A stretch of DNA of 64,000 nucleotides from a virus, in the IMG/VR virus record IMGVR_UViG_3300044640_000597, positions 21,966 to 85,965 of that record, one strand, 5' to 3'. Position 1 is the stretch's first letter. Each line of letters opens with the position of its first letter. Under the pieces are notes generated by a model. It did not search any database and had not been told where the DNA came from. It was given only the letters and a program-made list of their open reading frames with translations. Below are positions 1 to 64,000 of the stretch, piece after piece. The translations under genes and the position numbers were made by a program.

Positions 1-824
1 ATGAGTGTCTCTTTAAGTAATGCTTGAGGATTCATGTCCTCTCCATACTTAAGTGCTACTTGTTCATACAGGTCAGTGTCCTTAACCATATTCATGGCTT
101 GCTTAACCAAAGGGTTATCCTCACCAAGCAAGTCTATAAGGATATGACTGAATTCATGGATGTGGGTATCCTCAGTCATAAGCAATGGGTTGAGGATTAT
201 AGTAGCTGTGTTGTCACTTTTAGTTATAGCCCTCCCTTTAGAGGTAATGGTATCATCATACTCAACATTAATTATAATACCAGCCGCAGCAAATGTGTCT
301 GAAAGGTGTTTAACCTGTTCTGATATACCAGGTACAGATACAAATGGAACATTCTTTCTTTCTACTGGCTTGTATAAAATAGGCTCTTCTACTGCAACCC
401 TTGCTACAGGCATGCTTTTGAAAGCATCTTTGATATCAGCATCTGATACTCTTTGTATATACACCTCCTTAGCAGAAGTCTGTATTGGGGAAAAGAAGTT
501 GTCATTGATAGTAAGTCTGAACGTGTTGTTCCCTACTCTTTTAGCTGTAAGGAACTTGTCAGCCACACCATTAGGCTTGAAGTATCTTGCAATTGTATTG
601 TTTAGAGTATTTATAATATGCTTAGGGTCTTTTAAATTACCCTTAGTTATAAGTTCTCCTTGACTGTCCACTGTAAAGTGTTCAGGGAAACCATCAAGCA
701 GGTTATACTTCAAAGCTTTTTCTTTCTTTGGGGTATCCTGTTCCAGAGTATCAAAAAGCATTTGATATCTTAGTGATGCTTCTGGATGATTATCGTCTGT
801 AAATTCAAATACTCTACAAGCCAT
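1..824 (-). CDS. Large zincin-motif virion protein, N-terminal part (runs off left edge)
   Basis: An open frame starts at ATG 822-824 and stays open for 274 codons to the window edge, so the C-terminus is missing. It begins 11 bp after the stop of the RNA polymerase gene in the same direction, after an A-rich leader. Residues 223-227 read HEFSH, a zincin HExxH zinc-binding motif, preceded by an I/L-rich strand-like stretch (about 206-215). A possible third ligand is Glu272, but it is too near the edge to judge. Known crAss-like phages carry several giant proteins next to the virion RNA polymerase, some with zincin-like metallopeptidase domains, so this is probably another ejected virion protein. 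The frame and the motif are seen; peptidase activity is inference. Reading frames on the opposite strand here are shadows. Confidence 0.8.
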   Translation of the reverse strand, partial: MACRVFEFTDDNHPEASLRYQMLFDTLEQDTPKKEKALKYNLLDGFPEHFTVDSQGELITKGNLKDPKHIINTLNNTIARYFKPNGVADKFLTAKRVGNNTFRLTINDNFFSPIQTSAKEVYIQRVSDADIKDAFKSMPVARVAVEEPILYKPVERKNVPFVSVPGISEQVKHLSDTFAAAGIIINVEYDDTITSKGRAITKSDNTATIILNPLLMTEDTHIHEFSHILIDLLGEDNPLVKQAMNMVKDTDLYEQVALKYGEDMNPQALLKETL

Positions 825-835
825 TGATTTCTATT

Positions 836-3800
836 TTATAACATACAAATTTGTGTAACATCTGATTGGGCAACCTTCGTAGAAGTTGCATCGTAATAAG
901 CTTGAAGCATGCTCATTATGTTATTAGCATTCTCAGTACTATCCCCAAATGTTCTCTTGTTTAACCAGTCTCCCCCAACGATATGCTTCTTATTGTTAGT
1001 GGTTCCGAACATGCTCAAATATACGGTTTTATCCGTAGTCTCTGTAGGGTTAGCTTTAACATAAACACCAGACTCCCCTTTTGAAGTTCGGAATACCATT
1101 ACACCAGGAGCTTCTTGATTACCCCCGAACTTCTTATTAGATATTTTGTGTACCTTTTCTAGTTTAGTATACTCTGGTCCGAGTGAGTGTCTTTGGAGAA
1201 GGTTTCTTCCTCCTGGACGAATCTCTCCATACACTCTAAAGAATCTAGCTAAGTCCTCAGCATCAAAGTATTTACCTGTCTGCATCTTAGCAGACTCTCC
1301 GTGCATGTAATCAGCTACACTTATTGGCTTCAAAGTCTTACCAGTTATAGCTGTGTTTACTTCTCTGCTCATAGGGTTAAGCCAGAACTGAGGAGGGATC
1401 ATAGACACATAGTTAAATGCAGACTTTCTAAATCCATTAGAGATCAAAGCATGCATGCATAAGTCGAATCCTATCTGTCTAATCTTTTCTACATTCTTCT
1501 TATACTCCTCCAGATTGTCTGTCTTCTTTACATAAGCCTCTGGTTTGTATAGAAGGTTATGTAAGTCATCTTGAATTCTAGACTTTTCCTCTCTTGAGAA
1601 CTGTTGAGTAGCATCGAAGTTAAAAGTCTTGAAGTTTTTAAACTTACTGTTATTCTCATCTTCAGTAAGCTTCATCAAGAACTCGTTACCTGTTAGGTTA
1701 CCAAACTTTGATGCAGCCTCTTCAATCCTTTTCCACAATGTAAGAGCAGGTTTACCCTTCTTAGTCTTTGGATCTATAGTAGCAGGATCTATATAACCTG
1801 GCTTGTACAATCTCTCACTGTACTCTACATTCATGTACTGTGCTATAGGAGATTCTTCTTTAGTTAGGATAGTAAACATGATAGCAGCATTTACGTCTCT
1901 GTGATGATCCGTAGTCATAGCATCAAGACTAGCAGCTGTTCTGATTGCTTCTTTAAACTTAAGAGAAGACTCAGATGTAGTCATAGGGAATAGAACACTG
2001 GATACCCCAGCCATCTCACTTAGCAGATTGTCATATCCTCTTTCAAATCCATAAATAGAATTCTCATCAAAGAATTGAGTAAGTACGTTCTCATCTTTAC
2101 CTCTTCCGTAGAATGCTATCGGGGCATTGTTTAATTTACCACCTTTTGGATTGTCAAACTTTTTCTTCTTTCCCATATGCTCCTGAATTGCTTCAAGTCG
2201 GTTGATACCAGAGGTTGTATCTGGAGAGATAAGTCTGAATGCTTCTTTGAGTTGGCTACCTGCAGTGTACATCTTAAGGAAGTTTTGCAAAGCTCTTTCT
2301 TTATTGACAGTTAATGTCATTATAGATTGACGAGTCATTGCAGTTGTTTCAGAAATGTTCTTGTAGTTAGTAGGAAGGTCTTCACTACCCAATGTAATTC
2401 CGTTCTTATCAGCTACTTCTTTATAAGCTTCATTAATCTTAGACAGGTCATCATTGAACTTGATAGCCATTGTATCTACAAAGTCTCTGATGATAGGCTG
2501 ATTAAGGAAGTGATGTAGAAGCTCTGTATCCCCATAGTATTGTATCCACAAAAGTTCTACAGGGAAAGTAACTGCATTATCATTTACTATATAATGGTAC
2601 GGAGCTTTAGTAGCATCCACAGCTGCGTTAAGATAACGAGACATTATTTTATCTGTAGGTTCTCCAGCATCATATGCGAATCCACTAGATGCAGGAATTA
2701 TTTCTTGCATCTTAGTGTTAATCATCTCCCCTGCAATCTTAACTGCAAACTCAGATTTAAGATTAAAGTTATCAGATACAGTAGCAATGTTTCTTCCAGC
2801 AAGTGCATTTGCCCATAGACCTCTCATCTTGTTTCCAAGCATGTTTCTAACAGCACTGGTAGTTTCATACATACCACCTGTAAACACTTTGCTTGGGGCC
2901 AACTCTCTATTCAATTCAATTATAGAAGTTCTTATATTTTTAAGTACTTCGTTATCCAAAGGTCTAAGTGTTTCTAAGTAATGCTCAGGAGAAGAGAACA
3001 CAGCCTCGATTGTATCAAGTACAATATTGGTCAACTCCTTATCAGATATCTTAGATACATCTTTAGTTTTAGCAAGAGTTTTATAATCAGGTCTTACTTT
3101 AGTACCATCCTCGTTTAGCTCAGGGAATAACAGGAACATTTTATCTACGTCAAAGTCAGATCCCATAAGCTTTACAAGCTGTGGGGGAACTACTATTGCC
3201 TTTTCGTATCCAGCAGGAAGTACAGATTTAATCTTGAAGATAATGGTAGATGCTTTATCCTGGTTAGGGATACGGTAACCAATGATTCTTCTGAGTTCTT
3301 CTGGGATGTTATTAGCATCTAAGTCTGCACCTGGTTCGATTCCAAACTTTCTAAGTACATCCTCTCTGATCATGATCTCAGCATGAGCTAGTCTAGTACC
3401 TCTCCTTTTATTTGTAGGATGGTCCACAACCTCAAGGAATTTCAAAGAACGATCTACTTCGAATCCACCTAGAGCTGCAGTTTGTACAGCTTCGTACCCT
3501 GGTACATATTGTTTAAATACTCTGTTGTTATATACACTAAGCAATGCACTTTGGAAAGCAGTACCGTATACAGGGAAGTCCATTGGTATTGCGAACCTAG
3601 CAATACCAGTAACAGGATCAATAGTTATATCAAGAGCCTTAATGAAGTTATCACTTAACTCTCTTTCTATAGCCTGCTCCTCAATTAGGTTTCTGATATT
3701 CTTAAGTAGTCTGGCTTTTGCTTCTTTAAATTCTTGAGCACCTTTTATAGAGTCAACATTTGGTTTCTCAGACTTAAGTTTGTTTACTACCTTTCTGAAT

Positions 3801-6800
3801 TCTGACAATCCAATCTCATTATTTACACTCTCGAGGTCTCTTCTGAGTCTCTCTTCGATAGCAGCATGGTAAAGAGCAGTCATGTCTGCCCCAGGAATAG
3901 CCGTCTCTCCAGCTATACCTGCATTATAGTAGTATAATTCAGTAGACTTTACGTTAGCAATAGCATTCTTTTTAATCTGTCTTCCTAATATAGTCTCTGA
4001 ATATTCTTTTGCTGCTGGAACAGTCTGTGGGAAACCGAGAGCTGATGTAGAGTTTCTATTGATTTTTACATTTCTAAAGAAGCCTCCTTGAATACGAGAC
4101 CACCCTTTCATATTAAATACATTTAACTGGACACCCTTCTTAGCAGATACGGCACTAGCTGTGTGTATCTTTTTCATTCCTGCATAAGGATTGTTTGCTT
4201 CATTAGGGTTGGCTTCCATCCTCATCCTCATATCATCCATTACAGGGAATGCTTTAGTATACGACTTAAGCAATGGGAAGTAAGCTGTCTTAGTAAGGTC
4301 TACAGCAACAGTTCCTCCTATAGATTTAACTTCTTGTCCAAATGGTTTATAAGGTCTGATAGGGATATCCTGTCCAACCTTTGCTCCTCTTGGAAGATCT
4401 TTTACACCAGCAGGATATACAAACTTTCCTTCTGGATCGTTTTTATAATTATTGTATGCTACCTCATGGTATTGAAACCATTCTCCTTCTCCCTGCATGA
4501 TTTCCCTAAGCCAATCGATGGATATCAAAGTCAAACCATCGTGCTCTTCAAAGCTACCTGCTTTGTACTCATCAGTGAATGCTGCTTCAGCTGCTGTGTA
4601 TCCTGACTTAAGCAACATTTCTTTTGTACGATTGGCCCAATTGTTCATCTCTGTTGCTATGGCTGCAGTAACCTGACCCATAGGATCATCGAATACCATC
4701 TCGTTATATTCAGAGATAGCTCCATAACGCTCATCCATCCAAGGCACATAATTCCCTAATCCATCCTTTTTAGCTAGTGTGTTCTTTTCAGCAAGCTTAG
4801 TACGAGGAGTAGTCAGAAGTCTTTGACGTTTAGTAAAATCTTCAATGTTTTTAAACAAAGCTCTGTTACCTCTAGTCAGTTTAATGATTTCATTTCTCCC
4901 TAAGTCTTCATGTATAAGGAAGTCTTTAAGCAAAGGAATCATAGCCTGTACAAAAGGAGAGTTGCCTTGCTCGTCTTTCTTTCTTTTAGACAAATCTACC
5001 CCTGCGATATCAGCCCACTTCTTAAGCAGTTTAGAATTTACATCATTCTTTCTGTCTGCCTCTTCTATTGTAGCAGCCATCTGCTTAGCTTGACCAGTGT
5101 AAAATAAAGACAGCCCACTAATCATTTCTGTAAGTTCATTTCTAAACTGCTGCAGCTCTTGAGATAATGGAAGATTGCTTTTTGTTTTTCTAATAAACTC
5201 TTCTGCAAGGTCAGACATTCTCATAACCCCTATACTAGAGTTAATAGCTCTGTCTGTTACAATTCTGTTCCCTAGTTCATCTATACCATCAAACTGCATG
5301 AACTCATCACTTAGGCCTCTCATCTGACCAGTATGGTAATCTGGGATAAGAGTAACATTAGGATCTTCTTTAGATGCAGCTATTGTAGCCCTAGCTTGTT
5401 TGATTCTTAAAAGGTCTTGTAGGATTGCATCTCTAAATACATCACTAACACCGTTCTTCTTATTGAACTTAGTATCAAAGTGACCTTTAATCCTAGGCAT
5501 AAGCATCATATCAAAACGAGCTCTATCTGCCTGAGCAGGTACAGCTACGTAATAATATTTCTCATTAAAGTTATTATTGTAGATCTCAAGTCTTGTTAGT
5601 ACAGAGTCTACATTATTGAAGTCTTCATAATCCAAAGCATCATCTCCGTAGTCTCTGATACCTGCCAGTGGGGATGTCTTAAAGTCCCTTAGGAATTCTT
5701 CATTCTGTGTAAGATGGAAGAACAGATGACTAGGCATCATGTCAGGTGGGAAGATAAACTTATCCTTTCTGTACAGAGGTAATGCCTGCTCTTTGTTTGC
5801 AGTTACATCCTTTCTAATTTGGAAAGGAAGTTCAGAAAGAGTTGTAGCCATATTAACAGGATACATTGCTGACCCTGTAGGAGTTACAAAGCTTTCAGCT
5901 ACTCTGCTAGTAAACAATGGAGCTAAGCCTGCAAGGAACTTCATACCTTGCTTTTCTGTGTTGAAGTATAAAACTGGTTTTTCTTTTTTACTTTCTATAC
6001 CTACCCCTTCTCTGCTAGTACTTACATTTGCTATAGCTTCAACCATTTTAGATAACCTAGCTCTTTCAAAGATTGCATCAAAAGCTTCTTTTCCTATAAC
6101 AGTATGGTTTTTTACTTTACCAGCTTCGGTCTTACTTATCTTGAAACCTTTGTTGATCAGATTCTGGACATTAATTATAGTGTCCATTTGATTCACATTG
6201 CTACCAAAGTTAAACCCTAGCTCCCATATGAGACTCCCTAATGCCCATGCAGGAGAATCTATGACAGGTTCTTTATTAAAGAACTCTGCATTTGGATCTT
6301 CATTAGGTTTAAACTGCATCCTATTGAAGCCGTAGGCTTTTTTAAAAGCCTCTTTAATTTTATTAAACTTAGCAGTCTTAACAACAAAGCCTGAAGCTTC
6401 GTCATCTTCTTCTGATAGTGTCTTTGCAAATACAGCTCTACTTGATCCTTCCTCTCCTTCTTCCTGACCATTGATTTCAACCATCTGCCCAGTCCACTGT
6501 TTAACAGCTTTCTGTTCAGTTGTAGAACTATTAGCATTAAGTACCTTACCCTGACTCCCCAGAATTGCCATGTTAAACTCTGCTAGAGTTTGAGCAAATG
6601 TTTTATACAACAAGGCTCTCTCATTACCAGGCATACTCATTATACGTTGGTTAATGGAAGAGTAGTCTGGTCTATACTTAGAAGCCTCTATAAGCTTCTC
6701 TTCCATCTCCTGAAAAGAACCTACGTCTGCCCATAACTCTGAGAGTTGTTTGTAGACATACCTTAAAGACCAGTACTCTGTCTGATCAGTAAAAATGTCA

Positions 6801-8329
6801 TTAGTTACTTGCTTGTATATTATTTTTTTATTGGCTTTATCAAAAGTTGCTTCTACTTTAGGTATGCGTCTTAGAATTGCTTTGGCTTTCTCAGATACTT
6901 TAGTCATTGGGGAATCGGCAAAGTGACTTCTTCCCTTGATATCTTTATCCTCTACCCCAGATTCCATTGCTTCGATCATATCAGCTTCTGCATCCCCTTC
7001 TTCATTTGTAGAAGCAATACTATCTTTTACAATGTTGTATTGATTAGCACGTAGCTCATCAACAATCATTTGCTTCCAAGATGGGACGGTAGTATTCCCT
7101 GTGGCAGAATCTTTCTTACCATTCCAGTTTAATACTACGTGCTTAATGAGTTTACGTTTATTGTTGAGAGTAGCTGCTAGTGCTTTATCTCTAGGGGATG
7201 CATCTGTAGCAACTTTCCTAAAGTTATTAAGAGTGAATCCTTTGCTCTCCCTATAATCTGTAAAGTCTTTTAGTAATTTCTCTACCTCTGGTTTAAATGC
7301 AGCTGCTTCTTTCTTATTAGTTTTGAGTAATGCTGTGTACTTACGAGTAGCATTCTCAAACAATATCTCCATAGTAAGACCCTTCATAAATATAGGGATA
7401 TCTTTCTTGGGATCCATAGGTCTCTTATCCAGGTATTTATATATTTGATACAGCAGCCCATTAACTACTTTACCTCTTGTATTCTTTGTACCTAGAATCT
7501 CTCCTACCAGTGGTGTCTCCCATGCATCAATTTCATTGATAACCATGTTAGTCAATCCCTCTACCATCTTATCTACAGTAGCACTAGGTATACCTTCTAC
7601 AAGTCTGCTAGGATTGTAGGAGCTTTGCATAGCCTCTGGGTTTCTAAATACCCCTCTGCCTAGGAAAGTCTCATTAGACTTTGTGGTCTCCATAAGAGAA
7701 TAGACATCTCTCAATCCAATCTTGTTAGAGATCAAACCTTTTATCCAGCTAAACAAATCTCTAAACCACTTGGCAATGCTAGCTACTATTCCTCTGCTGC
7801 TCTCTTCTTCTGTAAGCATGTGCTCCATGAAACCGTCAGCCATCTTTTCTTCCAGCACCAAGTTGCTAGCCTCTTCATCTCCGATAGCTATATTGTACAG
7901 GTCTACTACTTCTTTCTTAATCTTTTCGATTTCTGCAGTAGTGGGTTTACCAAATTCTTTAGCTGCATCTTTGTACAAGGACTGACGTTGCTCCTCAGAC
8001 AGCATTGTTCTGAACAGCAAGTGGTAAGCTTCGTGGTATTCAGTACCAGTTTCAGCCGATGTCCACATATTGATTGCCCCATTCTCAACGTATCCATGCT
8101 GAGTCTTATTCCCAATCTCTTTGGCAAAATCATAGAAGACCGTTTCCTTTCCAGGAAACAACTTTGACAAATAAGCTGTAGCTTTTTCCTGCCTATCGTT
8201 TGTTTTAGGATAGTAGTACTTACTAGGAACTTCTCCTTTGTACTTATTCCATAATTTATAGGCTCTTTCAGGTTGAGCTTCTTCTAGTGACTTCCATTCA
8301 GGAAGAGATTTATTTGGGCAAAATGTCAT
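836..8329 (-). CDS. Virion RNA polymerase, YonO/crAss type, with N-terminal zincin motif
   Basis: This 2497-residue protein carries GSDFDVDK at about residues 1723-1730 (Asp1725, Asp1727, Asp1729). That matches the metal-binding catalytic loop of single-chain, double-psi beta-barrel RNA polymerases of the YonO/crAss family. The segment just before it (RIPNQ..S..., then a VLP and a PPQLVK stretch) also fits that family. The solved phi14:2 relative, about 2180 residues, is packaged in the capsid, injected, and transcribes early genes. Residues 99-103 read HEAYH, with E160/E161 as possible third ligand, which suggests an N-terminal metallopeptidase-like domain. A basic amphipathic helix follows near 185-200. 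The gene starts 14 bp after the upstream giant gene. Polymerase identity is strong; the zincin role (self-processing or passage through the envelope) is unknown. Confidence 0.93.
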   Translation of the reverse strand: MTFCPNKSLPEWKSLEEAQPERAYKLWNKYKGEVPSKYYYPKTNDRQEKATAYLSKLFPGKETVFYDFAKEIGNKTQHGYVENGAINMWTSAETGTEYHEAYHLLFRTMLSEEQRQSLYKDAAKEFGKPTTAEIEKIKKEVVDLYNIAIGDEEASNLVLEEKMADGFMEHMLTEEESSRGIVASIAKWFRDLFSWIKGLISNKIGLRDVYSLMETTKSNETFLGRGVFRNPEAMQSSYNPSRLVEGIPSATVDKMVEGLTNMVINEIDAWETPLVGEILGTKNTRGKVVNGLLYQIYKYLDKRPMDPKKDIPIFMKGLTMEILFENATRKYTALLKTNKKEAAAFKPEVEKLLKDFTDYRESKGFTLNNFRKVATDASPRDKALAATLNNKRKLIKHVVLNWNGKKDSATGNTTVPSWKQMIVDELRANQYNIVKDSIASTNEEGDAEADMIEAMESGVEDKDIKGRSHFADSPMTKVSEKAKAILRRIPKVEATFDKANKKIIYKQVTNDIFTDQTEYWSLRYVYKQLSELWADVGSFQEMEEKLIEASKYRPDYSSINQRIMSMPGNERALLYKTFAQTLAEFNMAILGSQGKVLNANSSTTEQKAVKQWTGQMVEINGQEEGEEGSSRAVFAKTLSEEDDEASGFVVKTAKFNKIKEAFKKAYGFNRMQFKPNEDPNAEFFNKEPVIDSPAWALGSLIWELGFNFGSNVNQMDTIINVQNLINKGFKISKTEAGKVKNHTVIGKEAFDAIFERARLSKMVEAIANVSTSREGVGIESKKEKPVLYFNTEKQGMKFLAGLAPLFTSRVAESFVTPTGSAMYPVNMATTLSELPFQIRKDVTANKEQALPLYRKDKFIFPPDMMPSHLFFHLTQNEEFLRDFKTSPLAGIRDYGDDALDYEDFNNVDSVLTRLEIYNNNFNEKYYYVAVPAQADRARFDMMLMPRIKGHFDTKFNKKNGVSDVFRDAILQDLLRIKQARATIAASKEDPNVTLIPDYHTGQMRGLSDEFMQFDGIDELGNRIVTDRAINSSIGVMRMSDLAEEFIRKTKSNLPLSQELQQFRNELTEMISGLSLFYTGQAKQMAATIEEADRKNDVNSKLLKKWADIAGVDLSKRKKDEQGNSPFVQAMIPLLKDFLIHEDLGRNEIIKLTRGNRALFKNIEDFTKRQRLLTTPRTKLAEKNTLAKKDGLGNYVPWMDERYGAISEYNEMVFDDPMGQVTAAIATEMNNWANRTKEMLLKSGYTAAEAAFTDEYKAGSFEEHDGLTLISIDWLREIMQGEGEWFQYHEVAYNNYKNDPEGKFVYPAGVKDLPRGAKVGQDIPIRPYKPFGQEVKSIGGTVAVDLTKTAYFPLLKSYTKAFPVMDDMRMRMEANPNEANNPYAGMKKIHTASAVSAKKGVQLNVFNMKGWSRIQGGFFRNVKINRNSTSALGFPQTVPAAKEYSETILGRQIKKNAIANVKSTELYYYNAGIAGETAIPGADMTALYHAAIEERLRRDLESVNNEIGLSEFRKVVNKLKSEKPNVDSIKGAQEFKEAKARLLKNIRNLIEEQAIERELSDNFIKALDITIDPVTGIARFAIPMDFPVYGTAFQSALLSVYNNRVFKQYVPGYEAVQTAALGGFEVDRSLKFLEVVDHPTNKRRGTRLAHAEIMIREDVLRKFGIEPGADLDANNIPEELRRIIGYRIPNQDKASTIIFKIKSVLPAGYEKAIVVPPQLVKLMGSDFDVDKMFLLFPELNEDGTKVRPDYKTLAKTKDVSKISDKELTNIVLDTIEAVFSSPEHYLETLRPLDNEVLKNIRTSIIELNRELAPSKVFTGGMYETTSAVRNMLGNKMRGLWANALAGRNIATVSDNFNLKSEFAVKIAGEMINTKMQEIIPASSGFAYDAGEPTDKIMSRYLNAAVDATKAPYHYIVNDNAVTFPVELLWIQYYGDTELLHHFLNQPIIRDFVDTMAIKFNDDLSKINEAYKEVADKNGITLGSEDLPTNYKNISETTAMTRQSIMTLTVNKERALQNFLKMYTAGSQLKEAFRLISPDTTSGINRLEAIQEHMGKKKKFDNPKGGKLNNAPIAFYGRGKDENVLTQFFDENSIYGFERGYDNLLSEMAGVSSVLFPMTTSESSLKFKEAIRTAASLDAMTTDHHRDVNAAIMFTILTKEESPIAQYMNVEYSERLYKPGYIDPATIDPKTKKGKPALTLWKRIEEAASKFGNLTGNEFLMKLTEDENNSKFKNFKTFNFDATQQFSREEKSRIQDDLHNLLYKPEAYVKKTDNLEEYKKNVEKIRQIGFDLCMHALISNGFRKSAFNYVSMIPPQFWLNPMSREVNTAITGKTLKPISVADYMHGESAKMQTGKYFDAEDLARFFRVYGEIRPGGRNLLQRHSLGPEYTKLEKVHKISNKKFGGNQEAPGVMVFRTSKGESGVYVKANPTETTDKTVYLSMFGTTNNKKHIVGGDWLNKRTFGDSTENANNIMSMLQAYYDATSTKVAQSDVTQICML

Positions 8330-8342
8330 TGTCTGTATTTTA

Positions 8343-11300
8343 TTAACAAATTCCTTCTAGCACATTGTTCTGCAGCTTGTCAGATTCTTCTTCTGTGAGG
8401 GTGATGCCGAATGTATCTTTTACTATTTGTATAAACATTGTGTCATCCATTCCTCCAGATTTAGTAATAGACTTTTTAAGGTCTGCTAATTGTTTATCTA
8501 CCCCAGCTGCTGGCCCACCTTTAGATTCTCCAGCATTTAATAAGTCAGATGCTAAAGATTCTTTAGTTACCTTACCCTGTTTCTTAACTCCTTTTTCTTC
8601 CTTATCAACTTCTTTACCTTTAGGGGCTGCGGATTTAGTAGTAGCTTTTGTGCTAGCTTTTTTCTTACCAGCATTATTAATGCTTGGATCTGAGCTGCTA
8701 ACTGTTTTTTTCAGCTCGAAAGATACTTCACCTTTTAGCAACTCTTTAATATTATAACTAAGAGTGAATTTTTTCTCAGCCATTCCTGATACTTTTTCTA
8801 TGTATCCCTCCGTGTTATAACGTATAGGAAGGTACAGTACACTTGCTCCAGCTATGTTAGCAGGCTTAAGTTTACCTACACCAACCAAAGAGTAAGCATA
8901 CATACTAAGTTGAGTACCATGCTGATCTCTTTTACTTTTAGATACTTTTTTAGTCTGAGGATCAGTGTACCCTTTCTCATAGTTAGCAAGTCCACCTTCT
9001 GACCCAGTCTTAATATCGTAGATATAATACTGTGGGCCTACCCCTTGCTTATCCTTTCTCTTAACCAAGATGTCGAACTTGCCTGCATAGTCCCCATAGC
9101 TATCAGTATAAACGATCATCTCTGTAGCAATAACTGTCTCTCCTTTTGATTTAATCAATCTACGGATATCTCCTATTTGGTTGATCAATTCAAGGAATGC
9201 CACACGAGACATCTTATCCCCACGAGTATAATCTGTCTTCCCCATAAGAACAGATTCTACAATATCATGTACTGTATTACCTGCTCTGCTTGATGCTTGT
9301 TTTACTTCCTTAGTTCCATTAAATGGTTCAGAAGATATACTTGTAATTCTTTGGAACTTCTTAGGTTCAGTCTCTCCCTTAGGCTGTATCTTATAGTGAG
9401 TTTCTTCTTTTGTAGCGGGATCTTCAAACATCCCCTTAAACTCATTCTCTTTGATGTCGATAAGTCTGTTGACCAGGGGATCGTTCAATCCTCTGTCTTC
9501 CTCATCCATTTCAGCTACCTTTGGCTCTTCAAACTCATCCTCTTCTTTTTTCTCTTGAGTCTTTGTCCCTCTTGACTTTGCTAAATCTTCAAAGCTTGTA
9601 GTAGAACCAGTTGTTTCATCTTGTGGGGTTTCCTCAATTGTATCCCCCATCATAGTGTCAAACAAGTTCTCATCAACTTGTTCCTGGTCGTCATCATCAT
9701 TAGAGTGCTCATCACTCTCTTCAAACTCTTTAGGGTCAAGCTTAGCTTTAGCAGACTGAGGAGAAGCTGTTGAGTTATTATCATATAAAGGTTTTCCTTC
9801 TACGAGCAGTGGACCATAAGTAATTCCTACGTCAAAGTATGGGCTCCCATCTTGGTTAAGGAACATATCAGATCCAAGTATGCCTGTATGTGACTGTCCA
9901 TCAGAATCTATATCAGGAATAGCATTTGGGTCAGCAAGGTATTCAGTATAGCTATTATACATCTTACCCTTGCCAGTTTCAGGATCTATATAAGGAGATT
10001 CAAATGCTTGATTACTTTGTAAGTTAGCTGCAGATACCTGATGTCTTCTTTGAAGAACAGCTTTCTCAAATGCATCTACAACTCCATTGTATACTTCTTT
10101 TATTTTATACAGTCCTTTTTTATCAGGATCTGGATTAAAGTCTACCCCACCCTTTTCACCTATTTCTGCTTTAACAAATGAGAATTCAAATGTTTGGTTT
10201 GATAAAGCTTTGGCTAATTCAGCACTGCTTATACGTATGTAACTTTCAGCTTGAGGATGGTAAAAGGTATAAACATTTGTTATTGTTGTGTCACCGTTAA
10301 CGTCTGTTCTTTCTAATGCATCTGAAAAGAGCATGTCAGTTTTCTCAAGGTTAACTGCTGCTTTAGCAACCTTATTAAAACCTATGAGCTCATTAAGCAT
10401 CCCTGACCTACCTTGTAAGATAGCAAGTTTTGCAGCCTCTAGTCCACCTTTAGTTATTCTTTTAGTAGTTAGGAATAGATGTCTGAATCCTCCTATCGGA
10501 GTTCTTACAAGCATTGCTACTTTACCCAGCTCACTATCGTAAGAAGTTATAGTAGGGATTACATCTTTTTCTGTAATATTATCCCCTACTAATGCTAATT
10601 GAAATCTAGGGAGACCACTTTCTCTTTCAATAGACGATATCATAAGGGTAGGCATAGCCCCATCCTTAAATGGATTATAGAAGAATGGCTCTCCGTCTAC
10701 AGTTACAGCATTTGCAATATTCTCAGTATTATATCTCTTACCTGCTATCGTGCTAGTTACCCTTTTACCCTTTAAGAAGTTTTCATATATATCCTTACGA
10801 CTCTGGTTAAACTCAGTTTCTTTGTTAGGGTTAAAACTTTCCAGTAACCCAACTCTCTTGTACTTACCATTAGCTTGCTTAATTGCAACAAATATTGGAA
10901 CTGTTTTCCAATGATCACCTGCAGGAATTCCATCTTTATTTTCGTTCCAGAACTTAGTGTCTGTACGAACGTCAAAGAAAATTTCAGTATCATTAGGAGA
11001 TAACAAACTAGATGATAAAAGCTCTGGGAATATTTTTATCAGATCCCCATTACTATCAAGTTGTTTTATTCCTAATTTAGATCCAGGTTGCCCTTTAGGG
11101 ATACCATTACCATAGTAATCCTCATTGATAAGAGGAGTGCCATCTGAAGATACAATTACGTTATCAAAGTTGTCAGTAGTTCTGTATTCGTTCTTAACTA
11201 ATCTGGCATCAATTTCTCCAGCATACTCAGCAGTATTAGCTTTCTCCTCTTCTACTGTTTCTTTTGGAGTTTCTGGGGTGAAGCTATCCTCATCTTCATA

Positions 11301-14300
11301 CTCCTCCTCTTCTTCCTCTTCTGCTGCCTGATAGTCAACCTGAATGGTTGTATCATCTGTACCTGTATCCTCATTCATGAAGTCACTACCTGCAAGACTG
11401 TTAAGAATTGCTTCTTCGTCTCCAGGCTCTCCTTCCATGTTGAGGTCTAGTTCTTCTGCTGAAGATACTTCAGTAGCTCCTTCACTCTGTCCTTGACCTC
11501 CTTGTTCCTCATTAGATCCCGTAGGTTCTTGGGCATTTTGTACATCTTGATCAATTGAATCTGATTTTCTAGCTTCATCTAGTTGTTGTAGTTTAGTTAT
11601 TTGATCTTGAATAAGTCCCTGCTCTGTTTTGGCAAGTCTAAGATTCTCTATATATCTTTTTATCAGGTTAGCAGCTGTAGGATTAGTCTCTGCCTCAGCT
11701 TGAAAGTGCTTCAATAATCTCTCATATCTTTTTATTGTGGATTCTAAAGTGTCGAAATTTGCTTTAAGCTTTCCAATTTCACTAGCAAAGTCAACTCCTT
11801 CCTGTCTATTTACTTCTCCAGGCTTAGCATTAGGATCTCCCTCAGTAGGTATCTTCTCTAGCTCCCGATACATCCTTTGAATCTCTTCTAGCTTCTTGGT
11901 ATACTCTTCATGTAGCTCTCTAGCATCAATATAGTTTTGTAACTTATAGAGAGCTGTAAATTTTATATTACTTCTTTTGTAAGCTTGCTCTAGAATTGTT
12001 CTAACTTGTGAGAGCCCATCAAGAAACTTCTGGAGTTCTTTAGCAGCAATCATGTATATCTGAGGAGTAGGCTCTATTCCCTCTAGATCAATTCTATTAT
12101 CTAAAATTTCCTTCCCCTTCTTTAATACATTAAGGATATCAGCAGCTCTACTTTCACTTTCTTCTAGACTAAGATTTATTGTATCAGCTGTTGCTTCAGC
12201 TACATACCCAATCATCATTATCTCTGCAAGCTCATCTACTAACTGAGGATTATCTTCAGCCTTAAACTTGACAACTTGCCCAGCTTCATTAGTAAGAGTA
12301 ATAGATACTACGGGTACTTTTCCATCAGGTGTAAGCTGAGTCATGTCTGCCTGAATAGCATCCATAATGTTTACCTTATTATTTTTATAAGGTATACCAT
12401 TTACTATAAGGTTTCTGTTATCACTTGTAGTAACTCTGATGTTATTGACATAAGTCTTCCCGTTAGGAGTGTTAGTATCAGAGCCCTTCATGTTATTGAT
12501 AGATGCTTCAGCATCTGCCTTAGCCTTCTTCTGCTCTTCAGTAGGAGTACTGTTAACTCTAGCTTCTTTATCAGCTGTTGTCTCTCCTGCTCTGTCTGCT
12601 ATAACTCGTAATAGAGCTGCAGCTTTTTGTGGATCTGCATCTTTAATCTCATCGATGCCTGCTATCAAATCTTTTAAATGTGCATCAGTAAGTATGTTAA
12701 AGTTCTCTGCATACTTATCTTCTACTTCCTTAAGCTCTTGATACTTCTTCAAAAGCTTTTCACGTAACTCAGGACTTAGAGAGTCATTGTTTATGAAGTG
12801 CTCAAGATCCAAAGTTGATCTAGCTTCATCTATTGTTACAGATGCTTCTTTGTTATCGTTTGTAATCTTGGCTTCTGCTTGAGCACTCTGTCTAGCAAGC
12901 ATTTCGATATCCCTTCTCTCTGGGGATGTAACCAGTTCTTCAAATGCAGCAATAGATTCCTCTCTCATTTGAAGTCCAGTAAACAAGTTCTGCAACTCGT
13001 TATTAAACTTCATTTTATCTATAGGGTTAAGAGTGTCAGCATACCTGATGGCTTTCTCCATCCTGCTGATCATCTTATTATCATCATCATCTTCCTTTTT
13101 CTTTCTCTGTCCTTCAGGAGATTGCTCTTCAGCTTTAGCTTTAGCCTTTGCCTCTTCTGATGCAGTATCACTAAGTGTAGTACTTACTACAGATCTTGGG
13201 AATTGAATCTCTCCTGTTGGGGACACAGTAATCTTATTCTTTTTTACAAGAGCAAGAAGGTCGTCTTTATTAATATTAGCAAAAGAGTCTGGTCCTTCTG
13301 GGGAAAGTCTTCTGAGCTCATCTATACTTTTATTGATTTCCTCATCTCGAGTATCAATGCTAACCATATGACCCATAAGAATATTCTTAAGTCTCTGGTT
13401 ATATAGTCTGTGTGTAGCATCAGCCTGCTTTCTTTCTTTACCCTGCAGCAGACCTGGTAATCCTGATTTGTTAGGATTAACTTGCTGTACAATATCATCT
13501 AAGTCTTTACTTAATTTAGATGCTTTTTTGTATTCTTCTCTGAGGTCTTGAATTACCTGCACATGGCTCTTACCTCCACTTTGCTCAGAGAATGTACTCT
13601 TTAGTGTTCCATCCTGTGTCTTTGTAGTATCATAGCCAGTACGTTTCATGAACTCTTCTTCTGACATCTTTTCAAGATCGTCGAATTCTTCAAGTCCAAG
13701 ATCCTCTGCATCTAATCTCTGCAGTTTGTTTGCTCTTTGAGCAATCAACTGTTTTCTTAATTCATTAGCAAGTTTATAGTTACCAACGTCATTAGCAGCT
13801 GCAATTGCTGCCCCAGTACGTAGTATCTCCTGATTCATTTCTGCATCTGCAGCTAGATTCATGAATGTAGGACTGTTCTTAATAGCTAATAACTGTTCAG
13901 TATTAGCTGCCATGTTCTTTCTCTTAGAAGCTTCTGCCCCGAACGTAGTACTAGTAGCCCCCATACCACCACCAATGAGTGCTCCTAGAAGCATGCTTTC
14001 CATACCATCAGCACTTCCAAAGGTTTCACTCATCCCCTTACTGAAAGCTTGTATAAAGTCTCCACTTCCAGTATCAAACTTATTCTTAAAGTACTCACCT
14101 GCCCCAACACCAATTGCATACTGTGCTCCTTCCTGGAATGATTCATTAAGAGCATTCTTGTATATCGGACTGGTAAACTTATTAACCTTTTGAAGAGTTT
14201 TGCCAAATGCTGTATTAGGGGTTTTAAGAATGTACTTACCTTCTTTCTTAACTATATCTTCTGTGAGATCCTCCCCAATTTTAAATCCTGCAAGTTTCTT

Positions 14301-15377
14301 TGATCCACCGATCATGCTCGCAAACGTGAACAAGTTTGTAGGCATGAGTATCCCCATATTAAGAGCAAACGTAGAATTCTCTACAGCCCTTGCACTGCTT
14401 AGGATTGCTTCCCTTTCTTCAGAAGTCATGTCCTGTTGAACAGACTTACCAGGATTATCTTCCTCCCACTCGTCAAATTTCTCTTGTATGAATTGCTTTG
14501 ACTTCTCTCTAGCTTCCACAGATGACTCAGCAAGAGACATCATAGCTCCTACTTCAAGGTGTTTAACAGCATTAAGACCCCTAGCTATTTTAGCAGTTCT
14601 AGAAACATCATCAGCCAGCTTAGTTCCAGTCTTAATCATCTTAGAAGCTTCATATATCTTCTTAAGCTTTTCACCTGTTGTTGCTACTTTAGCTACTGAT
14701 GCTGCCTCCCCCATAGTGGCAATACCTTTGCCAGCTGCACCTATTCCCTTTGCTATCAGTCCCTCTCCACCAGTTAGCCACACAGTTGCAAGAGAACCTA
14801 ATGAATATCCTAATCCATTAGCAAACTTATCAGTCCAGAAGTTAGCTGTCCCTAAAGATGCAAGGACACTACGGTCTGGATCCATTTCTTTCTGAGTGTA
14901 GTAGTGTGGAAGGTTTTCAGCCATCCACTCATTCATCTCATCTACCGATCTACCTACAGCATTGTCTGCATATGTACCACCAGTAGCTAGAGATGCTAAG
15001 CCAGATACTACCCCAATGGTATTCTCTGCAATAGCACCACCCATTGTGGTTCCCATTTTGAGAAGTCCTCTGCCTATCTTCTCTCCAACACCTTGGTTCT
15101 TTGCACGGATCTCATTCCAGTCTTCACCAAATGGATTATAGCCTATATCATAGTTAGCATAATTTGCAAGAGAATCGCTATATCTATTAGTAACATTTAT
15201 TGTACTAGAGGCCTGCTCCAGTCCAGACATAAATTTGTCTGGGGCAACTTTATATTCTAGAGGCTTCCCAGCATTAATCTGAGCTTGCTTGATATAAGGA
15301 TTATCAGAATCTACAGCTTCTTTAGTAAGACCTGAGTTTTTAGCAATCTGTGCTAGGTATGGGTTTTCTTCAGCCAT
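8343..15377 (-). CDS. Giant ejected-type virion protein with PD-(D/E)XK nuclease motif
   Basis: A protein of 2344 residues. The first 500 hold several Gly/Ala-rich hydrophobic stretches (about 105-135, 190-235 and 470-490) of the kind seen in ejected proteins that cross membranes. Long charged coiled-coil regions follow, with very acidic low-complexity segments near 1350-1370 and 1900-1960. Near the C-terminus a RecB/Cas4-like nuclease pattern is visible: NTVHD around 2032-2037, GKFDIL with Asp2102, YDIKTG with Asp2121 and Lys2123, and HGTQLSMYAY with Gln2156. The tail is Lys/Ala/Ser-rich. It lies between the RNA polymerase and other probable cargo proteins, so co-packaging is likely. The nuclease may act on host DNA or on entering DNA; neither is shown by sequence. 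Confidence 0.8.
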   Translation of the reverse strand: MAEENPYLAQIAKNSGLTKEAVDSDNPYIKQAQINAGKPLEYKVAPDKFMSGLEQASSTINVTNRYSDSLANYANYDIGYNPFGEDWNEIRAKNQGVGEKIGRGLLKMGTTMGGAIAENTIGVVSGLASLATGGTYADNAVGRSVDEMNEWMAENLPHYYTQKEMDPDRSVLASLGTANFWTDKFANGLGYSLGSLATVWLTGGEGLIAKGIGAAGKGIATMGEAASVAKVATTGEKLKKIYEASKMIKTGTKLADDVSRTAKIARGLNAVKHLEVGAMMSLAESSVEAREKSKQFIQEKFDEWEEDNPGKSVQQDMTSEEREAILSSARAVENSTFALNMGILMPTNLFTFASMIGGSKKLAGFKIGEDLTEDIVKKEGKYILKTPNTAFGKTLQKVNKFTSPIYKNALNESFQEGAQYAIGVGAGEYFKNKFDTGSGDFIQAFSKGMSETFGSADGMESMLLGALIGGGMGATSTTFGAEASKRKNMAANTEQLLAIKNSPTFMNLAADAEMNQEILRTGAAIAAANDVGNYKLANELRKQLIAQRANKLQRLDAEDLGLEEFDDLEKMSEEEFMKRTGYDTTKTQDGTLKSTFSEQSGGKSHVQVIQDLREEYKKASKLSKDLDDIVQQVNPNKSGLPGLLQGKERKQADATHRLYNQRLKNILMGHMVSIDTRDEEINKSIDELRRLSPEGPDSFANINKDDLLALVKKNKITVSPTGEIQFPRSVVSTTLSDTASEEAKAKAKAEEQSPEGQRKKKEDDDDNKMISRMEKAIRYADTLNPIDKMKFNNELQNLFTGLQMREESIAAFEELVTSPERRDIEMLARQSAQAEAKITNDNKEASVTIDEARSTLDLEHFINNDSLSPELREKLLKKYQELKEVEDKYAENFNILTDAHLKDLIAGIDEIKDADPQKAAALLRVIADRAGETTADKEARVNSTPTEEQKKAKADAEASINNMKGSDTNTPNGKTYVNNIRVTTSDNRNLIVNGIPYKNNKVNIMDAIQADMTQLTPDGKVPVVSITLTNEAGQVVKFKAEDNPQLVDELAEIMMIGYVAEATADTINLSLEESESRAADILNVLKKGKEILDNRIDLEGIEPTPQIYMIAAKELQKFLDGLSQVRTILEQAYKRSNIKFTALYKLQNYIDARELHEEYTKKLEEIQRMYRELEKIPTEGDPNAKPGEVNRQEGVDFASEIGKLKANFDTLESTIKRYERLLKHFQAEAETNPTAANLIKRYIENLRLAKTEQGLIQDQITKLQQLDEARKSDSIDQDVQNAQEPTGSNEEQGGQGQSEGATEVSSAEELDLNMEGEPGDEEAILNSLAGSDFMNEDTGTDDTTIQVDYQAAEEEEEEEYEDEDSFTPETPKETVEEEKANTAEYAGEIDARLVKNEYRTTDNFDNVIVSSDGTPLINEDYYGNGIPKGQPGSKLGIKQLDSNGDLIKIFPELLSSSLLSPNDTEIFFDVRTDTKFWNENKDGIPAGDHWKTVPIFVAIKQANGKYKRVGLLESFNPNKETEFNQSRKDIYENFLKGKRVTSTIAGKRYNTENIANAVTVDGEPFFYNPFKDGAMPTLMISSIERESGLPRFQLALVGDNITEKDVIPTITSYDSELGKVAMLVRTPIGGFRHLFLTTKRITKGGLEAAKLAILQGRSGMLNELIGFNKVAKAAVNLEKTDMLFSDALERTDVNGDTTITNVYTFYHPQAESYIRISSAELAKALSNQTFEFSFVKAEIGEKGGVDFNPDPDKKGLYKIKEVYNGVVDAFEKAVLQRRHQVSAANLQSNQAFESPYIDPETGKGKMYNSYTEYLADPNAIPDIDSDGQSHTGILGSDMFLNQDGSPYFDVGITYGPLLVEGKPLYDNNSTASPQSAKAKLDPKEFEESDEHSNDDDDQEQVDENLFDTMMGDTIEETPQDETTGSTTSFEDLAKSRGTKTQEKKEEDEFEEPKVAEMDEEDRGLNDPLVNRLIDIKENEFKGMFEDPATKEETHYKIQPKGETEPKKFQRITSISSEPFNGTKEVKQASSRAGNTVHDIVESVLMGKTDYTRGDKMSRVAFLELINQIGDIRRLIKSKGETVIATEMIVYTDSYGDYAGKFDILVKRKDKQGVGPQYYIYDIKTGSEGGLANYEKGYTDPQTKKVSKSKRDQHGTQLSMYAYSLVGVGKLKPANIAGASVLYLPIRYNTEGYIEKVSGMAEKKFTLSYNIKELLKGEVSFELKKTVSSSDPSINNAGKKKASTKATTKSAAPKGKEVDKEEKGVKKQGKVTKESLASDLLNAGESKGGPAAGVDKQLADLKKSITKSGGMDDTMFIQIVKDTFGITLTEEESDKLQNNVLEGIC

Positions 15378-15397
15378 GCGTTGGTTCTATTCTAAAT

Positions 15398-17695
15398 TTA
15401 AAAGCCTGTTACAAGTCCACTACCAATAAGTCCTTTAATAGCAGGTTCATCTAAGTTATGTTTTGTAGCTGTACCTTTTTCTTTATCAGTTTTTAGGTAA
15501 GGAGTACCATCTGGATACGTGATTGAAATATACGGAGAGTCGTCCCCTCTACTATAGATATTAACCAACACTCTCTCCCCATTAATTTTAATAGTCTCTA
15601 GAGTTCTAGCTATTCCAGGTTGCATTGATCTTTGTTGCATAACTAGAGTACCAAATCTTACTTCAGGATTATTGATAGCGGCATTCAATCCTTCATTCTT
15701 AATTTGATTTCCATCGTATACAGCAGTCATTACTGTTGCCGTATCTCCTTCACCTTTAACTAGATTGAGCTTCCATGAATTGTTTCCTACTCTCCAACCA
15801 GACTCTTTAATTTTATATCCTGCTAGTTCTGGAGAGTTTCCATTAAGTTGTTTAACAGTACCATCTGGCATCATGACTGTTACAATTTCTTCTGGCATCA
15901 CTGGTCTTCCATCTTTACCACCAAAGAAATCTTTTACTGCATTAGTAGTTGCAATATCTGTCTTCTTACCCATACCAGTCTCAATCAATCCCATATTGTA
16001 TGCAGCAGACTCTTTAATCTCTGCATATTTAGTATTGACTTTAGTTTCGAGCTTTTCTCTAAATACTTCTGCAACATTAGTTGTCCCTCTTTGATACTGA
16101 GTAACAGGCCTGTCATATGCCATATTAATCTCTGCACCTCTGTAGTCTGTGGGGGCATTTACTCCTGCATCTCCATATGCACTTACGTATTGTGCAAGAG
16201 CTCCTTGACCATATTGCTTATCAAAAGCTGATTGGAAATTCATATAATCCTGATCACCCGTGTTGTCAAATATTCTTTGGATTTCTGTATAGAGATCTCC
16301 AGTAGTATAGCTAGGGAACATAGCTTTAACTACTCCTGTTATTTTACTATCAACAGCATCAAGATCGGCCATGCTTACAGCTGAGTCAGCAGCTTCTTTA
16401 AGTTGGCTTTGTACTCTAGACTTTTCATTAACAAGAGTATTAAGTGTCATGTTCAGATTACTCTTAACCTCATCAGAGTATTCTGGATGGTCTGCTAATT
16501 CTTTAGTAAGGTTTGCAATCTTTTCATCAGTTGTAGCAAGATACTGCATCTTACTCTTATGGTCAATACCAGATACATCCATATCAGCTCTAACCATATC
16601 GTAGTTATAAAGTGCAACCATTGATGATGCTCCACCTCCACCACTACCACTTCCATCTCCTCCAGCACCAGTAATTCCAGACTCTTCCTTGTAAGTGAAG
16701 AGACCAGCTTTCTTCATTGCATATTCTTCTACTGGGCTAAGTATCTCTGATCTATAACTTTCTCTCATCAAATCACTAGCAAGTGCTGGGTCTTTCATAG
16801 CAGCATCTATCTTAGCACTAGCATCTGTAAGAGCAGTTATAGCAGTTTGGTATTGAGCTTTCTTTGCCTCATCAGTTTCTAATCCAGCTTGAGTTTTTAA
16901 CTCAGCCATCCTATCTTGATACTGCTGTTTTTGAGCTGCAAGAATTACAGGGGTCTGCCCACTCTTATCAGCTTCATAAGTTTTCATATCTGCCATCTGA
17001 GTAAGATAAGCAGCTACATCAGGCTCTTGAATTACAGCATTGTATACCTGCATTACATCTGCTTCTGGTATCTCTTCTGTATATTCCCCTACTTTACGTT
17101 TGTATGTTCCGTTCTCATCTGTAACTACACTACCCTCTTCATAGCCTCTCTTCTTCATTTGAAGAATCTCAAGCCTTTTAGCAACGAGATCCATTATCTT
17201 AGGATCTCTAACAATGGTAGGAGCTGTGAACATTGTTCCACCCTTTACTCTTCCAGTGGCAGGATCTATCTCGTATCCTTTATATCCTTTAGTAATGTAA
17301 GATGCAGCTTTGTTGTACTGTTCAGAGTTAATGTCTCCCTTTTTATACTGCTCATCAATGCTAGTAAGGGCTGCCTGGTATCTTTCGTAGTTTTCTTTTA
17401 TCGGGGAATAAGCTGTAGCAAACTCCTTAGATGCTCTATGAACAGCAAAGCCTAGGTTCTCATAGTCCCCTCTTGTAGATAGACTCTCTAGGGTAGTGTT
17501 AATCTGCTGTTGAAGCTCGTTCTTTTTTTTAACATCGTTCTCAAAAGGAAGAGCAGCTTTCATCTGATCAACAGCTAAAGCTAACTCATCGTTAGCTTTA
17601 AAATTTTCTACAAACCTATTACGTAAAGTCTCAGATATTTTTACTGATTGAGGATCTACGTAAGTACTTACATATTCATTAAATTTGTACGGCAT
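15398..17695 (-). CDS. Large coiled-coil virion (cargo-type) protein
   Basis: This 765-residue protein is mostly charged helix. The N-terminal 300 residues look like continuous coiled coil, a flexible glycine/serine linker lies near 340-360, and the C-terminal 250 residues are mixed alpha/beta. No enzyme motif was found. It lies 6 bp downstream of the 1319-residue protein and 20 bp upstream of the 2344-residue one, within the block of giant virion proteins. By position it corresponds to the internal or cargo proteins that crAss-like phages package with the RNA polymerase. That is a positional inference; the sequence itself only shows a long helical protein without signal peptide or membrane segment. 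Confidence 0.6.
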   Translation of the reverse strand: MPYKFNEYVSTYVDPQSVKISETLRNRFVENFKANDELALAVDQMKAALPFENDVKKKNELQQQINTTLESLSTRGDYENLGFAVHRASKEFATAYSPIKENYERYQAALTSIDEQYKKGDINSEQYNKAASYITKGYKGYEIDPATGRVKGGTMFTAPTIVRDPKIMDLVAKRLEILQMKKRGYEEGSVVTDENGTYKRKVGEYTEEIPEADVMQVYNAVIQEPDVAAYLTQMADMKTYEADKSGQTPVILAAQKQQYQDRMAELKTQAGLETDEAKKAQYQTAITALTDASAKIDAAMKDPALASDLMRESYRSEILSPVEEYAMKKAGLFTYKEESGITGAGGDGSGSGGGGASSMVALYNYDMVRADMDVSGIDHKSKMQYLATTDEKIANLTKELADHPEYSDEVKSNLNMTLNTLVNEKSRVQSQLKEAADSAVSMADLDAVDSKITGVVKAMFPSYTTGDLYTEIQRIFDNTGDQDYMNFQSAFDKQYGQGALAQYVSAYGDAGVNAPTDYRGAEINMAYDRPVTQYQRGTTNVAEVFREKLETKVNTKYAEIKESAAYNMGLIETGMGKKTDIATTNAVKDFFGGKDGRPVMPEEIVTVMMPDGTVKQLNGNSPELAGYKIKESGWRVGNNSWKLNLVKGEGDTATVMTAVYDGNQIKNEGLNAAINNPEVRFGTLVMQQRSMQPGIARTLETIKINGERVLVNIYSRGDDSPYISITYPDGTPYLKTDKEKGTATKHNLDEPAIKGLIGSGLVTGF

Positions 17696-17700
17696 ACCTA

Positions 17701-20700
17701 CTAGATATTAAATGTTTTTTTACCTTTTGACAATTGACCTAAACGAGAAGTATACTTTCTAGTTGCTCTAAGTCCTCCAGTTTTTTTAGCAGTACCTATA
17801 TACTGATTATACTGCTCAGCTGCATAGTCCTTAAGTTCTTTATCTGTTTTACCATAGAACTGAGAGTCTTTGTCTTTAGCTTGTTTCTTCAAGTCTTCGT
17901 AATACTGGAATCGTTGGTAAGAACCAGCATCATCCATAGCTTTAGCTAATCTCTCCTGAGCCTTATAAGACCTGTCATCTTTATATATGCCAGCTATTCT
18001 TCCTGCTGCAGTGTCTAGTGCTCCTACAATTTCTTCTCTCTTATATCTCTTTTCATCAATCTTTAGCTTAGCTTCTTGTATACCAGTTTCAAGATTAGCT
18101 TGGTTAACTGCAAGTTGATTTTGCACATTAGCCATGTTAGCTCTTTGAGCCATCTCTGCATTAGCCATAGATGCTTGCATTCCAAGTTTTGCTTCTTCTC
18201 CAGCTAACTCTCTGTTAGCTCGTTGTTCCTGGTTGGCGATATCAAGAGATTGCTGATTTTGTTTTGAGTTAGCAGCTAGCATAGCGGCTATACCTCCAGG
18301 ACCAGCATTAGTATTTTGAATTGCATTTTTAATAGCAACTGTATTTCTTTCAGAAGCTGCTCTTTCAGCATTCATATTAACTCTAGGTAAGATAGCACCT
18401 TTAACACTGGTGGCTCCAACATTACCTGCTCCTTTCATTCTCTCAAGCTTACCCTCAGTCTTGTAACCTTTAAATAATGCGTATCCTACAGGAAGAAGTT
18501 GACCTAACCCTGCAAGTAGAGCACCATTAATATTTCTATTTCTTGGGGGTACTACTTTCTTCTCAGTTTTTTTGAGTCCAGTGTCTTTTGTAAGATCAGC
18601 TTCTACTGTTTTCTTAGTAGGTAGCAATCCAGCTTCTTTACTCTTGATTGGCTCAATAGTCTCACGGTATGGGAATGGTCCTTCTGTTCCTGGGTCTACT
18701 GCTGTACCATCTGCAGCTGGAGTTACAGTAAATGGAGTTGGAGTAAATCCAACAGCTTTTTGAGCAGTAGTATCTGGTGCACCTATATTAAACTGCTTGA
18801 ACATTTGGTTATCTATCGAAGGAGTTTTATTCAACCCAATTGTTCTTCCTTCTACATTGATGTAATTAGGATCAGTGTAGAATGGAGGTTGTCTTACCAG
18901 TCCAGTTTCTGTTTGTGGTCCAACTTTAACTGGAACTGTTGGTTTTGCAGGACCAATGTTGCCAGTGAATCTTCCTACTTCTGTACTAGGTTTAGGTGGC
19001 TCCAATCTTAGTGGACCTCTACCAGCCATGCTAGGTGTAGGGGCGGCTGGTCTTGCAGCTGCTGTATTTGGAGCAGTTGCTGTTCCTGCAAATCCTTCCC
19101 AAGCTCCTCCTATGGCACCTACTAATCCACTAGCTCCACTAGAAATAGCTCTACCGATACCTAATAAGGCATAGTCAATAGGACTCATAGTAGATTCGGC
19201 AGTACCAGGTGCTCTCATCTGAGCATTATATTGAGCTTCAGTTAATGTTCTTCCATCAGCTGTGGTAAACATTTTTTCACCTTTAGACTGTGGAATACTT
19301 GCAGGTTTACCATCATCAGGTGCTACCCCAGGTATTCCTAATTTACCAGATTGGTAATAAGTCTGCAATCTAGCTTGAGAAGTATCAGCATGCTCATTCC
19401 ACTTATTAGTTTCCCAAAGCTGCTTTTCATTTGTAGCAACTTCTACTGCCTTTTGAGCTATCTGTGGATTCTTAGGTCTTAGTACCACAAAGTATCCACT
19501 GTCTGCTAGAATTCCATCTTTTAAAGACTTGCTTCTCTCAGCTACTGTATCAGGAGTATCTGGATTAACATTGTCAGGATCTACGTTACCCCCAATAGCG
19601 TAAACTTTATCTCCGTCTATCTTAGTTACAATGTCTCCATGTGAGAAACCAGAATAAGAATCTTGGCCAAACTTCTGTTTGTTTCCAGATCTGTTGTTTA
19701 CAATAATGTCTCCAGGTTGAAGTTTTGTACTAGCAGGATCTAATTCCTCCCAGTCATCTCTACCTTTTAAGCCAGTTGCATATCCAGTATGTGTTGGGCT
19801 TTTAGGGAAGTTAGGATCTGCATTACTATATACATAGGATATAAATGCCGAACTCCAAGGAGTACTGTCAATGTAGTTTAAAGATTTTGGGGGCAGTTGT
19901 TTTTTACCACCTTTTTCATATTCTCTAACCATACCACTATTAGTAGTACGTTTGCCAGGAGCTGCAGATTGCTGGCTAGATGGAGCATTAGCAGCAGCTT
20001 GATTAACATCTCTAAGTGTTACGTTAGCTGCATCCATGTTAGATTGAGCCATAGCTGATTGTTCTGGTCCAGCCATTTTGTATTGATGAATGCCACCGTA
20101 CTTAGCTATCTGCTCAGGACCTCTATCTTTTTCTCCTTTTTTATTAGCTACAGCTTCTTGCATTTTAGCAAGATCTTGTATTTGCTTCTGGCTTCCACCA
20201 GCTTTTAAAATTTCTTTGTGTCTTCTAGCAAAGGACTTACCACCTAGTTTAAGATAAGATGAGAAGAAGTAATCATTTGGCTTACCACCATTCATCATTA
20301 CTTTATCCATAGTCTCACCACCTTCTACTTCAGTCTGTGGATCAATCTTAATTCCTCCCTCAGAGTGTTTCTTGCCTACAAACTCTACTGCATCAGAACC
20401 TTCGATAGGAACAACTTTCCCCCCTGGAACTCTAACTCCACCAGTCTCTGCATAGAAAGAATTGGTAGGCTGCATGTTCATATTGGTTGATGTATTATAC
20501 CCAAACCCAGTTTGCATACCAGTAAGCCTAGAGTTAGTAAATGCAGTATTATAATTTCTAGCTGCTTGCTGAGCTTGATCTGCAAGTTTAGCTTTACGTA
20601 TTCTTTCTTCTTCTGCAAGTCTAGAGTTTTCAGCAGCATACTCTTCAGAATACTTCTTCATCTCTTTATTCTCTTTCATACCCTTAACTAGACCTACACC

Positions 20701-21660
20701 AAATCCTGCTAATCCTCCAGCAATACCACCTACTACGTTTCCTACTCCAGGTAAGATAGTACCAGCGGTAGATCCCATCCCAAATCCAGTACCTGCACTT
20801 TTAAGTGCATCTCCAAACATATTTTGTCTTCCTTCTTTTTTATCAAACTTAGTTGGGTCAGTGTCCATCTTTCTTTGTACAAGCATTCCTGCTCCTGTTA
20901 ATCCCAATCCAATTCCAGCTGAAGCTAAGCCAGACATGTTAGCTGCCATCAATCCAGTATTAGCAGCAGTGCTTGCTCCTGTTGCAGCTGCACTTCCTAC
21001 ACCAGCTCCTACATTAGCCCCTGTGTTAGCAGCTTGAGGCAATACTACAGCACCTGTATCATCAATCATACTACTAGCTACTCTAGCAGCCTCCATTCCA
21101 GACCCTCTAGCTGCTTGTGCGGTTATTGTTGGGGCTATTCCCTGTGCTACTGTATTTGCTGCACTACCAGAAGCTGCATTTGCCACACTATTTACAGCGG
21201 CAAGTCCTCTGACTGCAGGATTATTAGATCCTTGCTTAACTAGTTGGCTGGCGGCCTCCCCAGTTTCTTTAGCAGCTTTAGCTGCAGCTATTTCTGCCAA
21301 TTTTTGTTTACCCACACTCAAAGCTTCATCCCCAGCTGCCTTTGCAAGCTCTTGAGTGTAAGCTTGAGTTTCTTGTTTCTTTGCTTCTTCTGTTTGAGTA
21401 ATAGCATCTTTCTTAGCTTGCTCTCTTTCTTTAGCAGCTTGTTCAGCTGCGTTATTAGATACAGTAGCATACTCACCAAACCTATTAGCTTGGTCATAGT
21501 AATATCTTCTTTGCTGCTCAGCTTGTTTGGCAAAAGTCTCACCTGCGTAGTAAGGATTCTCTACTTGATTGTACATAGAGAGATTAGATCCAGCAAACTG
21601 ATACTTTTTAAGTAGCGGTTTAGGTGCTGATTTAGATTTAGTTATGGATTTTTTAGCCAT
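17701..21660 (-). CDS. Internal virion protein with DUF2272-like peptidoglycan hydrolase domain
   Basis: A 1319-residue protein. It opens with a basic tail containing KKYQFAG, then Ala/Gln-rich coiled coil and Gly/Ala-rich hydrophobic patches (about 225-320). A segment near 405-535 (PGGKVVPIEG, then KKHSEGGIKIDP and EVEGGE) resembles a segment I recall from structural proteins of related phages. Residues about 590-715 fit a DUF2272/NlpC-like hydrolase: PWSSAFISYV at 601, H624, PGDIIV at 649, SHGDIV with His674, and IGGNV at 689. A Pro/Thr-rich linker and a helical C-terminus follow, ending in a basic tail. The likely role is local cell-wall digestion during DNA entry. The usual catalytic Cys is replaced by Ser603/Ser604, as I recall for DUF2272, so activity is uncertain. 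Confidence 0.72.
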   Translation of the reverse strand: MAKKSITKSKSAPKPLLKKYQFAGSNLSMYNQVENPYYAGETFAKQAEQQRRYYYDQANRFGEYATVSNNAAEQAAKEREQAKKDAITQTEEAKKQETQAYTQELAKAAGDEALSVGKQKLAEIAAAKAAKETGEAASQLVKQGSNNPAVRGLAAVNSVANAASGSAANTVAQGIAPTITAQAARGSGMEAARVASSMIDDTGAVVLPQAANTGANVGAGVGSAAATGASTAANTGLMAANMSGLASAGIGLGLTGAGMLVQRKMDTDPTKFDKKEGRQNMFGDALKSAGTGFGMGSTAGTILPGVGNVVGGIAGGLAGFGVGLVKGMKENKEMKKYSEEYAAENSRLAEEERIRKAKLADQAQQAARNYNTAFTNSRLTGMQTGFGYNTSTNMNMQPTNSFYAETGGVRVPGGKVVPIEGSDAVEFVGKKHSEGGIKIDPQTEVEGGETMDKVMMNGGKPNDYFFSSYLKLGGKSFARRHKEILKAGGSQKQIQDLAKMQEAVANKKGEKDRGPEQIAKYGGIHQYKMAGPEQSAMAQSNMDAANVTLRDVNQAAANAPSSQQSAAPGKRTTNSGMVREYEKGGKKQLPPKSLNYIDSTPWSSAFISYVYSNADPNFPKSPTHTGYATGLKGRDDWEELDPASTKLQPGDIIVNNRSGNKQKFGQDSYSGFSHGDIVTKIDGDKVYAIGGNVDPDNVNPDTPDTVAERSKSLKDGILADSGYFVVLRPKNPQIAQKAVEVATNEKQLWETNKWNEHADTSQARLQTYYQSGKLGIPGVAPDDGKPASIPQSKGEKMFTTADGRTLTEAQYNAQMRAPGTAESTMSPIDYALLGIGRAISSGASGLVGAIGGAWEGFAGTATAPNTAAARPAAPTPSMAGRGPLRLEPPKPSTEVGRFTGNIGPAKPTVPVKVGPQTETGLVRQPPFYTDPNYINVEGRTIGLNKTPSIDNQMFKQFNIGAPDTTAQKAVGFTPTPFTVTPAADGTAVDPGTEGPFPYRETIEPIKSKEAGLLPTKKTVEADLTKDTGLKKTEKKVVPPRNRNINGALLAGLGQLLPVGYALFKGYKTEGKLERMKGAGNVGATSVKGAILPRVNMNAERAASERNTVAIKNAIQNTNAGPGGIAAMLAANSKQNQQSLDIANQEQRANRELAGEEAKLGMQASMANAEMAQRANMANVQNQLAVNQANLETGIQEAKLKIDEKRYKREEIVGALDTAAGRIAGIYKDDRSYKAQERLAKAMDDAGSYQRFQYYEDLKKQAKDKDSQFYGKTDKELKDYAAEQYNQYIGTAKKTGGLRATRKYTSRLGQLSKGKKTFNI

Positions 21661-21671
21661 TTAGTTAAAGG

Positions 21672-24600
21672 TTATCTAGGTGATACTCTTAGGGCAGCTG
21701 TCACAGTATACAAATTTATCAAATTTCTTGATAAGTTGTTAGCTATTAAACGAATTCCTAAAAATTTATCTACGAACTTTCTCTGTTCGTACCAAGGTTT
21801 GTTAGAGTTTATGTAATTAGAATTTATAATCCCCTCGTATAAGAACATAGGCTCAGTAGAAGTTGAAGCAAATGTACTAGTATAGGGAACTCCTTGCACG
21901 TTAATCTGTCCTACAGCTAACCCAGTATTGTTAGCAATGTTAGATAGGTCTCTAAATGCATTTATATTCCAAGTGTTATCTGTTTTTCTAATGTTGTTTA
22001 GATAAACAAAATCTATTTCTCCAGATATCTGAGTCGTATTATAGACATAGAAACTAGTAAAACCTGGATGGAACTGCTGCTCTACAGGTAAAGAATAATT
22101 TACTTTAGAAAACACATCAGCAGTATACTTAAATGAAGTGTAGATAGCATTTACTGGAGCAGTAAAGATGCAGTCTATTTCGAAGTTGTAAACTGTACCA
22201 TAGAAGTTTCCAGGATTGCTTAAGTCACTGTGCTCGTACATGTAAGTATACTGTCCAACAAATGGAAGTATTTGGGTATCAAAGCTATATAGATACTTAG
22301 AGTTGTATGCATACAGAGGTGGTATGTAGGAGTGTCGGCTAGCCCATATGCTCATTCCATTTGAGAATGAAATTGTCCAGCCACCTCTTTCAAAGTAAAC
22401 CCCTTCCTCAAGAGGAATGAAACTAGAAGTATTTGAATCATAGAATTGGTTTTTCTCATTTTGAAAAAAGATTCTATTTTGTTTAAACTCTTCTACAAAA
22501 TATTGAGTTGGGATAAGCTCTCTTTTTGTAATAATAGTCCGTTTAAATAACGGGTCATAGCTAACAAGGAATCCAAAGTCTGCTGTAGGGGAGTCCACAT
22601 TATAAACGGCCGAATCCATAACTCTCGCTCCGTCTGGATCCCATCCATAAGCTTCTAAAGCAAATGGGATGTTCTCTCTAGCCCAAGCATTTATTCCAAG
22701 TTCTGTAAGATCTACAATTTCGTCTTTAACTAAGAATATTTTTCTAGACTTTCTTGATACAAAAATGTACCCATCTTTGGTAACCAATGATCCCATCTTA
22801 TTATAGAGACCATTGTAACCTTCAGTGCTTTGGATAAATTCATCTGGCTCTTGAGCAAACAAATCCCCTGATCCAATGTAAGCCTGAGTAGCATCTGATA
22901 ACTCAAGGTTTTGCTTACCCTTAGTTCTAAATAAACTCTTCTCAGTGTGAATATAAAGAAGAGCCTTTAGGTTAAAGATGTTAGTAATCTGTCCTCTGTT
23001 TACTGCAAAGTCTTTATACTGTAGTCCGAGGAAGTATCTATAAGTATCATTGAAGTTACCATCTTGTGCTGAAGATCGTATCACTCTATTAGGGAAGAAT
23101 GGAGTGCTAATAGCTTCCTTAGGGAATGGGATTGTAACCCTAATATCTTGTGAAGCTGAGTAGTGGTCCTCGTAGAGAATGTTATCCATCTTGGTTAAAT
23201 CCCCAAGAGGACTTCTCCAAAGAACATCAGCTGCTACGTACTTATCAAAGTACATGCTGTTTAACTCACTAACTCCTGCTTCAGGATCTCCTGCATGTCG
23301 GTAGTTAATGTTGTCGTCAGACTCTACAATAAATTGATAAATAGTACTAAATGCTACATTACCATTCTTACTCCAGTTGTCATCAGTAGTAACAGCAGAT
23401 CTCCTTAATCCTTCAATTTCATCACCACCTTGTGGGTAAGGTCCAGAGCCACCAAATCTTAAAACGTCATAGTCTGATGTAGTTCCAAATATGTTTGTTC
23501 CAAATGATGGAGTTCTACCTTCAGTTAAATCTATAGGAATATCACCAAACAAATAATCGTCTTGTGACCCAGTAGGATTTGAAAAATCTAAGTATCTATT
23601 AACACCTCTATTAAATCTTCCTAGCCCGTATAAGTTAGATGTGGTTCTATAGCTATACTTACATAAGTATGTATCTCCACCAAAGACTGGCTCTGACGAG
23701 GAAGTTGATCCTTGACCATAGTAGTAGTTATCATCCTCAGCATCGTATCCAGTGTCAATATTTACATTCAAAAGACTTTTGTAGTAGCCAGTCCATACTA
23801 GTTTTTGAGAATCGAATGGTTCGTAAACATCTGTTTTAGTAGCACATAAATTTACTAAGTATACATTAGGTCTGGTTCTAGGGTCATTAACTGGGGAGCC
23901 TTCTATTCCTCCTCTAGGATAGAAATTATAGCCATTTATAGGATCTGTAATGAGTATGTTTTCTGTCAGAGTAATTATCCCTCCAGAGGCATCTAGAGAT
24001 TCTATGTATACAGGTCCAGTTGTAGGTAGGTATCCAGCCCCAGATGTTACTAGCATTCCTACAAAAAGATTGTTGATATCTGGATCAAAAGTTGTAATTA
24101 CAGGGAGTCCTGCAGTAGAGCCTCCTGTAATATTAATAGAAGCAGGTACTCCAGATGTATCTGGGGTACGTATTGCATAAGGCTGTCGTAAGCTTCCATG
24201 TCCTCTAGACATTAAACCATACCATTCAGATAAATCAGTTACAAAAGATGCACCTAACCCTCCATCATTTATATTGTTTGCTGGATAGAAGTCTGGGTTG
24301 ATACCACTTATTAAGGGGTATAAAGTTCCTGCTGCGTATATAGGGAGAGACCACATTAGGTTTCCTAATCCTACATAGCTCCACTCATTACTTCTATATC
24401 CACCCAGCATTGGTAGGCCTGACTCTAAGCTAAGAGCAATTGCACTTTCTCCAAAGGTGTTGTGTAAATAAGTAGAACTTTTAAAGCTGTTAGCTGATGT
24501 AGATTTAAGTATGCTAAGACCTGCTAAATATGTAGCACCGTTAGGCTCTATCATAAATATAGACTGAGCATCACTTAACAGATTAGCTTGGTTTGGTAGA

Positions 24601-27362
24601 AATGTAGGTAGCCTAAGTAGACCCCCTAATTGTTCTGTAGAACCTGTAGCAGTATTGGTATAAGTAGACCCTACGTCTATTAGATTTCCAGTAGAATCAA
24701 TTCTTGTTCCTGGGGCTGAATATCTAGAGGCAATGTAAACATTCCCCCAAAGTAGCCTTGGTCCAGGTAAATCCCAGTAAGGATCTTCTTCATCTGCAGC
24801 ATCGAAGTTAATCATGTTACCAAGGTCAGGGTGCACCCAAGAGAATGTATCTTCTCCAACTCCAGATCGAAATTGTCTATAAAATGTATTTATTGCATTG
24901 CCTCCTGTAGTCCCAGGAATGGCACTTGCAAGAGCACCTTTATATCCACCTCTCCAGTTTTCCATCATTACAACGTACTGGATGTCTATGTGAGTAGCTG
25001 TAGCAAGAGTATACTTTTTTCTTAGTAGAGTAAAGTCGTGAAACTTAAGTACAGGGTTTCCCATGTAGTAAGCTTGAGGAGGAGCTGATGGGGGACCGAC
25101 AACTTCGGGGGCCCATAGTGCATTAGCAATCATTAACCCTCCATACTTCTGGTGACCATCCATAGCCCAGATGTTAAAGAATGGTCCAGTACCAGCACTT
25201 TTGTTGGTGTTAATTAAGTTAGATGCTAGATAAGAAGTTCCTGGATGAGCCCCACTTTGTCCTATAATAGTTTTATTTCCCTCAGTTCTTTTGGCATAGT
25301 ATACTCTATATCCTTGTACTTGATTAAGTATAAACTTTGGAATTTTTATATTATTTAGCTGTACTCCTAATATCCTTACAGTCTCTGAGAAATCTCTTGC
25401 ACTTGCTTTAGTCAAGTATACAGAGTCAGCGGTAGATATATCAGGGCTTCCGAAATACGTGTCTCTAACAACGTGGCTAAAAGAAGCGTTGTGGTTAGAT
25501 GGCATTTTATGATGTCTTACAAAATTACTAGCTAATGCATTTCCTAAATATATACTTTGCCCAGAAGAATCCACAGCCCAAGATGTAAAGTCATTGGTGT
25601 CTGGATATCTTTCATTTTGATTTCTCCAGAACCCCATATTGTTAGTCGGATTAATAGTAGACATGTAACTAGTATCCAAATACTGATAAGGTAATGAGTC
25701 TGGTGAATAAGCTAATATTTCATCATACTTAAAAATATCTCCATCAGGACCTATATTGTTTGGCAAGCTTGCCCAGTCTAATTCAAACCTATCTGCTATG
25801 TTCCTCCCAGGTATATGGTAAGCATAACTCTCACTTCCATCTTTTAAGATAAAAGAAATATAAAATGCATAAACTTCTCCACGTCTGTAGCCTTTTCTTT
25901 TAAATAAAATATTAGGATCCCGATAACCAGCTGACGTCCCTCTTTGAATAGGAACAATAACATTACTAATGTAAGCATCAGTTACACCATCCATTCCTTC
26001 CAACTCTGCATACGGTATAGTACCAAATGTTCCTACTGGATACCCCTCAGGGCTGCCACTTAAAGGGGGGTACAGACTTGTATTCGGATCTGGGTAGAAT
26101 AGTTGAGAGTAGCCTTCATTTAAATTGTAGACATCATAGTGCCTAGGATCAAATTGTGTTAGAGTGTCAGTTACAGCTTCTATTACAATTTCATTTGCAA
26201 ATCTTTGATACCCTAGATCTGGTCTGCTAGTAAGATTAGCAGCATACAACTTGTTATCTAGTTGAGTGATTGATTTAGCAGTTAAGTATCTTACTTTGTC
26301 TAGTACAGCTTCTTCAATAGCAGATGCTGCTGATTTTTCTAACCCACTATAAACTACCCCTGCAGTTGTACCTAAGATGTCTAGTTTTTCTAGCTTGTAT
26401 ACAAATCTAGCTTTACCACTATACTGTATTACGTAGGGGATAATGTAAGAGTACTCTCTGTTAATATCAGAGATGTTCCAAACAATAGACTTATTTGTCT
26501 GAGTATTGTTTGGGGCTCCACTAATAGACTCTCTAGGAATTGTAGTGTCGTCTCCTGGAACTATGTATACTGGATTTGATACTGTTAAAACATTTGTCTC
26601 TGTACCGTCTTGATCAGCATATGCTATGCCTATATAGTATGCTCCTGTAACAACCCCACCACCTTTTAGAATTTCAATAGAATCAAATTTAGGTATTCTT
26701 CCTGCATCTAAAAAAATATTTAAGAATTCTACTCTCGAGTTATTTCCGTATAGATTAGAAGGATTTGATGTAGTAGTGAGAGAGTCTAGCTGCTTAGTTA
26801 TGTTAAATACCCTAGGTGGATTGTATCTATTTATGTACTTAATATTACTAGCAGGATCTGTGATAAACTCATAGTTATTATCTGTAAAGTATACAAGTTC
26901 TTCTTGAGCTGGAGATACTCTAAACTCACCAGTAACAGGATGCTCAGTATCAAAATTTAAATGTCCTAGTGGGTTAACTGCTCCAGTTAGAGTATTTTTA
27001 TCTGTAGTATAATATAATACGTCAGCAATTTGAGTAGCTACGTTTACATAGAATATAGCAGAAATGTTTATTACACCATGTACTAAATCTGTATACTGAC
27101 CTGAGCCAAATATGATAAAGTTATCATTTAATAAAGCAATCTGTCCTATTGGAGAAATAGCTACATTTTGAGTACCTCCTCCAGAGATAAGAATGCCTGA
27201 AATATTTAAGGTACCAACTTGTATGTTACCATATTCATTCAATACATTTAATTTCTGATCGTCTACGATAAGATTAACAGCATCTCTATAGCTACCATCA
27301 ATCTGATCCATACGACCAGTATCTTTAATCATCCCCTTTAGAGGCTTAAATGTATCTGCCAT
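21672..27362 (-). CDS. Tail nozzle / tail-tube-like large structural protein
   Basis: An 1896-residue beta-rich protein with no signal peptide or membrane segment. The N-terminus contains KGMIKDTGRMDQIDGSYRDA, then a VNLIVDD strand and a NEYGNIQV strand. This matches the opening pattern (a KGMN.D....P.GEYRDALN-type segment) that I know from podoviral nozzle and stabilisation proteins, in which a beta-propeller surrounds the tail channel. Many later segments are Tyr/Asn/Gly-rich beta repeats. It lies between a ring-type protein (3 bp upstream) and the cargo proteins, where the tail proteins of crAss-like phages are found. The nozzle assignment is inference from the N-terminus, size and context; it could instead be a long tail hub. 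Confidence 0.6.
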   Translation of the reverse strand: MADTFKPLKGMIKDTGRMDQIDGSYRDAVNLIVDDQKLNVLNEYGNIQVGTLNISGILISGGGTQNVAISPIGQIALLNDNFIIFGSGQYTDLVHGVINISAIFYVNVATQIADVLYYTTDKNTLTGAVNPLGHLNFDTEHPVTGEFRVSPAQEELVYFTDNNYEFITDPASNIKYINRYNPPRVFNITKQLDSLTTTSNPSNLYGNNSRVEFLNIFLDAGRIPKFDSIEILKGGGVVTGAYYIGIAYADQDGTETNVLTVSNPVYIVPGDDTTIPRESISGAPNNTQTNKSIVWNISDINREYSYIIPYVIQYSGKARFVYKLEKLDILGTTAGVVYSGLEKSAASAIEEAVLDKVRYLTAKSITQLDNKLYAANLTSRPDLGYQRFANEIVIEAVTDTLTQFDPRHYDVYNLNEGYSQLFYPDPNTSLYPPLSGSPEGYPVGTFGTIPYAELEGMDGVTDAYISNVIVPIQRGTSAGYRDPNILFKRKGYRRGEVYAFYISFILKDGSESYAYHIPGRNIADRFELDWASLPNNIGPDGDIFKYDEILAYSPDSLPYQYLDTSYMSTINPTNNMGFWRNQNERYPDTNDFTSWAVDSSGQSIYLGNALASNFVRHHKMPSNHNASFSHVVRDTYFGSPDISTADSVYLTKASARDFSETVRILGVQLNNIKIPKFILNQVQGYRVYYAKRTEGNKTIIGQSGAHPGTSYLASNLINTNKSAGTGPFFNIWAMDGHQKYGGLMIANALWAPEVVGPPSAPPQAYYMGNPVLKFHDFTLLRKKYTLATATHIDIQYVVMMENWRGGYKGALASAIPGTTGGNAINTFYRQFRSGVGEDTFSWVHPDLGNMINFDAADEEDPYWDLPGPRLLWGNVYIASRYSAPGTRIDSTGNLIDVGSTYTNTATGSTEQLGGLLRLPTFLPNQANLLSDAQSIFMIEPNGATYLAGLSILKSTSANSFKSSTYLHNTFGESAIALSLESGLPMLGGYRSNEWSYVGLGNLMWSLPIYAAGTLYPLISGINPDFYPANNINDGGLGASFVTDLSEWYGLMSRGHGSLRQPYAIRTPDTSGVPASINITGGSTAGLPVITTFDPDINNLFVGMLVTSGAGYLPTTGPVYIESLDASGGIITLTENILITDPINGYNFYPRGGIEGSPVNDPRTRPNVYLVNLCATKTDVYEPFDSQKLVWTGYYKSLLNVNIDTGYDAEDDNYYYGQGSTSSSEPVFGGDTYLCKYSYRTTSNLYGLGRFNRGVNRYLDFSNPTGSQDDYLFGDIPIDLTEGRTPSFGTNIFGTTSDYDVLRFGGSGPYPQGGDEIEGLRRSAVTTDDNWSKNGNVAFSTIYQFIVESDDNINYRHAGDPEAGVSELNSMYFDKYVAADVLWRSPLGDLTKMDNILYEDHYSASQDIRVTIPFPKEAISTPFFPNRVIRSSAQDGNFNDTYRYFLGLQYKDFAVNRGQITNIFNLKALLYIHTEKSLFRTKGKQNLELSDATQAYIGSGDLFAQEPDEFIQSTEGYNGLYNKMGSLVTKDGYIFVSRKSRKIFLVKDEIVDLTELGINAWARENIPFALEAYGWDPDGARVMDSAVYNVDSPTADFGFLVSYDPLFKRTIITKRELIPTQYFVEEFKQNRIFFQNEKNQFYDSNTSSFIPLEEGVYFERGGWTISFSNGMSIWASRHSYIPPLYAYNSKYLYSFDTQILPFVGQYTYMYEHSDLSNPGNFYGTVYNFEIDCIFTAPVNAIYTSFKYTADVFSKVNYSLPVEQQFHPGFTSFYVYNTTQISGEIDFVYLNNIRKTDNTWNINAFRDLSNIANNTGLAVGQINVQGVPYTSTFASTSTEPMFLYEGIINSNYINSNKPWYEQRKFVDKFLGIRLIANNLSRNLINLYTVTAALRVSPR

Positions 27363-27364
27363 GT

Positions 27365-28261
27365 TTATAGAATTCCGTAGTTAGTGTATCTTCCTCTGTC
27401 TAAAGTCTCTCTTGTACCAAGGTTCTCAAAGAAGTTAGCATGTCTGTTCAGGTTAGGAACAAGACGAACCCACTGGTTCATGAATGACTCGTACTTATCA
27501 ATGCTTGGGAAGTTAGATTGGTTTCTAGCTTGTGAGCAGTAGAACTTCCATTTGTTATCAGCAAAGTCATACCCGATACCGTTCATAGATGGGGTATAGC
27601 CTCCAAGCAACATCTGCTTGTATACATACCAGAATAAAGCTTCTTTAAAGCTAACATCTTCTGGAATCATTGGGTAGCAGTCCTCATCAATTGGGAATGC
27701 AGTGTAGCTTACACATACAGCTCCATCCTCGAATGAAGTCTTAATGTAATCCCCATCAATAATATAGCTAGGTTTAACTACACCGTATAAGTTCTTACAA
27801 TCCTCACAATCTAAGCTGTTAGGGAATGTAGTTGTTCCGTATTGTAGTGGAGTTAGTGGTTGACCTGTATTTAAATAGAGATTCTCGAGTACCACTATTC
27901 TAGCATTCAGTTCTCTTAACTGATTGTTGAATCCTATTTTATCGTTTGGGTTAGATACGATTTGAGCATTCAGAGTTTTAACCTCTTCAAACAAAGCATC
28001 AAGTTCTACAGAAATAGATGGATTAACAGCACTGTTAACCCCAACTTGCTGGATATAGTAAAGGTCCATTGGAAGCAGAGCCCTAAAGTTCTTAATAGGC
28101 AAAACACAGCCCTTCTGACTGAGCTGTGGTGCAGAGCCTATGTGCTCTAATGCTTCCCCCATCCATTCTACAGCATCATCAATCCAGTTATCTCCAGGAG
28201 GTTTTAAGTCCCTCATAACTTTTCTGATAATGACCTTACTTGATATTAGTTTGTACAGCAT
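27365..28261 (-). CDS. Connector/ring-type tail structural protein
   Basis: This 298-residue protein is not recognised by a catalytic motif. The N-terminus is helical; then come KNFRALLPMDLYYIQQVGV near 97-115 and a beta segment with GDYIKTSFEDGAVCVSYTAF around 185-205 followed by P(I/M)-rich turns. This strand-loop pattern is one I associate with head-to-tail ring proteins of phages of Bacteroidota. It sits 3 bp before the nozzle-like gene and in the same module as the 240-residue protein at 30864-31586, which has a comparable Cys-rich strand layout. A ring or adaptor between portal and nozzle is the best guess; only conserved gene position supports it. Confidence 0.5.
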   Translation of the reverse strand: MLYKLISSKVIIRKVMRDLKPPGDNWIDDAVEWMGEALEHIGSAPQLSQKGCVLPIKNFRALLPMDLYYIQQVGVNSAVNPSISVELDALFEEVKTLNAQIVSNPNDKIGFNNQLRELNARIVVLENLYLNTGQPLTPLQYGTTTFPNSLDCEDCKNLYGVVKPSYIIDGDYIKTSFEDGAVCVSYTAFPIDEDCYPMIPEDVSFKEALFWYVYKQMLLGGYTPSMNGIGYDFADNKWKFYCSQARNQSNFPSIDKYESFMNQWVRLVPNLNRHANFFENLGTRETLDRGRYTNYGIL

Positions 28262-28264
28262 CTT

Positions 28265-28771
28265 TTAATGTTTATGAAACCCAGGTACGTATTTCTTAAA
28301 CCGTAAGTAGGCTAGCTCATCAGTGTGTAAAAGGGCAGTAAGCTTTTCCTTATTGCCCTTTACACCTCTAGTAGCATCAAACCTATATGCGGTTTTATTT
28401 TTAATCTTAGCACGGCTTTTAGTCCAGTGGAATTTACAGTAGAATTTATCTGTATAGTAAATGTGCCACTTTTCCCCTTCCCCTGTTCGGCTATCATAAA
28501 GCTCTACACCTTTGTCAAGTAGTTCCTTTTTGTATTTTGTAGTCTCTCCCCAGTCAATCTGTGGTTTTCTTGGGTCTCTTTCTACTCTTCTAACTGATAC
28601 TGTACCTAGGTTATTCTGCAAATTGAATTCGTATCCGTTCAGTAACTCGTTAAATATTGCAATGTTAAACTCAGAACATATGTCAGCAAATACTCGGTAA
28701 TCTATCTTGTCTTCAGTGTTTTCGTCGTAGTCTTTAAATATAGCTCTAATTGTATGTGATTTGGTTTGCAT
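28265..28771 (-). CDS. Conserved small tail-module protein, unknown function
   Basis: A 168-residue basic alpha/beta protein. The N-terminal half is a helix followed by two strands (GTVSVRRVERDPRKP). The C-terminal half is rich in Lys, Tyr, Trp and His (WHIYYTDKFYCKFHWTKSR). There is no signal peptide or membrane segment. The gene is translationally close to the ring-type gene downstream (3-bp spacing), which suggests a structural or assembly role such as a tail or connector component. I do not recognise a family with certainty. Its basic, aromatic C-terminus could contact DNA, but that is speculation. Confidence 0.55.
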   Translation of the reverse strand: MQTKSHTIRAIFKDYDENTEDKIDYRVFADICSEFNIAIFNELLNGYEFNLQNNLGTVSVRRVERDPRKPQIDWGETTKYKKELLDKGVELYDSRTGEGEKWHIYYTDKFYCKFHWTKSRAKIKNKTAYRFDATRGVKGNKEKLTALLHTDELAYLRFKKYVPGFHKH

Positions 28772-28819
28772 TATTAAATCATTTCAGGCCCTGTACAGTC
28801 TCCACTCCAGCATCCTGTT

Positions 28820-29536
28820 TTACCTTTTCTTTGTCTTCTTCTTGCTTTCCTCCATCATCTCCATACCAGCATCGTTAGAGCTAGTAGAGTCAGACATACC
28901 ACCAAGACCTTTCTTGCCTTTAGCAGCCATTTCTTGGAACTTTTTCTTACCGTACTTATTTCTGCCGATAGTAGCAGCTATTGATTTGGCCGAGTCCTCA
29001 GACTTTCCTTTTTTTTTTAAACCTGCTACCATTGAAGCAAATCTTCCACCACCACCTGGCTCCATAGATTTACCACCAGTTTTCTTTGTCTGTCTGCCTG
29101 GGGTCATCATGTTTTCAATTTTTTCTTTTTTACCCTTAAGTTTTTTAACATAAGAGTCAGAAAGAGTTGATTCTGAAACACCAGATATTTTACTAGCAGC
29201 TTTATTTAGATATTCCTCTGAGTCAAGATTTTTTGAATTAGCAGTAATGTCCTCTATTTTTTTGTTAACTTTGGCAAGCTTTGCTTGATTTCTTTCTGCG
29301 GGAGTTTTAAACTTAAAAGGTTTTCCAGGATCAGCACCCCCAGTTTTTTTCTTAGTGCCTTCCATTCCGTGCATCTTTTTCAATCTAGAGACGTTTTCAG
29401 ATTTTTCAGCAGCAGAGTAAAGTCCACCGTAGCCTTTTTTCATTGGCTTGTTTCCAAAAGTAATTTCTTTTGATTCCTCCATGAAGGAACTTTTCTTCTT
29501 AGAGGCCTTGCCTCCTTTTTTATACATTGGTACCAT
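28820..29536 (-). CDS. Basic Lys/Gly-rich protein sharing a motif with its upstream neighbour
   Basis: This 238-residue protein is very basic and Gly/Lys-rich, apparently largely disordered with one helical stretch (about 95-140). Near the N-terminus it carries KKKSSFMEESKEITFG, closely similar to KKKSSWLEESKELKFG in the adjacent 269-residue protein. Several KKTGG and GGK elements recur. A C-terminal block (FASMVAGLKKKGKSEDSAKS, then IAATIGRNKYGKKKFQ) resembles short DNA-binding or coupling segments seen in phage structural proteins. It is probably a small packaged basic protein. No enzymatic motif is visible. Function is unknown; the shared motif implies that both proteins bind the same partner or that one arose from the other. 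Confidence 0.55.
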   Translation of the reverse strand: MVPMYKKGGKASKKKSSFMEESKEITFGNKPMKKGYGGLYSAAEKSENVSRLKKMHGMEGTKKKTGGADPGKPFKFKTPAERNQAKLAKVNKKIEDITANSKNLDSEEYLNKAASKISGVSESTLSDSYVKKLKGKKEKIENMMTPGRQTKKTGGKSMEPGGGGRFASMVAGLKKKGKSEDSAKSIAATIGRNKYGKKKFQEMAAKGKKGLGGMSDSTSSNDAGMEMMEESKKKTKKR

Positions 29537-29547
29537 CTTCTTTGTTA

Positions 29548-30357
29548 TTAACAGTTTTTACCACCCATTTTCTTTTTGCCACCAGTTTTTTTGCCATAGG
29601 TTTTAAGCTTTGACATAAACTCTGTTTTTTGTTCAGGAGTCATAGCAGGTTTTGGGGTTTTTCCAATAGCAGCTTGCCCTTGAGCAGCGGTCATCTTACC
29701 TTGAAACACTTGGCCTACAGCCTCTTTTGTTGACATTGTAGGACCAGCAGTCTGGTATTTTTTAGAAGGTCCACCGAACTTAAGTTCTTTAGATTCTTCT
29801 AACCAGCTAGATTTTTTCTTTCCCCCAGTTTTTTGCATACCAGGTTCAGTTGCATACACTCTTTTAAAGTCGTATTGAACTTCAGGTTTAGGGGCAGTTG
29901 CCTCTTTAAATGCTGCTAAATTTGCTTCTCTTCTAGCTTGTCTATCTGCTTGATTAGCAGCCATTTTAGCTTGACGAGTGTCAATTACAGCTTGGTCTGC
30001 TGCTATTTGTTCTGCACTTTTTTTAACTACTCTATCTGCATATTGCGGTTTAGAGCTAAGACCTGTAGCACCTGCACCAGTATAGTTACTTCCAGATACA
30101 CCAGCATAGCTAGAGCCACCAGCAATTACATCTTTACATCCTGCTCCAACACATTGTTTTCCAGGAGCAGCATTTGCTGACAGTCCTGTAACAGTAAATT
30201 TAGGACCTGCAGTTTGGTATTTTTTAGCTTTTATTTTCTTCTCTTGTTTAAGCATCTCTTTAGTTGGTTCTTTACCAGAGCCTTTGTTAGCTCTTATATT
30301 ATCCCACAGACCTCTTCGACTAGTAGAGCCGTCGGCTCGTTTAAGCATTTTCTTCAT
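29548..30357 (-). CDS. Basic low-complexity protein with two KYQTAG motifs
   Basis: A 269-residue basic, Gly/Ala/Lys-rich protein. It contains AKKYQTAGP twice (near residues 45 and 201), the KKKSSWLEESKELKFG element shared with the next gene, and a C-terminus ending in KTGGKKKMGGKNC. A pair of cysteines (CVGAGC) lies near 70. It overlaps the end of the small membrane protein gene by 17 bp and precedes the related 238-residue gene by 11 bp. Similar KxQxxG motifs occur in the 1319-residue internal virion protein and the glucosaminidase-like protein, so the motif may mark virion targeting or proteolytic processing. No known domain is recognised. Confidence 0.55.
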   Translation of the reverse strand: MKKMLKRADGSTSRRGLWDNIRANKGSGKEPTKEMLKQEKKIKAKKYQTAGPKFTVTGLSANAAPGKQCVGAGCKDVIAGGSSYAGVSGSNYTGAGATGLSSKPQYADRVVKKSAEQIAADQAVIDTRQAKMAANQADRQARREANLAAFKEATAPKPEVQYDFKRVYATEPGMQKTGGKKKSSWLEESKELKFGGPSKKYQTAGPTMSTKEAVGQVFQGKMTAAQGQAAIGKTPKPAMTPEQKTEFMSKLKTYGKKTGGKKKMGGKNC

Positions 30358-30571
30358 TGTCTGTAAGTTTTTTATCGTACATGGCTCTCTGCTTTCTTGC
30401 AGTCAAAGCTCGTTCTATGTTAAACCAAATAAGGGTAATTGCCCCTACGATTCCTAGGCCCCAAGTGACTGCATTAGACATCATTGCCCAAGTCCATCCT
30501 GCCCATATTGCATTAAGTCCGATCCATTCAAGTTGGTGAGTCATATTATCGTCAAATTCAAAGTTTTTCAT
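30341..30571 (-). CDS. Small two-TM membrane protein (secondary holin candidate)
   Basis: This 76-residue protein is read from ATG 30571, two bases after the upstream stop; a longer reading would need a GTG start inside the preceding gene. Two hydrophobic segments (about 16-33 and 36-52) sit between a charged N-terminus and a strongly charged C-terminal tail (ERALTARKQR...). That is the general layout of class II holins. It lies far from the endolysin (about 21 kb downstream in the same direction), so the holin call is weak; the 3-TM protein at 51963-52343 is a better candidate. It could be a virion-associated or host-membrane protein made with the tail proteins. Confidence 0.55.
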   Translation of the reverse strand: MKNFEFDDNMTHQLEWIGLNAIWAGWTWAMMSNAVTWGLGIVGAITLIWFNIERALTARKQRAMYDKKLTDNEENA

Positions 30572-30575
30572 TAGG

Positions 30576-30842
30576 TTACCAGTTTGAGCAGCTACCGCAT
30601 CTCCAGACACGAAGCGATTTGTTTATTCTTGAATTTGGGTCGTTTGCAGTTTTACTTGATGTCAGCTTGGACTTCATCCCACACATCCTGCTACAGAATG
30701 AGTTACGTCGTTTTCCACCCTTAGGTTGTGGGGCTCCTAGTTTAGATCCAGGGTTAGCGGCACGGTAAGAAGCTCTGCCTTTTGCATTTAAGCCCCCTTT
30801 TGGGTTCTTACCTTCTGATCGTTGCCAAGCTGGTGATGCCAT
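30576..30842 (-). CDS. Small Cys-containing conserved phage protein (DUF6321-like)
   Basis: This 88-residue basic protein has a pattern I know from many tailed phages: SPAWQRSEGKNPKGGLNAKG, an RASYRAANPGS segment, then RRNSFCSRMCGMK and a PNSRINKSLRVW end. I recall this family as DUF6321, without confirmation here. Cysteines at C-x3-C and C-x2-C spacing (FCSRMC, RCGSC) could bind a metal. It lies in the tail-connector module, after the 240-residue ring-type protein and directly before the small membrane protein. Its job in relatives is, to my knowledge, unknown; it is small, basic and usually next to structural genes. Confidence 0.7.
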   Translation of the reverse strand: MASPAWQRSEGKNPKGGLNAKGRASYRAANPGSKLGAPQPKGGKRRNSFCSRMCGMKSKLTSSKTANDPNSRINKSLRVWRCGSCSNW

Positions 30843-30863
30843 CGTTACAAAGTTAGTTTAAAA

Positions 30864-31586
30864 CTATTGAGGTTGGTTATCGTAGTTAGAATTTTGTTGG
30901 GCAGTTTGCGGAGCTTGAGGAGTGATATCCTGAAGCCTATCTGCAGTGGTATCTGTGAATGTACCAGCAAGTAATCTTAGCTCCCCATTCATCATGCCCT
31001 GGGTAATGGCTTGCACCATGTCCATCGGCATAGGAAACGGGGTGTCATCAGTATAACAAGGCAAGCCATTACAATCACTAAATTTAGAAGCCTCTTCTGG
31101 ATTTTCGAATATCCCTCTGATATTGACATAGTCTGCACCTTTGTTATTTAGAATGTATAAGTAGTCTTCAATCATGTAAGCTTTCATGTTGTTGCCAGTA
31201 TACTTATCGGCAGATATAAAAGCTACTTCGTATGGCTTAATCATTTGTATCCTTCCAGTACCTGTGATATCCCCTACGTAGGTAATGGCTTCTTCAAAGT
31301 TAAACCTAACAGTTCTAGGGAGAGGTTTAATACTTCTCCAGGCTGGACAGTCTATATTTATGTTACAACACTTAGATAAGTCAACTCTCTCAAGTTGAAC
31401 ACATCTTAAGTCTTGTTCTAAATGTCTGGTTACTAAACCATTTCTTGCAAAGTCCCTACGAATGAATACAGCACGGTAATGCTTAATGTTAAACTTGATT
31501 TGCGACAATGAAATATTATCATCGTTCGAGGACCTACCCCCACGAAAGGAATTTAGAAGGTTATATGCAATCTCATCTAAGGTCAT
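30864..31586 (-). CDS. Ring/tail-connector structural protein
   Basis: A 240-residue protein. The N-terminus (TLDEIAYNLLNSFRGG...) is helical and resembles the start of podoviral tail-tube or adaptor proteins. A beta-rich core with paired cysteines (KCCNINIDCPAWRS) and an IKPYEVAFIS-type segment follows. The C-terminus is Gln/Pro-rich and probably disordered. Related proteins occur at this place in other phages of Bacteroidota, between the metallophosphoesterase and the small basic gene. Together with the 298-residue protein it probably forms rings joining portal and tail. No catalytic motif is present. The assignment rests on layout and position. Confidence 0.55.
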   Translation of the reverse strand: MTLDEIAYNLLNSFRGGRSSNDDNISLSQIKFNIKHYRAVFIRRDFARNGLVTRHLEQDLRCVQLERVDLSKCCNINIDCPAWRSIKPLPRTVRFNFEEAITYVGDITGTGRIQMIKPYEVAFISADKYTGNNMKAYMIEDYLYILNNKGADYVNIRGIFENPEEASKFSDCNGLPCYTDDTPFPMPMDMVQAITQGMMNGELRLLAGTFTDTTADRLQDITPQAPQTAQQNSNYDNQPQ

Positions 31587-31597
31587 CTATGAATGTA

Positions 31598-31897
31598 TTA
31601 GTTACTTATTTTATTAGTCATCTCTTGCTTAGCTTTTACTAAGTCTATGCATTTCTCGTATTCTTCGTTTTGTTCAAAATAACTTATCATAAGGTCTGCA
31701 ACATTCAAAAAGTCCTCAAGCTTGCTAGGGTTAAATGGAAAGATAACCACAAGCTTTTCAGTAGTTAACTCAGCCAATGTTTTTTTGGCTGTGATTAACT
31801 TATATCCATTATTGTAACAAGCATCAATTGATGCTACTTTATCGAAGAACTCCTCCATATCCTGGTCGAATTCCTCGTCGTATTCATCTTCACTCAT
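31598..31897 (-). CDS. Small acidic protein, unknown
   Basis: This 99-residue acidic helical protein begins with a D/E-rich stretch (SEDEYDEEFDQDMEEFF) and is otherwise predicted helical. Its start overlaps the stop of the metallophosphoesterase gene (ATGA), implying coupled translation, and it ends 11 bp before the ring-type gene. It has no signal peptide, membrane segment or known motif. A chaperone or assembly role for a neighbouring tail component is possible. The coding call is supported by tight gene packing and the ATGA overlap. Confidence 0.6.
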   Translation of the reverse strand: MSEDEYDEEFDQDMEEFFDKVASIDACYNNGYKLITAKKTLAELTTEKLVVIFPFNPSKLEDFLNVADLMISYFEQNEEYEKCIDLVKAKQEMTNKISN

Positions 31898-33045
31898 TTT
31901 ACAATAGTTTGTAGATAACCCTCTAGCCCATTAGTCTTGCTCCATATATAAGCTTGACCTGTCCTAAGAGCTGAGTATCCCATTGTTCTGTGCCAGTCAT
32001 CATTGGCACAAATGGAGGGGATAAATCTTACTTTAATTCCACGGTACTCATTCACCATTTCCTTATGTAAGTGACCACAGTGTACCTCTCTAATCGGGCA
32101 TCTGGCAAACATTTCTGGTTGCTCAGTTGCCATAATCAGCGGCATTTCACTTGGCTTCTCTTTATCCCCGTGAGTAAACATTAACATGTTTACTCCGTAC
32201 TCTACATACTTTCTACTTTCCATGCTGTTATCTACAACGACATTTTTATCGTTACGATACCATCCTTTGATGACATCTCCAGCATAGAACATTCTTTCAA
32301 AATCATGATTCCCTGATACTACTATTACATGCACTGGAGCTTTAGTCTTTAAAAAGTCTATAGCTTTAGTCATCAAGTTGCAGTATCCCTGGAAGCTTTC
32401 TCTCCACCCAACTGCATCATGTTGAAAGGTTCCTTTCGTTGTAGTCAACCTCATCCCCTCGGAATTCATCCCGTCATTCCCGATAGGAAGAATAAACTTC
32501 TCAATATTTAATCCCTTTGCCTTGTCCACTAAATTGTAGACAGTGCTCATGAATTGCTCCTCTACTGCATCCATAGAAAGTTCAGTCAACTTTCCATAGT
32601 GTATATCAGGAAGAGAGATCTCATAGGCTACCCCGTCATCACCATCTTGAAATGGAGCAGACTGCTTGTATACAGTTGGACTGAATATAGCAGCAAACTC
32701 CTCAATCTCTATCTTTATCTCAGCCATTGAGATTCTGTCATTCTTTGTAACTACAGAGAACCGTTGTTCTCCTCCCATTGTCTGCCAGAATTTAACAGAA
32801 GATACATCGTCTCTATTAATTCCGTTCTCTAGTAGATAGCTTTCAAACTCAGTTATTACACTGTCATTATCGTTAGAGTTATCAGCGAGGCCAAGTCTAG
32901 CTTGCTTAAGTAGTTTCTTAGCCTCTCTGATTGCCTCTAATGCTATCTCTTCTTTAACATCGAACGTAGTAGATACTCTGCTAGGACCACTCTTAAGGTA
33001 ACCTGGTTTTAGCTTTAGTATGTCTACCAATTCTTTTAAACTCAC
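31894..33045 (-). CDS. Calcineurin-like metallophosphoesterase
   Basis: This 383-residue protein shows the full set of metallophosphoesterase metal-binding motifs in order: DIH at 147-149, GND at 189-191, GNHD at 245-248, THGD with His292, and GHLH at 324-327. It therefore probably hydrolyses phosphodiester or phosphomonoester bonds with two metal ions, as in SbcD/Mre11-type nucleases and other phosphatases. The substrate cannot be told from sequence. The N-terminal 45 residues resemble a short helix-turn-helix. The start is GTG, sharing one base with the TAG stop of the upstream gene, and the end overlaps the next start (ATGA). Its place within the structural operon suggests a role in late infection or in the particle. 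Confidence 0.85.
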   Translation of the reverse strand: MSLKELVDILKLKPGYLKSGPSRVSTTFDVKEEIALEAIREAKKLLKQARLGLADNSNDNDSVITEFESYLLENGINRDDVSSVKFWQTMGGEQRFSVVTKNDRISMAEIKIEIEEFAAIFSPTVYKQSAPFQDGDDGVAYEISLPDIHYGKLTELSMDAVEEQFMSTVYNLVDKAKGLNIEKFILPIGNDGMNSEGMRLTTTKGTFQHDAVGWRESFQGYCNLMTKAIDFLKTKAPVHVIVVSGNHDFERMFYAGDVIKGWYRNDKNVVVDNSMESRKYVEYGVNMLMFTHGDKEKPSEMPLIMATEQPEMFARCPIREVHCGHLHKEMVNEYRGIKVRFIPSICANDDWHRTMGYSALRTGQAYIWSKTNGLEGYLQTIVK

Positions 33046-33470
33046 TACTGTACGATTTTTATTAGAGCCTCTAATTGCTCAGCTGATAGATCTTCAGGAA
33101 GCAGCTTTTCGTTAATTGTTTTAAGCTCTAGAGTTGAAGCTGAATCAAGTTTAGCATTAACAGATTCAAGCTGTTCTTTTCTTTTATTGATTACTTCTAT
33201 ATTTTCCTCTTCAAATTTTCTCAATCCTTCTGCATCTTCTGCTTCAATAAACCTTTGAGCTTCTATAGAAAGTTTCATAAACTCTTCTGATGGAATTGCT
33301 TCAGCTTCAATTGGGTCAAGATGGGCCTTTATTACTCCAGTATTTATAATAACTGCTTTAGCATAGGCTACTCCCTTAACCGATCTTGTCTCGTTAAGAG
33401 TTTTGAAAATGTTCAAGAACTCTCTGTTTGTTGCTGTTACGTGTACTCCGTACTTCTCTGCGTTAATCAT
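33045..33470 (-). CDS. Helical protein upstream of metallophosphoesterase, unknown
   Basis: A 141-residue protein: a short mixed N-terminal region (HVTATNREFLNIFKTLNETR) followed by a long charged coiled-coil segment (about 60-125). No catalytic motif is visible. It overlaps the metallophosphoesterase GTG start by one base, so the two are translated together and may act together. Opposite-strand frames here have no coding character. Function is unknown. Confidence 0.6.
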   Translation of the reverse strand: MINAEKYGVHVTATNREFLNIFKTLNETRSVKGVAYAKAVIINTGVIKAHLDPIEAEAIPSEEFMKLSIEAQRFIEAEDAEGLRKFEEENIEVINKRKEQLESVNAKLDSASTLELKTINEKLLPEDLSAEQLEALIKIVQ

Positions 33471-33495
33471 TTGTATTTGGTTTTAAAAAGTTTGC

Positions 33496-34782
33496 TTATT
33501 CTGCAGTAGCGTATACTCTGATCCAAGCATCCACTCCGTTAATTTTAACTCTAATTGCTCCAGTCTTAGCACCAGCTGATGCTGATGAACTAGATATTGA
33601 GTTAGCACTAGCTGCTCCACTAGTTCCGACAAAGTTAGCAAAAGATTCGTCTGTGTCAAGCTGTTCTATTGTAACTACTGGAATATTTGCAGTTGTGCTG
33701 TTTTGTTTAACATGTAATGGTCCTGATGGAGTATCAGTACCAATACCTACATATCTACTTGCTCCTTTAATAGTTATAATTTTTTGTGCAACTGCTGATG
33801 AACTGTATCCCCAGAAAGTATAATCTCCTGATGAGCCAGTGCCATCATGATTACCTGGATAGAATTCTAGCTCACCACCTGCATTGGCTCCTTGAGAATT
33901 ACCAGCTTTAATGTACAGAGCTCCACCTTTATTAGATGCATTAGCATCTGCTGATTTAAATGTAAGAGCACCAGGGGCAGTAGCAGCAGTTAACACAGAT
34001 CCAATAACTTGAGCTATGTTACCATTGACATAGATATTAGCACCTACGTTTAAGTCTCCAGTAAAGAAAGGAGTTGGAGAGCCACTGCCGATGAAGGTTT
34101 GACCAGTAGTGTTTACTTTAATACCTCTGTTACCAGTATCTCCACTAATCCAGTTTAGTCCATACAAGTTATACCCTGCACCATTTACTGTATTTGTAAA
34201 TGCAGACAATGCAGCTGCAATAGTGATTGAGCCAGGACCATTTGTAATTGTTATATTGGCACCAGCTGTAAGATTAGCAAGTATTGGGGATAAACCAGTT
34301 CTTCCAATTGGAATCTGACCATTGGCCGCTGCTCCTAAAGCAGATAAGGCTGATCCACCATTTCCTATAAGTAGAGAGTTGGCTACCAAAGAAGAAGCCC
34401 CTGTACCACCGTTAGCAACTGGGAGTATACCACTTATATAAGCAGCAGCTAGGTTTACTGCTGAAAGGAAAAGAGATGTTGTATTGTTGCAGTTAGCTAG
34501 ATTGATATTAGCTTCATTAACTTGGAGAGTAATGTTGTTACTTGCAGTAGCAACAGTCAACAAATTATTAAGAGACCTAATACCTTTAAAGTTAAGTGCA
34601 TTCTTATTAGTAATGCTAATAAACAAAGATTCACTCGTAGTCCCTAGAGTATTAACTGTTGGGAACAAGTCTTGAAGCAAAAACTTATTGTTAACAGGAC
34701 CTACTGCATTTGAAGTCAGCAAGTAGTCATTTGCTCCTACACTTGTTTTAGCTAAAGCTGCTAGGCTGGTTATAGTTGCCAT
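33496..34782 (-). CDS. Fibre-like structural protein
   Basis: A 428-residue protein rich in Ala, Ser, Gly, Thr and Asn. It contains ISGILPVANGGTGASSL near residues 115-131, a motif typical of trimeric tail or head fibres, then GNGG and LTAGANITIT repeats. A VGIGTDTPSGPLHVKQ segment near 345 resembles the region ahead of fibre chaperone or needle domains. The C-terminus is a short Ser/Ala-rich region ending in a strand (VNGVDAWIRVYATAE type). It follows the 611-residue probable fibre by 1 bp, so both are likely part of a surface appendage. The receptor is unknown. Confidence 0.68.
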   Translation of the reverse strand: MATITSLAALAKTSVGANDYLLTSNAVGPVNNKFLLQDLFPTVNTLGTTSESLFISITNKNALNFKGIRSLNNLLTVATASNNITLQVNEANINLANCNNTTSLFLSAVNLAAAYISGILPVANGGTGASSLVANSLLIGNGGSALSALGAAANGQIPIGRTGLSPILANLTAGANITITNGPGSITIAAALSAFTNTVNGAGYNLYGLNWISGDTGNRGIKVNTTGQTFIGSGSPTPFFTGDLNVGANIYVNGNIAQVIGSVLTAATAPGALTFKSADANASNKGGALYIKAGNSQGANAGGELEFYPGNHDGTGSSGDYTFWGYSSSAVAQKIITIKGASRYVGIGTDTPSGPLHVKQNSTTANIPVVTIEQLDTDESFANFVGTSGAASANSISSSSASAGAKTGAIRVKINGVDAWIRVYATAE

Positions 34783-34783
34783 T

Positions 34784-36619
34784 TTATATAATAATTTTTT
34801 GATTAAACTCAGTGGTTAATGGTATTCCTGTTTCTCCTCCAAGTCCACTTGTTCTTAATCCAAGGCTCGGAGTAACAGGAGTAGTAGGAGTTGGAGCTGG
34901 ACCTGTAACTATACAGTCTGCACAGAATCTATTTGCAAAATCTATAAATGTCTTTAAATAAGTATTATCGTTTTCAGATGCAAACTCTACTGCATAGGTA
35001 GCTGCCCCAATAGTTCCAGGCAGTGGATCTTGAATGATAATAGTAGTTTTATTTGTAGTTGCATTATAAACAGCATCTACAATTGTAGTAGTAAAGTCTA
35101 CTGGAATAGTAGAAGCAGTCACTGGTGCATACAATGCCCAAGTTGTACCGTTAGCTACAGTGAATAAAGCAGGAGTACTAATAGTTCCAAATGGAATTAC
35201 TGTGTTATTTAGTGGAGGTCCAGCTTGATTGTAAAGAATATTTGTAACGTAGTTACTACCTGAAGTTGCATAAGAGTCTCCAAGATTGTTAAGCAAGCTA
35301 AAAGTATAACCTGTTATTAGGAATGGTAATCCCCCTGGAGCTATGTAAAATGCTGAAACTGTTGTATTTATTAATACAGACCCTTCAAGTACTGCATAAT
35401 CTGTAACAGCTTCAATATGAAAAATAAAAGTTTCAAATTGAGATAAATCTCCATTTACTACAATTGTGGTTTGCCCTTCAACTAGTACAGGTAGATTACC
35501 AGTAGGAAGATTAGGGTATATAGCAGTAATTATATTTTCTCTATCGTATATGCAATCTAGAGCTCTGTCTTCATTTTTCTGACCTAAAAGCTCAATGATT
35601 AACTTAAGCTTTGAAAGTTCTCTATAATCACACTTAACTCCCCCAATAACTTTGTTATAGAATGTAGTGCCTTTTACTGCTAGACATTCTTGGTATTGTG
35701 ACAGTTTGGTATTGTAGTCAACTCCGTTAACTTGAGCAGGAACCTCAGCTATATCTTTGTACTCAACAGATGGGAGGGGAGAATCTTCTCCAGTAGGGTC
35801 AGTAACAATTGTTGTTTTAACTGCACAGATATTGTCTATAGCCCTTCCCTTACTTCCAGTTATGGTACCGTAGCACTGATTGGGGTCAAATACTTCTACT
35901 TTTAAAGTAGTATTTCCCTCACAAGTAAGCTCTACTTCTAAAAGATTAAAAGCTCCAGAAGTATCATCCAATGGATGTGTATATACTTTCGTACCTGCAT
36001 ATATTTTTATGTAGGCTTGATCAAGTTGTGTTGGTGTACAATATCCTGTTCGAGTACTTGTAGAATAGTCAAGACTTATAGTATAAGTTTCTCCTATAGT
36101 TAATACACTTGCTTGAGATAACGATCCTAAAAGAGCATTATCAAATATTATACATCCACTAAAAGTTCCACTCCAAGCACCATTTGTAACAGTCCATCCA
36201 GTAGAGTTTGAATCAAAAGTACCATTTGATACTGTACATGCACCAGATGGGCCAGGAGCTGTGATGTAATCTACTCCTACACTTGTAAAGTATGCACCAA
36301 AACTTATATCAGACCAACCACTTGTTGGGGGGCAAGAATTGTTATTAACTCCTGTGGCAGAAGATGCCCATACTTTAACGCCATTTGCATCTAGGATTAG
36401 CCAGTTTGGAGCACTGTATACTACTGAAAATGTTTTTCCCCCAAAATCAAAGAGTATATCGTACCCTATTAAAGCTAAGGGATTGTCCTTAGTAACAGCA
36501 GTAGCAGTTTCTGTTCTGCCACCTGCATCAACTAACGTAAAAGTCAACCCCTCACATGGAACGGTAGCTGCTGCTGGGGCTCTTACCCCAGCTTCTATAC
36601 AGTCTTTACAAATTGCCAT
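34784..36619 (-). CDS. Surface structural protein with carbohydrate-binding-like domain
   Basis: This 611-residue beta-rich protein starts with a CKDC pair. Around residues 130-265 it contains a segment like CBM4/9 or galactose-binding-like jelly rolls (NGTFDSNSTGWTVTNGAW, GETYTISLDYS, QAYIKIYAG). A small helical Cys-containing section follows (SQYQECLAVKG, KCDYRELSKLKLIIELLG) and then Thr/Asn-rich strands. It lies between the Cys-rich small protein and the fibre-like protein. Binding of capsule or mucin glycans is plausible for a gut phage appendage, but this is inference. No glycosidase motif was seen. Confidence 0.6.
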   Translation of the reverse strand: MAICKDCIEAGVRAPAAATVPCEGLTFTLVDAGGRTETATAVTKDNPLALIGYDILFDFGGKTFSVVYSAPNWLILDANGVKVWASSATGVNNNSCPPTSGWSDISFGAYFTSVGVDYITAPGPSGACTVSNGTFDSNSTGWTVTNGAWSGTFSGCIIFDNALLGSLSQASVLTIGETYTISLDYSTSTRTGYCTPTQLDQAYIKIYAGTKVYTHPLDDTSGAFNLLEVELTCEGNTTLKVEVFDPNQCYGTITGSKGRAIDNICAVKTTIVTDPTGEDSPLPSVEYKDIAEVPAQVNGVDYNTKLSQYQECLAVKGTTFYNKVIGGVKCDYRELSKLKLIIELLGQKNEDRALDCIYDRENIITAIYPNLPTGNLPVLVEGQTTIVVNGDLSQFETFIFHIEAVTDYAVLEGSVLINTTVSAFYIAPGGLPFLITGYTFSLLNNLGDSYATSGSNYVTNILYNQAGPPLNNTVIPFGTISTPALFTVANGTTWALYAPVTASTIPVDFTTTIVDAVYNATTNKTTIIIQDPLPGTIGAATYAVEFASENDNTYLKTFIDFANRFCADCIVTGPAPTPTTPVTPSLGLRTSGLGGETGIPLTTEFNQKIII

Positions 36620-36628
36620 TGTATTTTA

Positions 36629-37114
36629 TTAACAACCACATGCACATGTTTCAGTGCAGAAGTCTTTAGCTTTATTGTATTTGTTAATAGCGTCTGTAAT
36701 ATTTGTGTCTGAGTATGCAGAGTGCTGTGCTGATTTAATTAGTAGATCAATCTTTTCGGCCTTTCTTAGGTCTTCATCACATTTATCACAATGGCAGTGA
36801 CAGTCGATGGCTGATTGAACAAGGGCTGCTATACAGCAATAAATCTCAGCAGCTCCTATTGTATAAACTGTAGGTTTAAGAGAGTCGACAGTATCTGTTA
36901 TACTAATAACTCCATTAAATAACTCCCCAGCTGTTTCGTTATCTAATATCCAAGTAACATTCCCAGCTACTGCTGTCAATACCCCACTAGTTACAGTCGT
37001 CTCTGTAATGTAGTTATAGTAGGTAAAGTTAACAGTTGCAGGAACTCCAGATGCTACGACAGTTATCTTCTTGCAGTCAGGAGCTATAGTTACCGAGTTA
37101 ATTACTGTAGCCAT
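36629..37114 (-). CDS. Small protein with Cys-rich C-terminal half
   Basis: A protein of 161 residues read from ATG 37114. A longer frame from GTG 37162 would start inside the terminator hairpin 37138-37167, so the ATG is preferred. The N-terminal 85 residues look like an Ig-like or fibronectin-like beta domain. The rest is helical and holds eleven cysteines in all, including YCC, DCHCHCDKC and a terminal CACGC. The cysteines could bind metal or form disulphides in the particle. It is followed 9 bp later by the carbohydrate-binding-like protein, which has similar C-x2-C pairs. A small decoration or appendage protein is likely. Confidence 0.6.
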   Translation of the reverse strand: MATVINSVTIAPDCKKITVVASGVPATVNFTYYNYITETTVTSGVLTAVAGNVTWILDNETAGELFNGVISITDTVDSLKPTVYTIGAAEIYCCIAALVQSAIDCHCHCDKCDEDLRKAEKIDLLIKSAQHSAYSDTNITDAINKYNKAKDFCTETCACGC

Positions 37115-37137
37115 TAGATAGTTTTTGTAAAGATAAT

Positions 37138-37167
37138 AAAAAGCAGGGGATTTCTCCCCCACTTTTT
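37138..37167 (-). terminator. Intrinsic terminator after the 340-residue structural gene
   Basis: Read on the minus strand, an A-run and GGGG pair with CCCC and a T-run (arms 37157-37167 and 37138-37149) around a 7-nt loop, giving a GC stem followed by TTTTT. It lies about 20 bp after the stop of the 340-residue gene and would stop or reduce transcription into the following small gene. Confidence 0.8.
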
Positions 37168-37183
37168 AATGATTAATTTTAGA

Positions 37184-38206
37184 TTAGAATATCTGTTCAG
37201 AGTCAGTACCTCCAGTGAATCCAAATACTGTAGCAACCTCAGTACCAGTAGACGCACCAGCATATGATAGTGCAGTGCTGCTACCTCCGAAGAAGATTTG
37301 AACAGTGTTTAGTTCCCCAGCACGAGCAATACCTGTAGATGAAGGCCAGTCGTGTGCGTACTGAATTTCAAGTACATCGTACTTATATCCAGCTTGAGCA
37401 AAAGTTGGGAAAGTAAATGGGAAGTACATACGGTTGAAGTTACCGTAACGTGCACGTTGGCTTTTCTCAGCAGAAAGAGCTTCTACATAATTAGAGGTAG
37501 CATCAGTTCTAGATGCAGTAACTGAACCTACAGGACCTGACTTATCAGAGTACTGAGAGGTAACATCAAACTCAACTCCGTAGTGACGAGCAGTAAGGAC
37601 AAGGCCTGAGGTACCGCTATCTGTAGCAGCAAACAAAGCATTAAAAGTAACATTATTTACAATTGCATTGTAAAGAGCAGTTACCAAGGCAGTTTCAGAA
37701 CCACCATGAACAGATGCTGAAACTTCAATATTAAAGATCATACGACCAGCAGAGAAGTTACCGAGCAATGGGAATTGATATCCACCACCAGACAAATCTA
37801 CTGCAGTACCATCTTGATAGTAGTTTGCATAAGTAGTTGGGGCAGTACGAAGTGCAATTCTGAGCATTACATCTTTAGTAGATGTTGGGGCTCCAGTGTC
37901 AATTGTTTGAGTTGCCCGTGTAGGAACTATTGAAGTCCACTCACGATAGTTAATTCTTTTGATAAGATCAGTATCAATGATTGGAGTAGCAATAGCTTGC
38001 CCAGAAGGCATGTTTTGAACAATTTGAATTCTCTTTTTGTTCCAAGCTCCAGAAGTACGAAGAGCTGTAACAAAGTTTGTAGAGCCATCTACATCCCAAA
38101 CTGACATTGTAGACACGTTAGCAGCTGCATTAGTGCTAAATGCCGTAGTAGAAATCATATCAGGGTTATTTACAACAAATACCTGACTTAAGTTTTGAGG
38201 TGCCAT
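37184..38206 (-). CDS. Abundant-type structural protein (decoration or tube-like)
   Basis: This 340-residue, Ala/Thr/Ser-rich, mostly beta protein has no signal peptide or membrane segment. A segment near 155-240 (NFSAGRMIFNIEVSASVHGG, then ALVTALYNAIVNN) has the beta-alpha layout of tube or decoration proteins. The gene ends with its own strong terminator, like the MCP gene, which suggests high expression. It lies in the head-tail block between the 389-residue connector-type protein and the Cys-rich protein. An auxiliary capsid protein or tail component is the best guess. No family was recognised with certainty. Confidence 0.6.
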   Translation of the reverse strand: MAPQNLSQVFVVNNPDMISTTAFSTNAAANVSTMSVWDVDGSTNFVTALRTSGAWNKKRIQIVQNMPSGQAIATPIIDTDLIKRINYREWTSIVPTRATQTIDTGAPTSTKDVMLRIALRTAPTTYANYYQDGTAVDLSGGGYQFPLLGNFSAGRMIFNIEVSASVHGGSETALVTALYNAIVNNVTFNALFAATDSGTSGLVLTARHYGVEFDVTSQYSDKSGPVGSVTASRTDATSNYVEALSAEKSQRARYGNFNRMYFPFTFPTFAQAGYKYDVLEIQYAHDWPSSTGIARAGELNTVQIFFGGSSTALSYAGASTGTEVATVFGFTGGTDSEQIF

Positions 38207-38242
38207 TTTTATAAAATTTAGGCGTTAAACACATTATTTGAA

Positions 38243-39412
38243 TTATTCACTTTCGAGGTTTTCCATCGATTGCGAGTTATACCTTTGGGATTCGATACCC
38301 TCCAGTATGCTTTTAATAGTCATTTCTACAATTTCTTGGTGAGTATGCTCTGCTAATTCACAGCCTACTCCCCCAGTTATAGAAATAACTTTTGGTTTTC
38401 TTATATAAACAATATGTACCGTAGGTACAACAAATGTGTTGTCTGAGTACAAATTGATGTAATTTTCTTTAATTGAGTATGGAACATAATCGTACCCAGT
38501 TCTGCTAAATGGATCCTTCATTACAGTTGGGATATCATCACTTTGAGCAAACCAACATTGACTCAATCTTTTATCTGCACTTGGAGCAGTTCTTCTAGTT
38601 ACAGAATAAGTTGATTTAATTGTTTCATATACTTGAATAGATGATTCTAATCCAAGAGTTGGTAATATCCATGTAGCTCTAATGAATCCCGCAGTAACAG
38701 GGTCTGCCTGTAGAACTGTAGTAGAATTACTTAAATATATATGGTTACTGTCTACGGGAGGATCTAGTTGAGCTCCAGTATTGTTTAAGTTCTCTAGTAC
38801 ATTAGCATTATAAGAAGGTATGAAACCTCCTAGATAATTAGTAGGTAGTATCAAATCATCACTAGTTATCTGCTGTCCTAATGGAAGGTTTACGGCCGAT
38901 ATCCAGTTTACCCCATCAAAGTATGATATACTTGTAAGTATGTAACCTGGCAATGGCGGGGTAAGACTCATCTTAACCCAATCCGTAGTAGTGACTTCGT
39001 TTACTAACTGAGTATCTACATTTATGGGTCCATTACAATTGTAATGAACTTCAGCTGTAACTGATACTAGAAAAAGATAATCTAACGGAAGAGTAGCTTT
39101 TTCTATGTATATGTTTGTATTGCTAGTATTGTAGATATACCAACCCAAAGCATCTAGTAGAAATCCCCCAGTAGAGAGTGTATTAGAGTTAGTAGTTACT
39201 ACTAAGTTCCTTAGGTCATCTACTCTTTTTTGGGATTGTTCAAACCCTCTACCCTGTCTGTTTGACATTGGATTGTACCGTTGCTTGATGAATCTCATCA
39301 TAGCAATGTTTAACTCAAAGTCTATCTCTTGAGGTAAAAGGATGTCAGCCTGGAAGGATGCAATCTTTTGCACCCCCAGGTTGACAGCTATATGCATTTC
39401 GTTTACGGTCAT
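38243..39412 (-). CDS. Head-tail connector/tail-type structural protein
   Basis: A 389-residue protein. The N-terminus (TVNEMHIAVNLGVQKIASFQ, then PQEIDFELNIAMMRFIKQRY) is helical, and the centre is beta-rich with Tyr, Asn and Thr. The N-terminal layout matches proteins found after the MCP in phages of Bacteroidota, which I associate with the connector or tail. It begins 3 bp after the 268-residue gene ends. The C-terminal residues are helical and charged (HTHQEIVEMTIKSILEGIES). No enzyme motif is visible. Structural assignment by context. Confidence 0.55.
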   Translation of the reverse strand: MTVNEMHIAVNLGVQKIASFQADILLPQEIDFELNIAMMRFIKQRYNPMSNRQGRGFEQSQKRVDDLRNLVVTTNSNTLSTGGFLLDALGWYIYNTSNTNIYIEKATLPLDYLFLVSVTAEVHYNCNGPINVDTQLVNEVTTTDWVKMSLTPPLPGYILTSISYFDGVNWISAVNLPLGQQITSDDLILPTNYLGGFIPSYNANVLENLNNTGAQLDPPVDSNHIYLSNSTTVLQADPVTAGFIRATWILPTLGLESSIQVYETIKSTYSVTRRTAPSADKRLSQCWFAQSDDIPTVMKDPFSRTGYDYVPYSIKENYINLYSDNTFVVPTVHIVYIRKPKVISITGGVGCELAEHTHQEIVEMTIKSILEGIESQRYNSQSMENLESE

Positions 39413-39415
39413 CTA

Positions 39416-40222
39416 TTAAGATACTTCTTTGAGCCTTGCTCTCATTGTATTTACTTGACCAGAGTTTTTCTTGTTTTTAAAGTAAACAATTGCATCTTTC
39501 ATATCCTCTCCGATTGTCTCGTCTTGGAAAATCACTTGATTACCAATACGACGGAGAACATCTTTTGCAACCATTTCTTCAATTTCTGCCTGAACTTCTA
39601 AGTTGTCGTCCGTGCAGTATTTCAAGAACTTCTCTGGGCTATTTCCTTTATAATCGTACAAAGTATTCTCGATTTCCATGTCTGAGAGTCTTTCTGGATC
39701 TCCGTCCACAAGAACTCTAAGCAACATTTTCATCTTCTCGATGTTTCCAGTGAGTTTGATAAACTCTTTGTCTGCATCTTTTTTAACTTGTACTTTAGCA
39801 TTCTTTTTAAGAAGATCTTTTTGTGGATCATAGATGTAAAATCTTTTGTTTGCATCCACTTTCATTTCTTCTTCAGACATTGCAACATGTCTGTGCTTTA
39901 AGCACCATTTATAATAGATGTAATCCATTGTATTAATTGGACTACCATCTTCATAAGTGCCGATCTCAAGTTCTGCTCCTTCAAAAGGAACTTTCAAATT
40001 AAGGCTAGCCCAAAAGTCTTTTGTTTTTGCAGGCCATTCTTGGTGACCAGCTGGCACATCAATAAAATTTTTCAAGAGTGTTGCCTCTTCATCTCCATCA
40101 ACTCCTTTGAGTGGGAGGCGATCTACAAACATAGATCCGAGTTTAATCTTTGCTCCAGCTCTGATTTCCTTTGGTAGGTGATTCAGAACCTCTTTGCGTC
40201 TGATAATAACTTTACGTTCCAT
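39416..40222 (-). CDS. Conserved protein downstream of MCP, unknown (possible capsid-associated)
   Basis: This 268-residue charged alpha/beta protein opens with KVIIRRKEVLNHLPKEIRAG. It has no signal or membrane segment, and the C-terminal 130 residues are strongly helical. It is the first gene after the MCP terminator and has its own leader with a hairpin (40249-40270), so it may be produced at a lower level than the MCP. Relatives in this position are known in crAss-like phages, but I do not know a proven function. Capsid assembly or connector roles are possible. Confidence 0.55.
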   Translation of the reverse strand: MERKVIIRRKEVLNHLPKEIRAGAKIKLGSMFVDRLPLKGVDGDEEATLLKNFIDVPAGHQEWPAKTKDFWASLNLKVPFEGAELEIGTYEDGSPINTMDYIYYKWCLKHRHVAMSEEEMKVDANKRFYIYDPQKDLLKKNAKVQVKKDADKEFIKLTGNIEKMKMLLRVLVDGDPERLSDMEIENTLYDYKGNSPEKFLKYCTDDNLEVQAEIEEMVAKDVLRRIGNQVIFQDETIGEDMKDAIVYFKNKKNSGQVNTMRARLKEVS

Positions 40223-40248
40223 AATTTTAGTTCTTTTTATTAGTTAAG

Positions 40249-40270
40249 CTTGGGGAAAGAATAACCCAAG
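40249..40270 (-). other. Leader hairpin before the 268-residue gene
   Basis: CTTGGG (40249-40254) and CCCAAG (40265-40270) form a 6-bp stem with a 10-nt loop, between the MCP terminator and the next start. No T-run follows, so it may stabilise or process the mRNA rather than terminate it. Confidence 0.45.
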
Positions 40271-40285
40271 GTTTTATATATTTTT

Positions 40286-40312
40286 AAAAGGGGGCTTTGA
40301 CACCCCCTTTTT
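40286..40312 (-). terminator. Strong terminator after the major capsid gene
   Basis: On the minus strand AAAAAGGGGG pairs perfectly with CCCCCTTTTT around a short loop, 20 bp after the MCP stop. The A-run and T-run make it symmetrical, so it would also work on the other strand. It should separate the highly expressed MCP mRNA from the connector genes. Confidence 0.88.
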
Positions 40313-40331
40313 ATTGCAAACCAAACACAAA

Positions 40332-41756
40332 TTACGATGCAACACACTGTAGGTCCAAACTAGTATCAAAACGACGAAGCAAGATACCAGCGGTCTTCAG
40401 CATGTGAACAGATGCACCGTCAATGTCACTTGCACGGGTGTCAGTTTCAGTGAATCCTTTTGGAACCACAGAACCTGCTACACACCAGCGAAGAAGTTCA
40501 CGACCTTTCTTATTTACCATTTGAAGGTTGTTTTCACCATCATAAGTAGACTGGTCAACAAACGTCATACGGTAAGACTCCAAAGGAAGACCAGATACTG
40601 GGTGCTTCTTAGAAGCTTGAGCCACAGGACCGTGATCGAACAAAGGAGACTTAACTACGTTAACTCTGTGTCCATCTACGTGATCATAGCTAGTGAAGTA
40701 ACCAGTAATACCAAGGTTACGACCGCTACCAGTGATGAACGTAGGTTGAGTAGTCTGCAGGTAAGTGTTACCACCATAGTAAGTCTTGAGGGCACGGTCG
40801 AATTCACGAGCACCACCAATACCAGTATAGAGAGTAACTTGTTTGTCAGTAGCATCAGTCATACCATAGAACAAGTCTCCGATAGTTTCTTCAAGCTTAG
40901 CTTGAGTTAACTGAGAGTAAGTGTCTTTGTTGATGATTTGCTCAAACAAACCAGGACCAGAGATTACAGGTTGACCGTTCTCATCGAGCATAGTGCTAAC
41001 ACCATTAGCATCGTGAGTCTTCTGGCCATACCAGTAGTACATTTCACATTCTTCTTTGAACTTAAGCATGTGACGGTACTCTTCGTAATCCATCCACAAC
41101 TTAGTCTTAGAACCCTCTTTCAAAGGCAATTCGAACTGAGCTACATAGTCTTTAGCATTTCCAGAGAAGTGGTAAGACTTACGTACAGTACCAATCTTAG
41201 AACGAACAAGACCTGGAGCAGTCCAGTTAGATGCATTACCACGTGAGAAGTCAATACCCACGTTAGCATACAACATACCCCAAAGAGCACCTGGAGAAGC
41301 ATCTGCAATAGATACTGAAGCAGTATCAGGAGATACAATCTTCAAAGTGTACCTCCAATTTGAACCATCAGCAACTGGCTCACTCATAATACGAGCAAGA
41401 GCACCAGACTGAGATACCAAAGTGTAAGGGAAAATGAACCACTTATCAGGGAAGGTAAGGGTGAATGGAGCACCACCTGCACCAACTACAGCAGCAGGTG
41501 CAGCAGAAACAACAGGACGAACATTGATTTCGTGTGTTTTAACACGATACTCATACTCGAAACGGTCGATAGAACGAGTATTGCCGACACCTTCAGTCAA
41601 GAAGGAGAGTGGGAATTTCTTTTCTTCACGACCTGCCAAGTGAGTGATAATCGGAGATAACTCCGCTGGACGTTCCATAAGTGCATTTGCCAACGAGTTA
41701 CTGTCGGTCATCTGCGAGTCGTTATAGTACGTCTTAAGTACTTGCATTAATGACAT
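40332..41756 (-). CDS. Major capsid protein
   Basis: A 474-residue protein of HK97-type length. The N-terminus (SLMQVLKTYYNDSQMTDSNS, then KKFPLSFLTEGVGNTRSID and an EYEYRV strand) matches my memory of crAss-like major capsid proteins. It directly follows the acidic scaffold-like gene in the order portal - ferritin-like - glucosaminidase-like - scaffold - MCP, and is followed by a perfect 10-bp terminator, as expected for the most abundant virion protein. It would form the icosahedral shell. No prohead protease gene was recognised nearby, and no obvious processing site is visible. Confidence 0.87.
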   Translation of the reverse strand: MSLMQVLKTYYNDSQMTDSNSLANALMERPAELSPIITHLAGREEKKFPLSFLTEGVGNTRSIDRFEYEYRVKTHEINVRPVVSAAPAAVVGAGGAPFTLTFPDKWFIFPYTLVSQSGALARIMSEPVADGSNWRYTLKIVSPDTASVSIADASPGALWGMLYANVGIDFSRGNASNWTAPGLVRSKIGTVRKSYHFSGNAKDYVAQFELPLKEGSKTKLWMDYEEYRHMLKFKEECEMYYWYGQKTHDANGVSTMLDENGQPVISGPGLFEQIINKDTYSQLTQAKLEETIGDLFYGMTDATDKQVTLYTGIGGAREFDRALKTYYGGNTYLQTTQPTFITGSGRNLGITGYFTSYDHVDGHRVNVVKSPLFDHGPVAQASKKHPVSGLPLESYRMTFVDQSTYDGENNLQMVNKKGRELLRWCVAGSVVPKGFTETDTRASDIDGASVHMLKTAGILLRRFDTSLDLQCVAS

Positions 41757-41793
41757 GATTCTATAATTTTAAAAGTTAATTGTTGTTTAAATA

Positions 41794-42936
41794 TTATTCA
41801 AACAGCTTCTTCATATCCAGTTGATCTGGATCAAATTTCTTAGCTCTGTTCTTTTCTACTTTTCCGTAGTTCTTAACTCTTTCTTCGTTACGTTGGATCT
41901 TATCTCTCAAGCTCTTTACACTTTCGGTCTTAGCCTTAGTAGTAATGATATCTTGAAGATTCATTCCTTTGTACATCAAGTAGTCAATAGCCAGTTTAAC
42001 GTCGAGCTCTGAATTAGAATAATCCATATCTCTACGTGTTCTGCCTGATTTATCTACAGGTGCGGAAATATAATCAAAGAACTTAGCTTTCTCTTTTTCA
42101 GGAATTCTAATCCCAGCAAATTCTTTTCCTTGGTCAATTGTAGAGGCTACATTCTCCCAAAATTCTTCCTGAGCTTTTTCTTGTTCCTGCTTTTCACGTT
42201 TCTGTTGCTCTACTATTTGCTCTCTTTCTTTAGACTGAATAGTAGCCAATTGTTTTTGGGCCACTACTGCTTTGTCGTAAAGTTTACCAGAGTCTTCATA
42301 GTCTTCGAGCATATCTTTAATGAACTCTTCATCGTGCCCTTTACTTTTAAAGTATTCAGATACAAATGCTTTTTGAGTTCTGCTATCATTCTGGTCAATC
42401 TCGTATTGAGAATAATCCAAATTTGGATTGTAAGCTTGAAAGAACTTTTCAGAATCTCCACCTGCAAGTACAAAGTCAAGATGCTTTTGTACTAGTGGGA
42501 ATTGTTGGAATAGTTCGTTAAGCTGATCTTCTGCAATATTCTGAGCAATGTCTTTGGTAAATTCTACCAGACCTTCCTCAGTGTCAGCATAGTCATTCTC
42601 AATATCGTAACCCAGTGCCTTTGCAATGGATTCTGCTACAGACCCAGACTCTTCCGAATCTTCTTCATCAGATTCATCATCGTCTTCTTCGTCTTCTTTA
42701 GCATACTTTTTGGATTGGAGTTCTTCGTCATCGTCGTCGTCTTCGTCTGAACTGGGTTTTCTACCACTGGACTCGGACTCGGATTCTGAATCGTTTGACT
42801 CTTCTTCTGATTCTTCTTCATTTTCTAATTCGTCTTTAGGTTTTGTCTCTTGTTCATCAAGAGTGTTGAGACCATCACCTATAAAATCGTCGAAGGTGAT
42901 ATCTGCAATGTTCAATTTTTGTTCTTTGGTTGCCAT
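41794..42936 (-). CDS. Scaffold-like acidic protein upstream of MCP
   Basis: A 380-residue protein. Residues about 20-105 are extremely rich in Asp, Glu and Ser; the middle is helical; residues about 215-260 form a Gln/Glu/Lys coiled coil; the C-terminus is basic (KNRAKKFDPDQLDMKKLFE). Such an acidic N-terminus, coiled coil and basic end directly before the MCP is the usual layout of a phage scaffolding or prohead core protein, where the basic tail binds the capsid protein. A TACCTTTG box (42942-42949) lies just before the start codon. The Ser-rich frame on the opposite strand is only the antisense of the acidic run. Confidence 0.75.
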   Translation of the reverse strand: MATKEQKLNIADITFDDFIGDGLNTLDEQETKPKDELENEEESEEESNDSESESESSGRKPSSDEDDDDDEELQSKKYAKEDEEDDDESDEEDSEESGSVAESIAKALGYDIENDYADTEEGLVEFTKDIAQNIAEDQLNELFQQFPLVQKHLDFVLAGGDSEKFFQAYNPNLDYSQYEIDQNDSRTQKAFVSEYFKSKGHDEEFIKDMLEDYEDSGKLYDKAVVAQKQLATIQSKEREQIVEQQKREKQEQEKAQEEFWENVASTIDQGKEFAGIRIPEKEKAKFFDYISAPVDKSGRTRRDMDYSNSELDVKLAIDYLMYKGMNLQDIITTKAKTESVKSLRDKIQRNEERVKNYGKVEKNRAKKFDPDQLDMKKLFE

Positions 42937-42979
42937 ATTTACAAAGGTATTGGTTTACTTATAGTTAAAAAGTATAAAT

Positions 42980-44095
42980 TTATCTTTTATACTTAGCTTT
43001 ATTGTATAGCACTCTGTTCTTTAATCCCCCTATAATGTACCTCTTTCTAGAGTTTTCTGGGAGTCCAGATTTCCATTCGTACATTGAGATTTCCTGGTTG
43101 GTTTGATATGAACCTCCCATTTGCAGTTTGCTGATATAACTGTTAATATACTTTCTTTGGGTATCTAACTCTGTCTCATAGTTAGGGTTAGATGCATATC
43201 TTTTTCCTGCAGTATTTACAAATGCATTAGCTTTTAGCAAATCTTCGGGACTTTTTTGGCCCTTTGCTAAATAGTCATTGTACATCAGATCCATGTAATT
43301 ACGTACAGAATCCTTTGGGGAGGGAAAATCTTTGGTAGCCCCACTGTCTGTATTTCCTACATTGAAATAGTTATGTTGGCTTTTTAGAGTCTTACCAAGT
43401 TTAGTCTCCATCTGACCTTGAGTAAGTAGTAAGTCTAGTGGATACTCGTAGTTAGTAGCCCCGTAAAAATCTTTAGCAGCATCAGCAATATCTGTAGCTG
43501 TTAGAGTAGTTCCTTTAAATATAGGTCTGGACAAGTACTTATTAGCTCTATCATAGTACCCCTGATAGTCAAATTCTGATCCTGATGGCGCTGTAGGATT
43601 AGCTTCTTGATAATTGGTAAGATTTATTGCTCTTACTGGAGGGTTAATTTTTACGGCTGTTGCATCTTGTGCAGCACCCCCCGTTTGCATCCTAGCAGGA
43701 GATTCGATAACTGTCCCCTTGTACGGACCAGTGGGAAGATTAGCTATTCCAGGAGGGACGGCTTTAAATGACTCTACTAAGTTACCTGTAGCATCGACCT
43801 TATCTATGTTAATAGGAACTTTCATTCCCACAGTGCTAAAACTCTGCCCAGGTTGCACATCAGGGAAAGCCATAGATTGGTTTGTTTGCCCTTGTTCATG
43901 ATACGGGCGTAATCCTTGCCCTTGTTCTTCAGGGGTCTGTGCAACTTGCATTGGGGGCTGCATTTGTTGCTGTTGTACAAACTCCCCAATTAAATCTCTA
44001 CCTTGATCGTAGGCAGTAAAAGCTTCTAGAATGCTACCAGGATATCCAGTAGATCTAGCTTTATCTAATAACTGCCTTCTAGTAGAGTTATCCAT
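42980..44095 (-). CDS. Virion-associated glucosaminidase-like protein
   Basis: A 371-residue protein. The N-terminus (RQLLDKARSTGYPGSILEAF, then a DLIGEF helix) is a short helical segment, followed by a Pro/Gln-rich linker. RMQTGG lies near residue 135. From about 215 to 325 it resembles a FlgJ-like N-acetylglucosaminidase or lysozyme fold: LLLTQGQMETKLG with Glu as likely catalytic acid, QHNYFNVGNTD, and YMDLMYNDYLAKG. It ends with KLQMGGSYQTN and a basic tail. It lies between the ferritin-like gene (overlapping TAATG) and the scaffold gene. A role in peptidoglycan cutting at infection is likely; it is distinct from the endolysin. Confidence 0.7.
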   Translation of the reverse strand: MDNSTRRQLLDKARSTGYPGSILEAFTAYDQGRDLIGEFVQQQQMQPPMQVAQTPEEQGQGLRPYHEQGQTNQSMAFPDVQPGQSFSTVGMKVPINIDKVDATGNLVESFKAVPPGIANLPTGPYKGTVIESPARMQTGGAAQDATAVKINPPVRAINLTNYQEANPTAPSGSEFDYQGYYDRANKYLSRPIFKGTTLTATDIADAAKDFYGATNYEYPLDLLLTQGQMETKLGKTLKSQHNYFNVGNTDSGATKDFPSPKDSVRNYMDLMYNDYLAKGQKSPEDLLKANAFVNTAGKRYASNPNYETELDTQRKYINSYISKLQMGGSYQTNQEISMYEWKSGLPENSRKRYIIGGLKNRVLYNKAKYKR

Positions 44096-44523
44096 TAAGA
44101 TAAGAACTTAAGTTTATATTTAGCAGAATTAAGAGTAGACTTAATGGTGTCTAAGTCATTTACTATCTCAGAGAATTCACAGCCATCTTGCACTCTAGCT
44201 ATTTTAGCATAAAGTTGATCAATATAGCTGATAGCTTCTTTAACAGTAAACATTGTTGGGGCACATACACTTGGGGGCATATCTACAGGGTACTTTGGGA
44301 TTTCCCCAGTAGCTCCTTGAAAGCCTTCTGCAATAGTATCTGCATGATCTGGCAATGCATCGTATAATTCATTAAGGGCTTTGTGGGCTGCAAATGAGCC
44401 TGGGCCTATGATGGTTAAGTGAAGCACGTGGAATTTAAGTGCTGCATCCATTAACTCTACAACCAATGCTGGGATAGATTCTTTTTTAGATGCCTTGTCT
44501 TTCATTTTGTCAATATAGCTCAT
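44095..44523 (-). CDS. Ferritin/Dps-like helical protein (DUF5856-like)
   Basis: A 142-residue all-helical protein. The segment KFHVLHLTIIGPGSFAAHKA with LNELYDALPDHADTIAEGFQ resembles the first helices of Dps/ferritin-like proteins, with His and Asp/Glu in likely metal positions. I recall related phage proteins as DUF5856, unverified. A second helix pair (YIDQLYAKIARVQDG and SEIVNDLDTIKSTLN) completes a four-helix bundle. It is coupled to the portal gene (ATGA overlap) and to the next gene (TAATG). It could protect packaged DNA or bind iron, but no function is proven for this group to my knowledge. Confidence 0.6.
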   Translation of the reverse strand: MSYIDKMKDKASKKESIPALVVELMDAALKFHVLHLTIIGPGSFAAHKALNELYDALPDHADTIAEGFQGATGEIPKYPVDMPPSVCAPTMFTVKEAISYIDQLYAKIARVQDGCEFSEIVNDLDTIKSTLNSAKYKLKFLS

Positions 44524-46727
44524 TCTGCGAGATTTTGACTAGCCTTCATGTCAATTTCTTTTTCCTTAAGGGCTAGCTGTTGTTGTTTAATTTGAAAGTC
44601 TTGCATCATCTTTTCAAGGTTATTGTTAGATGATTTATCTTGTGCTTCAGCTGCAATCAAAGCTTTCTCAATCTCTAACTGTCTATCCTTCTCTTTATCC
44701 AAAGCTGCCTGCTCAATAGCTTGCTGTTTAACTTGTAGTTCTGCTTGAGCTTGCTCTTGCTGTGCTTGCTCTTGGGCCTTTCTCAAGTCATCAGCTTGCT
44801 TTTCAGCTTGCTTAATTTTATCTTTAATTTGAGAGAAGCTATCACTTTCAAATATAGATACAATTGTTGACATTGGCATACCGTTCTGTACAGCTGCTTG
44901 AGCCAAGCCTTCAATTTTCTGTTTCTTCTCTGCATCTTTACCTGCATCAGAAACAAAGATTCCATACTCTGCCTCCATGTGAGTAACTGGATCAACATCA
45001 ATGTTGTCCATGCTACCATCAGGCATTACGTACATAGCCTTCTTTCCATTGAGCCAAGCCTCTTTTGAGTAATCCAAAAGTCCTTGGAGTTCTCTTCTTT
45101 CGAAGTGAGCAAATTTTCTAAAGATATCCTCTGTAATGTGAGAAGACTGCACAATGCTCTGCTGCGACGTGGCTTTTCCTTCATACGAACTCATTTGGCC
45201 CTGTCTCTGTCTAGTCACTCCACTCACCTTCTCCCATTCGACCATAATAGACTCTAGCAAGGTAAGGTATTGAGATATTGTCTTAATGGACATATCTAAT
45301 ACTGACTGATGCTGAGGAGACAATTGAATTCCTTCTTTGTTGTAGTCTACCCAAGCTATACCTGTACCTTCTACAAAATACATAAACTTATCCATGTCCC
45401 AGTTCTTAGGGATCATGTTAATGTCGAACTGAGCAATAATGTCTTTGCTTCGTGCAATAGCTAGTTCAAGACGGTATTTGTAAATATTGTAATTGAGCTG
45501 ATAAGCTATTCCTAAGCTTACCAAAGAAACACTCTGAGAGTTAATGTCAGAGTACTTTCTTCCATTGATTGGAAGTTTACATCTAGAAGGATTGTCTAAG
45601 CTGTTACGTTGGTTCTTGTATGGACGGATGTTTACAAAGAATCTTCTATCAATTCTAGTTCCCTCCCATACTTCGTTTACCCACTCCCATTCCATCTTAG
45701 CATTAAGATCTTTGAGTTCCTGAGGCAACTTGTATCCCTCTTCTACGTCAAACATCTCAGTATTCCCCGTATTAGGATCGTCATAAGTCACAAATCCAAT
45801 ACGTTTCCTACTCTTCCAGTAAACTGTTATTATCTCAATTAATCTATTACGATAGATGTTATCATCTGCCCCACTTGCTTCTGCCCTATATAAGAGGTAA
45901 GCTTCTGCTGATGTATGTGTTGGGGATTCTAGCTCGAGAACCTGCTCATCAGATAGATATTCCCCGAATATGTCAATAATGGTAGATGCATGAGAATATT
46001 TTCTAATGATGGCCCAATCGGCATCCTCAACAAAATCGATATCAGGATCTTTGTCATAATCTACATCTAATGGATTAACTACATCGTAAAATACTTCATC
46101 TCTTCTTACCCCTTTATGTGAGTATGTTTCCCCAGTTACAAGGAAGTGGAAAAACAACTTTTGAAACGTATCATAAACTTCATTGTAGTACATGATATAG
46201 TTCACAGCTGCTTGCCCCATTACTGCTCTGTGATCTACATAACTTCTTTCGAATTCTTCTGCTACTTGCTTTGGGAGAGGTGGTTCCTGGTCTTGTGGGA
46301 GCTCTACCTGTTGCTGTTTAGCTAGCTCGGCTAAGAACTTATTCTTAAGATTAGCCAACATTAAGTTCTTAAGTGCCTCTTCTTTCAAACTGATCGAGTC
46401 AGCATTCTGCACAGTAACTGTGTACTCTAAAGGACGTTTAGCTTTCTCCCCAAGCAACAGATCGATGATCGGCTTAATGATCGGATAGTTACGGAGCTTC
46501 GAAGGAAAGTGGCTTCGGGTTTTGCCATAAGGTTTAAGGACATAGTTGTAGTCCTCCTCGTCGATTACCCCGTTATAGTAATCATACAGAGATTTCAGGT
46601 AACTGCGTCTCTCACTAATACCAAACTTTGACAGATTGATAAAGGCATTGACACAGTCTTCTTTCCACTTGTCATCTTTCTGAGAGAAGGGAATTCGTTG
46701 CTTGGGGATTGTAGCTTGTCCGAACAT
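44520..46727 (-). CDS. Portal protein
   Basis: This 735-residue protein directly follows TerL and precedes the capsid genes. The N-terminal part (YLKSLYDYYNGVIDEEDYNY, then RNYPIIKPIIDLLLGEKAKR) is the usual start of crAss and P22-like portals, with a long alpha/beta core. A C-terminal Gln/Ala/Glu-rich helix (about 640-715) would form the barrel that extends into the capsid. It forms the dodecameric ring through which DNA is packaged and ejected. A TACTTTTG box (46733-46740) ends six bases before the start codon, but a -33 element is not clear. Confidence 0.88.
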   Translation of the reverse strand: MFGQATIPKQRIPFSQKDDKWKEDCVNAFINLSKFGISERRSYLKSLYDYYNGVIDEEDYNYVLKPYGKTRSHFPSKLRNYPIIKPIIDLLLGEKAKRPLEYTVTVQNADSISLKEEALKNLMLANLKNKFLAELAKQQQVELPQDQEPPLPKQVAEEFERSYVDHRAVMGQAAVNYIMYYNEVYDTFQKLFFHFLVTGETYSHKGVRRDEVFYDVVNPLDVDYDKDPDIDFVEDADWAIIRKYSHASTIIDIFGEYLSDEQVLELESPTHTSAEAYLLYRAEASGADDNIYRNRLIEIITVYWKSRKRIGFVTYDDPNTGNTEMFDVEEGYKLPQELKDLNAKMEWEWVNEVWEGTRIDRRFFVNIRPYKNQRNSLDNPSRCKLPINGRKYSDINSQSVSLVSLGIAYQLNYNIYKYRLELAIARSKDIIAQFDINMIPKNWDMDKFMYFVEGTGIAWVDYNKEGIQLSPQHQSVLDMSIKTISQYLTLLESIMVEWEKVSGVTRQRQGQMSSYEGKATSQQSIVQSSHITEDIFRKFAHFERRELQGLLDYSKEAWLNGKKAMYVMPDGSMDNIDVDPVTHMEAEYGIFVSDAGKDAEKKQKIEGLAQAAVQNGMPMSTIVSIFESDSFSQIKDKIKQAEKQADDLRKAQEQAQQEQAQAELQVKQQAIEQAALDKEKDRQLEIEKALIAAEAQDKSSNNNLEKMMQDFQIKQQQLALKEKEIDMKASQNLAE

Positions 46728-46804
46728 TAATACAAAAGTAGGTTTGTTTTACAGCAGGTCTTTAAAATAAGTTGATTTGTGGGATTGTTTATTGTATCAC
46801 ACTC

Positions 46805-48772
46805 TTACTTATAAATCTTATCAAACCAATCATTGCTTGAGTTATCAGTATCATTAAAGCTTAACTCCTTGTTATATAACTCTCTAGTGTGGTACATGCC
46901 CACCATCAAGGCCATAACACGGTCAAAGTTACCCTTCCTGTTAAACTTGATTAACTCTTGCAACAATGCAAGGTCATAAATCTTCTGCAAGTTAAGGGTA
47001 ATATTGCCTTCTTCGTCAGCCCCTCTCCCAGAAATTAACCAGTCTCTGATATAAAGTTCTCCCTGAGACTTTCTCTGCTCGGTCATGTGCATACCAAACT
47101 GACGTTTAACATTCTTACTTCGAAGCTCTTTTTTATCCAACATCTCAAATTCTTCTTGCAGCAGGTGCATTTTACGGAATCTCTTAGCATAAGCTATGAC
47201 TTCTCCTCGGTCATTCTCGAATCCTATCTTAGCATTGTAGTATTCTGCTAGCATAAATAGTGTTCGGTTGTATTCATCCTGAGTTTGAGGACGGCCTACG
47301 TAAGATGCTACAATTAAGTCATCTGGCTTAGACATATTGTTAGGCACCTTAAGAACATAAGCTGCTCCTAGAGAGCTAGAGCTTTCTGCTTTTCCCTGCG
47401 CATATGGGTCATGACAAATAACGTACAGGTTCTTTGGGGTTACTTCTTCTACTTCTGTTTTAAACGGGGTTTCGTATATTACTACAGCTCCAGTTAAGTT
47501 GTCATCCTTTCTGTGTGGGAATTTAGATATTGCTCTAAGATTGCTGTTAGGGGCAAAATCAGCCTTCCCTTTAGTGTTGTAGTACATCTCCCCTACCACG
47601 CCAATTGTATCCAAGTTGCCAGATATTACTCTATTATACTGTTCTTTTAACGAGTTAACGTCGAATGTGTTTGCCGTGACTTGCAAGGTTGCTTCCTGCG
47701 GAGTAAAGGGATGTTCAGCTATATACTGATCGTAGGACTTTGGGTCATTCCCTTTCTTCTTTTTCTCTCTTTGCTCTTCTTCGTACTCAACTGCTTCGTT
47801 AATTAAACTATTTCCATTCTCATCTATGAATCCATCTAGATTCTTGTAGATTGGGACGAAGTATCCACAGATTGTTCCCATAGCCCCTGCATCCCAATCG
47901 TTCTCAAACCCTAAACAGTTGTAAGCCTCAGGGTGATAGAACAGTTCTTCCAGTCCTTCGAATCCAGGGCCCTCTTCTCCACCAGTTCCAAAGGCAATCA
48001 TGGTACCTAACGTCTTAGAACCCTGTCTCATTGTAGGCATAGCTACCTCCCAAGCCTTAAGCAAGCCTGAGAATGAACCTGATTCTTCGAAGAATATCAA
48101 CTCCCCTGCTTTACCACGTATCTTATCTGGATCGTCTTTTAGAGAGACCCCAATTATCTGTGACTTAAACCCTAGAGTTACGTCAGCCCCATTTACGTTC
48201 TTCTTATAGCCTGATTGCTTGTGCATCTCACGGTCAATTAAACGAGGTTGTGTCCAAGCTGTGTTATCGTCTATAAAAGATATGATATCCCAAGCTTTAG
48301 ATAGTATTCCATCTCCAGTTAGGTACTGCTTATCCGATGCAAACACGAGGTTCTTACTGTTTCTAAGGTGAAAGTAGTTCCTACATAGCATAGCTGCAGC
48401 TTTGTAAGAGAAACCCTTACGTCTAGCCTTGAGTACAACCATGTGTTTGTTCTCCCTTCTGGCCTTATCTACAGCATTAAAGTACTCAAAATCCCCATCA
48501 TAAAAGGCTGGGAAACTTCGATCTCTTCGTGATATTACCTCCCCATCTGGCTGCTCTTCATCGATAATTCTATCAATTGGGCAGTAGTTAAGGTAGAAAT
48601 AGTGGAATCCTGATATCTTAACCCCATTTATCTCATGCCCATGCATGCATTTAAACTGCTCACTATCCCAATAGTCGTAGTATTGCTTGGTTCCAGGTAG
48701 GGCATCAGTGTAGTGCCCATACTCGATGTAGTGTTTAGCTACTGCAGAGAATAGATGGGTATCTTTTAGCAT
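46805..48772 (-). CDS. terL: Terminase large subunit
   Basis: This 655-residue protein has both TerL domains. The ATPase shows a Walker A-like KARRKGFSYK at 115-124 and Walker B GELIFFEES at 223-231 with the catalytic Glu pair. The RNase H-like nuclease shows YVICHDPYAQGK with Asp455, IGFENDRGE with Glu519 or Asp521, and NFDRVMAL with Asp617. It cuts concatemeric DNA and drives packaging through the portal encoded next. The start shares bases with the upstream stop (TAATG). The preceding 165-residue gene is a candidate small subunit. No intron or insertion is visible. Confidence 0.93.
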   Translation of the reverse strand: MLKDTHLFSAVAKHYIEYGHYTDALPGTKQYYDYWDSEQFKCMHGHEINGVKISGFHYFYLNYCPIDRIIDEEQPDGEVISRRDRSFPAFYDGDFEYFNAVDKARRENKHMVVLKARRKGFSYKAAAMLCRNYFHLRNSKNLVFASDKQYLTGDGILSKAWDIISFIDDNTAWTQPRLIDREMHKQSGYKKNVNGADVTLGFKSQIIGVSLKDDPDKIRGKAGELIFFEESGSFSGLLKAWEVAMPTMRQGSKTLGTMIAFGTGGEEGPGFEGLEELFYHPEAYNCLGFENDWDAGAMGTICGYFVPIYKNLDGFIDENGNSLINEAVEYEEEQREKKKKGNDPKSYDQYIAEHPFTPQEATLQVTANTFDVNSLKEQYNRVISGNLDTIGVVGEMYYNTKGKADFAPNSNLRAISKFPHRKDDNLTGAVVIYETPFKTEVEEVTPKNLYVICHDPYAQGKAESSSSLGAAYVLKVPNNMSKPDDLIVASYVGRPQTQDEYNRTLFMLAEYYNAKIGFENDRGEVIAYAKRFRKMHLLQEEFEMLDKKELRSKNVKRQFGMHMTEQRKSQGELYIRDWLISGRGADEEGNITLNLQKIYDLALLQELIKFNRKGNFDRVMALMVGMYHTRELYNKELSFNDTDNSSNDWFDKIYK

Positions 48773-49269
48773 TATTCACTGTATTTGTTAGTCTTAACCC
48801 CTGCTCTGTTAGGGTTATCCTTAGCCTGCTGCTTCTGTACTAGCTCTTCTAGTCTATCTAAGCCTTCGATTACCTCCCCAATCTTAGATAGGTTAGCAAC
48901 TAGGTCTTTTGCTTGGTAGAGAAGCTTACCGTTCTCATCCATAGCTGTAAGATCGATGTCTTTGAAGTACTTTTCTAGCTTATTAACTGCAGACCTAGCT
49001 GACTTAAGTAGTTTTACAGCATGTGTATCGGACAACTCCCTGTACTTATTCAACCCTGCATGTAAGTTAGGGGTTGACTTGACCTTTAAGTCCTCCATTA
49101 GCTTATCTTTCCTCTCATTCTCGTCATAAGCTGCATAGCTGGACCTATGATCTGCAAAAAAGTAGATAAATGCTAACTCTTTAGTAGTTAACTTCTCGAA
49201 TTCTGGGATAGTCAAAGCATACGGAGATGGGATGACTATGTTATTATTTACTGTTAGCAAGTCTTTCAT
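48772..49269 (-). CDS. Protein upstream of TerL (small terminase candidate)
   Basis: A 165-residue charged helical protein. Residues 25-60 (EFEKLTTKELAFIYFFADHR) could include a helix-turn-helix, and the C-terminal half is coiled coil (LVANLSKIGEVIEGLDRLEE), a layout seen in small terminases that form rings. It overlaps the HU-like gene by 26 bp and is coupled to TerL by TAATG. The small terminase label comes from position and layout only; it lacks a family motif I can confirm. Confidence 0.5.
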   Translation of the reverse strand: MKDLLTVNNNIVIPSPYALTIPEFEKLTTKELAFIYFFADHRSSYAAYDENERKDKLMEDLKVKSTPNLHAGLNKYRELSDTHAVKLLKSARSAVNKLEKYFKDIDLTAMDENGKLLYQAKDLVANLSKIGEVIEGLDRLEELVQKQQAKDNPNRAGVKTNKYSE

Positions 49270-49480
49270 TTTTGCGCCTGGTTTTCTCGTTTAGATGGGC
49301 TATCCTTTCTGCTTTAGCTGAGAATGCCCCAAAATATGGGAGTCTGATTGTAGCAAACCCCCCTTCTTTCATGATTTTAGCTACATACTTAAACTGATAG
49401 TAGATAATCTCCTCTACTTTTTGTAGCGGGAGGTTATGTTTAGTAGCTAACTTCTGAATGATTACTTTTTCCTTGTTCAT
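49244..49480 (-). CDS. HU/IHF-like DNA-binding protein
   Basis: A 78-residue basic protein. The N-terminal helices (MNKEKVIIQKLATKHNLPLQ, then a YYQFKYVAKIM helix) and the strand-turn TIRLPYFGAFSAKAER match the body of the HU/IHF fold, where the strand pair leads to the DNA-contacting arms. It is shorter than HU (about 90), and the arm is reduced. crAss-like phages are known to carry IHF-like subunits near the packaging genes. It probably bends DNA for packaging or for organising the genome. It overlaps the upstream zinc-ribbon gene by ATGA and the next gene by 26 bp. Confidence 0.72.
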   Translation of the reverse strand: MNKEKVIIQKLATKHNLPLQKVEEIIYYQFKYVAKIMKEGGFATIRLPYFGAFSAKAERIAHLNEKTRRKNERLANSK

Positions 49481-49767
49481 TTCCGAAGGTTAATCGGTTT
49501 TCCCGACTTTCCAATCTGAATAGGTTCCCACCTAGATGGCTCATCAGGGCATTTAGCTGTTTGCCAGCTGGCTTTCTGCTCAATATAGCACCCACACAAG
49601 CCACACTGTTTAGTTTCCTCTTGCAAATTAGGACATTTGAGACATGTCTCTATTCTTTCCTCGTACTCTTCTTGAGTTACAGAGGGCATTCCAGCTGCAA
49701 TATACTCTGCTGATGCTTTTGCAAAGTTTGCAATCATTTTAAGAAATGATGGGGTCTTTTTACTCAT
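49477..49767 (-). CDS. Small zinc-ribbon-like protein
   Basis: A 96-residue protein. Cysteines are arranged as ETCLKCPNL, KQCGLCGCYI and AKCPDEPSRW, a C-x2-C...C-x2-C-x-C...C pattern typical of short zinc-binding phage proteins. The N-terminal half is a helix (FLKMIANFAKASAEYIAAGM). It overlaps its neighbours on both sides (ATGA), so it is part of a coupled string of small genes. Its partner is unknown; relatives are found next to packaging or tail genes. Confidence 0.65.
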   Translation of the reverse strand: MSKKTPSFLKMIANFAKASAEYIAAGMPSVTQEEYEERIETCLKCPNLQEETKQCGLCGCYIEQKASWQTAKCPDEPSRWEPIQIGKSGKPINLRK

Positions 49768-49910
49768 GCTTCTTCGATGTTTGGTTCTATTAATTCTGTT
49801 AAATGAAGTCCTTCTACGTTTCCATACCCATCTTGTATCACCATTAGTGAGTAAAACCCTATATAAAAGAAGGTGAGTACTTTAGTTGGGGGGATAAATA
49901 CTGGGTTCAT
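49764..49910 (-). CDS. Small 48-residue protein in a translationally coupled string
   Basis: ATG 49908-49910 opens a 48-codon frame ending in TGA 49764-49766. Both ends overlap neighbouring genes by ATGA, which fills exactly the space between the winged-helix and zinc-ribbon genes. The peptide begins MNPVFIPPTKVLTFFYIG and ends in an acidic tail (TELIEPNIEEA), with a hydrophobic/aromatic first half. It is too short for usual gene callers. The double overlap is strong evidence that it is translated. Function unknown. Confidence 0.72.
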   Translation of the reverse strand: MNPVFIPPTKVLTFFYIGFYSLMVIQDGYGNVEGLHLTELIEPNIEEA

Positions 49911-50236
49911 ACTGGGAGGATGTGTATTTCTACTGGCTCTCTTTTCAATATAGTAGCTAGTTCATACCCGTTCTTAGTTTGCGTGATTGCTCCCTTATCT
50001 TTCAATCTTTTCACGTAGTTATTAAGGGTATTGTGGTCCTTAATTCCTAGCTTTTCCGATATCTTCTTCTTATTTGCTGGGGAGCATAAGTTAACAGTCT
50101 CGCTTGAATCAATGAATTCAGCTAAGACTTTAAGCTCTGTGTCTGTTAGCTCTAGTATCCCGTTAAATATCTGGAGAAATTTCTGGGTCGTATCCGTCTT
50201 GATTACGATCCTCCGTACTTTCTGTTGATTCTTCAT
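49907..50236 (-). CDS. Winged-helix DNA-binding protein
   Basis: A 109-residue basic protein. Residues about 30-90 fit a winged helix: LTDTELKVLAEFIDS (helix 1), NKKKISEKLGI (helix 2), HNTLNNYVKRLKDKGAIT (recognition helix) and QTKNGYEL (wing). It lies between GroES-like/101-residue genes and the packaging genes, overlapping the former by 74 bp in another frame. It may control late transcription, or act in packaging as a site-binding protein (an alternative small terminase). Domain type is fairly clear; role is inferred. Confidence 0.65.
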   Translation of the reverse strand: MKNQQKVRRIVIKTDTTQKFLQIFNGILELTDTELKVLAEFIDSSETVNLCSPANKKKISEKLGIKDHNTLNNYVKRLKDKGAITQTKNGYELATILKREPVEIHILPV

Positions 50237-50468
50237 TTGTAATTTGGATTTTAGCTCGTCCTTCGACTATCTTAATCTTGCATCTCTTAGAGTAACTGTT
50301 AAACTCTTCTACATGATCGTCTATATTCTCTCTAGTTATTAGAAAAGAGAGAAATACCTCCAATTCCTTGGCGGCTTTTACGATCTCATCCGTTACCTTA
50401 CTCCCTGAGTCTGCTTGTTTACGAAGGGAGTCAAAGTCAGCTAGGGATATTGTTACTGTCCCTACCAT
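50163..50468 (-). CDS. Small acidic protein, unknown
   Basis: A 101-residue acidic protein beginning VGTVTISLADFDSLRKQADS, followed by helices and a D/E/S/T-rich tail. It starts 2 bp after the GroES-like stop and overlaps the winged-helix gene by 74 bp. No motif is recognised. The long overlap means the C-terminal tail is coded by the same DNA as the start of the winged-helix protein, so one of the two ends may be flexible in evolution. Confidence 0.55.
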   Translation of the reverse strand: MVGTVTISLADFDSLRKQADSGSKVTDEIVKAAKELEVFLSFLITRENIDDHVEEFNSYSKRCKIKIVEGRAKIQITNEESTESTEDRNQDGYDPEISPDI

Positions 50469-50470
50469 TT

Positions 50471-50740
50471 TTATTTGTTAATTACCCCAAGAAGCATGAA
50501 TTCGTTTACCATTACATACTGAGTTCCCTCAACATCGATGATTACGCCTTCCGTGTGCGGGTGCACGTATACGGTGTCTCCCTCTTTAACCTGTTTACAT
50601 TCAGGTCCAACTTTAATGGCTTCGAGGATGTTAGACTTTAGTGAATTAGCAGCTTCGTCTGATAGAAGGATTCCGCTGTCTGTTACTTTCTTGTGTGGGA
50701 TTGGGAGTACTACCCAATCTCTGGTCGGATTAAAGTTCAT
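50471..50740 (-). CDS. GroES-like co-chaperonin
   Basis: An 89-residue protein read from ATG 50740; a 7-codon longer reading would need TTG. It follows the Cpn10 layout: FNPTRDWVVLPIPHKKVTDS (first strand), GILLSDEA at the place of the mobile loop, a VGPECKQVKEGDTVYVHPH segment, and a YVMVNEFMLLGVI end. Phage co-chaperonins such as T4 gp31 replace host GroES for folding the capsid protein. The gene is first in the packaging and capsid operon and has a good Bacteroidota-type promoter just upstream, which fits that role. The mobile loop is short and atypical, as in other phage versions. Confidence 0.78.
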   Translation of the reverse strand: MNFNPTRDWVVLPIPHKKVTDSGILLSDEAANSLKSNILEAIKVGPECKQVKEGDTVYVHPHTEGVIIDVEGTQYVMVNEFMLLGVINK

Positions 50741-50758
50741 ATTACGTTTGGTTTTATG

Positions 50759-50788
50759 CAAATGTAATAGGAATCTTTATATAGTCAA
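50759..50788 (-). promoter_or_regulatory. Bacteroidota-type promoter for the GroES-like/packaging operon
   Basis: On the minus strand TTG (50786-50788) and TACATTTG (50759-50766) are separated by 19 bp, matching the -33 TTTG/-7 TAnnTTTG consensus of the primary sigma factor of Bacteroidota. Transcription would start near 50752, about 12 bases before the GroES-like ATG. It suggests that host RNA polymerase reads the late operon. Confidence 0.65.
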
Positions 50789-50796
50789 TACTTTTA

Positions 50797-51252
50797 TTAA
50801 AAAATAGCAAAATAAGCTGTAGTCAAGGCTAGACCCCCTACTCCGATTGTTAGGATGGTGTTCTTTAGCTTAAGGACTTTGACTTGCTTTTTAAGATCGT
50901 TAACTTTATTCTCATTTTCAGTCTTAAGCTTAGTCTCTATTGCTATTTTATTCTCATAAACTACCTGCAGGTCTTGGATACTAGTAGCTTGTACCCCAGT
51001 TATCTTTGAGTAATAGTCTAGTTTCTCTTTCTGAATATTGTACAATCTCTCCATCCTGGTAGCGGCATCGTACCAGTACATCATAGAACTAAAGTTAAGG
51101 TTAATTAAGCTCGTTTGGTATGTTGATAGTACGGGAAAAGAATCCTGCTTTAAGGAGGGAGTCCGAAACTTTAAGGACTTCTGCGAGCTTGCGGTTAGCA
51201 CCACGAGCATCAGCATTGAGGATATTATAAACCTCTTGATTGTAGTATTCAT
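50797..51252 (-). CDS. Exported coiled-coil protein with C-terminal TM (possible spanin partner)
   Basis: A 151-residue protein from ATG 51252 (a TTG lies two codons earlier). It has an N-terminal signal-like hydrophobic segment ending LTASSQK, a periplasmic-type region, coiled coil (about 70-125, rich in Glu, Asn, Lys) and a C-terminal hydrophobic helix (LTIGVGGLALTTAYFAIF type). The first half overlaps the end of the i-spanin-like gene by 152 bp in a different frame, an arrangement typical of Rz/Rz1 genes. No lipobox Cys is present, so it is not a classical o-spanin. Its place after the endolysin supports a role in lysis. Confidence 0.6.
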   Translation of the reverse strand: MNTTIKRFIISSMLMLVVLTASSQKSLKFRTPSLKQDSFPVLSTYQTSLINLNFSSMMYWYDAATRMERLYNIQKEKLDYYSKITGVQATSIQDLQVVYENKIAIETKLKTENENKVNDLKKQVKVLKLKNTILTIGVGGLALTTAYFAIF

Positions 51253-51502
51253 TGACAATGGATTGTTTGTTAATTATCGTATCTGACATAATATCTAACG
51301 AATCTATCTTAAGGTATAGAGAATCAATTTTAATTGAGTTCTCCATTACCTCTTTCATTAGACTATCATTTATCTGCTCTAGTCTATCTTGCAGTGGGTC
51401 ACTATTCTCCATTCTGCAAGTCTTAATTGTAATAGCTATCCCTATAAGCAACAGTATAGCTGATATTACTTGGATTATTTTAACTGCTACGCTTTTTTCC
51501 AT
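51101..51502 (-). CDS. Rz-like i-spanin candidate
   Basis: A 133-residue protein: a single N-terminal membrane helix (about 8-27, IIQVISAILLLIGIAITI), followed by a long charged coiled coil (DRLEQINDSLMKEVMENSIK and on), with no cleavage site. This is the layout of inner-membrane spanins, which link to the outer membrane and complete lysis. It overlaps the endolysin end by 16 bp and the next gene by 152 bp. Sequence identity to known Rz proteins cannot be judged; the call rests on topology and position. Confidence 0.62.
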   Translation of the reverse strand: MEKSVAVKIIQVISAILLLIGIAITIKTCRMENSDPLQDRLEQINDSLMKEVMENSIKIDSLYLKIDSLDIMSDTIINKQSIVNEYYNQEVYNILNADARGANRKLAEVLKVSDSLLKAGFFSRTINIPNELN

Positions 51503-52056
51503 CTTGTTATGTGTAAGTTTCTTGATAATGGACGTACCTTTCTAAATACTCCATCTCCTGTTCTTGAATCTCTAGTCCCTCTTTCGTTAGTATTTCCTTC
51601 TATGGTTCTAACTGAGTGCTTCCCTATAAGCTCTACTACGCCTGTGTGCCCGATACCTTTGTATCTAGTTCTATCATAACCATAGCTTAAGGTCATGATT
51701 AACACGTCCCCTGGGGAGTAACTCTTTTGGAATTTACCACTGTCGTAGATTACATCTTTCCTGTTGTATGCAGTAGGTGCCCACCCAGTTATAGTATTTG
51801 GGATATCGCATTCATCTAGTACCCCCATGACAAAGAAGGAACACCAAGCATAGCCTGGTTTCCAACCTTGCTTCTCCATTAGCTTACGAAAGTACTTATC
51901 AGTAAAGCCTTTGTTGTTGCCTCCTTTCTCGCTTATCCCTATGAAAGATTCTGCAGTAACTTTTACGCAGTAGCCGTCATTACTAACCAAAGGATTAGTA
52001 GGAAAGAGAAGAGCAATCCAAAGTAAACCCACAAGTATAATTTTATTCTTTGCCAT
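51487..52056 (-). CDS. Endolysin, CHAP-type, with export signal
   Basis: A 189-residue protein. The first 25 residues (KNKIILVGLLWIALLFPTNP) form a signal peptide or signal-anchor. The catalytic part shows GYAWCSFFVMGVLDE with the nucleophile Cys (near residue 71), GIGHTGVVE with His (near 137), and RTIEGNTN with Glu or Asn as third residue, the CHAP/NlpC order. It probably cuts the peptide part of peptidoglycan. The signal suggests export by Sec rather than by a large holin pore. Its start lies 94 bp inside the preceding membrane protein gene, and its end overlaps the spanin-like gene. Confidence 0.83.
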   Translation of the reverse strand: MAKNKIILVGLLWIALLFPTNPLVSNDGYCVKVTAESFIGISEKGGNNKGFTDKYFRKLMEKQGWKPGYAWCSFFVMGVLDECDIPNTITGWAPTAYNRKDVIYDSGKFQKSYSPGDVLIMTLSYGYDRTRYKGIGHTGVVELIGKHSVRTIEGNTNERGTRDSRTGDGVFRKVRPLSRNLHITRWKKA

Positions 52057-52343
52057 GCGGTTAGTTTGTTTCTAGTTTCTACCTTAATTTCTCTAGAGTA
52101 AAAGTATTTTTGCAATCCTCTAAAGTTAAAGTACCCCCCAAGGAATGCTACAAAGTTAGCAAACACAAGGATTAATCCTGCTAAGAGGACCTGTTGTAAG
52201 TACTCCATAGAGATTAGTGGGTCCCCAAAGTAAGTAGAGCTTACATACCCGAAGTAAGTAAACGCTACAAACGCAAGTGGTACAGACCACAGCCCGTCAA
52301 AGAGCTGTAGTCTATACTTGATTGATTTTAATATTGTTCTCAT
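51963..52343 (-). CDS. Three-TM membrane protein, holin candidate
   Basis: A 126-residue protein with three hydrophobic helices (about 20-38, 45-75 and 103-124) and a charged loop between the second and third (FYSREIKVETRNKLTAWQRI). Size, topology and place directly before the endolysin fit a class I-like holin. Its last 30 codons overlap the endolysin signal peptide in another frame, so the third TM helix and the export signal are coded by the same DNA. The start overlaps the preceding stop by ATGA. Confidence 0.65.
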   Translation of the reverse strand: MRTILKSIKYRLQLFDGLWSVPLAFVAFTYFGYVSSTYFGDPLISMEYLQQVLLAGLILVFANFVAFLGGYFNFRGLQKYFYSREIKVETRNKLTAWQRIKLYLWVYFGLLFSFLLILWLVMTATA

Positions 52344-53446
52344 CCAAAGAATTCTTTAGTCATTGTATCTAGGTCGATAGTAGTTCCGTTTGTCTCATTC
52401 TTTCCCTGCGCAGGAAGGAATTCGTAGTCAAATATCAGTCTGCTATTTGGAGGGTAAGTCAATGTGTTAGTAGTAGCATTGTAAGATACTGTATCACCCT
52501 TTTGCAAATTTAAAGTCGTATCTTGAGTTGAAGACATTGTTCTATTCCAAGCAGTTCCGTATACGTTGTCTCCAGGGGTTGTAAACTCATCATTATACAA
52601 CTTATATCTACAAACAAAGTCAGGTAGATTCTTAAAGTAAGAGCTAATTAGTGTAGTGTAAGGTATATCCTTAGACAAGATGCCATTAATGTACGCTTCC
52701 CCTTTAATTGTATCCGCATCTACTATTACAATATCACTTGCAATGTTTAGGCAGTGAGTATCATGACTCTTAAATTCTACTTTCCAAGTAGTACCATATG
52801 CTTCTGCCAGTTGACGGTCCGTGAATCCAGTCTTTCTCTTAAGCTCAGCAATTGTGTACTTAGGGTAAGACTTAGTGAATCTAGTTGGGTTAGGGGTAGA
52901 GCTAGTTTTAAGGTAAGTTCTACGTACAACTGATCTCCACATAATGTTTTCATCGTGTGGGAAGTGTACGCCAAACGATACGTTATTACCTTGCTCGTAG
53001 TAGAAGTTGTAATCATACCCAGTTGCTGTTGGAACAATGTTAATTTCAGCCCATCCAACCCAACTCTTCTGTCCTGAACCAGGAGGAAGATTTAACAGTT
53101 GTCCGTTAGCATCTAAAACAGTATCAATAGTAAACTCCTTGTAAGGCTTGTACAATACAAATGTATTATTGTCCATACTTACGATGTCCATATCAGTTGA
53201 GTGTAAGTGCCCAGCTACAAGATTCAATGGATACATACCAAACAAAGATTCAGTAGAGTCAACTTGGTAGGTGAAAGTAGTAGTAGGTTCAAACTTTCCA
53301 GTTGTAGGATTCTTGACCATCTTAGTGAAATCCATGAAGCAGTTCTCAATTAGAGACTTTGTAACTCTCTTATTGATCTGTCCGTTAATCGCCCCAAACT
53401 CTGTTGGGAGGTTAAGCAATCGAAGTGTTTTCTCTAAATTTTGCAT
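52340..53446 (-). CDS. Unknown beta-rich protein before the lysis cassette
   Basis: A 368-residue protein from ATG 53446. An upstream in-frame extension would overlap the previous gene and starts in a weak context, so it was not used. The sequence is mixed, Tyr/Thr/Asn-rich, with segments such as NLVAGHLHSTDMDIVSMDNN and FHPHDENIMW-like aromatic loops. A TATATTTG box lies at 53463-53470. No enzyme motif is certain; the GHLHSTDMD segment is not enough for a metallophosphoesterase, and other motifs are missing. It may be a late virion or adsorption protein. Confidence 0.5.
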   Translation of the reverse strand: MQNLEKTLRLLNLPTEFGAINGQINKRVTKSLIENCFMDFTKMVKNPTTGKFEPTTTFTYQVDSTESLFGMYPLNLVAGHLHSTDMDIVSMDNNTFVLYKPYKEFTIDTVLDANGQLLNLPPGSGQKSWVGWAEINIVPTATGYDYNFYYEQGNNVSFGVHFPHDENIMWRSVVRRTYLKTSSTPNPTRFTKSYPKYTIAELKRKTGFTDRQLAEAYGTTWKVEFKSHDTHCLNIASDIVIVDADTIKGEAYINGILSKDIPYTTLISSYFKNLPDFVCRYKLYNDEFTTPGDNVYGTAWNRTMSSTQDTTLNLQKGDTVSYNATTNTLTYPPNSRLIFDYEFLPAQGKNETNGTTIDLDTMTKEFFG

Positions 53447-53472
53447 AGCTGTATTATTTGTACAAATATAAT

Positions 53473-54102
53473 CTAAGAAAATGATATTGAACTTACTGTA
53501 GGTGGTTGTGTAACCATTACATACCAATTTGATGAGGTAGTTACAGTTCCTTTATAAGTCCATATGGTGCAGGCAGCAGAGCTATCTATATCTGTAACAT
53601 TAAGATAATCAACATATTGGTATGTTAATCCATTATTCAAAAGGTTAAAAATTCTTGGTGTACCAGGAGAAGATGATACTAAATTTATAAAACCAGCAGG
53701 AGTTCCTAGCGCAACAAAAGTAGAACTAAGGGTAAGCGTGTCAGCCAACTGTATTGTAGTGTTTATAGTAGAAAATCTTAGACCACACCCTATAGTTGCT
53801 CCTGCTGATGTTATTATAGAATTTGTACTTATGGTTATTTCAGCCGCCCCGCTTATATTGTTAGAAGAAGATAAGGTTACGTTGCCCCCAACCGTAAGCC
53901 TAGCGTTGACAATTAAGTTTCCTGTGTATCCTGTAGTAACTAATGAAAGAAGAGTATTTGTAACAGCTGCTACAGTACACTGCCCGTTATTGGTTCCTGT
54001 AAATACTACATCATCTCCAGCTGCTGGAACACCTGCTGGAGACCAACTTCCTGCCGTTGCCCAAGTAGATGCTGTATTTGATATCCAGGTTTTAGTAGGC
54101 AT
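53473..54102 (-). CDS. Beta-rich repeat protein, paralogue of its upstream neighbour
   Basis: A 209-residue beta-rich protein. The start STWATAGSWSPAGVPAAGDD VVF corresponds to NWGTAGNWDTGVLPSATGAG in the upstream 604-residue protein: both have the W...(N/S)W...G(V/L)P...D pattern that opens many beta-helix surface proteins. It is rich in Thr, Ser and Val and has no signal peptide. The gene overlaps the previous stop (TAATG). It is probably a small spike or decoration that assembles with the larger paralogue. Enzyme activity is not indicated. Confidence 0.6.
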   Translation of the reverse strand: MPTKTWISNTASTWATAGSWSPAGVPAAGDDVVFTGTNNGQCTVAAVTNTLLSLVTTGYTGNLIVNARLTVGGNVTLSSSNNISGAAEITISTNSIITSAGATIGCGLRFSTINTTIQLADTLTLSSTFVALGTPAGFINLVSSSPGTPRIFNLLNNGLTYQYVDYLNVTDIDSSAACTIWTYKGTVTTSSNWYVMVTQPPTVSSISFS

Positions 54103-55916
54103 TAGTTAGATACAAATGTAGAATGTCTAGTTCTAGGGTAATCCCATAATTTCCAGTTTTGTGTGAATGTAGATATAGATCCTCCTCTTGTGTAAATTGT
54201 CTGCCCATTGGAACTATTAACATCAGTTCCACCACCAGACCCTGCACTAATGTAGTACATGTCTTGATATGCACCTGGAAGAAGAGTAAATATAGTGCTT
54301 CCAGTAAAAGCAGGATCTGTTGCTACCGCTAATCCATTACCAGATACATTTGCCCAAGACAACATTATTAAACTCATTCTTACTTTATACTCTTTTGACG
54401 GAAGCAATCTAAGAACAGATCCAGTAGATGATGGTTGAAGAGAGCATGATAAACTATCACAGTCCCATCCTATAGTTCCTTTGTGAGTAAAGGTATAGTT
54501 TATGGTTGCTCCCGTTAAGGTAAAAGTTATTATCCTAAATGGTACTGTATCATAAAAATATAGTAGTGTCCCAAAAGTAGTGCCAGGGGCACTTGTATTG
54601 TGTTCAATTGCAGGTATTGTAATTCCCGCAGAGGCCAGACCGTAAAATGCGGCAGACTGACCTGCTAATATACTTGCCCCAGGACTGAAGGTTACTGTTC
54701 CAGCAGTGTATGTTAATGAACCAGCATCTCTAAATCCAATAATAGTTGAAATTGTTACTGAACCAGTTGTATTTATTTGAACCTGCCAAGCTATTCCCCA
54801 AGGAATAAAAGCTGTGCTAGCGTTTACTTCTGAATAAGTTACGGAAGTTCCCTGCAACACAAGAACTGTACTAGTTCCCGCCCTCATTCCAGCAGTATGG
54901 GTAAAGTTACCATTTAAATATATTGTACCCCCTGATGTGTAAAGTGGACCTTTAGTAGCAACTGTAGGTGCTGTGGATAAATTTCCAACAACACAGATGT
55001 TACCTACTATATTTATAGTCTGTGCGCCAGATATACCAGCTGTTCTAATTTCTAAGTTGTTAAAGTTTACTCCTGTCGGATTAGTTGTTGTAGCTGAGGT
55101 AGAACTACTTCCGTTTAAGTTTACGGTATATGCTGGTGCAGTTTGAATATTTGTATATAAGTAAAAAGTTCCAGTACATACAACTGTTCCTGCAACATAT
55201 GAAAATGTAGACCCCGAAACTGCACCAAGCCCACCATATCCAGAATTACCCGCAAGGGTAACGGTTTGACCTGGGGCGTCTATTATTAGGTTTAACCCGA
55301 AGCCTCCATTGTTAACGATATTAGACCAAGAGTAAGTTCCAGTACCAGTCATCCTTATAGTTGATATAGATCCAGCTGTAGCAACTATTCTAGCAGCTCC
55401 TCCAGATATCTGTATAGTGACACTTGCTCCAGCATTTATTGTAAACGCGCCAGAAAATGTAACAATAGGAGTTCCACCTGGGGCAATAAATAAGTTTCCA
55501 CTTATTGTCCAGTTATCAAGCAAAGTGACGGAGGGGTTTGTAAATACTGCAACATTGGCTATACCAAAAGCATTTGGCCATACTCTTCCATTACTTCTAA
55601 GGGCCGTGTTACCATTTGCTCTTGTGGATATGGCACCAGTCCCAGTAATTCCCATAGTGGGAGAAAGAGTAACAGTATGACCAGGAAAAGCAGCACTTAT
55701 AGAACCTACTATTATAGTATTAGTCATGGTTATAGTGTTAGTATAACCAGTGAAGTTTAAGTTCCTACAAACACCAGGCACATTTAAAGTACAGTTGGGA
55801 GAAGATGCATTAAATATAGCGTCTGACCCTGCACCTGTAGCAGAGGGTAGTACCCCAGTATCCCAGTTACCAGCAGTACCCCAGTTACTATTTACAGCTC
55901 CTGTAAAAATTGGCAT
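54102..55916 (-). CDS. Beta-helix-like surface/tail spike protein
   Basis: A 604-residue protein of Thr/Gly/Asn/Val-rich beta repeats typical of right-handed beta-helices (VTLSPTMGITGTGAI, YTNTITMTNTIIVG). The N-terminal W..NW..G.LP motif is shared with the 209-residue gene downstream. The C-terminal 80 residues (LRLLPSKEYKVRMSLIMLSW...) look like a separate domain. It is placed among fibre genes, so it may bind a surface glycan or be a spike. No pectate-lyase or glycosidase residues could be assigned from reading alone. Confidence 0.6.
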   Translation of the reverse strand: MPIFTGAVNSNWGTAGNWDTGVLPSATGAGSDAIFNASSPNCTLNVPGVCRNLNFTGYTNTITMTNTIIVGSISAAFPGHTVTLSPTMGITGTGAISTRANGNTALRSNGRVWPNAFGIANVAVFTNPSVTLLDNWTISGNLFIAPGGTPIVTFSGAFTINAGASVTIQISGGAARIVATAGSISTIRMTGTGTYSWSNIVNNGGFGLNLIIDAPGQTVTLAGNSGYGGLGAVSGSTFSYVAGTVVCTGTFYLYTNIQTAPAYTVNLNGSSSTSATTTNPTGVNFNNLEIRTAGISGAQTINIVGNICVVGNLSTAPTVATKGPLYTSGGTIYLNGNFTHTAGMRAGTSTVLVLQGTSVTYSEVNASTAFIPWGIAWQVQINTTGSVTISTIIGFRDAGSLTYTAGTVTFSPGASILAGQSAAFYGLASAGITIPAIEHNTSAPGTTFGTLLYFYDTVPFRIITFTLTGATINYTFTHKGTIGWDCDSLSCSLQPSSTGSVLRLLPSKEYKVRMSLIMLSWANVSGNGLAVATDPAFTGSTIFTLLPGAYQDMYYISAGSGGGTDVNSSNGQTIYTRGGSISTFTQNWKLWDYPRTRHSTFVSN

Positions 55917-55917
55917 A

Positions 55918-56154
55918 CTACAACTGATTTAGTACCTGTTCAGTTACCTGACGGGCTAAGATTTTATCTTTCTCTGTAACTATTCTGTTTTCTATATTAC
56001 CTTCTACCTCCTCCACACTTTGTGGTAGGAAGTGATAAATTGCAACATCAACTAGATCCGTGATGTCACCAGCAAATTGAATAGACACGTCTGTTACAAG
56101 AGCATCTCCTTCTAGATACTTATTATTAATTGTGTAGGTATGAGTTATTGCCAT
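55918..56154 (-). CDS. Small protein between fibre genes
   Basis: A 78-residue protein from ATG 56154, which removes an overlap with the 586-residue fibre that a longer frame would cause. It begins AITHTYTINNKYLEGDALVT with two beta strands and ends in a charged helix (TEKDKILARQVTEQVLNQL). It could be a fibre chaperone or small structural subunit. Spacing of 1 bp to the next gene supports translation. Confidence 0.6.
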   Translation of the reverse strand: MAITHTYTINNKYLEGDALVTDVSIQFAGDITDLVDVAIYHFLPQSVEEVEGNIENRIVTEKDKILARQVTEQVLNQL

Positions 56155-56159
56155 TGTTA

Positions 56160-57920
56160 TTAGATTTTGGTTACAAATATCTGAAGGATAACCCAAGATA
56201 CAGTAGTAGCTGAGTTTACGTTAAAACCTATAATATCATTAGCTGCTACAGATGTTGTCCATCCAGTTAAAGTACTAGATGTAGCTGTTTGTTGAGATGA
56301 TAAAGTAGGTTTAGCTGAAGCAGTAATTACATTAGCAACTGTTGGGATTGTTGGTGCCGCTGTTTTCCATATATCCACAACTATAGATCCTGCTGCATTA
56401 GCTATCAATCTCCATCCCGTAATTGTGCAAGCATATGGGATCTGAACGTACCCCTTCTGACCAACTGTAATTGTTCCCCCTGATCCATCTATTGTAGTAC
56501 CTATAGTAGATGGACCTGAAAGATTGGGGATACTTTTTGTCTTCCATTGTGTTGCACTTAAATCATAATACAGGGTGTCATTATTAGCAGGAGACTGTGC
56601 CTGAACATTGTGAAGCTCATCTAGCTCAAATCCATTCTGTGGCTTGACATAGATTTGCCCGTTACCTGCATTTGCCCTTTCTACTATACCTATGTATACA
56701 AGGTGGTTAGGGGCATGAGGTTTAGTAGCTGTCAATGTTCCCGCAGTGGCACCCAAATACAACTGATCTCCAGGAGAGTATGCTGCAGTATTTACCCCAG
56801 ATATAACCCCCTGAGTAATTACAAATCCTCTTTGGTTAGGAGCAATAGATGTGGAGAATACAACTCCAACAGTCTGAGCTGATGTAGTATCTGATGTATT
56901 GAAAGCAAGTTTAACACTCATCCTGTTACCAGCTGCACCAAATGCATATACAGGCTGACCTTTAGTTATAGTAACTGAATCATCATTAGTTACATAAGTA
57001 AAGAGTTGGTTAGGGGCTACTCCAATAGTTTGGAAGTTAGTACCATCGTAGATGATAATCAAATCTTGCCCTGATACAATATCTCCCCCAGTAAGCTGAA
57101 CATCAAACTCTTTAACTAATGTTTTAACTCCTAAGCTATTAATGTTGATATCAGAGTCATCATCATTACCGTTAGTAAAGCTTATTATGTAAGCATCCCC
57201 AGCTGTGTAACCTGTTACTCCTGAGATAGTTACAGTGTAGTTGTTTGTCCCTGAAGCTATTCCATATGACAATCCCCCTCCCCCCGTAGGAGCGGTGTCC
57301 CACTTCAATCCAGTAGGGGTTGTACTATCGGCATAAAGGATTTGCCCGTTTGTCCCAACAGGTAATCGTGCGTTAACTGAAGTAAATGTGTATAAGTCCC
57401 CTTTAGTTGTCAATGGGGATGCCCCCGTTACTGTCCAAGATCTATTTGCCGATAGATCAAAAGTTACCCCATTGATTGTTAGGGTTCTAGTAGGTGGGAC
57501 CTTATTATTAAATGTAGTCCAATCTATAGCTGTAAGATACCCGTTTACAGATCCCGTTGCTGCAGGTATAGCAATAGTTCTATCTGCAGATAAATCCCCA
57601 CCTCCTGTTAATGGGGCTGTAGTAAATATATTTCTAGTTGTTGGGACTCCCCCACTTCCTCCACCTGTAGCCGATATTGTTAGTATCCCATCTAAACTAG
57701 TAATAGTCACCCCGCTACCAGCTACAATAAGGTCAGTCAGATACTTGAATCTAAATACATCCTGTCTGTACTTGTTAGTCCCCGAGATAAGAATTTGGTT
57801 ATCCCGAATGTTATCAAGTCTTTTATTAAACAGCGCATTAGTAGTATCTACATCTATCAGCTGTTTAAGGCTAATACCTACCTTTTTTATTTGGTTCTGT
57901 TTGTAGTACTGCGGCTCCAT
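56160..57920 (-). CDS. Tail fibre protein
   Basis: A 586-residue protein. The N-terminal 60 residues are helical (ISLKQLIDVDTTNALFNKRL). Gly/Ser/Thr-rich repeats follow, including APLTGGGDLSADRTIAIP and LTINGVTFDLSANRSWTV, which are typical fibre shaft repeats. A middle part (about 290-440) has beta strands (YVTNDDSVTITKGQPVYAFG). The C-terminal 110 residues (TITVGQKGYVQIPYACTITG, VDIWKTAAPTIP) form a jelly-roll-like end seen in many phage fibres. It is likely the receptor-binding fibre. The start shares bases with the previous stop (TAATG). Confidence 0.72.
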   Translation of the reverse strand: MEPQYYKQNQIKKVGISLKQLIDVDTTNALFNKRLDNIRDNQILISGTNKYRQDVFRFKYLTDLIVAGSGVTITSLDGILTISATGGGSGGVPTTRNIFTTAPLTGGGDLSADRTIAIPAATGSVNGYLTAIDWTTFNNKVPPTRTLTINGVTFDLSANRSWTVTGASPLTTKGDLYTFTSVNARLPVGTNGQILYADSTTPTGLKWDTAPTGGGGLSYGIASGTNNYTVTISGVTGYTAGDAYIISFTNGNDDDSDININSLGVKTLVKEFDVQLTGGDIVSGQDLIIIYDGTNFQTIGVAPNQLFTYVTNDDSVTITKGQPVYAFGAAGNRMSVKLAFNTSDTTSAQTVGVVFSTSIAPNQRGFVITQGVISGVNTAAYSPGDQLYLGATAGTLTATKPHAPNHLVYIGIVERANAGNGQIYVKPQNGFELDELHNVQAQSPANNDTLYYDLSATQWKTKSIPNLSGPSTIGTTIDGSGGTITVGQKGYVQIPYACTITGWRLIANAAGSIVVDIWKTAAPTIPTVANVITASAKPTLSSQQTATSSTLTGWTTSVAANDIIGFNVNSATTVSWVILQIFVTKI

Positions 57921-58150
57921 TAATTTTTCTTAACTTGGGCTTGTATTCTAAAGTGAGTCTTTTCTTGTTCTGCAGCTAAGATAGCCATGATTCCCCTGAG
58001 TTCCTCATAACTAAACTGACATACAAACTTGTCCTCGTCATCTAGAAACTGCACAACCATCTCATCTATATAGACAACAAGTTGAGTAGTGTTCTCATCC
58101 CCTGTAGTAAACGGGGGTTGGTAAATCCCTGCTTTGATGGTAGTTGGCAT
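57920..58150 (-). CDS. Small protein preceding the fibre gene
   Basis: A 76-residue protein, beginning PTTIKAGIYQPPFTTGDENT. It forms strands followed by a helix (SYEELRGIMAILAAEQEKT) and is mostly acidic. It is coupled to the fibre gene by TAATG. Unknown; may be a fibre-attachment or assembly factor. Confidence 0.6.
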   Translation of the reverse strand: MPTTIKAGIYQPPFTTGDENTTQLVVYIDEMVVQFLDDEDKFVCQFSYEELRGIMAILAAEQEKTHFRIQAQVKKN

Positions 58151-58465
58151 ATGAGAAAATTTTCTTTAAAGGTACGGATAATTTCCCAATTGGGCACACC
58201 TATCCCCTTAGAGATTTTTTTGTTTAAAATTGAGTTTCAGTTCTGCCGTCTTTAGCCTTCGGTGGGACATTCCATTCTTCCCTATAGTCGTAATCCACCC
58301 CAGAACCTTATATCAATTCCATTTCAGCAACTATCGGGGACAACTTTCATACTCTATGTAATTGAAAGTGAGTATGATAGAACCCAACGTCTGACCCCTT
58401 ACTTACCTTCTGGCCCTCAGGGGTGATCATCTTAATAGATGGTTGCTATTTGCAAATGTATACAA
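58151..58465 (-). other. Leader region with chained tiny ORFs
   Basis: No gene over 30 codons is found here. On the minus strand a 27-codon frame (ATG 58430 to TGA 58347; peptide starts MITPEGQKVSKGSDVGFYHT) overlaps by ATGA an 8-codon frame (ATG 58350, MKVVPDSC). A 24-codon frame from GTG 58298 to TAA 58224 starts VDYDYREEWNVPPKAKDG. The charge pattern of the last looks protein-like. These could be leader peptides, remnants of one gene broken by frameshifts, or chance. A TACATTTG box (58453-58460) could be the -7 element of a promoter for the tail genes; a clear -33 TTG is not present. Confidence 0.35.
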
Positions 58466-58600
58466 TTATCCTTGCCCCTTGCTAACTTTCTTGTAAAGTT
58501 TTGAACTTTTAAGTTTAGAGTGCTTTTTCTTAGAATGAACCCCTGGACGTTTCTTTCTAGGGTTTGGGGACCAGGAGTTTACGGAGTTTATTTTTGCCAT
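58466..58600 (-). CDS. Small basic conserved phage protein (44 residues)
   Basis: ATG 58598-58600 opens a 44-codon frame ending TAA 58466-58468. The peptide is very basic (KKRPGVHSKKKHSKLKSSKL, then YKKVSKGQG). I know this R-P-x-V-H-x-K...KxSxxYKK..RGQG pattern from many tailed phages as a small protein of unknown function. It is the first gene on the minus strand, next to the divergence point. It may bind nucleic acid, given its charge. A plus-strand frame across the same place is a shadow. Confidence 0.75.
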   Translation of the reverse strand: MAKINSVNSWSPNPRKKRPGVHSKKKHSKLKSSKLYKKVSKGQG

Positions 58601-58685
58601 TTTTGTTTATTTTGTAACAAATTTACTATGAAAAATGTTACGAACTTTTACTATCTTCGTGCCTTACAATTTAAATCCAAATATC
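58601..58685. promoter_or_regulatory. Divergent intergenic region between late and early sides
   Basis: These 85 bp, AT-rich, separate the two gene blocks. On the plus strand TATCTTCG (58652-58659) resembles the -7 box TAnnTTTG and would give a start near 58666, before ATG 58686. If so, the longer frame from 58635 would not be made. No clear -33 box is visible, so promoter assignment is weak. Confidence 0.4.
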
Positions 58686-59006
58686 ATGTTCCCAATTTCA
58701 TCAACCAACGAAGAGAAAGTACTCGTATCCATCAACCCAACAACTGCTGCTGGTAACCCTGCAACTGTTGACGGAGTTCCTGTTTGGACAGTAGTATCTG
58801 GTGATTGCACTGTAGAACCATCTGCTGACGGTCTATCTTGCTACATCATTTCAGGTCAACCTAATGTAGCTAACTTGATTGAAGTTTCAGCTGATGCTGA
58901 TCTTGATGCTGAGGAAGTTCGTACTATTACTGAGACTATCGTTTACACAGTAGTAGCTGCTGAAGCTCAAGCTCTCGGAATTGTATCTGCTGTTGAACCT
59001 AAGTAA
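58686..59006 (+). CDS. Small Ig-like domain protein
   Basis: A 106-residue protein from ATG 58686; a longer in-frame start at 58635 is less likely because of the putative promoter and the hydrophobic, unconserved extension. It begins FPISSTNEEKVLVSINPTTA, then a VPVWTVVSGD strand and DGLSCYIISG, and ends with a VVAAEAQALGIVSAVEPK segment. The strand order fits bacterial Ig-like (BIg2/BACON-like) domains. Similar small proteins are common in phages of Bacteroidota and may decorate virions or bind glycans. It is the first plus-strand gene and is followed by another Ig-like gene 12 bp later. Confidence 0.68.
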   Translation: MFPISSTNEEKVLVSINPTTAAGNPATVDGVPVWTVVSGDCTVEPSADGLSCYIISGQPNVANLIEVSADADLDAEEVRTITETIVYTVVAAEAQALGIVSAVEPK

Positions 59007-59018
59007 TCTTAATCTAAG

Positions 59019-59324
59019 ATGAAACTTAACGTATACTTCGACAATGCTTCTGTTTTTAACTTTGAGAAACTCGACGTTATCGTTGGGGAGAAGTTTAAAG
59101 TAGAGGCTACCGAAGCTCCTGAAAATGTTGCATGGTTCTTCGATAACGATCCAGTTGTACAAGCTGAGGCCATGGGGAACCAAGCAATTATCACAGCAGC
59201 TCAAGAGGGGATGACTAACGTACTATTTGTAGTTAACAATAGTCAAGTTATTCACAAGTTTACTATTAACGTAGTAAATCCCGTAAATTTGAACCCTGTA
59301 GTTCTAAACGTAGAGCTAAAATAA
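59019..59324 (+). CDS. Small Ig-like domain protein, second copy type
   Basis: A 101-residue protein with strands KLNVYFDNASVFNFEKLDVI, VAWFFDNDPVV, NQAIITAAQEGMTNVLFVV and HKFTINVV, the order of a BIg2-like Ig fold. It shares the fold but little clear identity with the preceding gene. A terminator follows the stop, so the two Ig-like genes form a short unit of their own. It may be surface-exposed on the virion or the infected cell; no signal peptide is visible. Confidence 0.65.
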   Translation: MKLNVYFDNASVFNFEKLDVIVGEKFKVEATEAPENVAWFFDNDPVVQAEAMGNQAIITAAQEGMTNVLFVVNNSQVIHKFTINVVNPVNLNPVVLNVELK

Positions 59325-59346
59325 ACCCCGTCTTAACCTAAGAACT

Positions 59347-59374
59347 AGCCTCCTTATTGGGGGCTTTTTCTTTT
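59347..59374 (+). terminator. Intrinsic terminator after the Ig-like genes
   Basis: AGCCTCC pairs with GGGGGCT (one G-T pair) around a TTATT loop, followed by TTTTTCTTTT. It closes the Ig-like gene pair. Confidence 0.85.
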
Positions 59375-59474
59375 ATACCCTATGAGGTATAATTTTAATG
59401 ACAACTCATGTATTATACCTTATTGGGTGTAATTGGGTGTGTTATCGGTCAAGTTAACTGCGTAAAAACTTGAC
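59374..59474. repeat. Inverted and direct repeats in the intergenic region
   Basis: A 20-bp imperfect inverted repeat has arms at 59374-59393 and 59412-59431 (17 of 20 matching). The second arm runs into a tandem direct repeat ATTGGGTGT (59422-59430 and 59432-59440). A perfect 8-bp inverted repeat GTCAAGTT/AACTTGAC (59448-59455, 59467-59474) follows, then a run of eight Ts. It may be an operator, replication element or a second terminator. The rest of the 59325-59601 gap has no gene. Confidence 0.55.
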
Positions 59475-59601
59475 ATAAAATTTTTTTTAGGGAAATTTTC
59501 TGAGAGTGTTGTCCTACGTATTCAAAGACCCCCGCTAAGTTTTGGAGGATAAGTATATCCCCCATAATAATTTATTCGTAAACTTCATAAATCTAAACAC
59601 A

Positions 59602-59901
59602 ATGGCTAACACCACAATGTTCACACCTAGCACAGCAAAGCTTTGTGCTCGTAAGAAAGACAACGTAGTTTTCTCTCTTTACTTATCTAATAGTGTAAAG
59701 GCTAGCGCCAATTACAATATTAAGAAAGTAAAAGGTAAATTGCACTTCGAAATCGAAGCTCAGAACACATCTAAAGAAGATGACAAAGTTCTGATGACTG
59801 CATTCGTCTATAAAGACGATGCCAAGTGGAATGAGATTCTCACTTGGTGTGTGCAGGAAGGTCTTCTCGGAGAAGACGAAGCACAAGCTGAGATGAACTA
59901 A
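59602..59901 (+). CDS. Small early protein, unknown
   Basis: A 99-residue protein, starting at ATG 59602 after the A-rich leader typical of the other plus-strand genes; an upstream ATG at 59542 would add 20 unlikely residues. It begins ANTTMFTPSTAKLCARKKDN, has a basic beta-strand centre (NIKKVKGKLHFEIEAQ) and an acidic helical end (WCVQEGLLGEDEAQAEMN). A very strong terminator follows, so it is a single-gene unit and probably strongly expressed. Unknown function; a small host-takeover factor or DNA-binding protein is possible. Confidence 0.65.
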   Translation: MANTTMFTPSTAKLCARKKDNVVFSLYLSNSVKASANYNIKKVKGKLHFEIEAQNTSKEDDKVLMTAFVYKDDAKWNEILTWCVQEGLLGEDEAQAEMN

Positions 59902-59915
59902 GAAGCTTGAAAATT

Positions 59916-59939
59916 GGGGGACATTCGTCCCCCTTTTTT
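59916..59939 (+). terminator. Perfect intrinsic terminator
   Basis: GGGGGAC-ATTC-GTCCCCC followed by six Ts: a 7-bp GC-rich stem with tetraloop, 14 bp after the stop of the 99-residue gene. It insulates the long non-coding region that follows. Confidence 0.92.
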
Positions 59940-60001
59940 GGTTTATTTTTATGTCGATACTCGTTACTAAGCTCGTTACTAATAAATTATTATGTGTGTT
60001 G

Positions 60002-60856
60002 GAGAGATTGATTGCCAATACTCTCACACTCATTAAGTGTGGTATCATGATGACTATCTAACTAGTTGTATAACATGGTATCACACTTTATCCTCTTGTG
60101 TCTGATTAACAGAGACACAGATAGGGTATGACTGTAACCCATAGCAATACAGTTATTATACATTCTAGTTATAACTTTAACTGGTAAAACTTGTACTGAT
60201 ATACAGGTAATCCTATACTAGATAGGTTCTTGGTTCCGTGGCTTGACATCCATTGTTAAAACAAGTTGTTATATGATACCTTAAATTAAACCTGGAATAT
60301 GGTTGCACCGCTTGTAGGTCATGGTGTGTAAAAGTAAAACAGCCTTCTAATAATCCTAAGTGGATAGCTTCTCACTGATGCTTAAAGTGTTCTTTTTATT
60401 TAATTACTTATTTATTTATTTTCCTTAATTAATGGGTGGGATTAATGTAGTTAATATCCTATACCCAAAAACCTAAGAAATGCAGAATATGTGTTGATAC
60501 TTACTTAAACACTATTCCACCTATCAGTACTCTAAAAGAGAGGTTGTTAAACTGATATTAAAAGGTGTAAGACAATCCTATTTAGTCCTAAGCATGACAC
60601 TAAACTGCTTATTCATAGTATCGTTACTCTTTCTTTAACCGAGTATCTATCCAGTAAGCTGCTGGCGTTTGTGGGTGTCCAGATAACCCTCATATTTAAT
60701 GCACCATAACTATCTTCCCAAGGGATAGCAGTTGTAATAACTAATGATATTGTAATAGGGTCTCAACAATACTGTTGCAACAGGTTGAGTAGGAATGCAC
60801 AATTCCCTAAATATCAAGACAGCTATGTTTGTCATTAGTATTAGTTGTTACAACTG
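60002..60856 (+). ncRNA. Candidate large structured RNA in a 1-kb gene-free region
   Basis: Between 59940 and 60918 no credible gene exists on either strand. The stretch is filled with self-complementary segments: 60002-60025 (9 bp, one bulge), 60026-60040, 60097-60119 (7 bp), 60128-60156 (9 bp), 60434-60466 (11 bp, three parts), 60485-60517 (10 bp, one bulge), 60518-60567 (CACCT/AGGTG and TATCAGT/ACTGATA around CTCT/AGAG), 60710-60728, and a 17-bp stem 60729-60745/60840-60856 enclosing further helices and the palindrome 60772-60783. Long-range pairs also fit (60041-60048 with 60273-60280; 60188-60194 with 60261-60267). An AT-rich tract lies at 60388-60432. It may be a large phage RNA comparable in size to GOLLD or ROOL, or a replication origin. 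The strand is assumed from neighbouring genes. Confidence 0.5.
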
Positions 60857-60881
60857 AGTGCAGAGGGGATATTAAATTAGT

Positions 60882-60891
60882 AATCAATAAC
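60882..60891 (+). promoter_or_regulatory. Leader element AATCAATAAC, copy 1
   Basis: This 10-mer lies 27 bp before ATG 60919 and recurs exactly at 61431 and 63425, each time in an AT-rich context with TTAAT or TTAGT just upstream. A shared early promoter or ribosome-loading element is possible. A TATGTTTG box (60824-60831) is further upstream. Confidence 0.45.
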
Positions 60892-60918
60892 TTAAATCAT
60901 ACTCAAACACTTAACATC

Positions 60919-61155
60919 ATGAAACAAGCTGTTAAATTCTTATCAAAGATTGCTCAATTAGTACTAATAGCATGTGTAGTATTCGTTACTCCTGCTATTG
61001 TACACTGTATTGTTACCTTTACGTTCAGTCATTACATCAATGACTTGAGCTCGACTATTTACTGTGGTCTTATGAGTTTCATCTCATTGATTGTTACTGT
61101 ATTCTACATTGCTATTGAAGCTGAACGTATTGAAGATAAACCTTCTAACTTCTAA
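60919..61155 (+). CDS. Small two-TM membrane protein
   Basis: A 78-residue protein from ATG 60919; an extension upstream to 60829 would run through the 17-bp stem of the structured region and is rejected. Two hydrophobic helices (about 10-32 and 48-66) are separated by a short loop with FSHYINDLSS, and the tail is charged (EAERIEDKPSNF). It is followed 12 bp later by a lipoprotein gene. It may act on the host envelope early in infection, for example in superinfection exclusion. No family recognised. Confidence 0.62.
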   Translation: MKQAVKFLSKIAQLVLIACVVFVTPAIVHCIVTFTFSHYINDLSSTIYCGLMSFISLIVTVFYIAIEAERIEDKPSNF

Positions 61156-61167
61156 TACTATAGCACT

Positions 61168-61359
61168 ATGAGTAACAAGACTAAATTTGCTGAGGATATG
61201 ACAGCCTTCGGGTTGTCTATCCTTATCATTATCCTTATTGTGATAATGATGACATCATGCTCTACATCTAGAGAGTATGGATATCAAGACCATCTAAGAT
61301 CTACTCACCACAAGAACTTTATCTCTAAAGATAATGGTGGTTGTGGGTGGAATAAGTAA
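61168..61359 (+). CDS. Small lipoprotein
   Basis: A 63-residue protein with an N-terminal hydrophobic segment (LSILIIILIVIMMTSCS) ending in a lipobox-like MMTSC with Cys31. The mature part would be 33 residues, ending GGCGWNK, a Gly-Cys-Gly-Trp end I recall from small lipoproteins of Bacteroidota and their phages. It follows a two-TM protein gene. It is likely anchored in the envelope; possible roles are superinfection exclusion or outer spanin. It is far from the lysis cassette, so the latter is less likely. Confidence 0.65.
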   Translation: MSNKTKFAEDMTAFGLSILIIILIVIMMTSCSTSREYGYQDHLRSTHHKNFISKDNGGCGWNK

Positions 61360-61396
61360 GGACTTTACCTATTGGACTTCATACAATAGCAGCTTA

Positions 61397-61417
61397 ACGG
61401 TGAGGCTTAAACCGTTC
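61397..61417 (+). terminator. Hairpin after the lipoprotein gene
   Basis: AACGGT (61397-61402) and ACCGTT (61412-61417) form a 6-bp stem, followed by CCTTTTAAT. The T-run is short, so termination may be partial. Confidence 0.45.
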
Positions 61418-61430
61418 CTTTTAATCTGTA

Positions 61431-61440
61431 ATCAATAACA
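61431..61440 (+). promoter_or_regulatory. Leader element AATCAATAAC, copy 2
   Basis: Exact copy, 15 bp before ATG 61456, preceded by TTTTAATCTGT, nearly the same as the sequence before copy 3 (TTTAATCTA). Confidence 0.45.
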
Positions 61441-61455
61441 AACACATATAAAATC

Positions 61456-62094
61456 ATGACACAGTTAAAACAAACAGCGGTCGAATGGGTATTCGACAAG
61501 ATGAGTAATGTATTAGCTGGTAATTCCAGTGTAACTACTCAAGAAATACTAGAGCAAGGACTAGCAATGCATCAAGAACAAATTGAACAAGCTTGGATGG
61601 ATGCAGAAGATAATCTGCTAACCGAAGAGTCAGCTAAGTTCTTTGCAGAGAAATACTACAACAAAACATATAAAGTAGTAGAGGAGGAAGTAGTGGATGA
61701 CGAAGGTGATGGCACTATTCCTCAAGCTGAAGACTGGTTCATTGATATGGTCAATGAAGATGCTCATCCAGATGATGACTCAGAGTATCGTCAGTATCGT
61801 GAACGTGCTGATGTACCAGAATACATCATTGCATCTATTAGTCTTGATGCTTACGAGACATATGTATTCGAAGCTACTGCTGATGGTAACATAGTAACCT
61901 TCGATGAGTATGGTGGATTAGCAGCGAGATGGGGTGATGCTAGATGGTGGGATGCTGAAGCTGCTGTTAAATCATGTATGAGAAACAGCTATGATTTAGT
62001 ATCTGTTAAAGGTAATCACTATCTATTCAAGCTAGTTAAACCTGATGAGCTCACTCATTTCGATGGTGATGAATCAGATAGAATCAGCTATTAA
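61456..62094 (+). CDS. Acidic early protein, unknown
   Basis: A 212-residue acidic protein. The first 55 residues (TQLKQTAVEWVFDKMSNVL, then a GLAMHQEQIEQAW helix) match a short N-terminal module (KQTAVEWL...QA..ME.EQI) that I know from many small proteins of Bacteroidota and their phages. The middle is Asp/Glu-rich. The C-terminal 90 residues (YIIASISLDAYETYVFEATA, RWWDAEAAVKSCMRN) form a separate alpha/beta domain. The next gene starts 2 bp after the stop. Function unknown. Confidence 0.68.
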   Translation: MTQLKQTAVEWVFDKMSNVLAGNSSVTTQEILEQGLAMHQEQIEQAWMDAEDNLLTEESAKFFAEKYYNKTYKVVEEEVVDDEGDGTIPQAEDWFIDMVNEDAHPDDDSEYRQYRERADVPEYIIASISLDAYETYVFEATADGNIVTFDEYGGLAARWGDARWWDAEAAVKSCMRNSYDLVSVKGNHYLFKLVKPDELTHFDGDESDRISY

Positions 62095-62095
62095 T

Positions 62096-62464
62096 ATGAA
62101 GACACTTACCTACATCAAGAGAGTTGAGATAGAAGAAACAATACCGTTTCCTATCATCACATTTGTTGCTGAGAAAGTGCGAGTTAGTACAGGAGATAGC
62201 TCATGGTTTGACATGGGCTATACTCCTAGACTCGATGGTCTGACAGTACATCAGTATCGTAAACTCCATAATGCTTGGGATAGAGATATCGATATAGCCT
62301 TAGAAGAATATGTAAAGACTACATATAATCTACGTAGTGGATGGGGTCAAGTAGACTACCATGTCTATTCAGCTAAACAACTTGGTATGCCTGAGCTTAC
62401 TAAAGTTGATCCAAAGTTTAACGATGATCATGCTGATCTAGTTAGAATGTTTACAGGGGCTTAG
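62096..62464 (+). CDS. Small early protein, unknown
   Basis: A 122-residue protein from ATG 62096, two bases after the preceding stop; a longer reading would overlap that gene. It starts KTLTYIKRVEIEETIPFPII with beta strands and has a helical Trp/His-rich centre (HQYRKLHNAWDRDIDIALEE). It does not resemble a known family to me. Its stop codon lies inside the loop of a terminator-like hairpin. Confidence 0.62.
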   Translation: MKTLTYIKRVEIEETIPFPIITFVAEKVRVSTGDSSWFDMGYTPRLDGLTVHQYRKLHNAWDRDIDIALEEYVKTTYNLRSGWGQVDYHVYSAKQLGMPELTKVDPKFNDDHADLVRMFTGA

Positions 62465-62473
62465 TCCCCTTTT
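62456..62473 (+). terminator. Terminator overlapping the stop codon
   Basis: GGGG (62456-62459) pairs with CCCC (62466-62469) and TTTT follows; the TAG stop lies in the loop. A short stem, but well placed. Confidence 0.55.
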
Positions 62474-62572
62474 ACTAATGCAGCCAGTGTAACAACTGAA
62501 GGTCACAAGCCCTTTAATGCAGAGTGGTAAAATCAATTCATTCATTTAATTTATTATTTAATCATCAAAATC

Positions 62573-63178
62573 ATGATGAACAACACAATCAACAGTGGCT
62601 CGTTGCAGGGATTGCAAGCGGGTCAAACCCTTTTACTCCAAGCTCGTAAGGTTAATGGAGGTAAGATTCAATTGGAATTTGCTGAGATTGTCAAAACACA
62701 GTCTACTGCAGCAAACCCACTTGCTATCTTTAACAAGTCAGACGACCGTTTCTCACAAGGCAATGGTGCTCGTCGTGCTTGGCTTACTGCTGAAGCTAAG
62801 GATGCTTCGGTTTATCTCAACATCAACCTGATGGATGATGCTGATTGGGAGGTTGACCAAATGGGACGTGAGATACTCCCATTGAATGTCATCAATCCAA
62901 TTGCTATCATCAATGCGGAAGCATTCCCATTGAAGGTGCAAGTTGAGGAGACTGTTACTCCTACAGATTGGCAGGCAAGCAACGTCGAAACTGCGGCTAA
63001 GCGTCGTGGTAAAGATGGGGACTTCATCACTCACCAAGGTATGTACATCTTTGCTAACACTCGTGTAGTGTTTAACAAAGCTAATCACATCTTCCTTGAA
63101 GTGGATGCTGCTAAGTCAAATGTATCTACTGGCATTCCTGCAAGTGGTAGCTTTGACTCAAGTCCGTTCTTCAGCTAA
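62573..63178 (+). CDS. Early protein, possible single-stranded DNA-binding role
   Basis: A 201-residue protein of alternating strands (QTLLLQARKVNGGKIQLEFA, VYLNINLMDDADWEVDQMG, FITHQGMYIFANTRVVF), ending in GSFDSSPFFS. The beta-rich core and an aromatic, flexible C-terminus recall SSB-like proteins, and it lies just before the replication exonuclease. However, no OB-fold signature is certain, and the tail has few acids. Unknown is the honest label; SSB is a testable guess. Its leader lacks the AATCAATAAC element. Confidence 0.6.
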   Translation: MMNNTINSGSLQGLQAGQTLLLQARKVNGGKIQLEFAEIVKTQSTAANPLAIFNKSDDRFSQGNGARRAWLTAEAKDASVYLNINLMDDADWEVDQMGREILPLNVINPIAIINAEAFPLKVQVEETVTPTDWQASNVETAAKRRGKDGDFITHQGMYIFANTRVVFNKANHIFLEVDAAKSNVSTGIPASGSFDSSPFFS

Positions 63179-63191
63179 TTATAGCTGAGTA

Positions 63192-63271
63192 AATCAGGTA
63201 GCTCAACTGGTAGAGCACTGCAAGTTCTGTTGAACTCTTGCATGGATATGGGTTCGAATCCCATCCTGATT
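63192..63271 (+). tRNA. tRNA-like element with abnormal anticodon arm
   Basis: Acceptor AATCAGG/CCTGATT (7 bp), D-arm GCTC-AACTGGTA-GAGC and T-arm ATGGG-TTCGAAT-CCCAT are perfect. The 31 nt between the D and T arms (23 expected in an ordinary tRNA) fold as TGCAAG-TTC/GAA-CT-CTTGCA (63219-63242) with a TGTT loop, so no 7-nt anticodon loop exists. CCA is not encoded, and the discriminator is T. A small hairpin (63172-63187) just upstream may help processing. It is either a tRNA-like decoy or a tRNA broken by insertion; amino acid cannot be assigned. Confidence 0.6.
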
Positions 63272-63319
63272 TCAAAAACCCTCTCATTGTGTACTACGAA
63301 TAACCATTGAATAGACTAT

Positions 63320-63371
63320 AGCAGGTTTGGGGTTGCCTGCTGTCTGTTCTCTGGCATATAAGCAAGAGAAA
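63320..63371 (+). other. Two hairpins after the tRNA-like element
   Basis: AGCAGG/CCTGCT (63320-63325, 63336-63341) and TTCTCT/AGAGAA (about 63346-63371) form consecutive stems between the tRNA-like element and the next gene. They may be processing sites or part of a structured leader. Confidence 0.4.
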
Positions 63372-63424
63372 ACAAGGGACACCGTTCGTTTGTTACTAGT
63401 TACGAAACAATTTAATTTAATCTA

Positions 63425-63434
63425 AATCAATAAC
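63425..63434 (+). promoter_or_regulatory. Leader element AATCAATAAC, copy 3
   Basis: Exact copy ending 2 bp before ATG 63437, preceded by TTTAATCTA. If the element were a promoter the transcript could hardly include this start, so here an mRNA-level role or a different start is more likely. Confidence 0.4.
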
Positions 63435-63436
63435 TT

Positions 63437-63670
63437 ATGTCAAGAATGAAATTAGTATTAGACTTGATGGAGTCTGGGACTTATCAAGCGTTTGAACTAC
63501 AAGCTATGATGGCTAGCCAACGTGGAGAAAGACAATTCCAGTTTGGTAATGCATCGTATGATGTAGAGTTTGCTGCCAATGTGATGGCTTATATTTACCA
63601 CAAAATTGCACAACAACACCATGAACAACATTTTCTTTATCAGCAAGAACCAGGCACTGATAGCGAGTAG
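63437..63670 (+). CDS. Small protein before the exonuclease gene
   Basis: A 77-residue protein, helical at the start (SRMKLVLDLMESGTYQAFEL) and His/Gln-rich near the end (IAQQHHEQHFLYQQE). It overlaps the exonuclease gene by 50 bp in another frame, so the two are probably translated together. Unknown function; possibly a replication accessory factor. Confidence 0.55.
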   Translation: MSRMKLVLDLMESGTYQAFELQAMMASQRGERQFQFGNASYDVEFAANVMAYIYHKIAQQHHEQHFLYQQEPGTDSE

Positions 63671-64000
63671 TTTCAAGACATGTACAATCGAAGAAGCTGT
63701 TGAAGATCTACTAACTAGTAAGATACTAGGTGTGGATACAGAGACAGAAGGATTTGATTTCACATGTAAGAAACTGCTAATGCTGCAGATCGGTGATGCA
63801 GAGCGTCAGTATGTAATTGATTGTAGAGATCTAACTTATGCAGATCAAGTGCAATTGAACAGGGTATTAAACAATGAGGATATCGTCAAGATATTCCACA
63901 ATGCAAAGTTTGATTACAAGTTCATTAAGCACTATCTTAAGATAGATACTGTAAACATTCATGATACATACCTATGTGAGAAAATATTACACTGTGGGAA
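63621..64000 (+). CDS. DEDD 3'-5' exonuclease, probably N-terminus of DNA polymerase A (cut by right edge)
   Basis: ATG 63621 opens a frame that continues to the window end (126 codons). It contains LGVDTETEGFDF (Exo I with Asp and Glu), LMLQIGD followed by YVIDCRDL, and FHNAKFDYKFIKHY (Exo II with Asn and Asp), then IHDTYLCEKI. This is the order of DnaQ-like proofreading domains of family A DNA polymerases. crAss-like phages have either a family A or B polymerase, so this is probably the replicative polymerase; it could also be a separate exonuclease. The polymerase part would lie beyond the window. Confidence 0.8.
   Translation, partial: MNNIFFISKNQALIASSFKTCTIEEAVEDLLTSKILGVDTETEGFDFTCKKLLMLQIGDAERQYVIDCRDLTYADQVQLNRVLNNEDIVKIFHNAKFDYKFIKHYLKIDTVNIHDTYLCEKILHCG

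Follow-up and report, generated by a model that had tools for sequence, protein, structure and literature searches.

The window, a stretch of 64,000 nucleotides from the viral record IMGVR_UViG_3300044640_000597, contains a region at 59940-60918 that is noncoding, structured and modular. PHROGs annotation names a terminase, a portal and a major head protein, and no lineage. The original prediction held that the region follows a perfect terminator and lacks a credible ORF, and we find both: the terminator has a stem of 7 pairs (59916-59941), and no ORF of more than 41 aa lies wholly within 59940-60918 on either strand. On the minus strand, a 121-aa frame at 59683-60048 lies mostly over the upstream gene; a 108-aa frame at 60829-61155 corresponds to the downstream gene with an early TTG taken as its start. 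A hidden gene was rejected, as there is no ORF above 41 aa wholly inside the region and none common to the relatives read. The features of the locus are as follows.

59916-59941, plus strand: intrinsic terminator of the upstream gene and 5' border of the region, GGGGGAC-ATTC-GTCCCCC-TTTTTT at 59916-59939 (7-bp stem, 4-nt loop, T run)
59975-59994, plus strand: GTTACTAATAAATTATTATG, which may be a promoter or operator; kept in four near relatives, including L002, L004 and L010
59995-60029, plus strand: module A, hairpin or pseudoknot at the leader start; kept in L002, L004 and L010
60035-60088, plus strand: module B, long hairpin GUGUGGUAUCAU/AUGGUAUCACAC; two-sided compensatory changes in 7 relatives
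60094-60155, plus strand: module C, hairpin UGUGUCU/AGACACA, from alignment with L002, L004 and L006
60160-60365, plus strand: module D-E, two-part structured domain of ~200 nt; 10 pairs with two-sided change in 5 sequences
60367-60395, plus strand: module F, hairpin CACU-GAUGCUUAA-AGUG; sequence kept in L004 and L006
60583-60611, plus strand: module H, H-type pseudoknot CCUAAGCAUG...AAACUGCUUA; at least 156 distinct copies
60614-60689, plus strand: module I, stem GUUACUC/GAGUAUC with hairpins CCAGUAAGCUGCUGG and GGGU/ACCC; 5 pairs with two-sided change in 14 sequences
60692-60872, plus strand: twister-like candidate self-cleaving ribozyme, from covariation (108 and 28 sequences), R1 model matches and free folding
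60919-61155, plus strand: small membrane-protein-like ORF, the first gene after the twister-like element
62472-62530, plus strand: second twister, type P1 (RF03160, 52.1 bits, E 4.9e-10, below the 67.2-bit gathering score)

The predicted structure of the region is borne out on the plus strand, which folds with a minimum free energy of -236.1 (z -3.33 against 20 shuffles) versus z -0.90 for the minus strand. Stability beyond that of shuffled sequence is confined to 59990-60160, where module B lies (z -5.45), and 60692-60873 (z -2.89), both measured on the plus strand against 200 shuffles; with the same settings, 60160-60366, 60366-60580 and 60580-60691 gave z 0.2 to 0.3 and equal shuffled sequence. 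Nearby coding blocks folded in the same way reach z -1.3 to -3.9, so that hairpin density alone is weak evidence; for modules D to I, whose blocks are no stabler than shuffles, we do not count minimum free energy in their favor. The case therefore rests on comparison.

Relatives were collected through the 201-aa protein encoded at 62573-63175, which led to ten viral contigs and, through its alignment, to 79 loci. This protein has no match among annotated phages, and the upstream-gene protein (59602-59898) recovered no relatives when used as bait. DNA similarity searches of the annotated phage collection returned no match either to the region 59940-60918 or to a ribozyme element. In the nearest relatives the same genes flank the locus, but only ~300 to 700 nt lie between those genes, made up of highly similar blocks alternating with replaced or missing stretches. 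Blocks of the window recur in other viral contigs: its own order is B-D-E-F-H-I-ribozyme, then X, then the second twister, and other phages carry, for example, B-H-I-ribozyme, H-D-H2-H-J-ribozyme, K-I-ribozyme or I-hatchet; H2, J and K also recur among phages but are absent from the window. K (GGATTGCAACCTTGTG), H2 (AATAGAAAGG..TGATAT) and J (ATATAATGCGAAGTGAAA) occur in L084, L097, L152, L171 and L185; H2 directly precedes an H pseudoknot, and J is often immediately 5' of the ribozyme. Nearly all modules of multi-module contigs are co-oriented, the sole reversed one being in L287. The twister-like element is missing at this locus in the near relatives L004, L006, L007 and L008, and is thus dispensable. 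The relatives read do not have a conserved ORF in common. In L007, a 78-aa ORF that is unrelated (3972-4208) replaces modules C to I, so this spot takes up genes as well as RNA modules.

Covariation on homologues, the check suggested with the original prediction, revealed many compensatory changes. For modules B, D-E and I these come from small alignments. At the start of the leader, GTTACTAATAAATTATTATG has a 2-mismatch copy on the opposite strand at 59563-59582 (0.03 matches expected by chance), and a promoter near 59975-59995 is our conjecture. Module A has few covarying pairs, and another hairpin stands in its place in L006-L008. The stem of module C reads UAUGCUU/AGGCAUA in L004 and L006, a compensatory change read off the alignment. 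Module D-E is also found in other viral contigs, with E ~100 nt 3' of D. The final GGGU/ACCC hairpin of module I lies immediately 5' of the predicted cleavage site described below. In module H, S1 pairs are formed in 100, 97 and 77% of the at least 156 distinct copies versus 50, 40 and 44% in shuffles. It sits a median of 15 nt past a same-strand stop codon and 52 nt ahead of the next start, and one copy lies in Roseobacter phage CRP-13 (L337, record 15672-15737) between a ribonucleotide reductase gene and glutaredoxin. The H pseudoknot occurs in at least 120 viral-contig stretches, in apparently unrelated phages and usually just 3' of a stop codon. Modules B/C, D-E, F, H and I have no Rfam 15 match in the stretches scanned, and alignments and block searches of viral contigs gave no convincing homologues for 60400-60560. 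Further downstream, module X (61359-61425) is a conserved hairpin pair between a lipoprotein-like ORF and the next gene, with a loop (GAGGCUUAA) similar to that of module F.

The frame of the element at 60692-60872 was first spotted by eye, by comparison with the twister at 62472-62530. Its parts are:

60692-60696/60868-60872, plus strand: P1 (covariation)
60697-60699, plus strand: UAA, with the predicted cut between 60697 and 60698
60700-60704/60858-60862, plus strand: P2 (covariation)
60710-60714/60724-60728, plus strand: P4, with loop UUCCCAAGG (covariation)
60729-60745/60840-60856, plus strand: P5, with insert (covariation)
60863-60867, plus strand: GAGGG, matching the RF03160 consensus
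60717-60719:60865-60867, plus strand: putative T1 pseudoknot (L1-L4), from CCC:GGG complementarity

Free folding of 60692-60873 returns the same four stems, P1, P2, P4 and P5. The 17-bp stem with one G-U pair that the original prediction singled out is real (plus strand, 60729-60745/60840-60856), but it is the P5 of this small twister-like candidate.

A pattern for the 5' half of the element matches at least 119 stretches of viral contigs. Requiring GAGGG and four complementary P2 pairs as well left 113 distinct matches among those listed, and the 108 that parsed without overlap formed the set for covariation. These relatives were selected on UAA, GAGGG and four P2 pairs; UAA and GAGGG are present in 108 of 108 copies, both having been required by the search. 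P4 played no part in the selection; it is paired in 99-100% of the 108 copies and takes many compensatory forms (CUCAC/GUGAG, CCUGU/ACAGG, CUAUC/GAUAG, CUCCA/UGGAG and others). Covariation is also seen across the 108 sequences in P5, P2 pair 5 and P1, none of them selected for, and P2 pairs 4-5 covary in both the 108 and the 28 sequences. The weakest stem is P1, whose first four positions are paired in 60-82% of copies versus 43-69% in shuffles. For 28 diverse sequences we obtained a covariation score of 0.583; shuffles gave 0.196, and slid structures no more than 0.149. The T1 complementarity, CCC:GGG, shows no covariation because it is invariant in the 108 copies. These comparisons show a twister-like fold under selection at 60692-60872.

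We built a covariance model, R1, from these elements alone and without any known twister. Its match to the window element comes in two parts (E 6e-7 and 1e-3), one on either side of the insert, and it finds the Rfam twister, at 62468-62534, with E 1.2e-3; in the window and the genome record it matches nothing beyond these two, and it matches 16 of 20 viral records. The Rfam twister models gave no match to 60640-60920 at E<=10, with the RF03160 gathering cut-off not reached, and none even to the short-insert copies in L086 and L155. Twister-sister was rejected for the element: the Rfam scan gave no match, and its consensus does not seem to fit 60692-60872. The core pattern hit 17 times in 84,980 prokaryote species genomes, and a single hit (L326) is convincing by model match; this 4.6-kb MAG contig also carries module D and is probably of viral origin. 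At L024 and L026, three twister-like cores lie within ~2.1 kb of one contig. In the open-licence literature we found no earlier description of these elements, though one may exist elsewhere.

The element resembles twister-P1 (RF03160) in having P1, UAA, P2, P4 with CCCAAG in L4, and GAGGG, in its L4-L1 complementarity and in the U-A step at the expected cleavage site; its UAA, CCCAAG and GAGGG equal the RF03160 consensus. It differs in that P5 carries a hypervariable insert and P3 is absent, P2 has 5 pairs, the L2 GCC and the GG/CC flanks of L4 are not kept, and Rfam does not score it. Among annotated twisters P3 is present in 78% and P5 in 1% (PMC6154101). Twisters form two pseudoknots, T1 (L1-L4) and T2 (L2-L4) (PMC6154101); for T2 the element offers at most one pair, C60705-G, and the consensus GC:GC is not kept. 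The element has most architectural features of a twister and would be expected to work like one, but it does not reach the RF03160 cut-off. On its sequence, the predicted ribozyme appears to be an uncatalogued twister form of type P1, with a P5 stem bearing a variable insert and no P3.

The gene that follows the element lies on the same strand in 99 of 101 cases. With 70 protein clusters represented among these genes, the element has no fixed partner gene, which is what general transcript processing would lead one to expect. Module I occurs within 400 nt 5' of the element 24 times and 5' of a hatchet ribozyme three times: in L155, L178 and L388 a hatchet, well above the Rfam cut-off, takes the element's place after module I. 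A pistol ribozyme is present in L367, a contig that also carries module I. Hatchet (RF02678) and pistol (RF02679) occur in the same phage group, and hatchet follows module I as the element does, but their folds are unrelated to it and neither is present in the window; the Rfam models of hatchet, pistol, hammerhead, HDV and twister-sister gave no match in 59300-62600 at E<=10. That two ribozymes of unrelated fold can occupy this slot suggests that it is the cleavage that counts there.

The second twister precedes the gene at 62573, has its predicted cut between 62476 and 62477, and is kept in L002, L004, L006, L007 and L010. A terminator-like hairpin, GGGGCTTAGTCCCC (62456-62476), lies directly 5' of this site; the cut would leave it at the 3' terminus of the upstream piece. 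The tRNA-like element placed 2.3 kb from the region by the original prediction is indeed there, at 63192-63272. Its anticodon arm is enlarged (16 nt vs 7 in the model), and ARAGORN assigns it no anticodon. L004 and L007 share both the enlarged arm and compensatory changes in the stem.

The core of the element is near-constant across 109 elements and the P5 insert is hypervariable, ranging from 0 to 153 nt and falling into 88 families by blastn. On average the inserts are stabler than shuffles (mean z -1.0). The window insert (60747-60838) is unrelated to that of L002, although the two cores are nearly identical. Engineered twisters take sensor domains and aptamers, with P1, P3 and P5 named as attachment sites (PMC5052635), and by analogy natural sensing by the P5 inserts is possible.

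The reading that we favor, and regard as probable, is that the region serves as a noncoding leader built of modules, placed between a terminator and an operon of small genes and ending in a twister-class self-cleaving ribozyme. Transcription would start near 59975-59995, and modules A to I would then fold, as covariation supports for B, D-E, H and I. The ribozyme would fold through P1, P2, P4 and P5, all of which show covariation, together with an L4-L1 pseudoknot suggested by invariant complementarity, and, if twister chemistry applies, would cut between U60697 and A60698. This cut would free a structured RNA of ~0.7 kb ending just past module I; the downstream mRNA would then begin with a 5'-OH and the folded ribozyme. 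Some 1.8 kb later, the second twister (62472-62530) would cut between U62476 and A62477, before the next gene, and would therefore divide the operon into separate mRNAs. Lying at ends of upstream products, modules H and I probably protect 3' ends. A comparable role was proposed for hammerheads flanking prophage genes: they would split long transcripts into mRNAs the length of an operon or a gene, and three tandem arrays were shown to cleave in vitro (PMC3088659). There too, self-cleaving elements lie between phage genes; the elements described here have a different fold and are coupled to the recurring upstream module I amid other RNA modules.

The main competitor, unlikely yet deserving attention, is that the leader is a cis-regulatory chain in which the twister-like fold, having lost cleavage or never possessed it, acts instead as an mRNA 5' stabiliser, riboswitch or protein site. 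The position of the element upstream of same-strand genes would suit this, as would P5 inserts that vary as sensor domains might and the acceptance of aptamers at P1, P3 and P5 by engineered twisters (PMC5052635). It fits poorly with downstream genes of ~70 kinds, with the retention of UAA and GAGGG in all 108 copies, though the search required both, and with a hatchet taking the same slot. The inserts could alternatively be the payload, the ribozyme carrying hypervariable small RNAs (for example antisense to hosts or rival phages) or natural sensors. Their 88 families among 109 elements, the near-constant core and the mean insert z of -1.0 are what this would predict, but variable peripheral stems are ordinary in ribozymes, hatchet included, and one cut is expected per element, so the insert would not be released alone; we consider it improbable.

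The original prediction, a single large RNA of the GOLLD or ROOL kind spanning the region and working as one particle or scaffold, fares no better in our estimate. GOLLD and ROOL are phage-borne, long and noncoding and often lie near tRNA genes (PMC12286853), and the region, ~0.9 kb of noncoding phage sequence with a tRNA-like element nearby and a whole-region z of -3.3, is similar in these respects. However, an Rfam search with the GOLLD, ROOL, HEARO and OLE models gave no match at gathering or at E<=10; the locus is modular and variable in length rather than one large conserved fold, its relatives measuring only ~300 to 700 nt with modules lost or exchanged; single modules are found alone elsewhere; and a self-cleaving element at the 3' end would cut such an RNA. 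Least probable of all, and by our judgement very much so, is that the inverted repeats act at the level of DNA, for instance as a replication origin or as recombination sites. Exchange of modules between phages at what is a hot spot, with the 78-aa ORF there in L007, would agree with it; against it, stability is strand-specific, the element points the same way as the gene downstream in 99 of 101 cases, P4 and P5 contain U-G pairs, and module H is a pseudoknot.

Beyond the self-cleaving leader that we favor, a more tentative idea, which we think possible but would not bet on, is that phages use exchangeable RNA modules bounded by interchangeable self-cleaving ribozymes, and that, with hypervariable P5 domains as potential natural sensors, their transcripts are cut under control. 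If true, an environmental phage group would be cutting its transcripts into defined RNAs and mRNAs, with several module families absent from Rfam and one pseudoknot shared with Roseobacter phages. The locus bears on the role of small self-cleaving ribozymes in phages. Here a large twister variant missed by Rfam models follows module I, and a hatchet can equally follow it; since the same module precedes either ribozyme, which end the cut makes and what module I does to that end become testable. Structural and functional studies could start at once from the P5 inserts and from modules D-E, H and I, which are uncatalogued; the element also suggests that counts of phage ribozymes based on models fall short.
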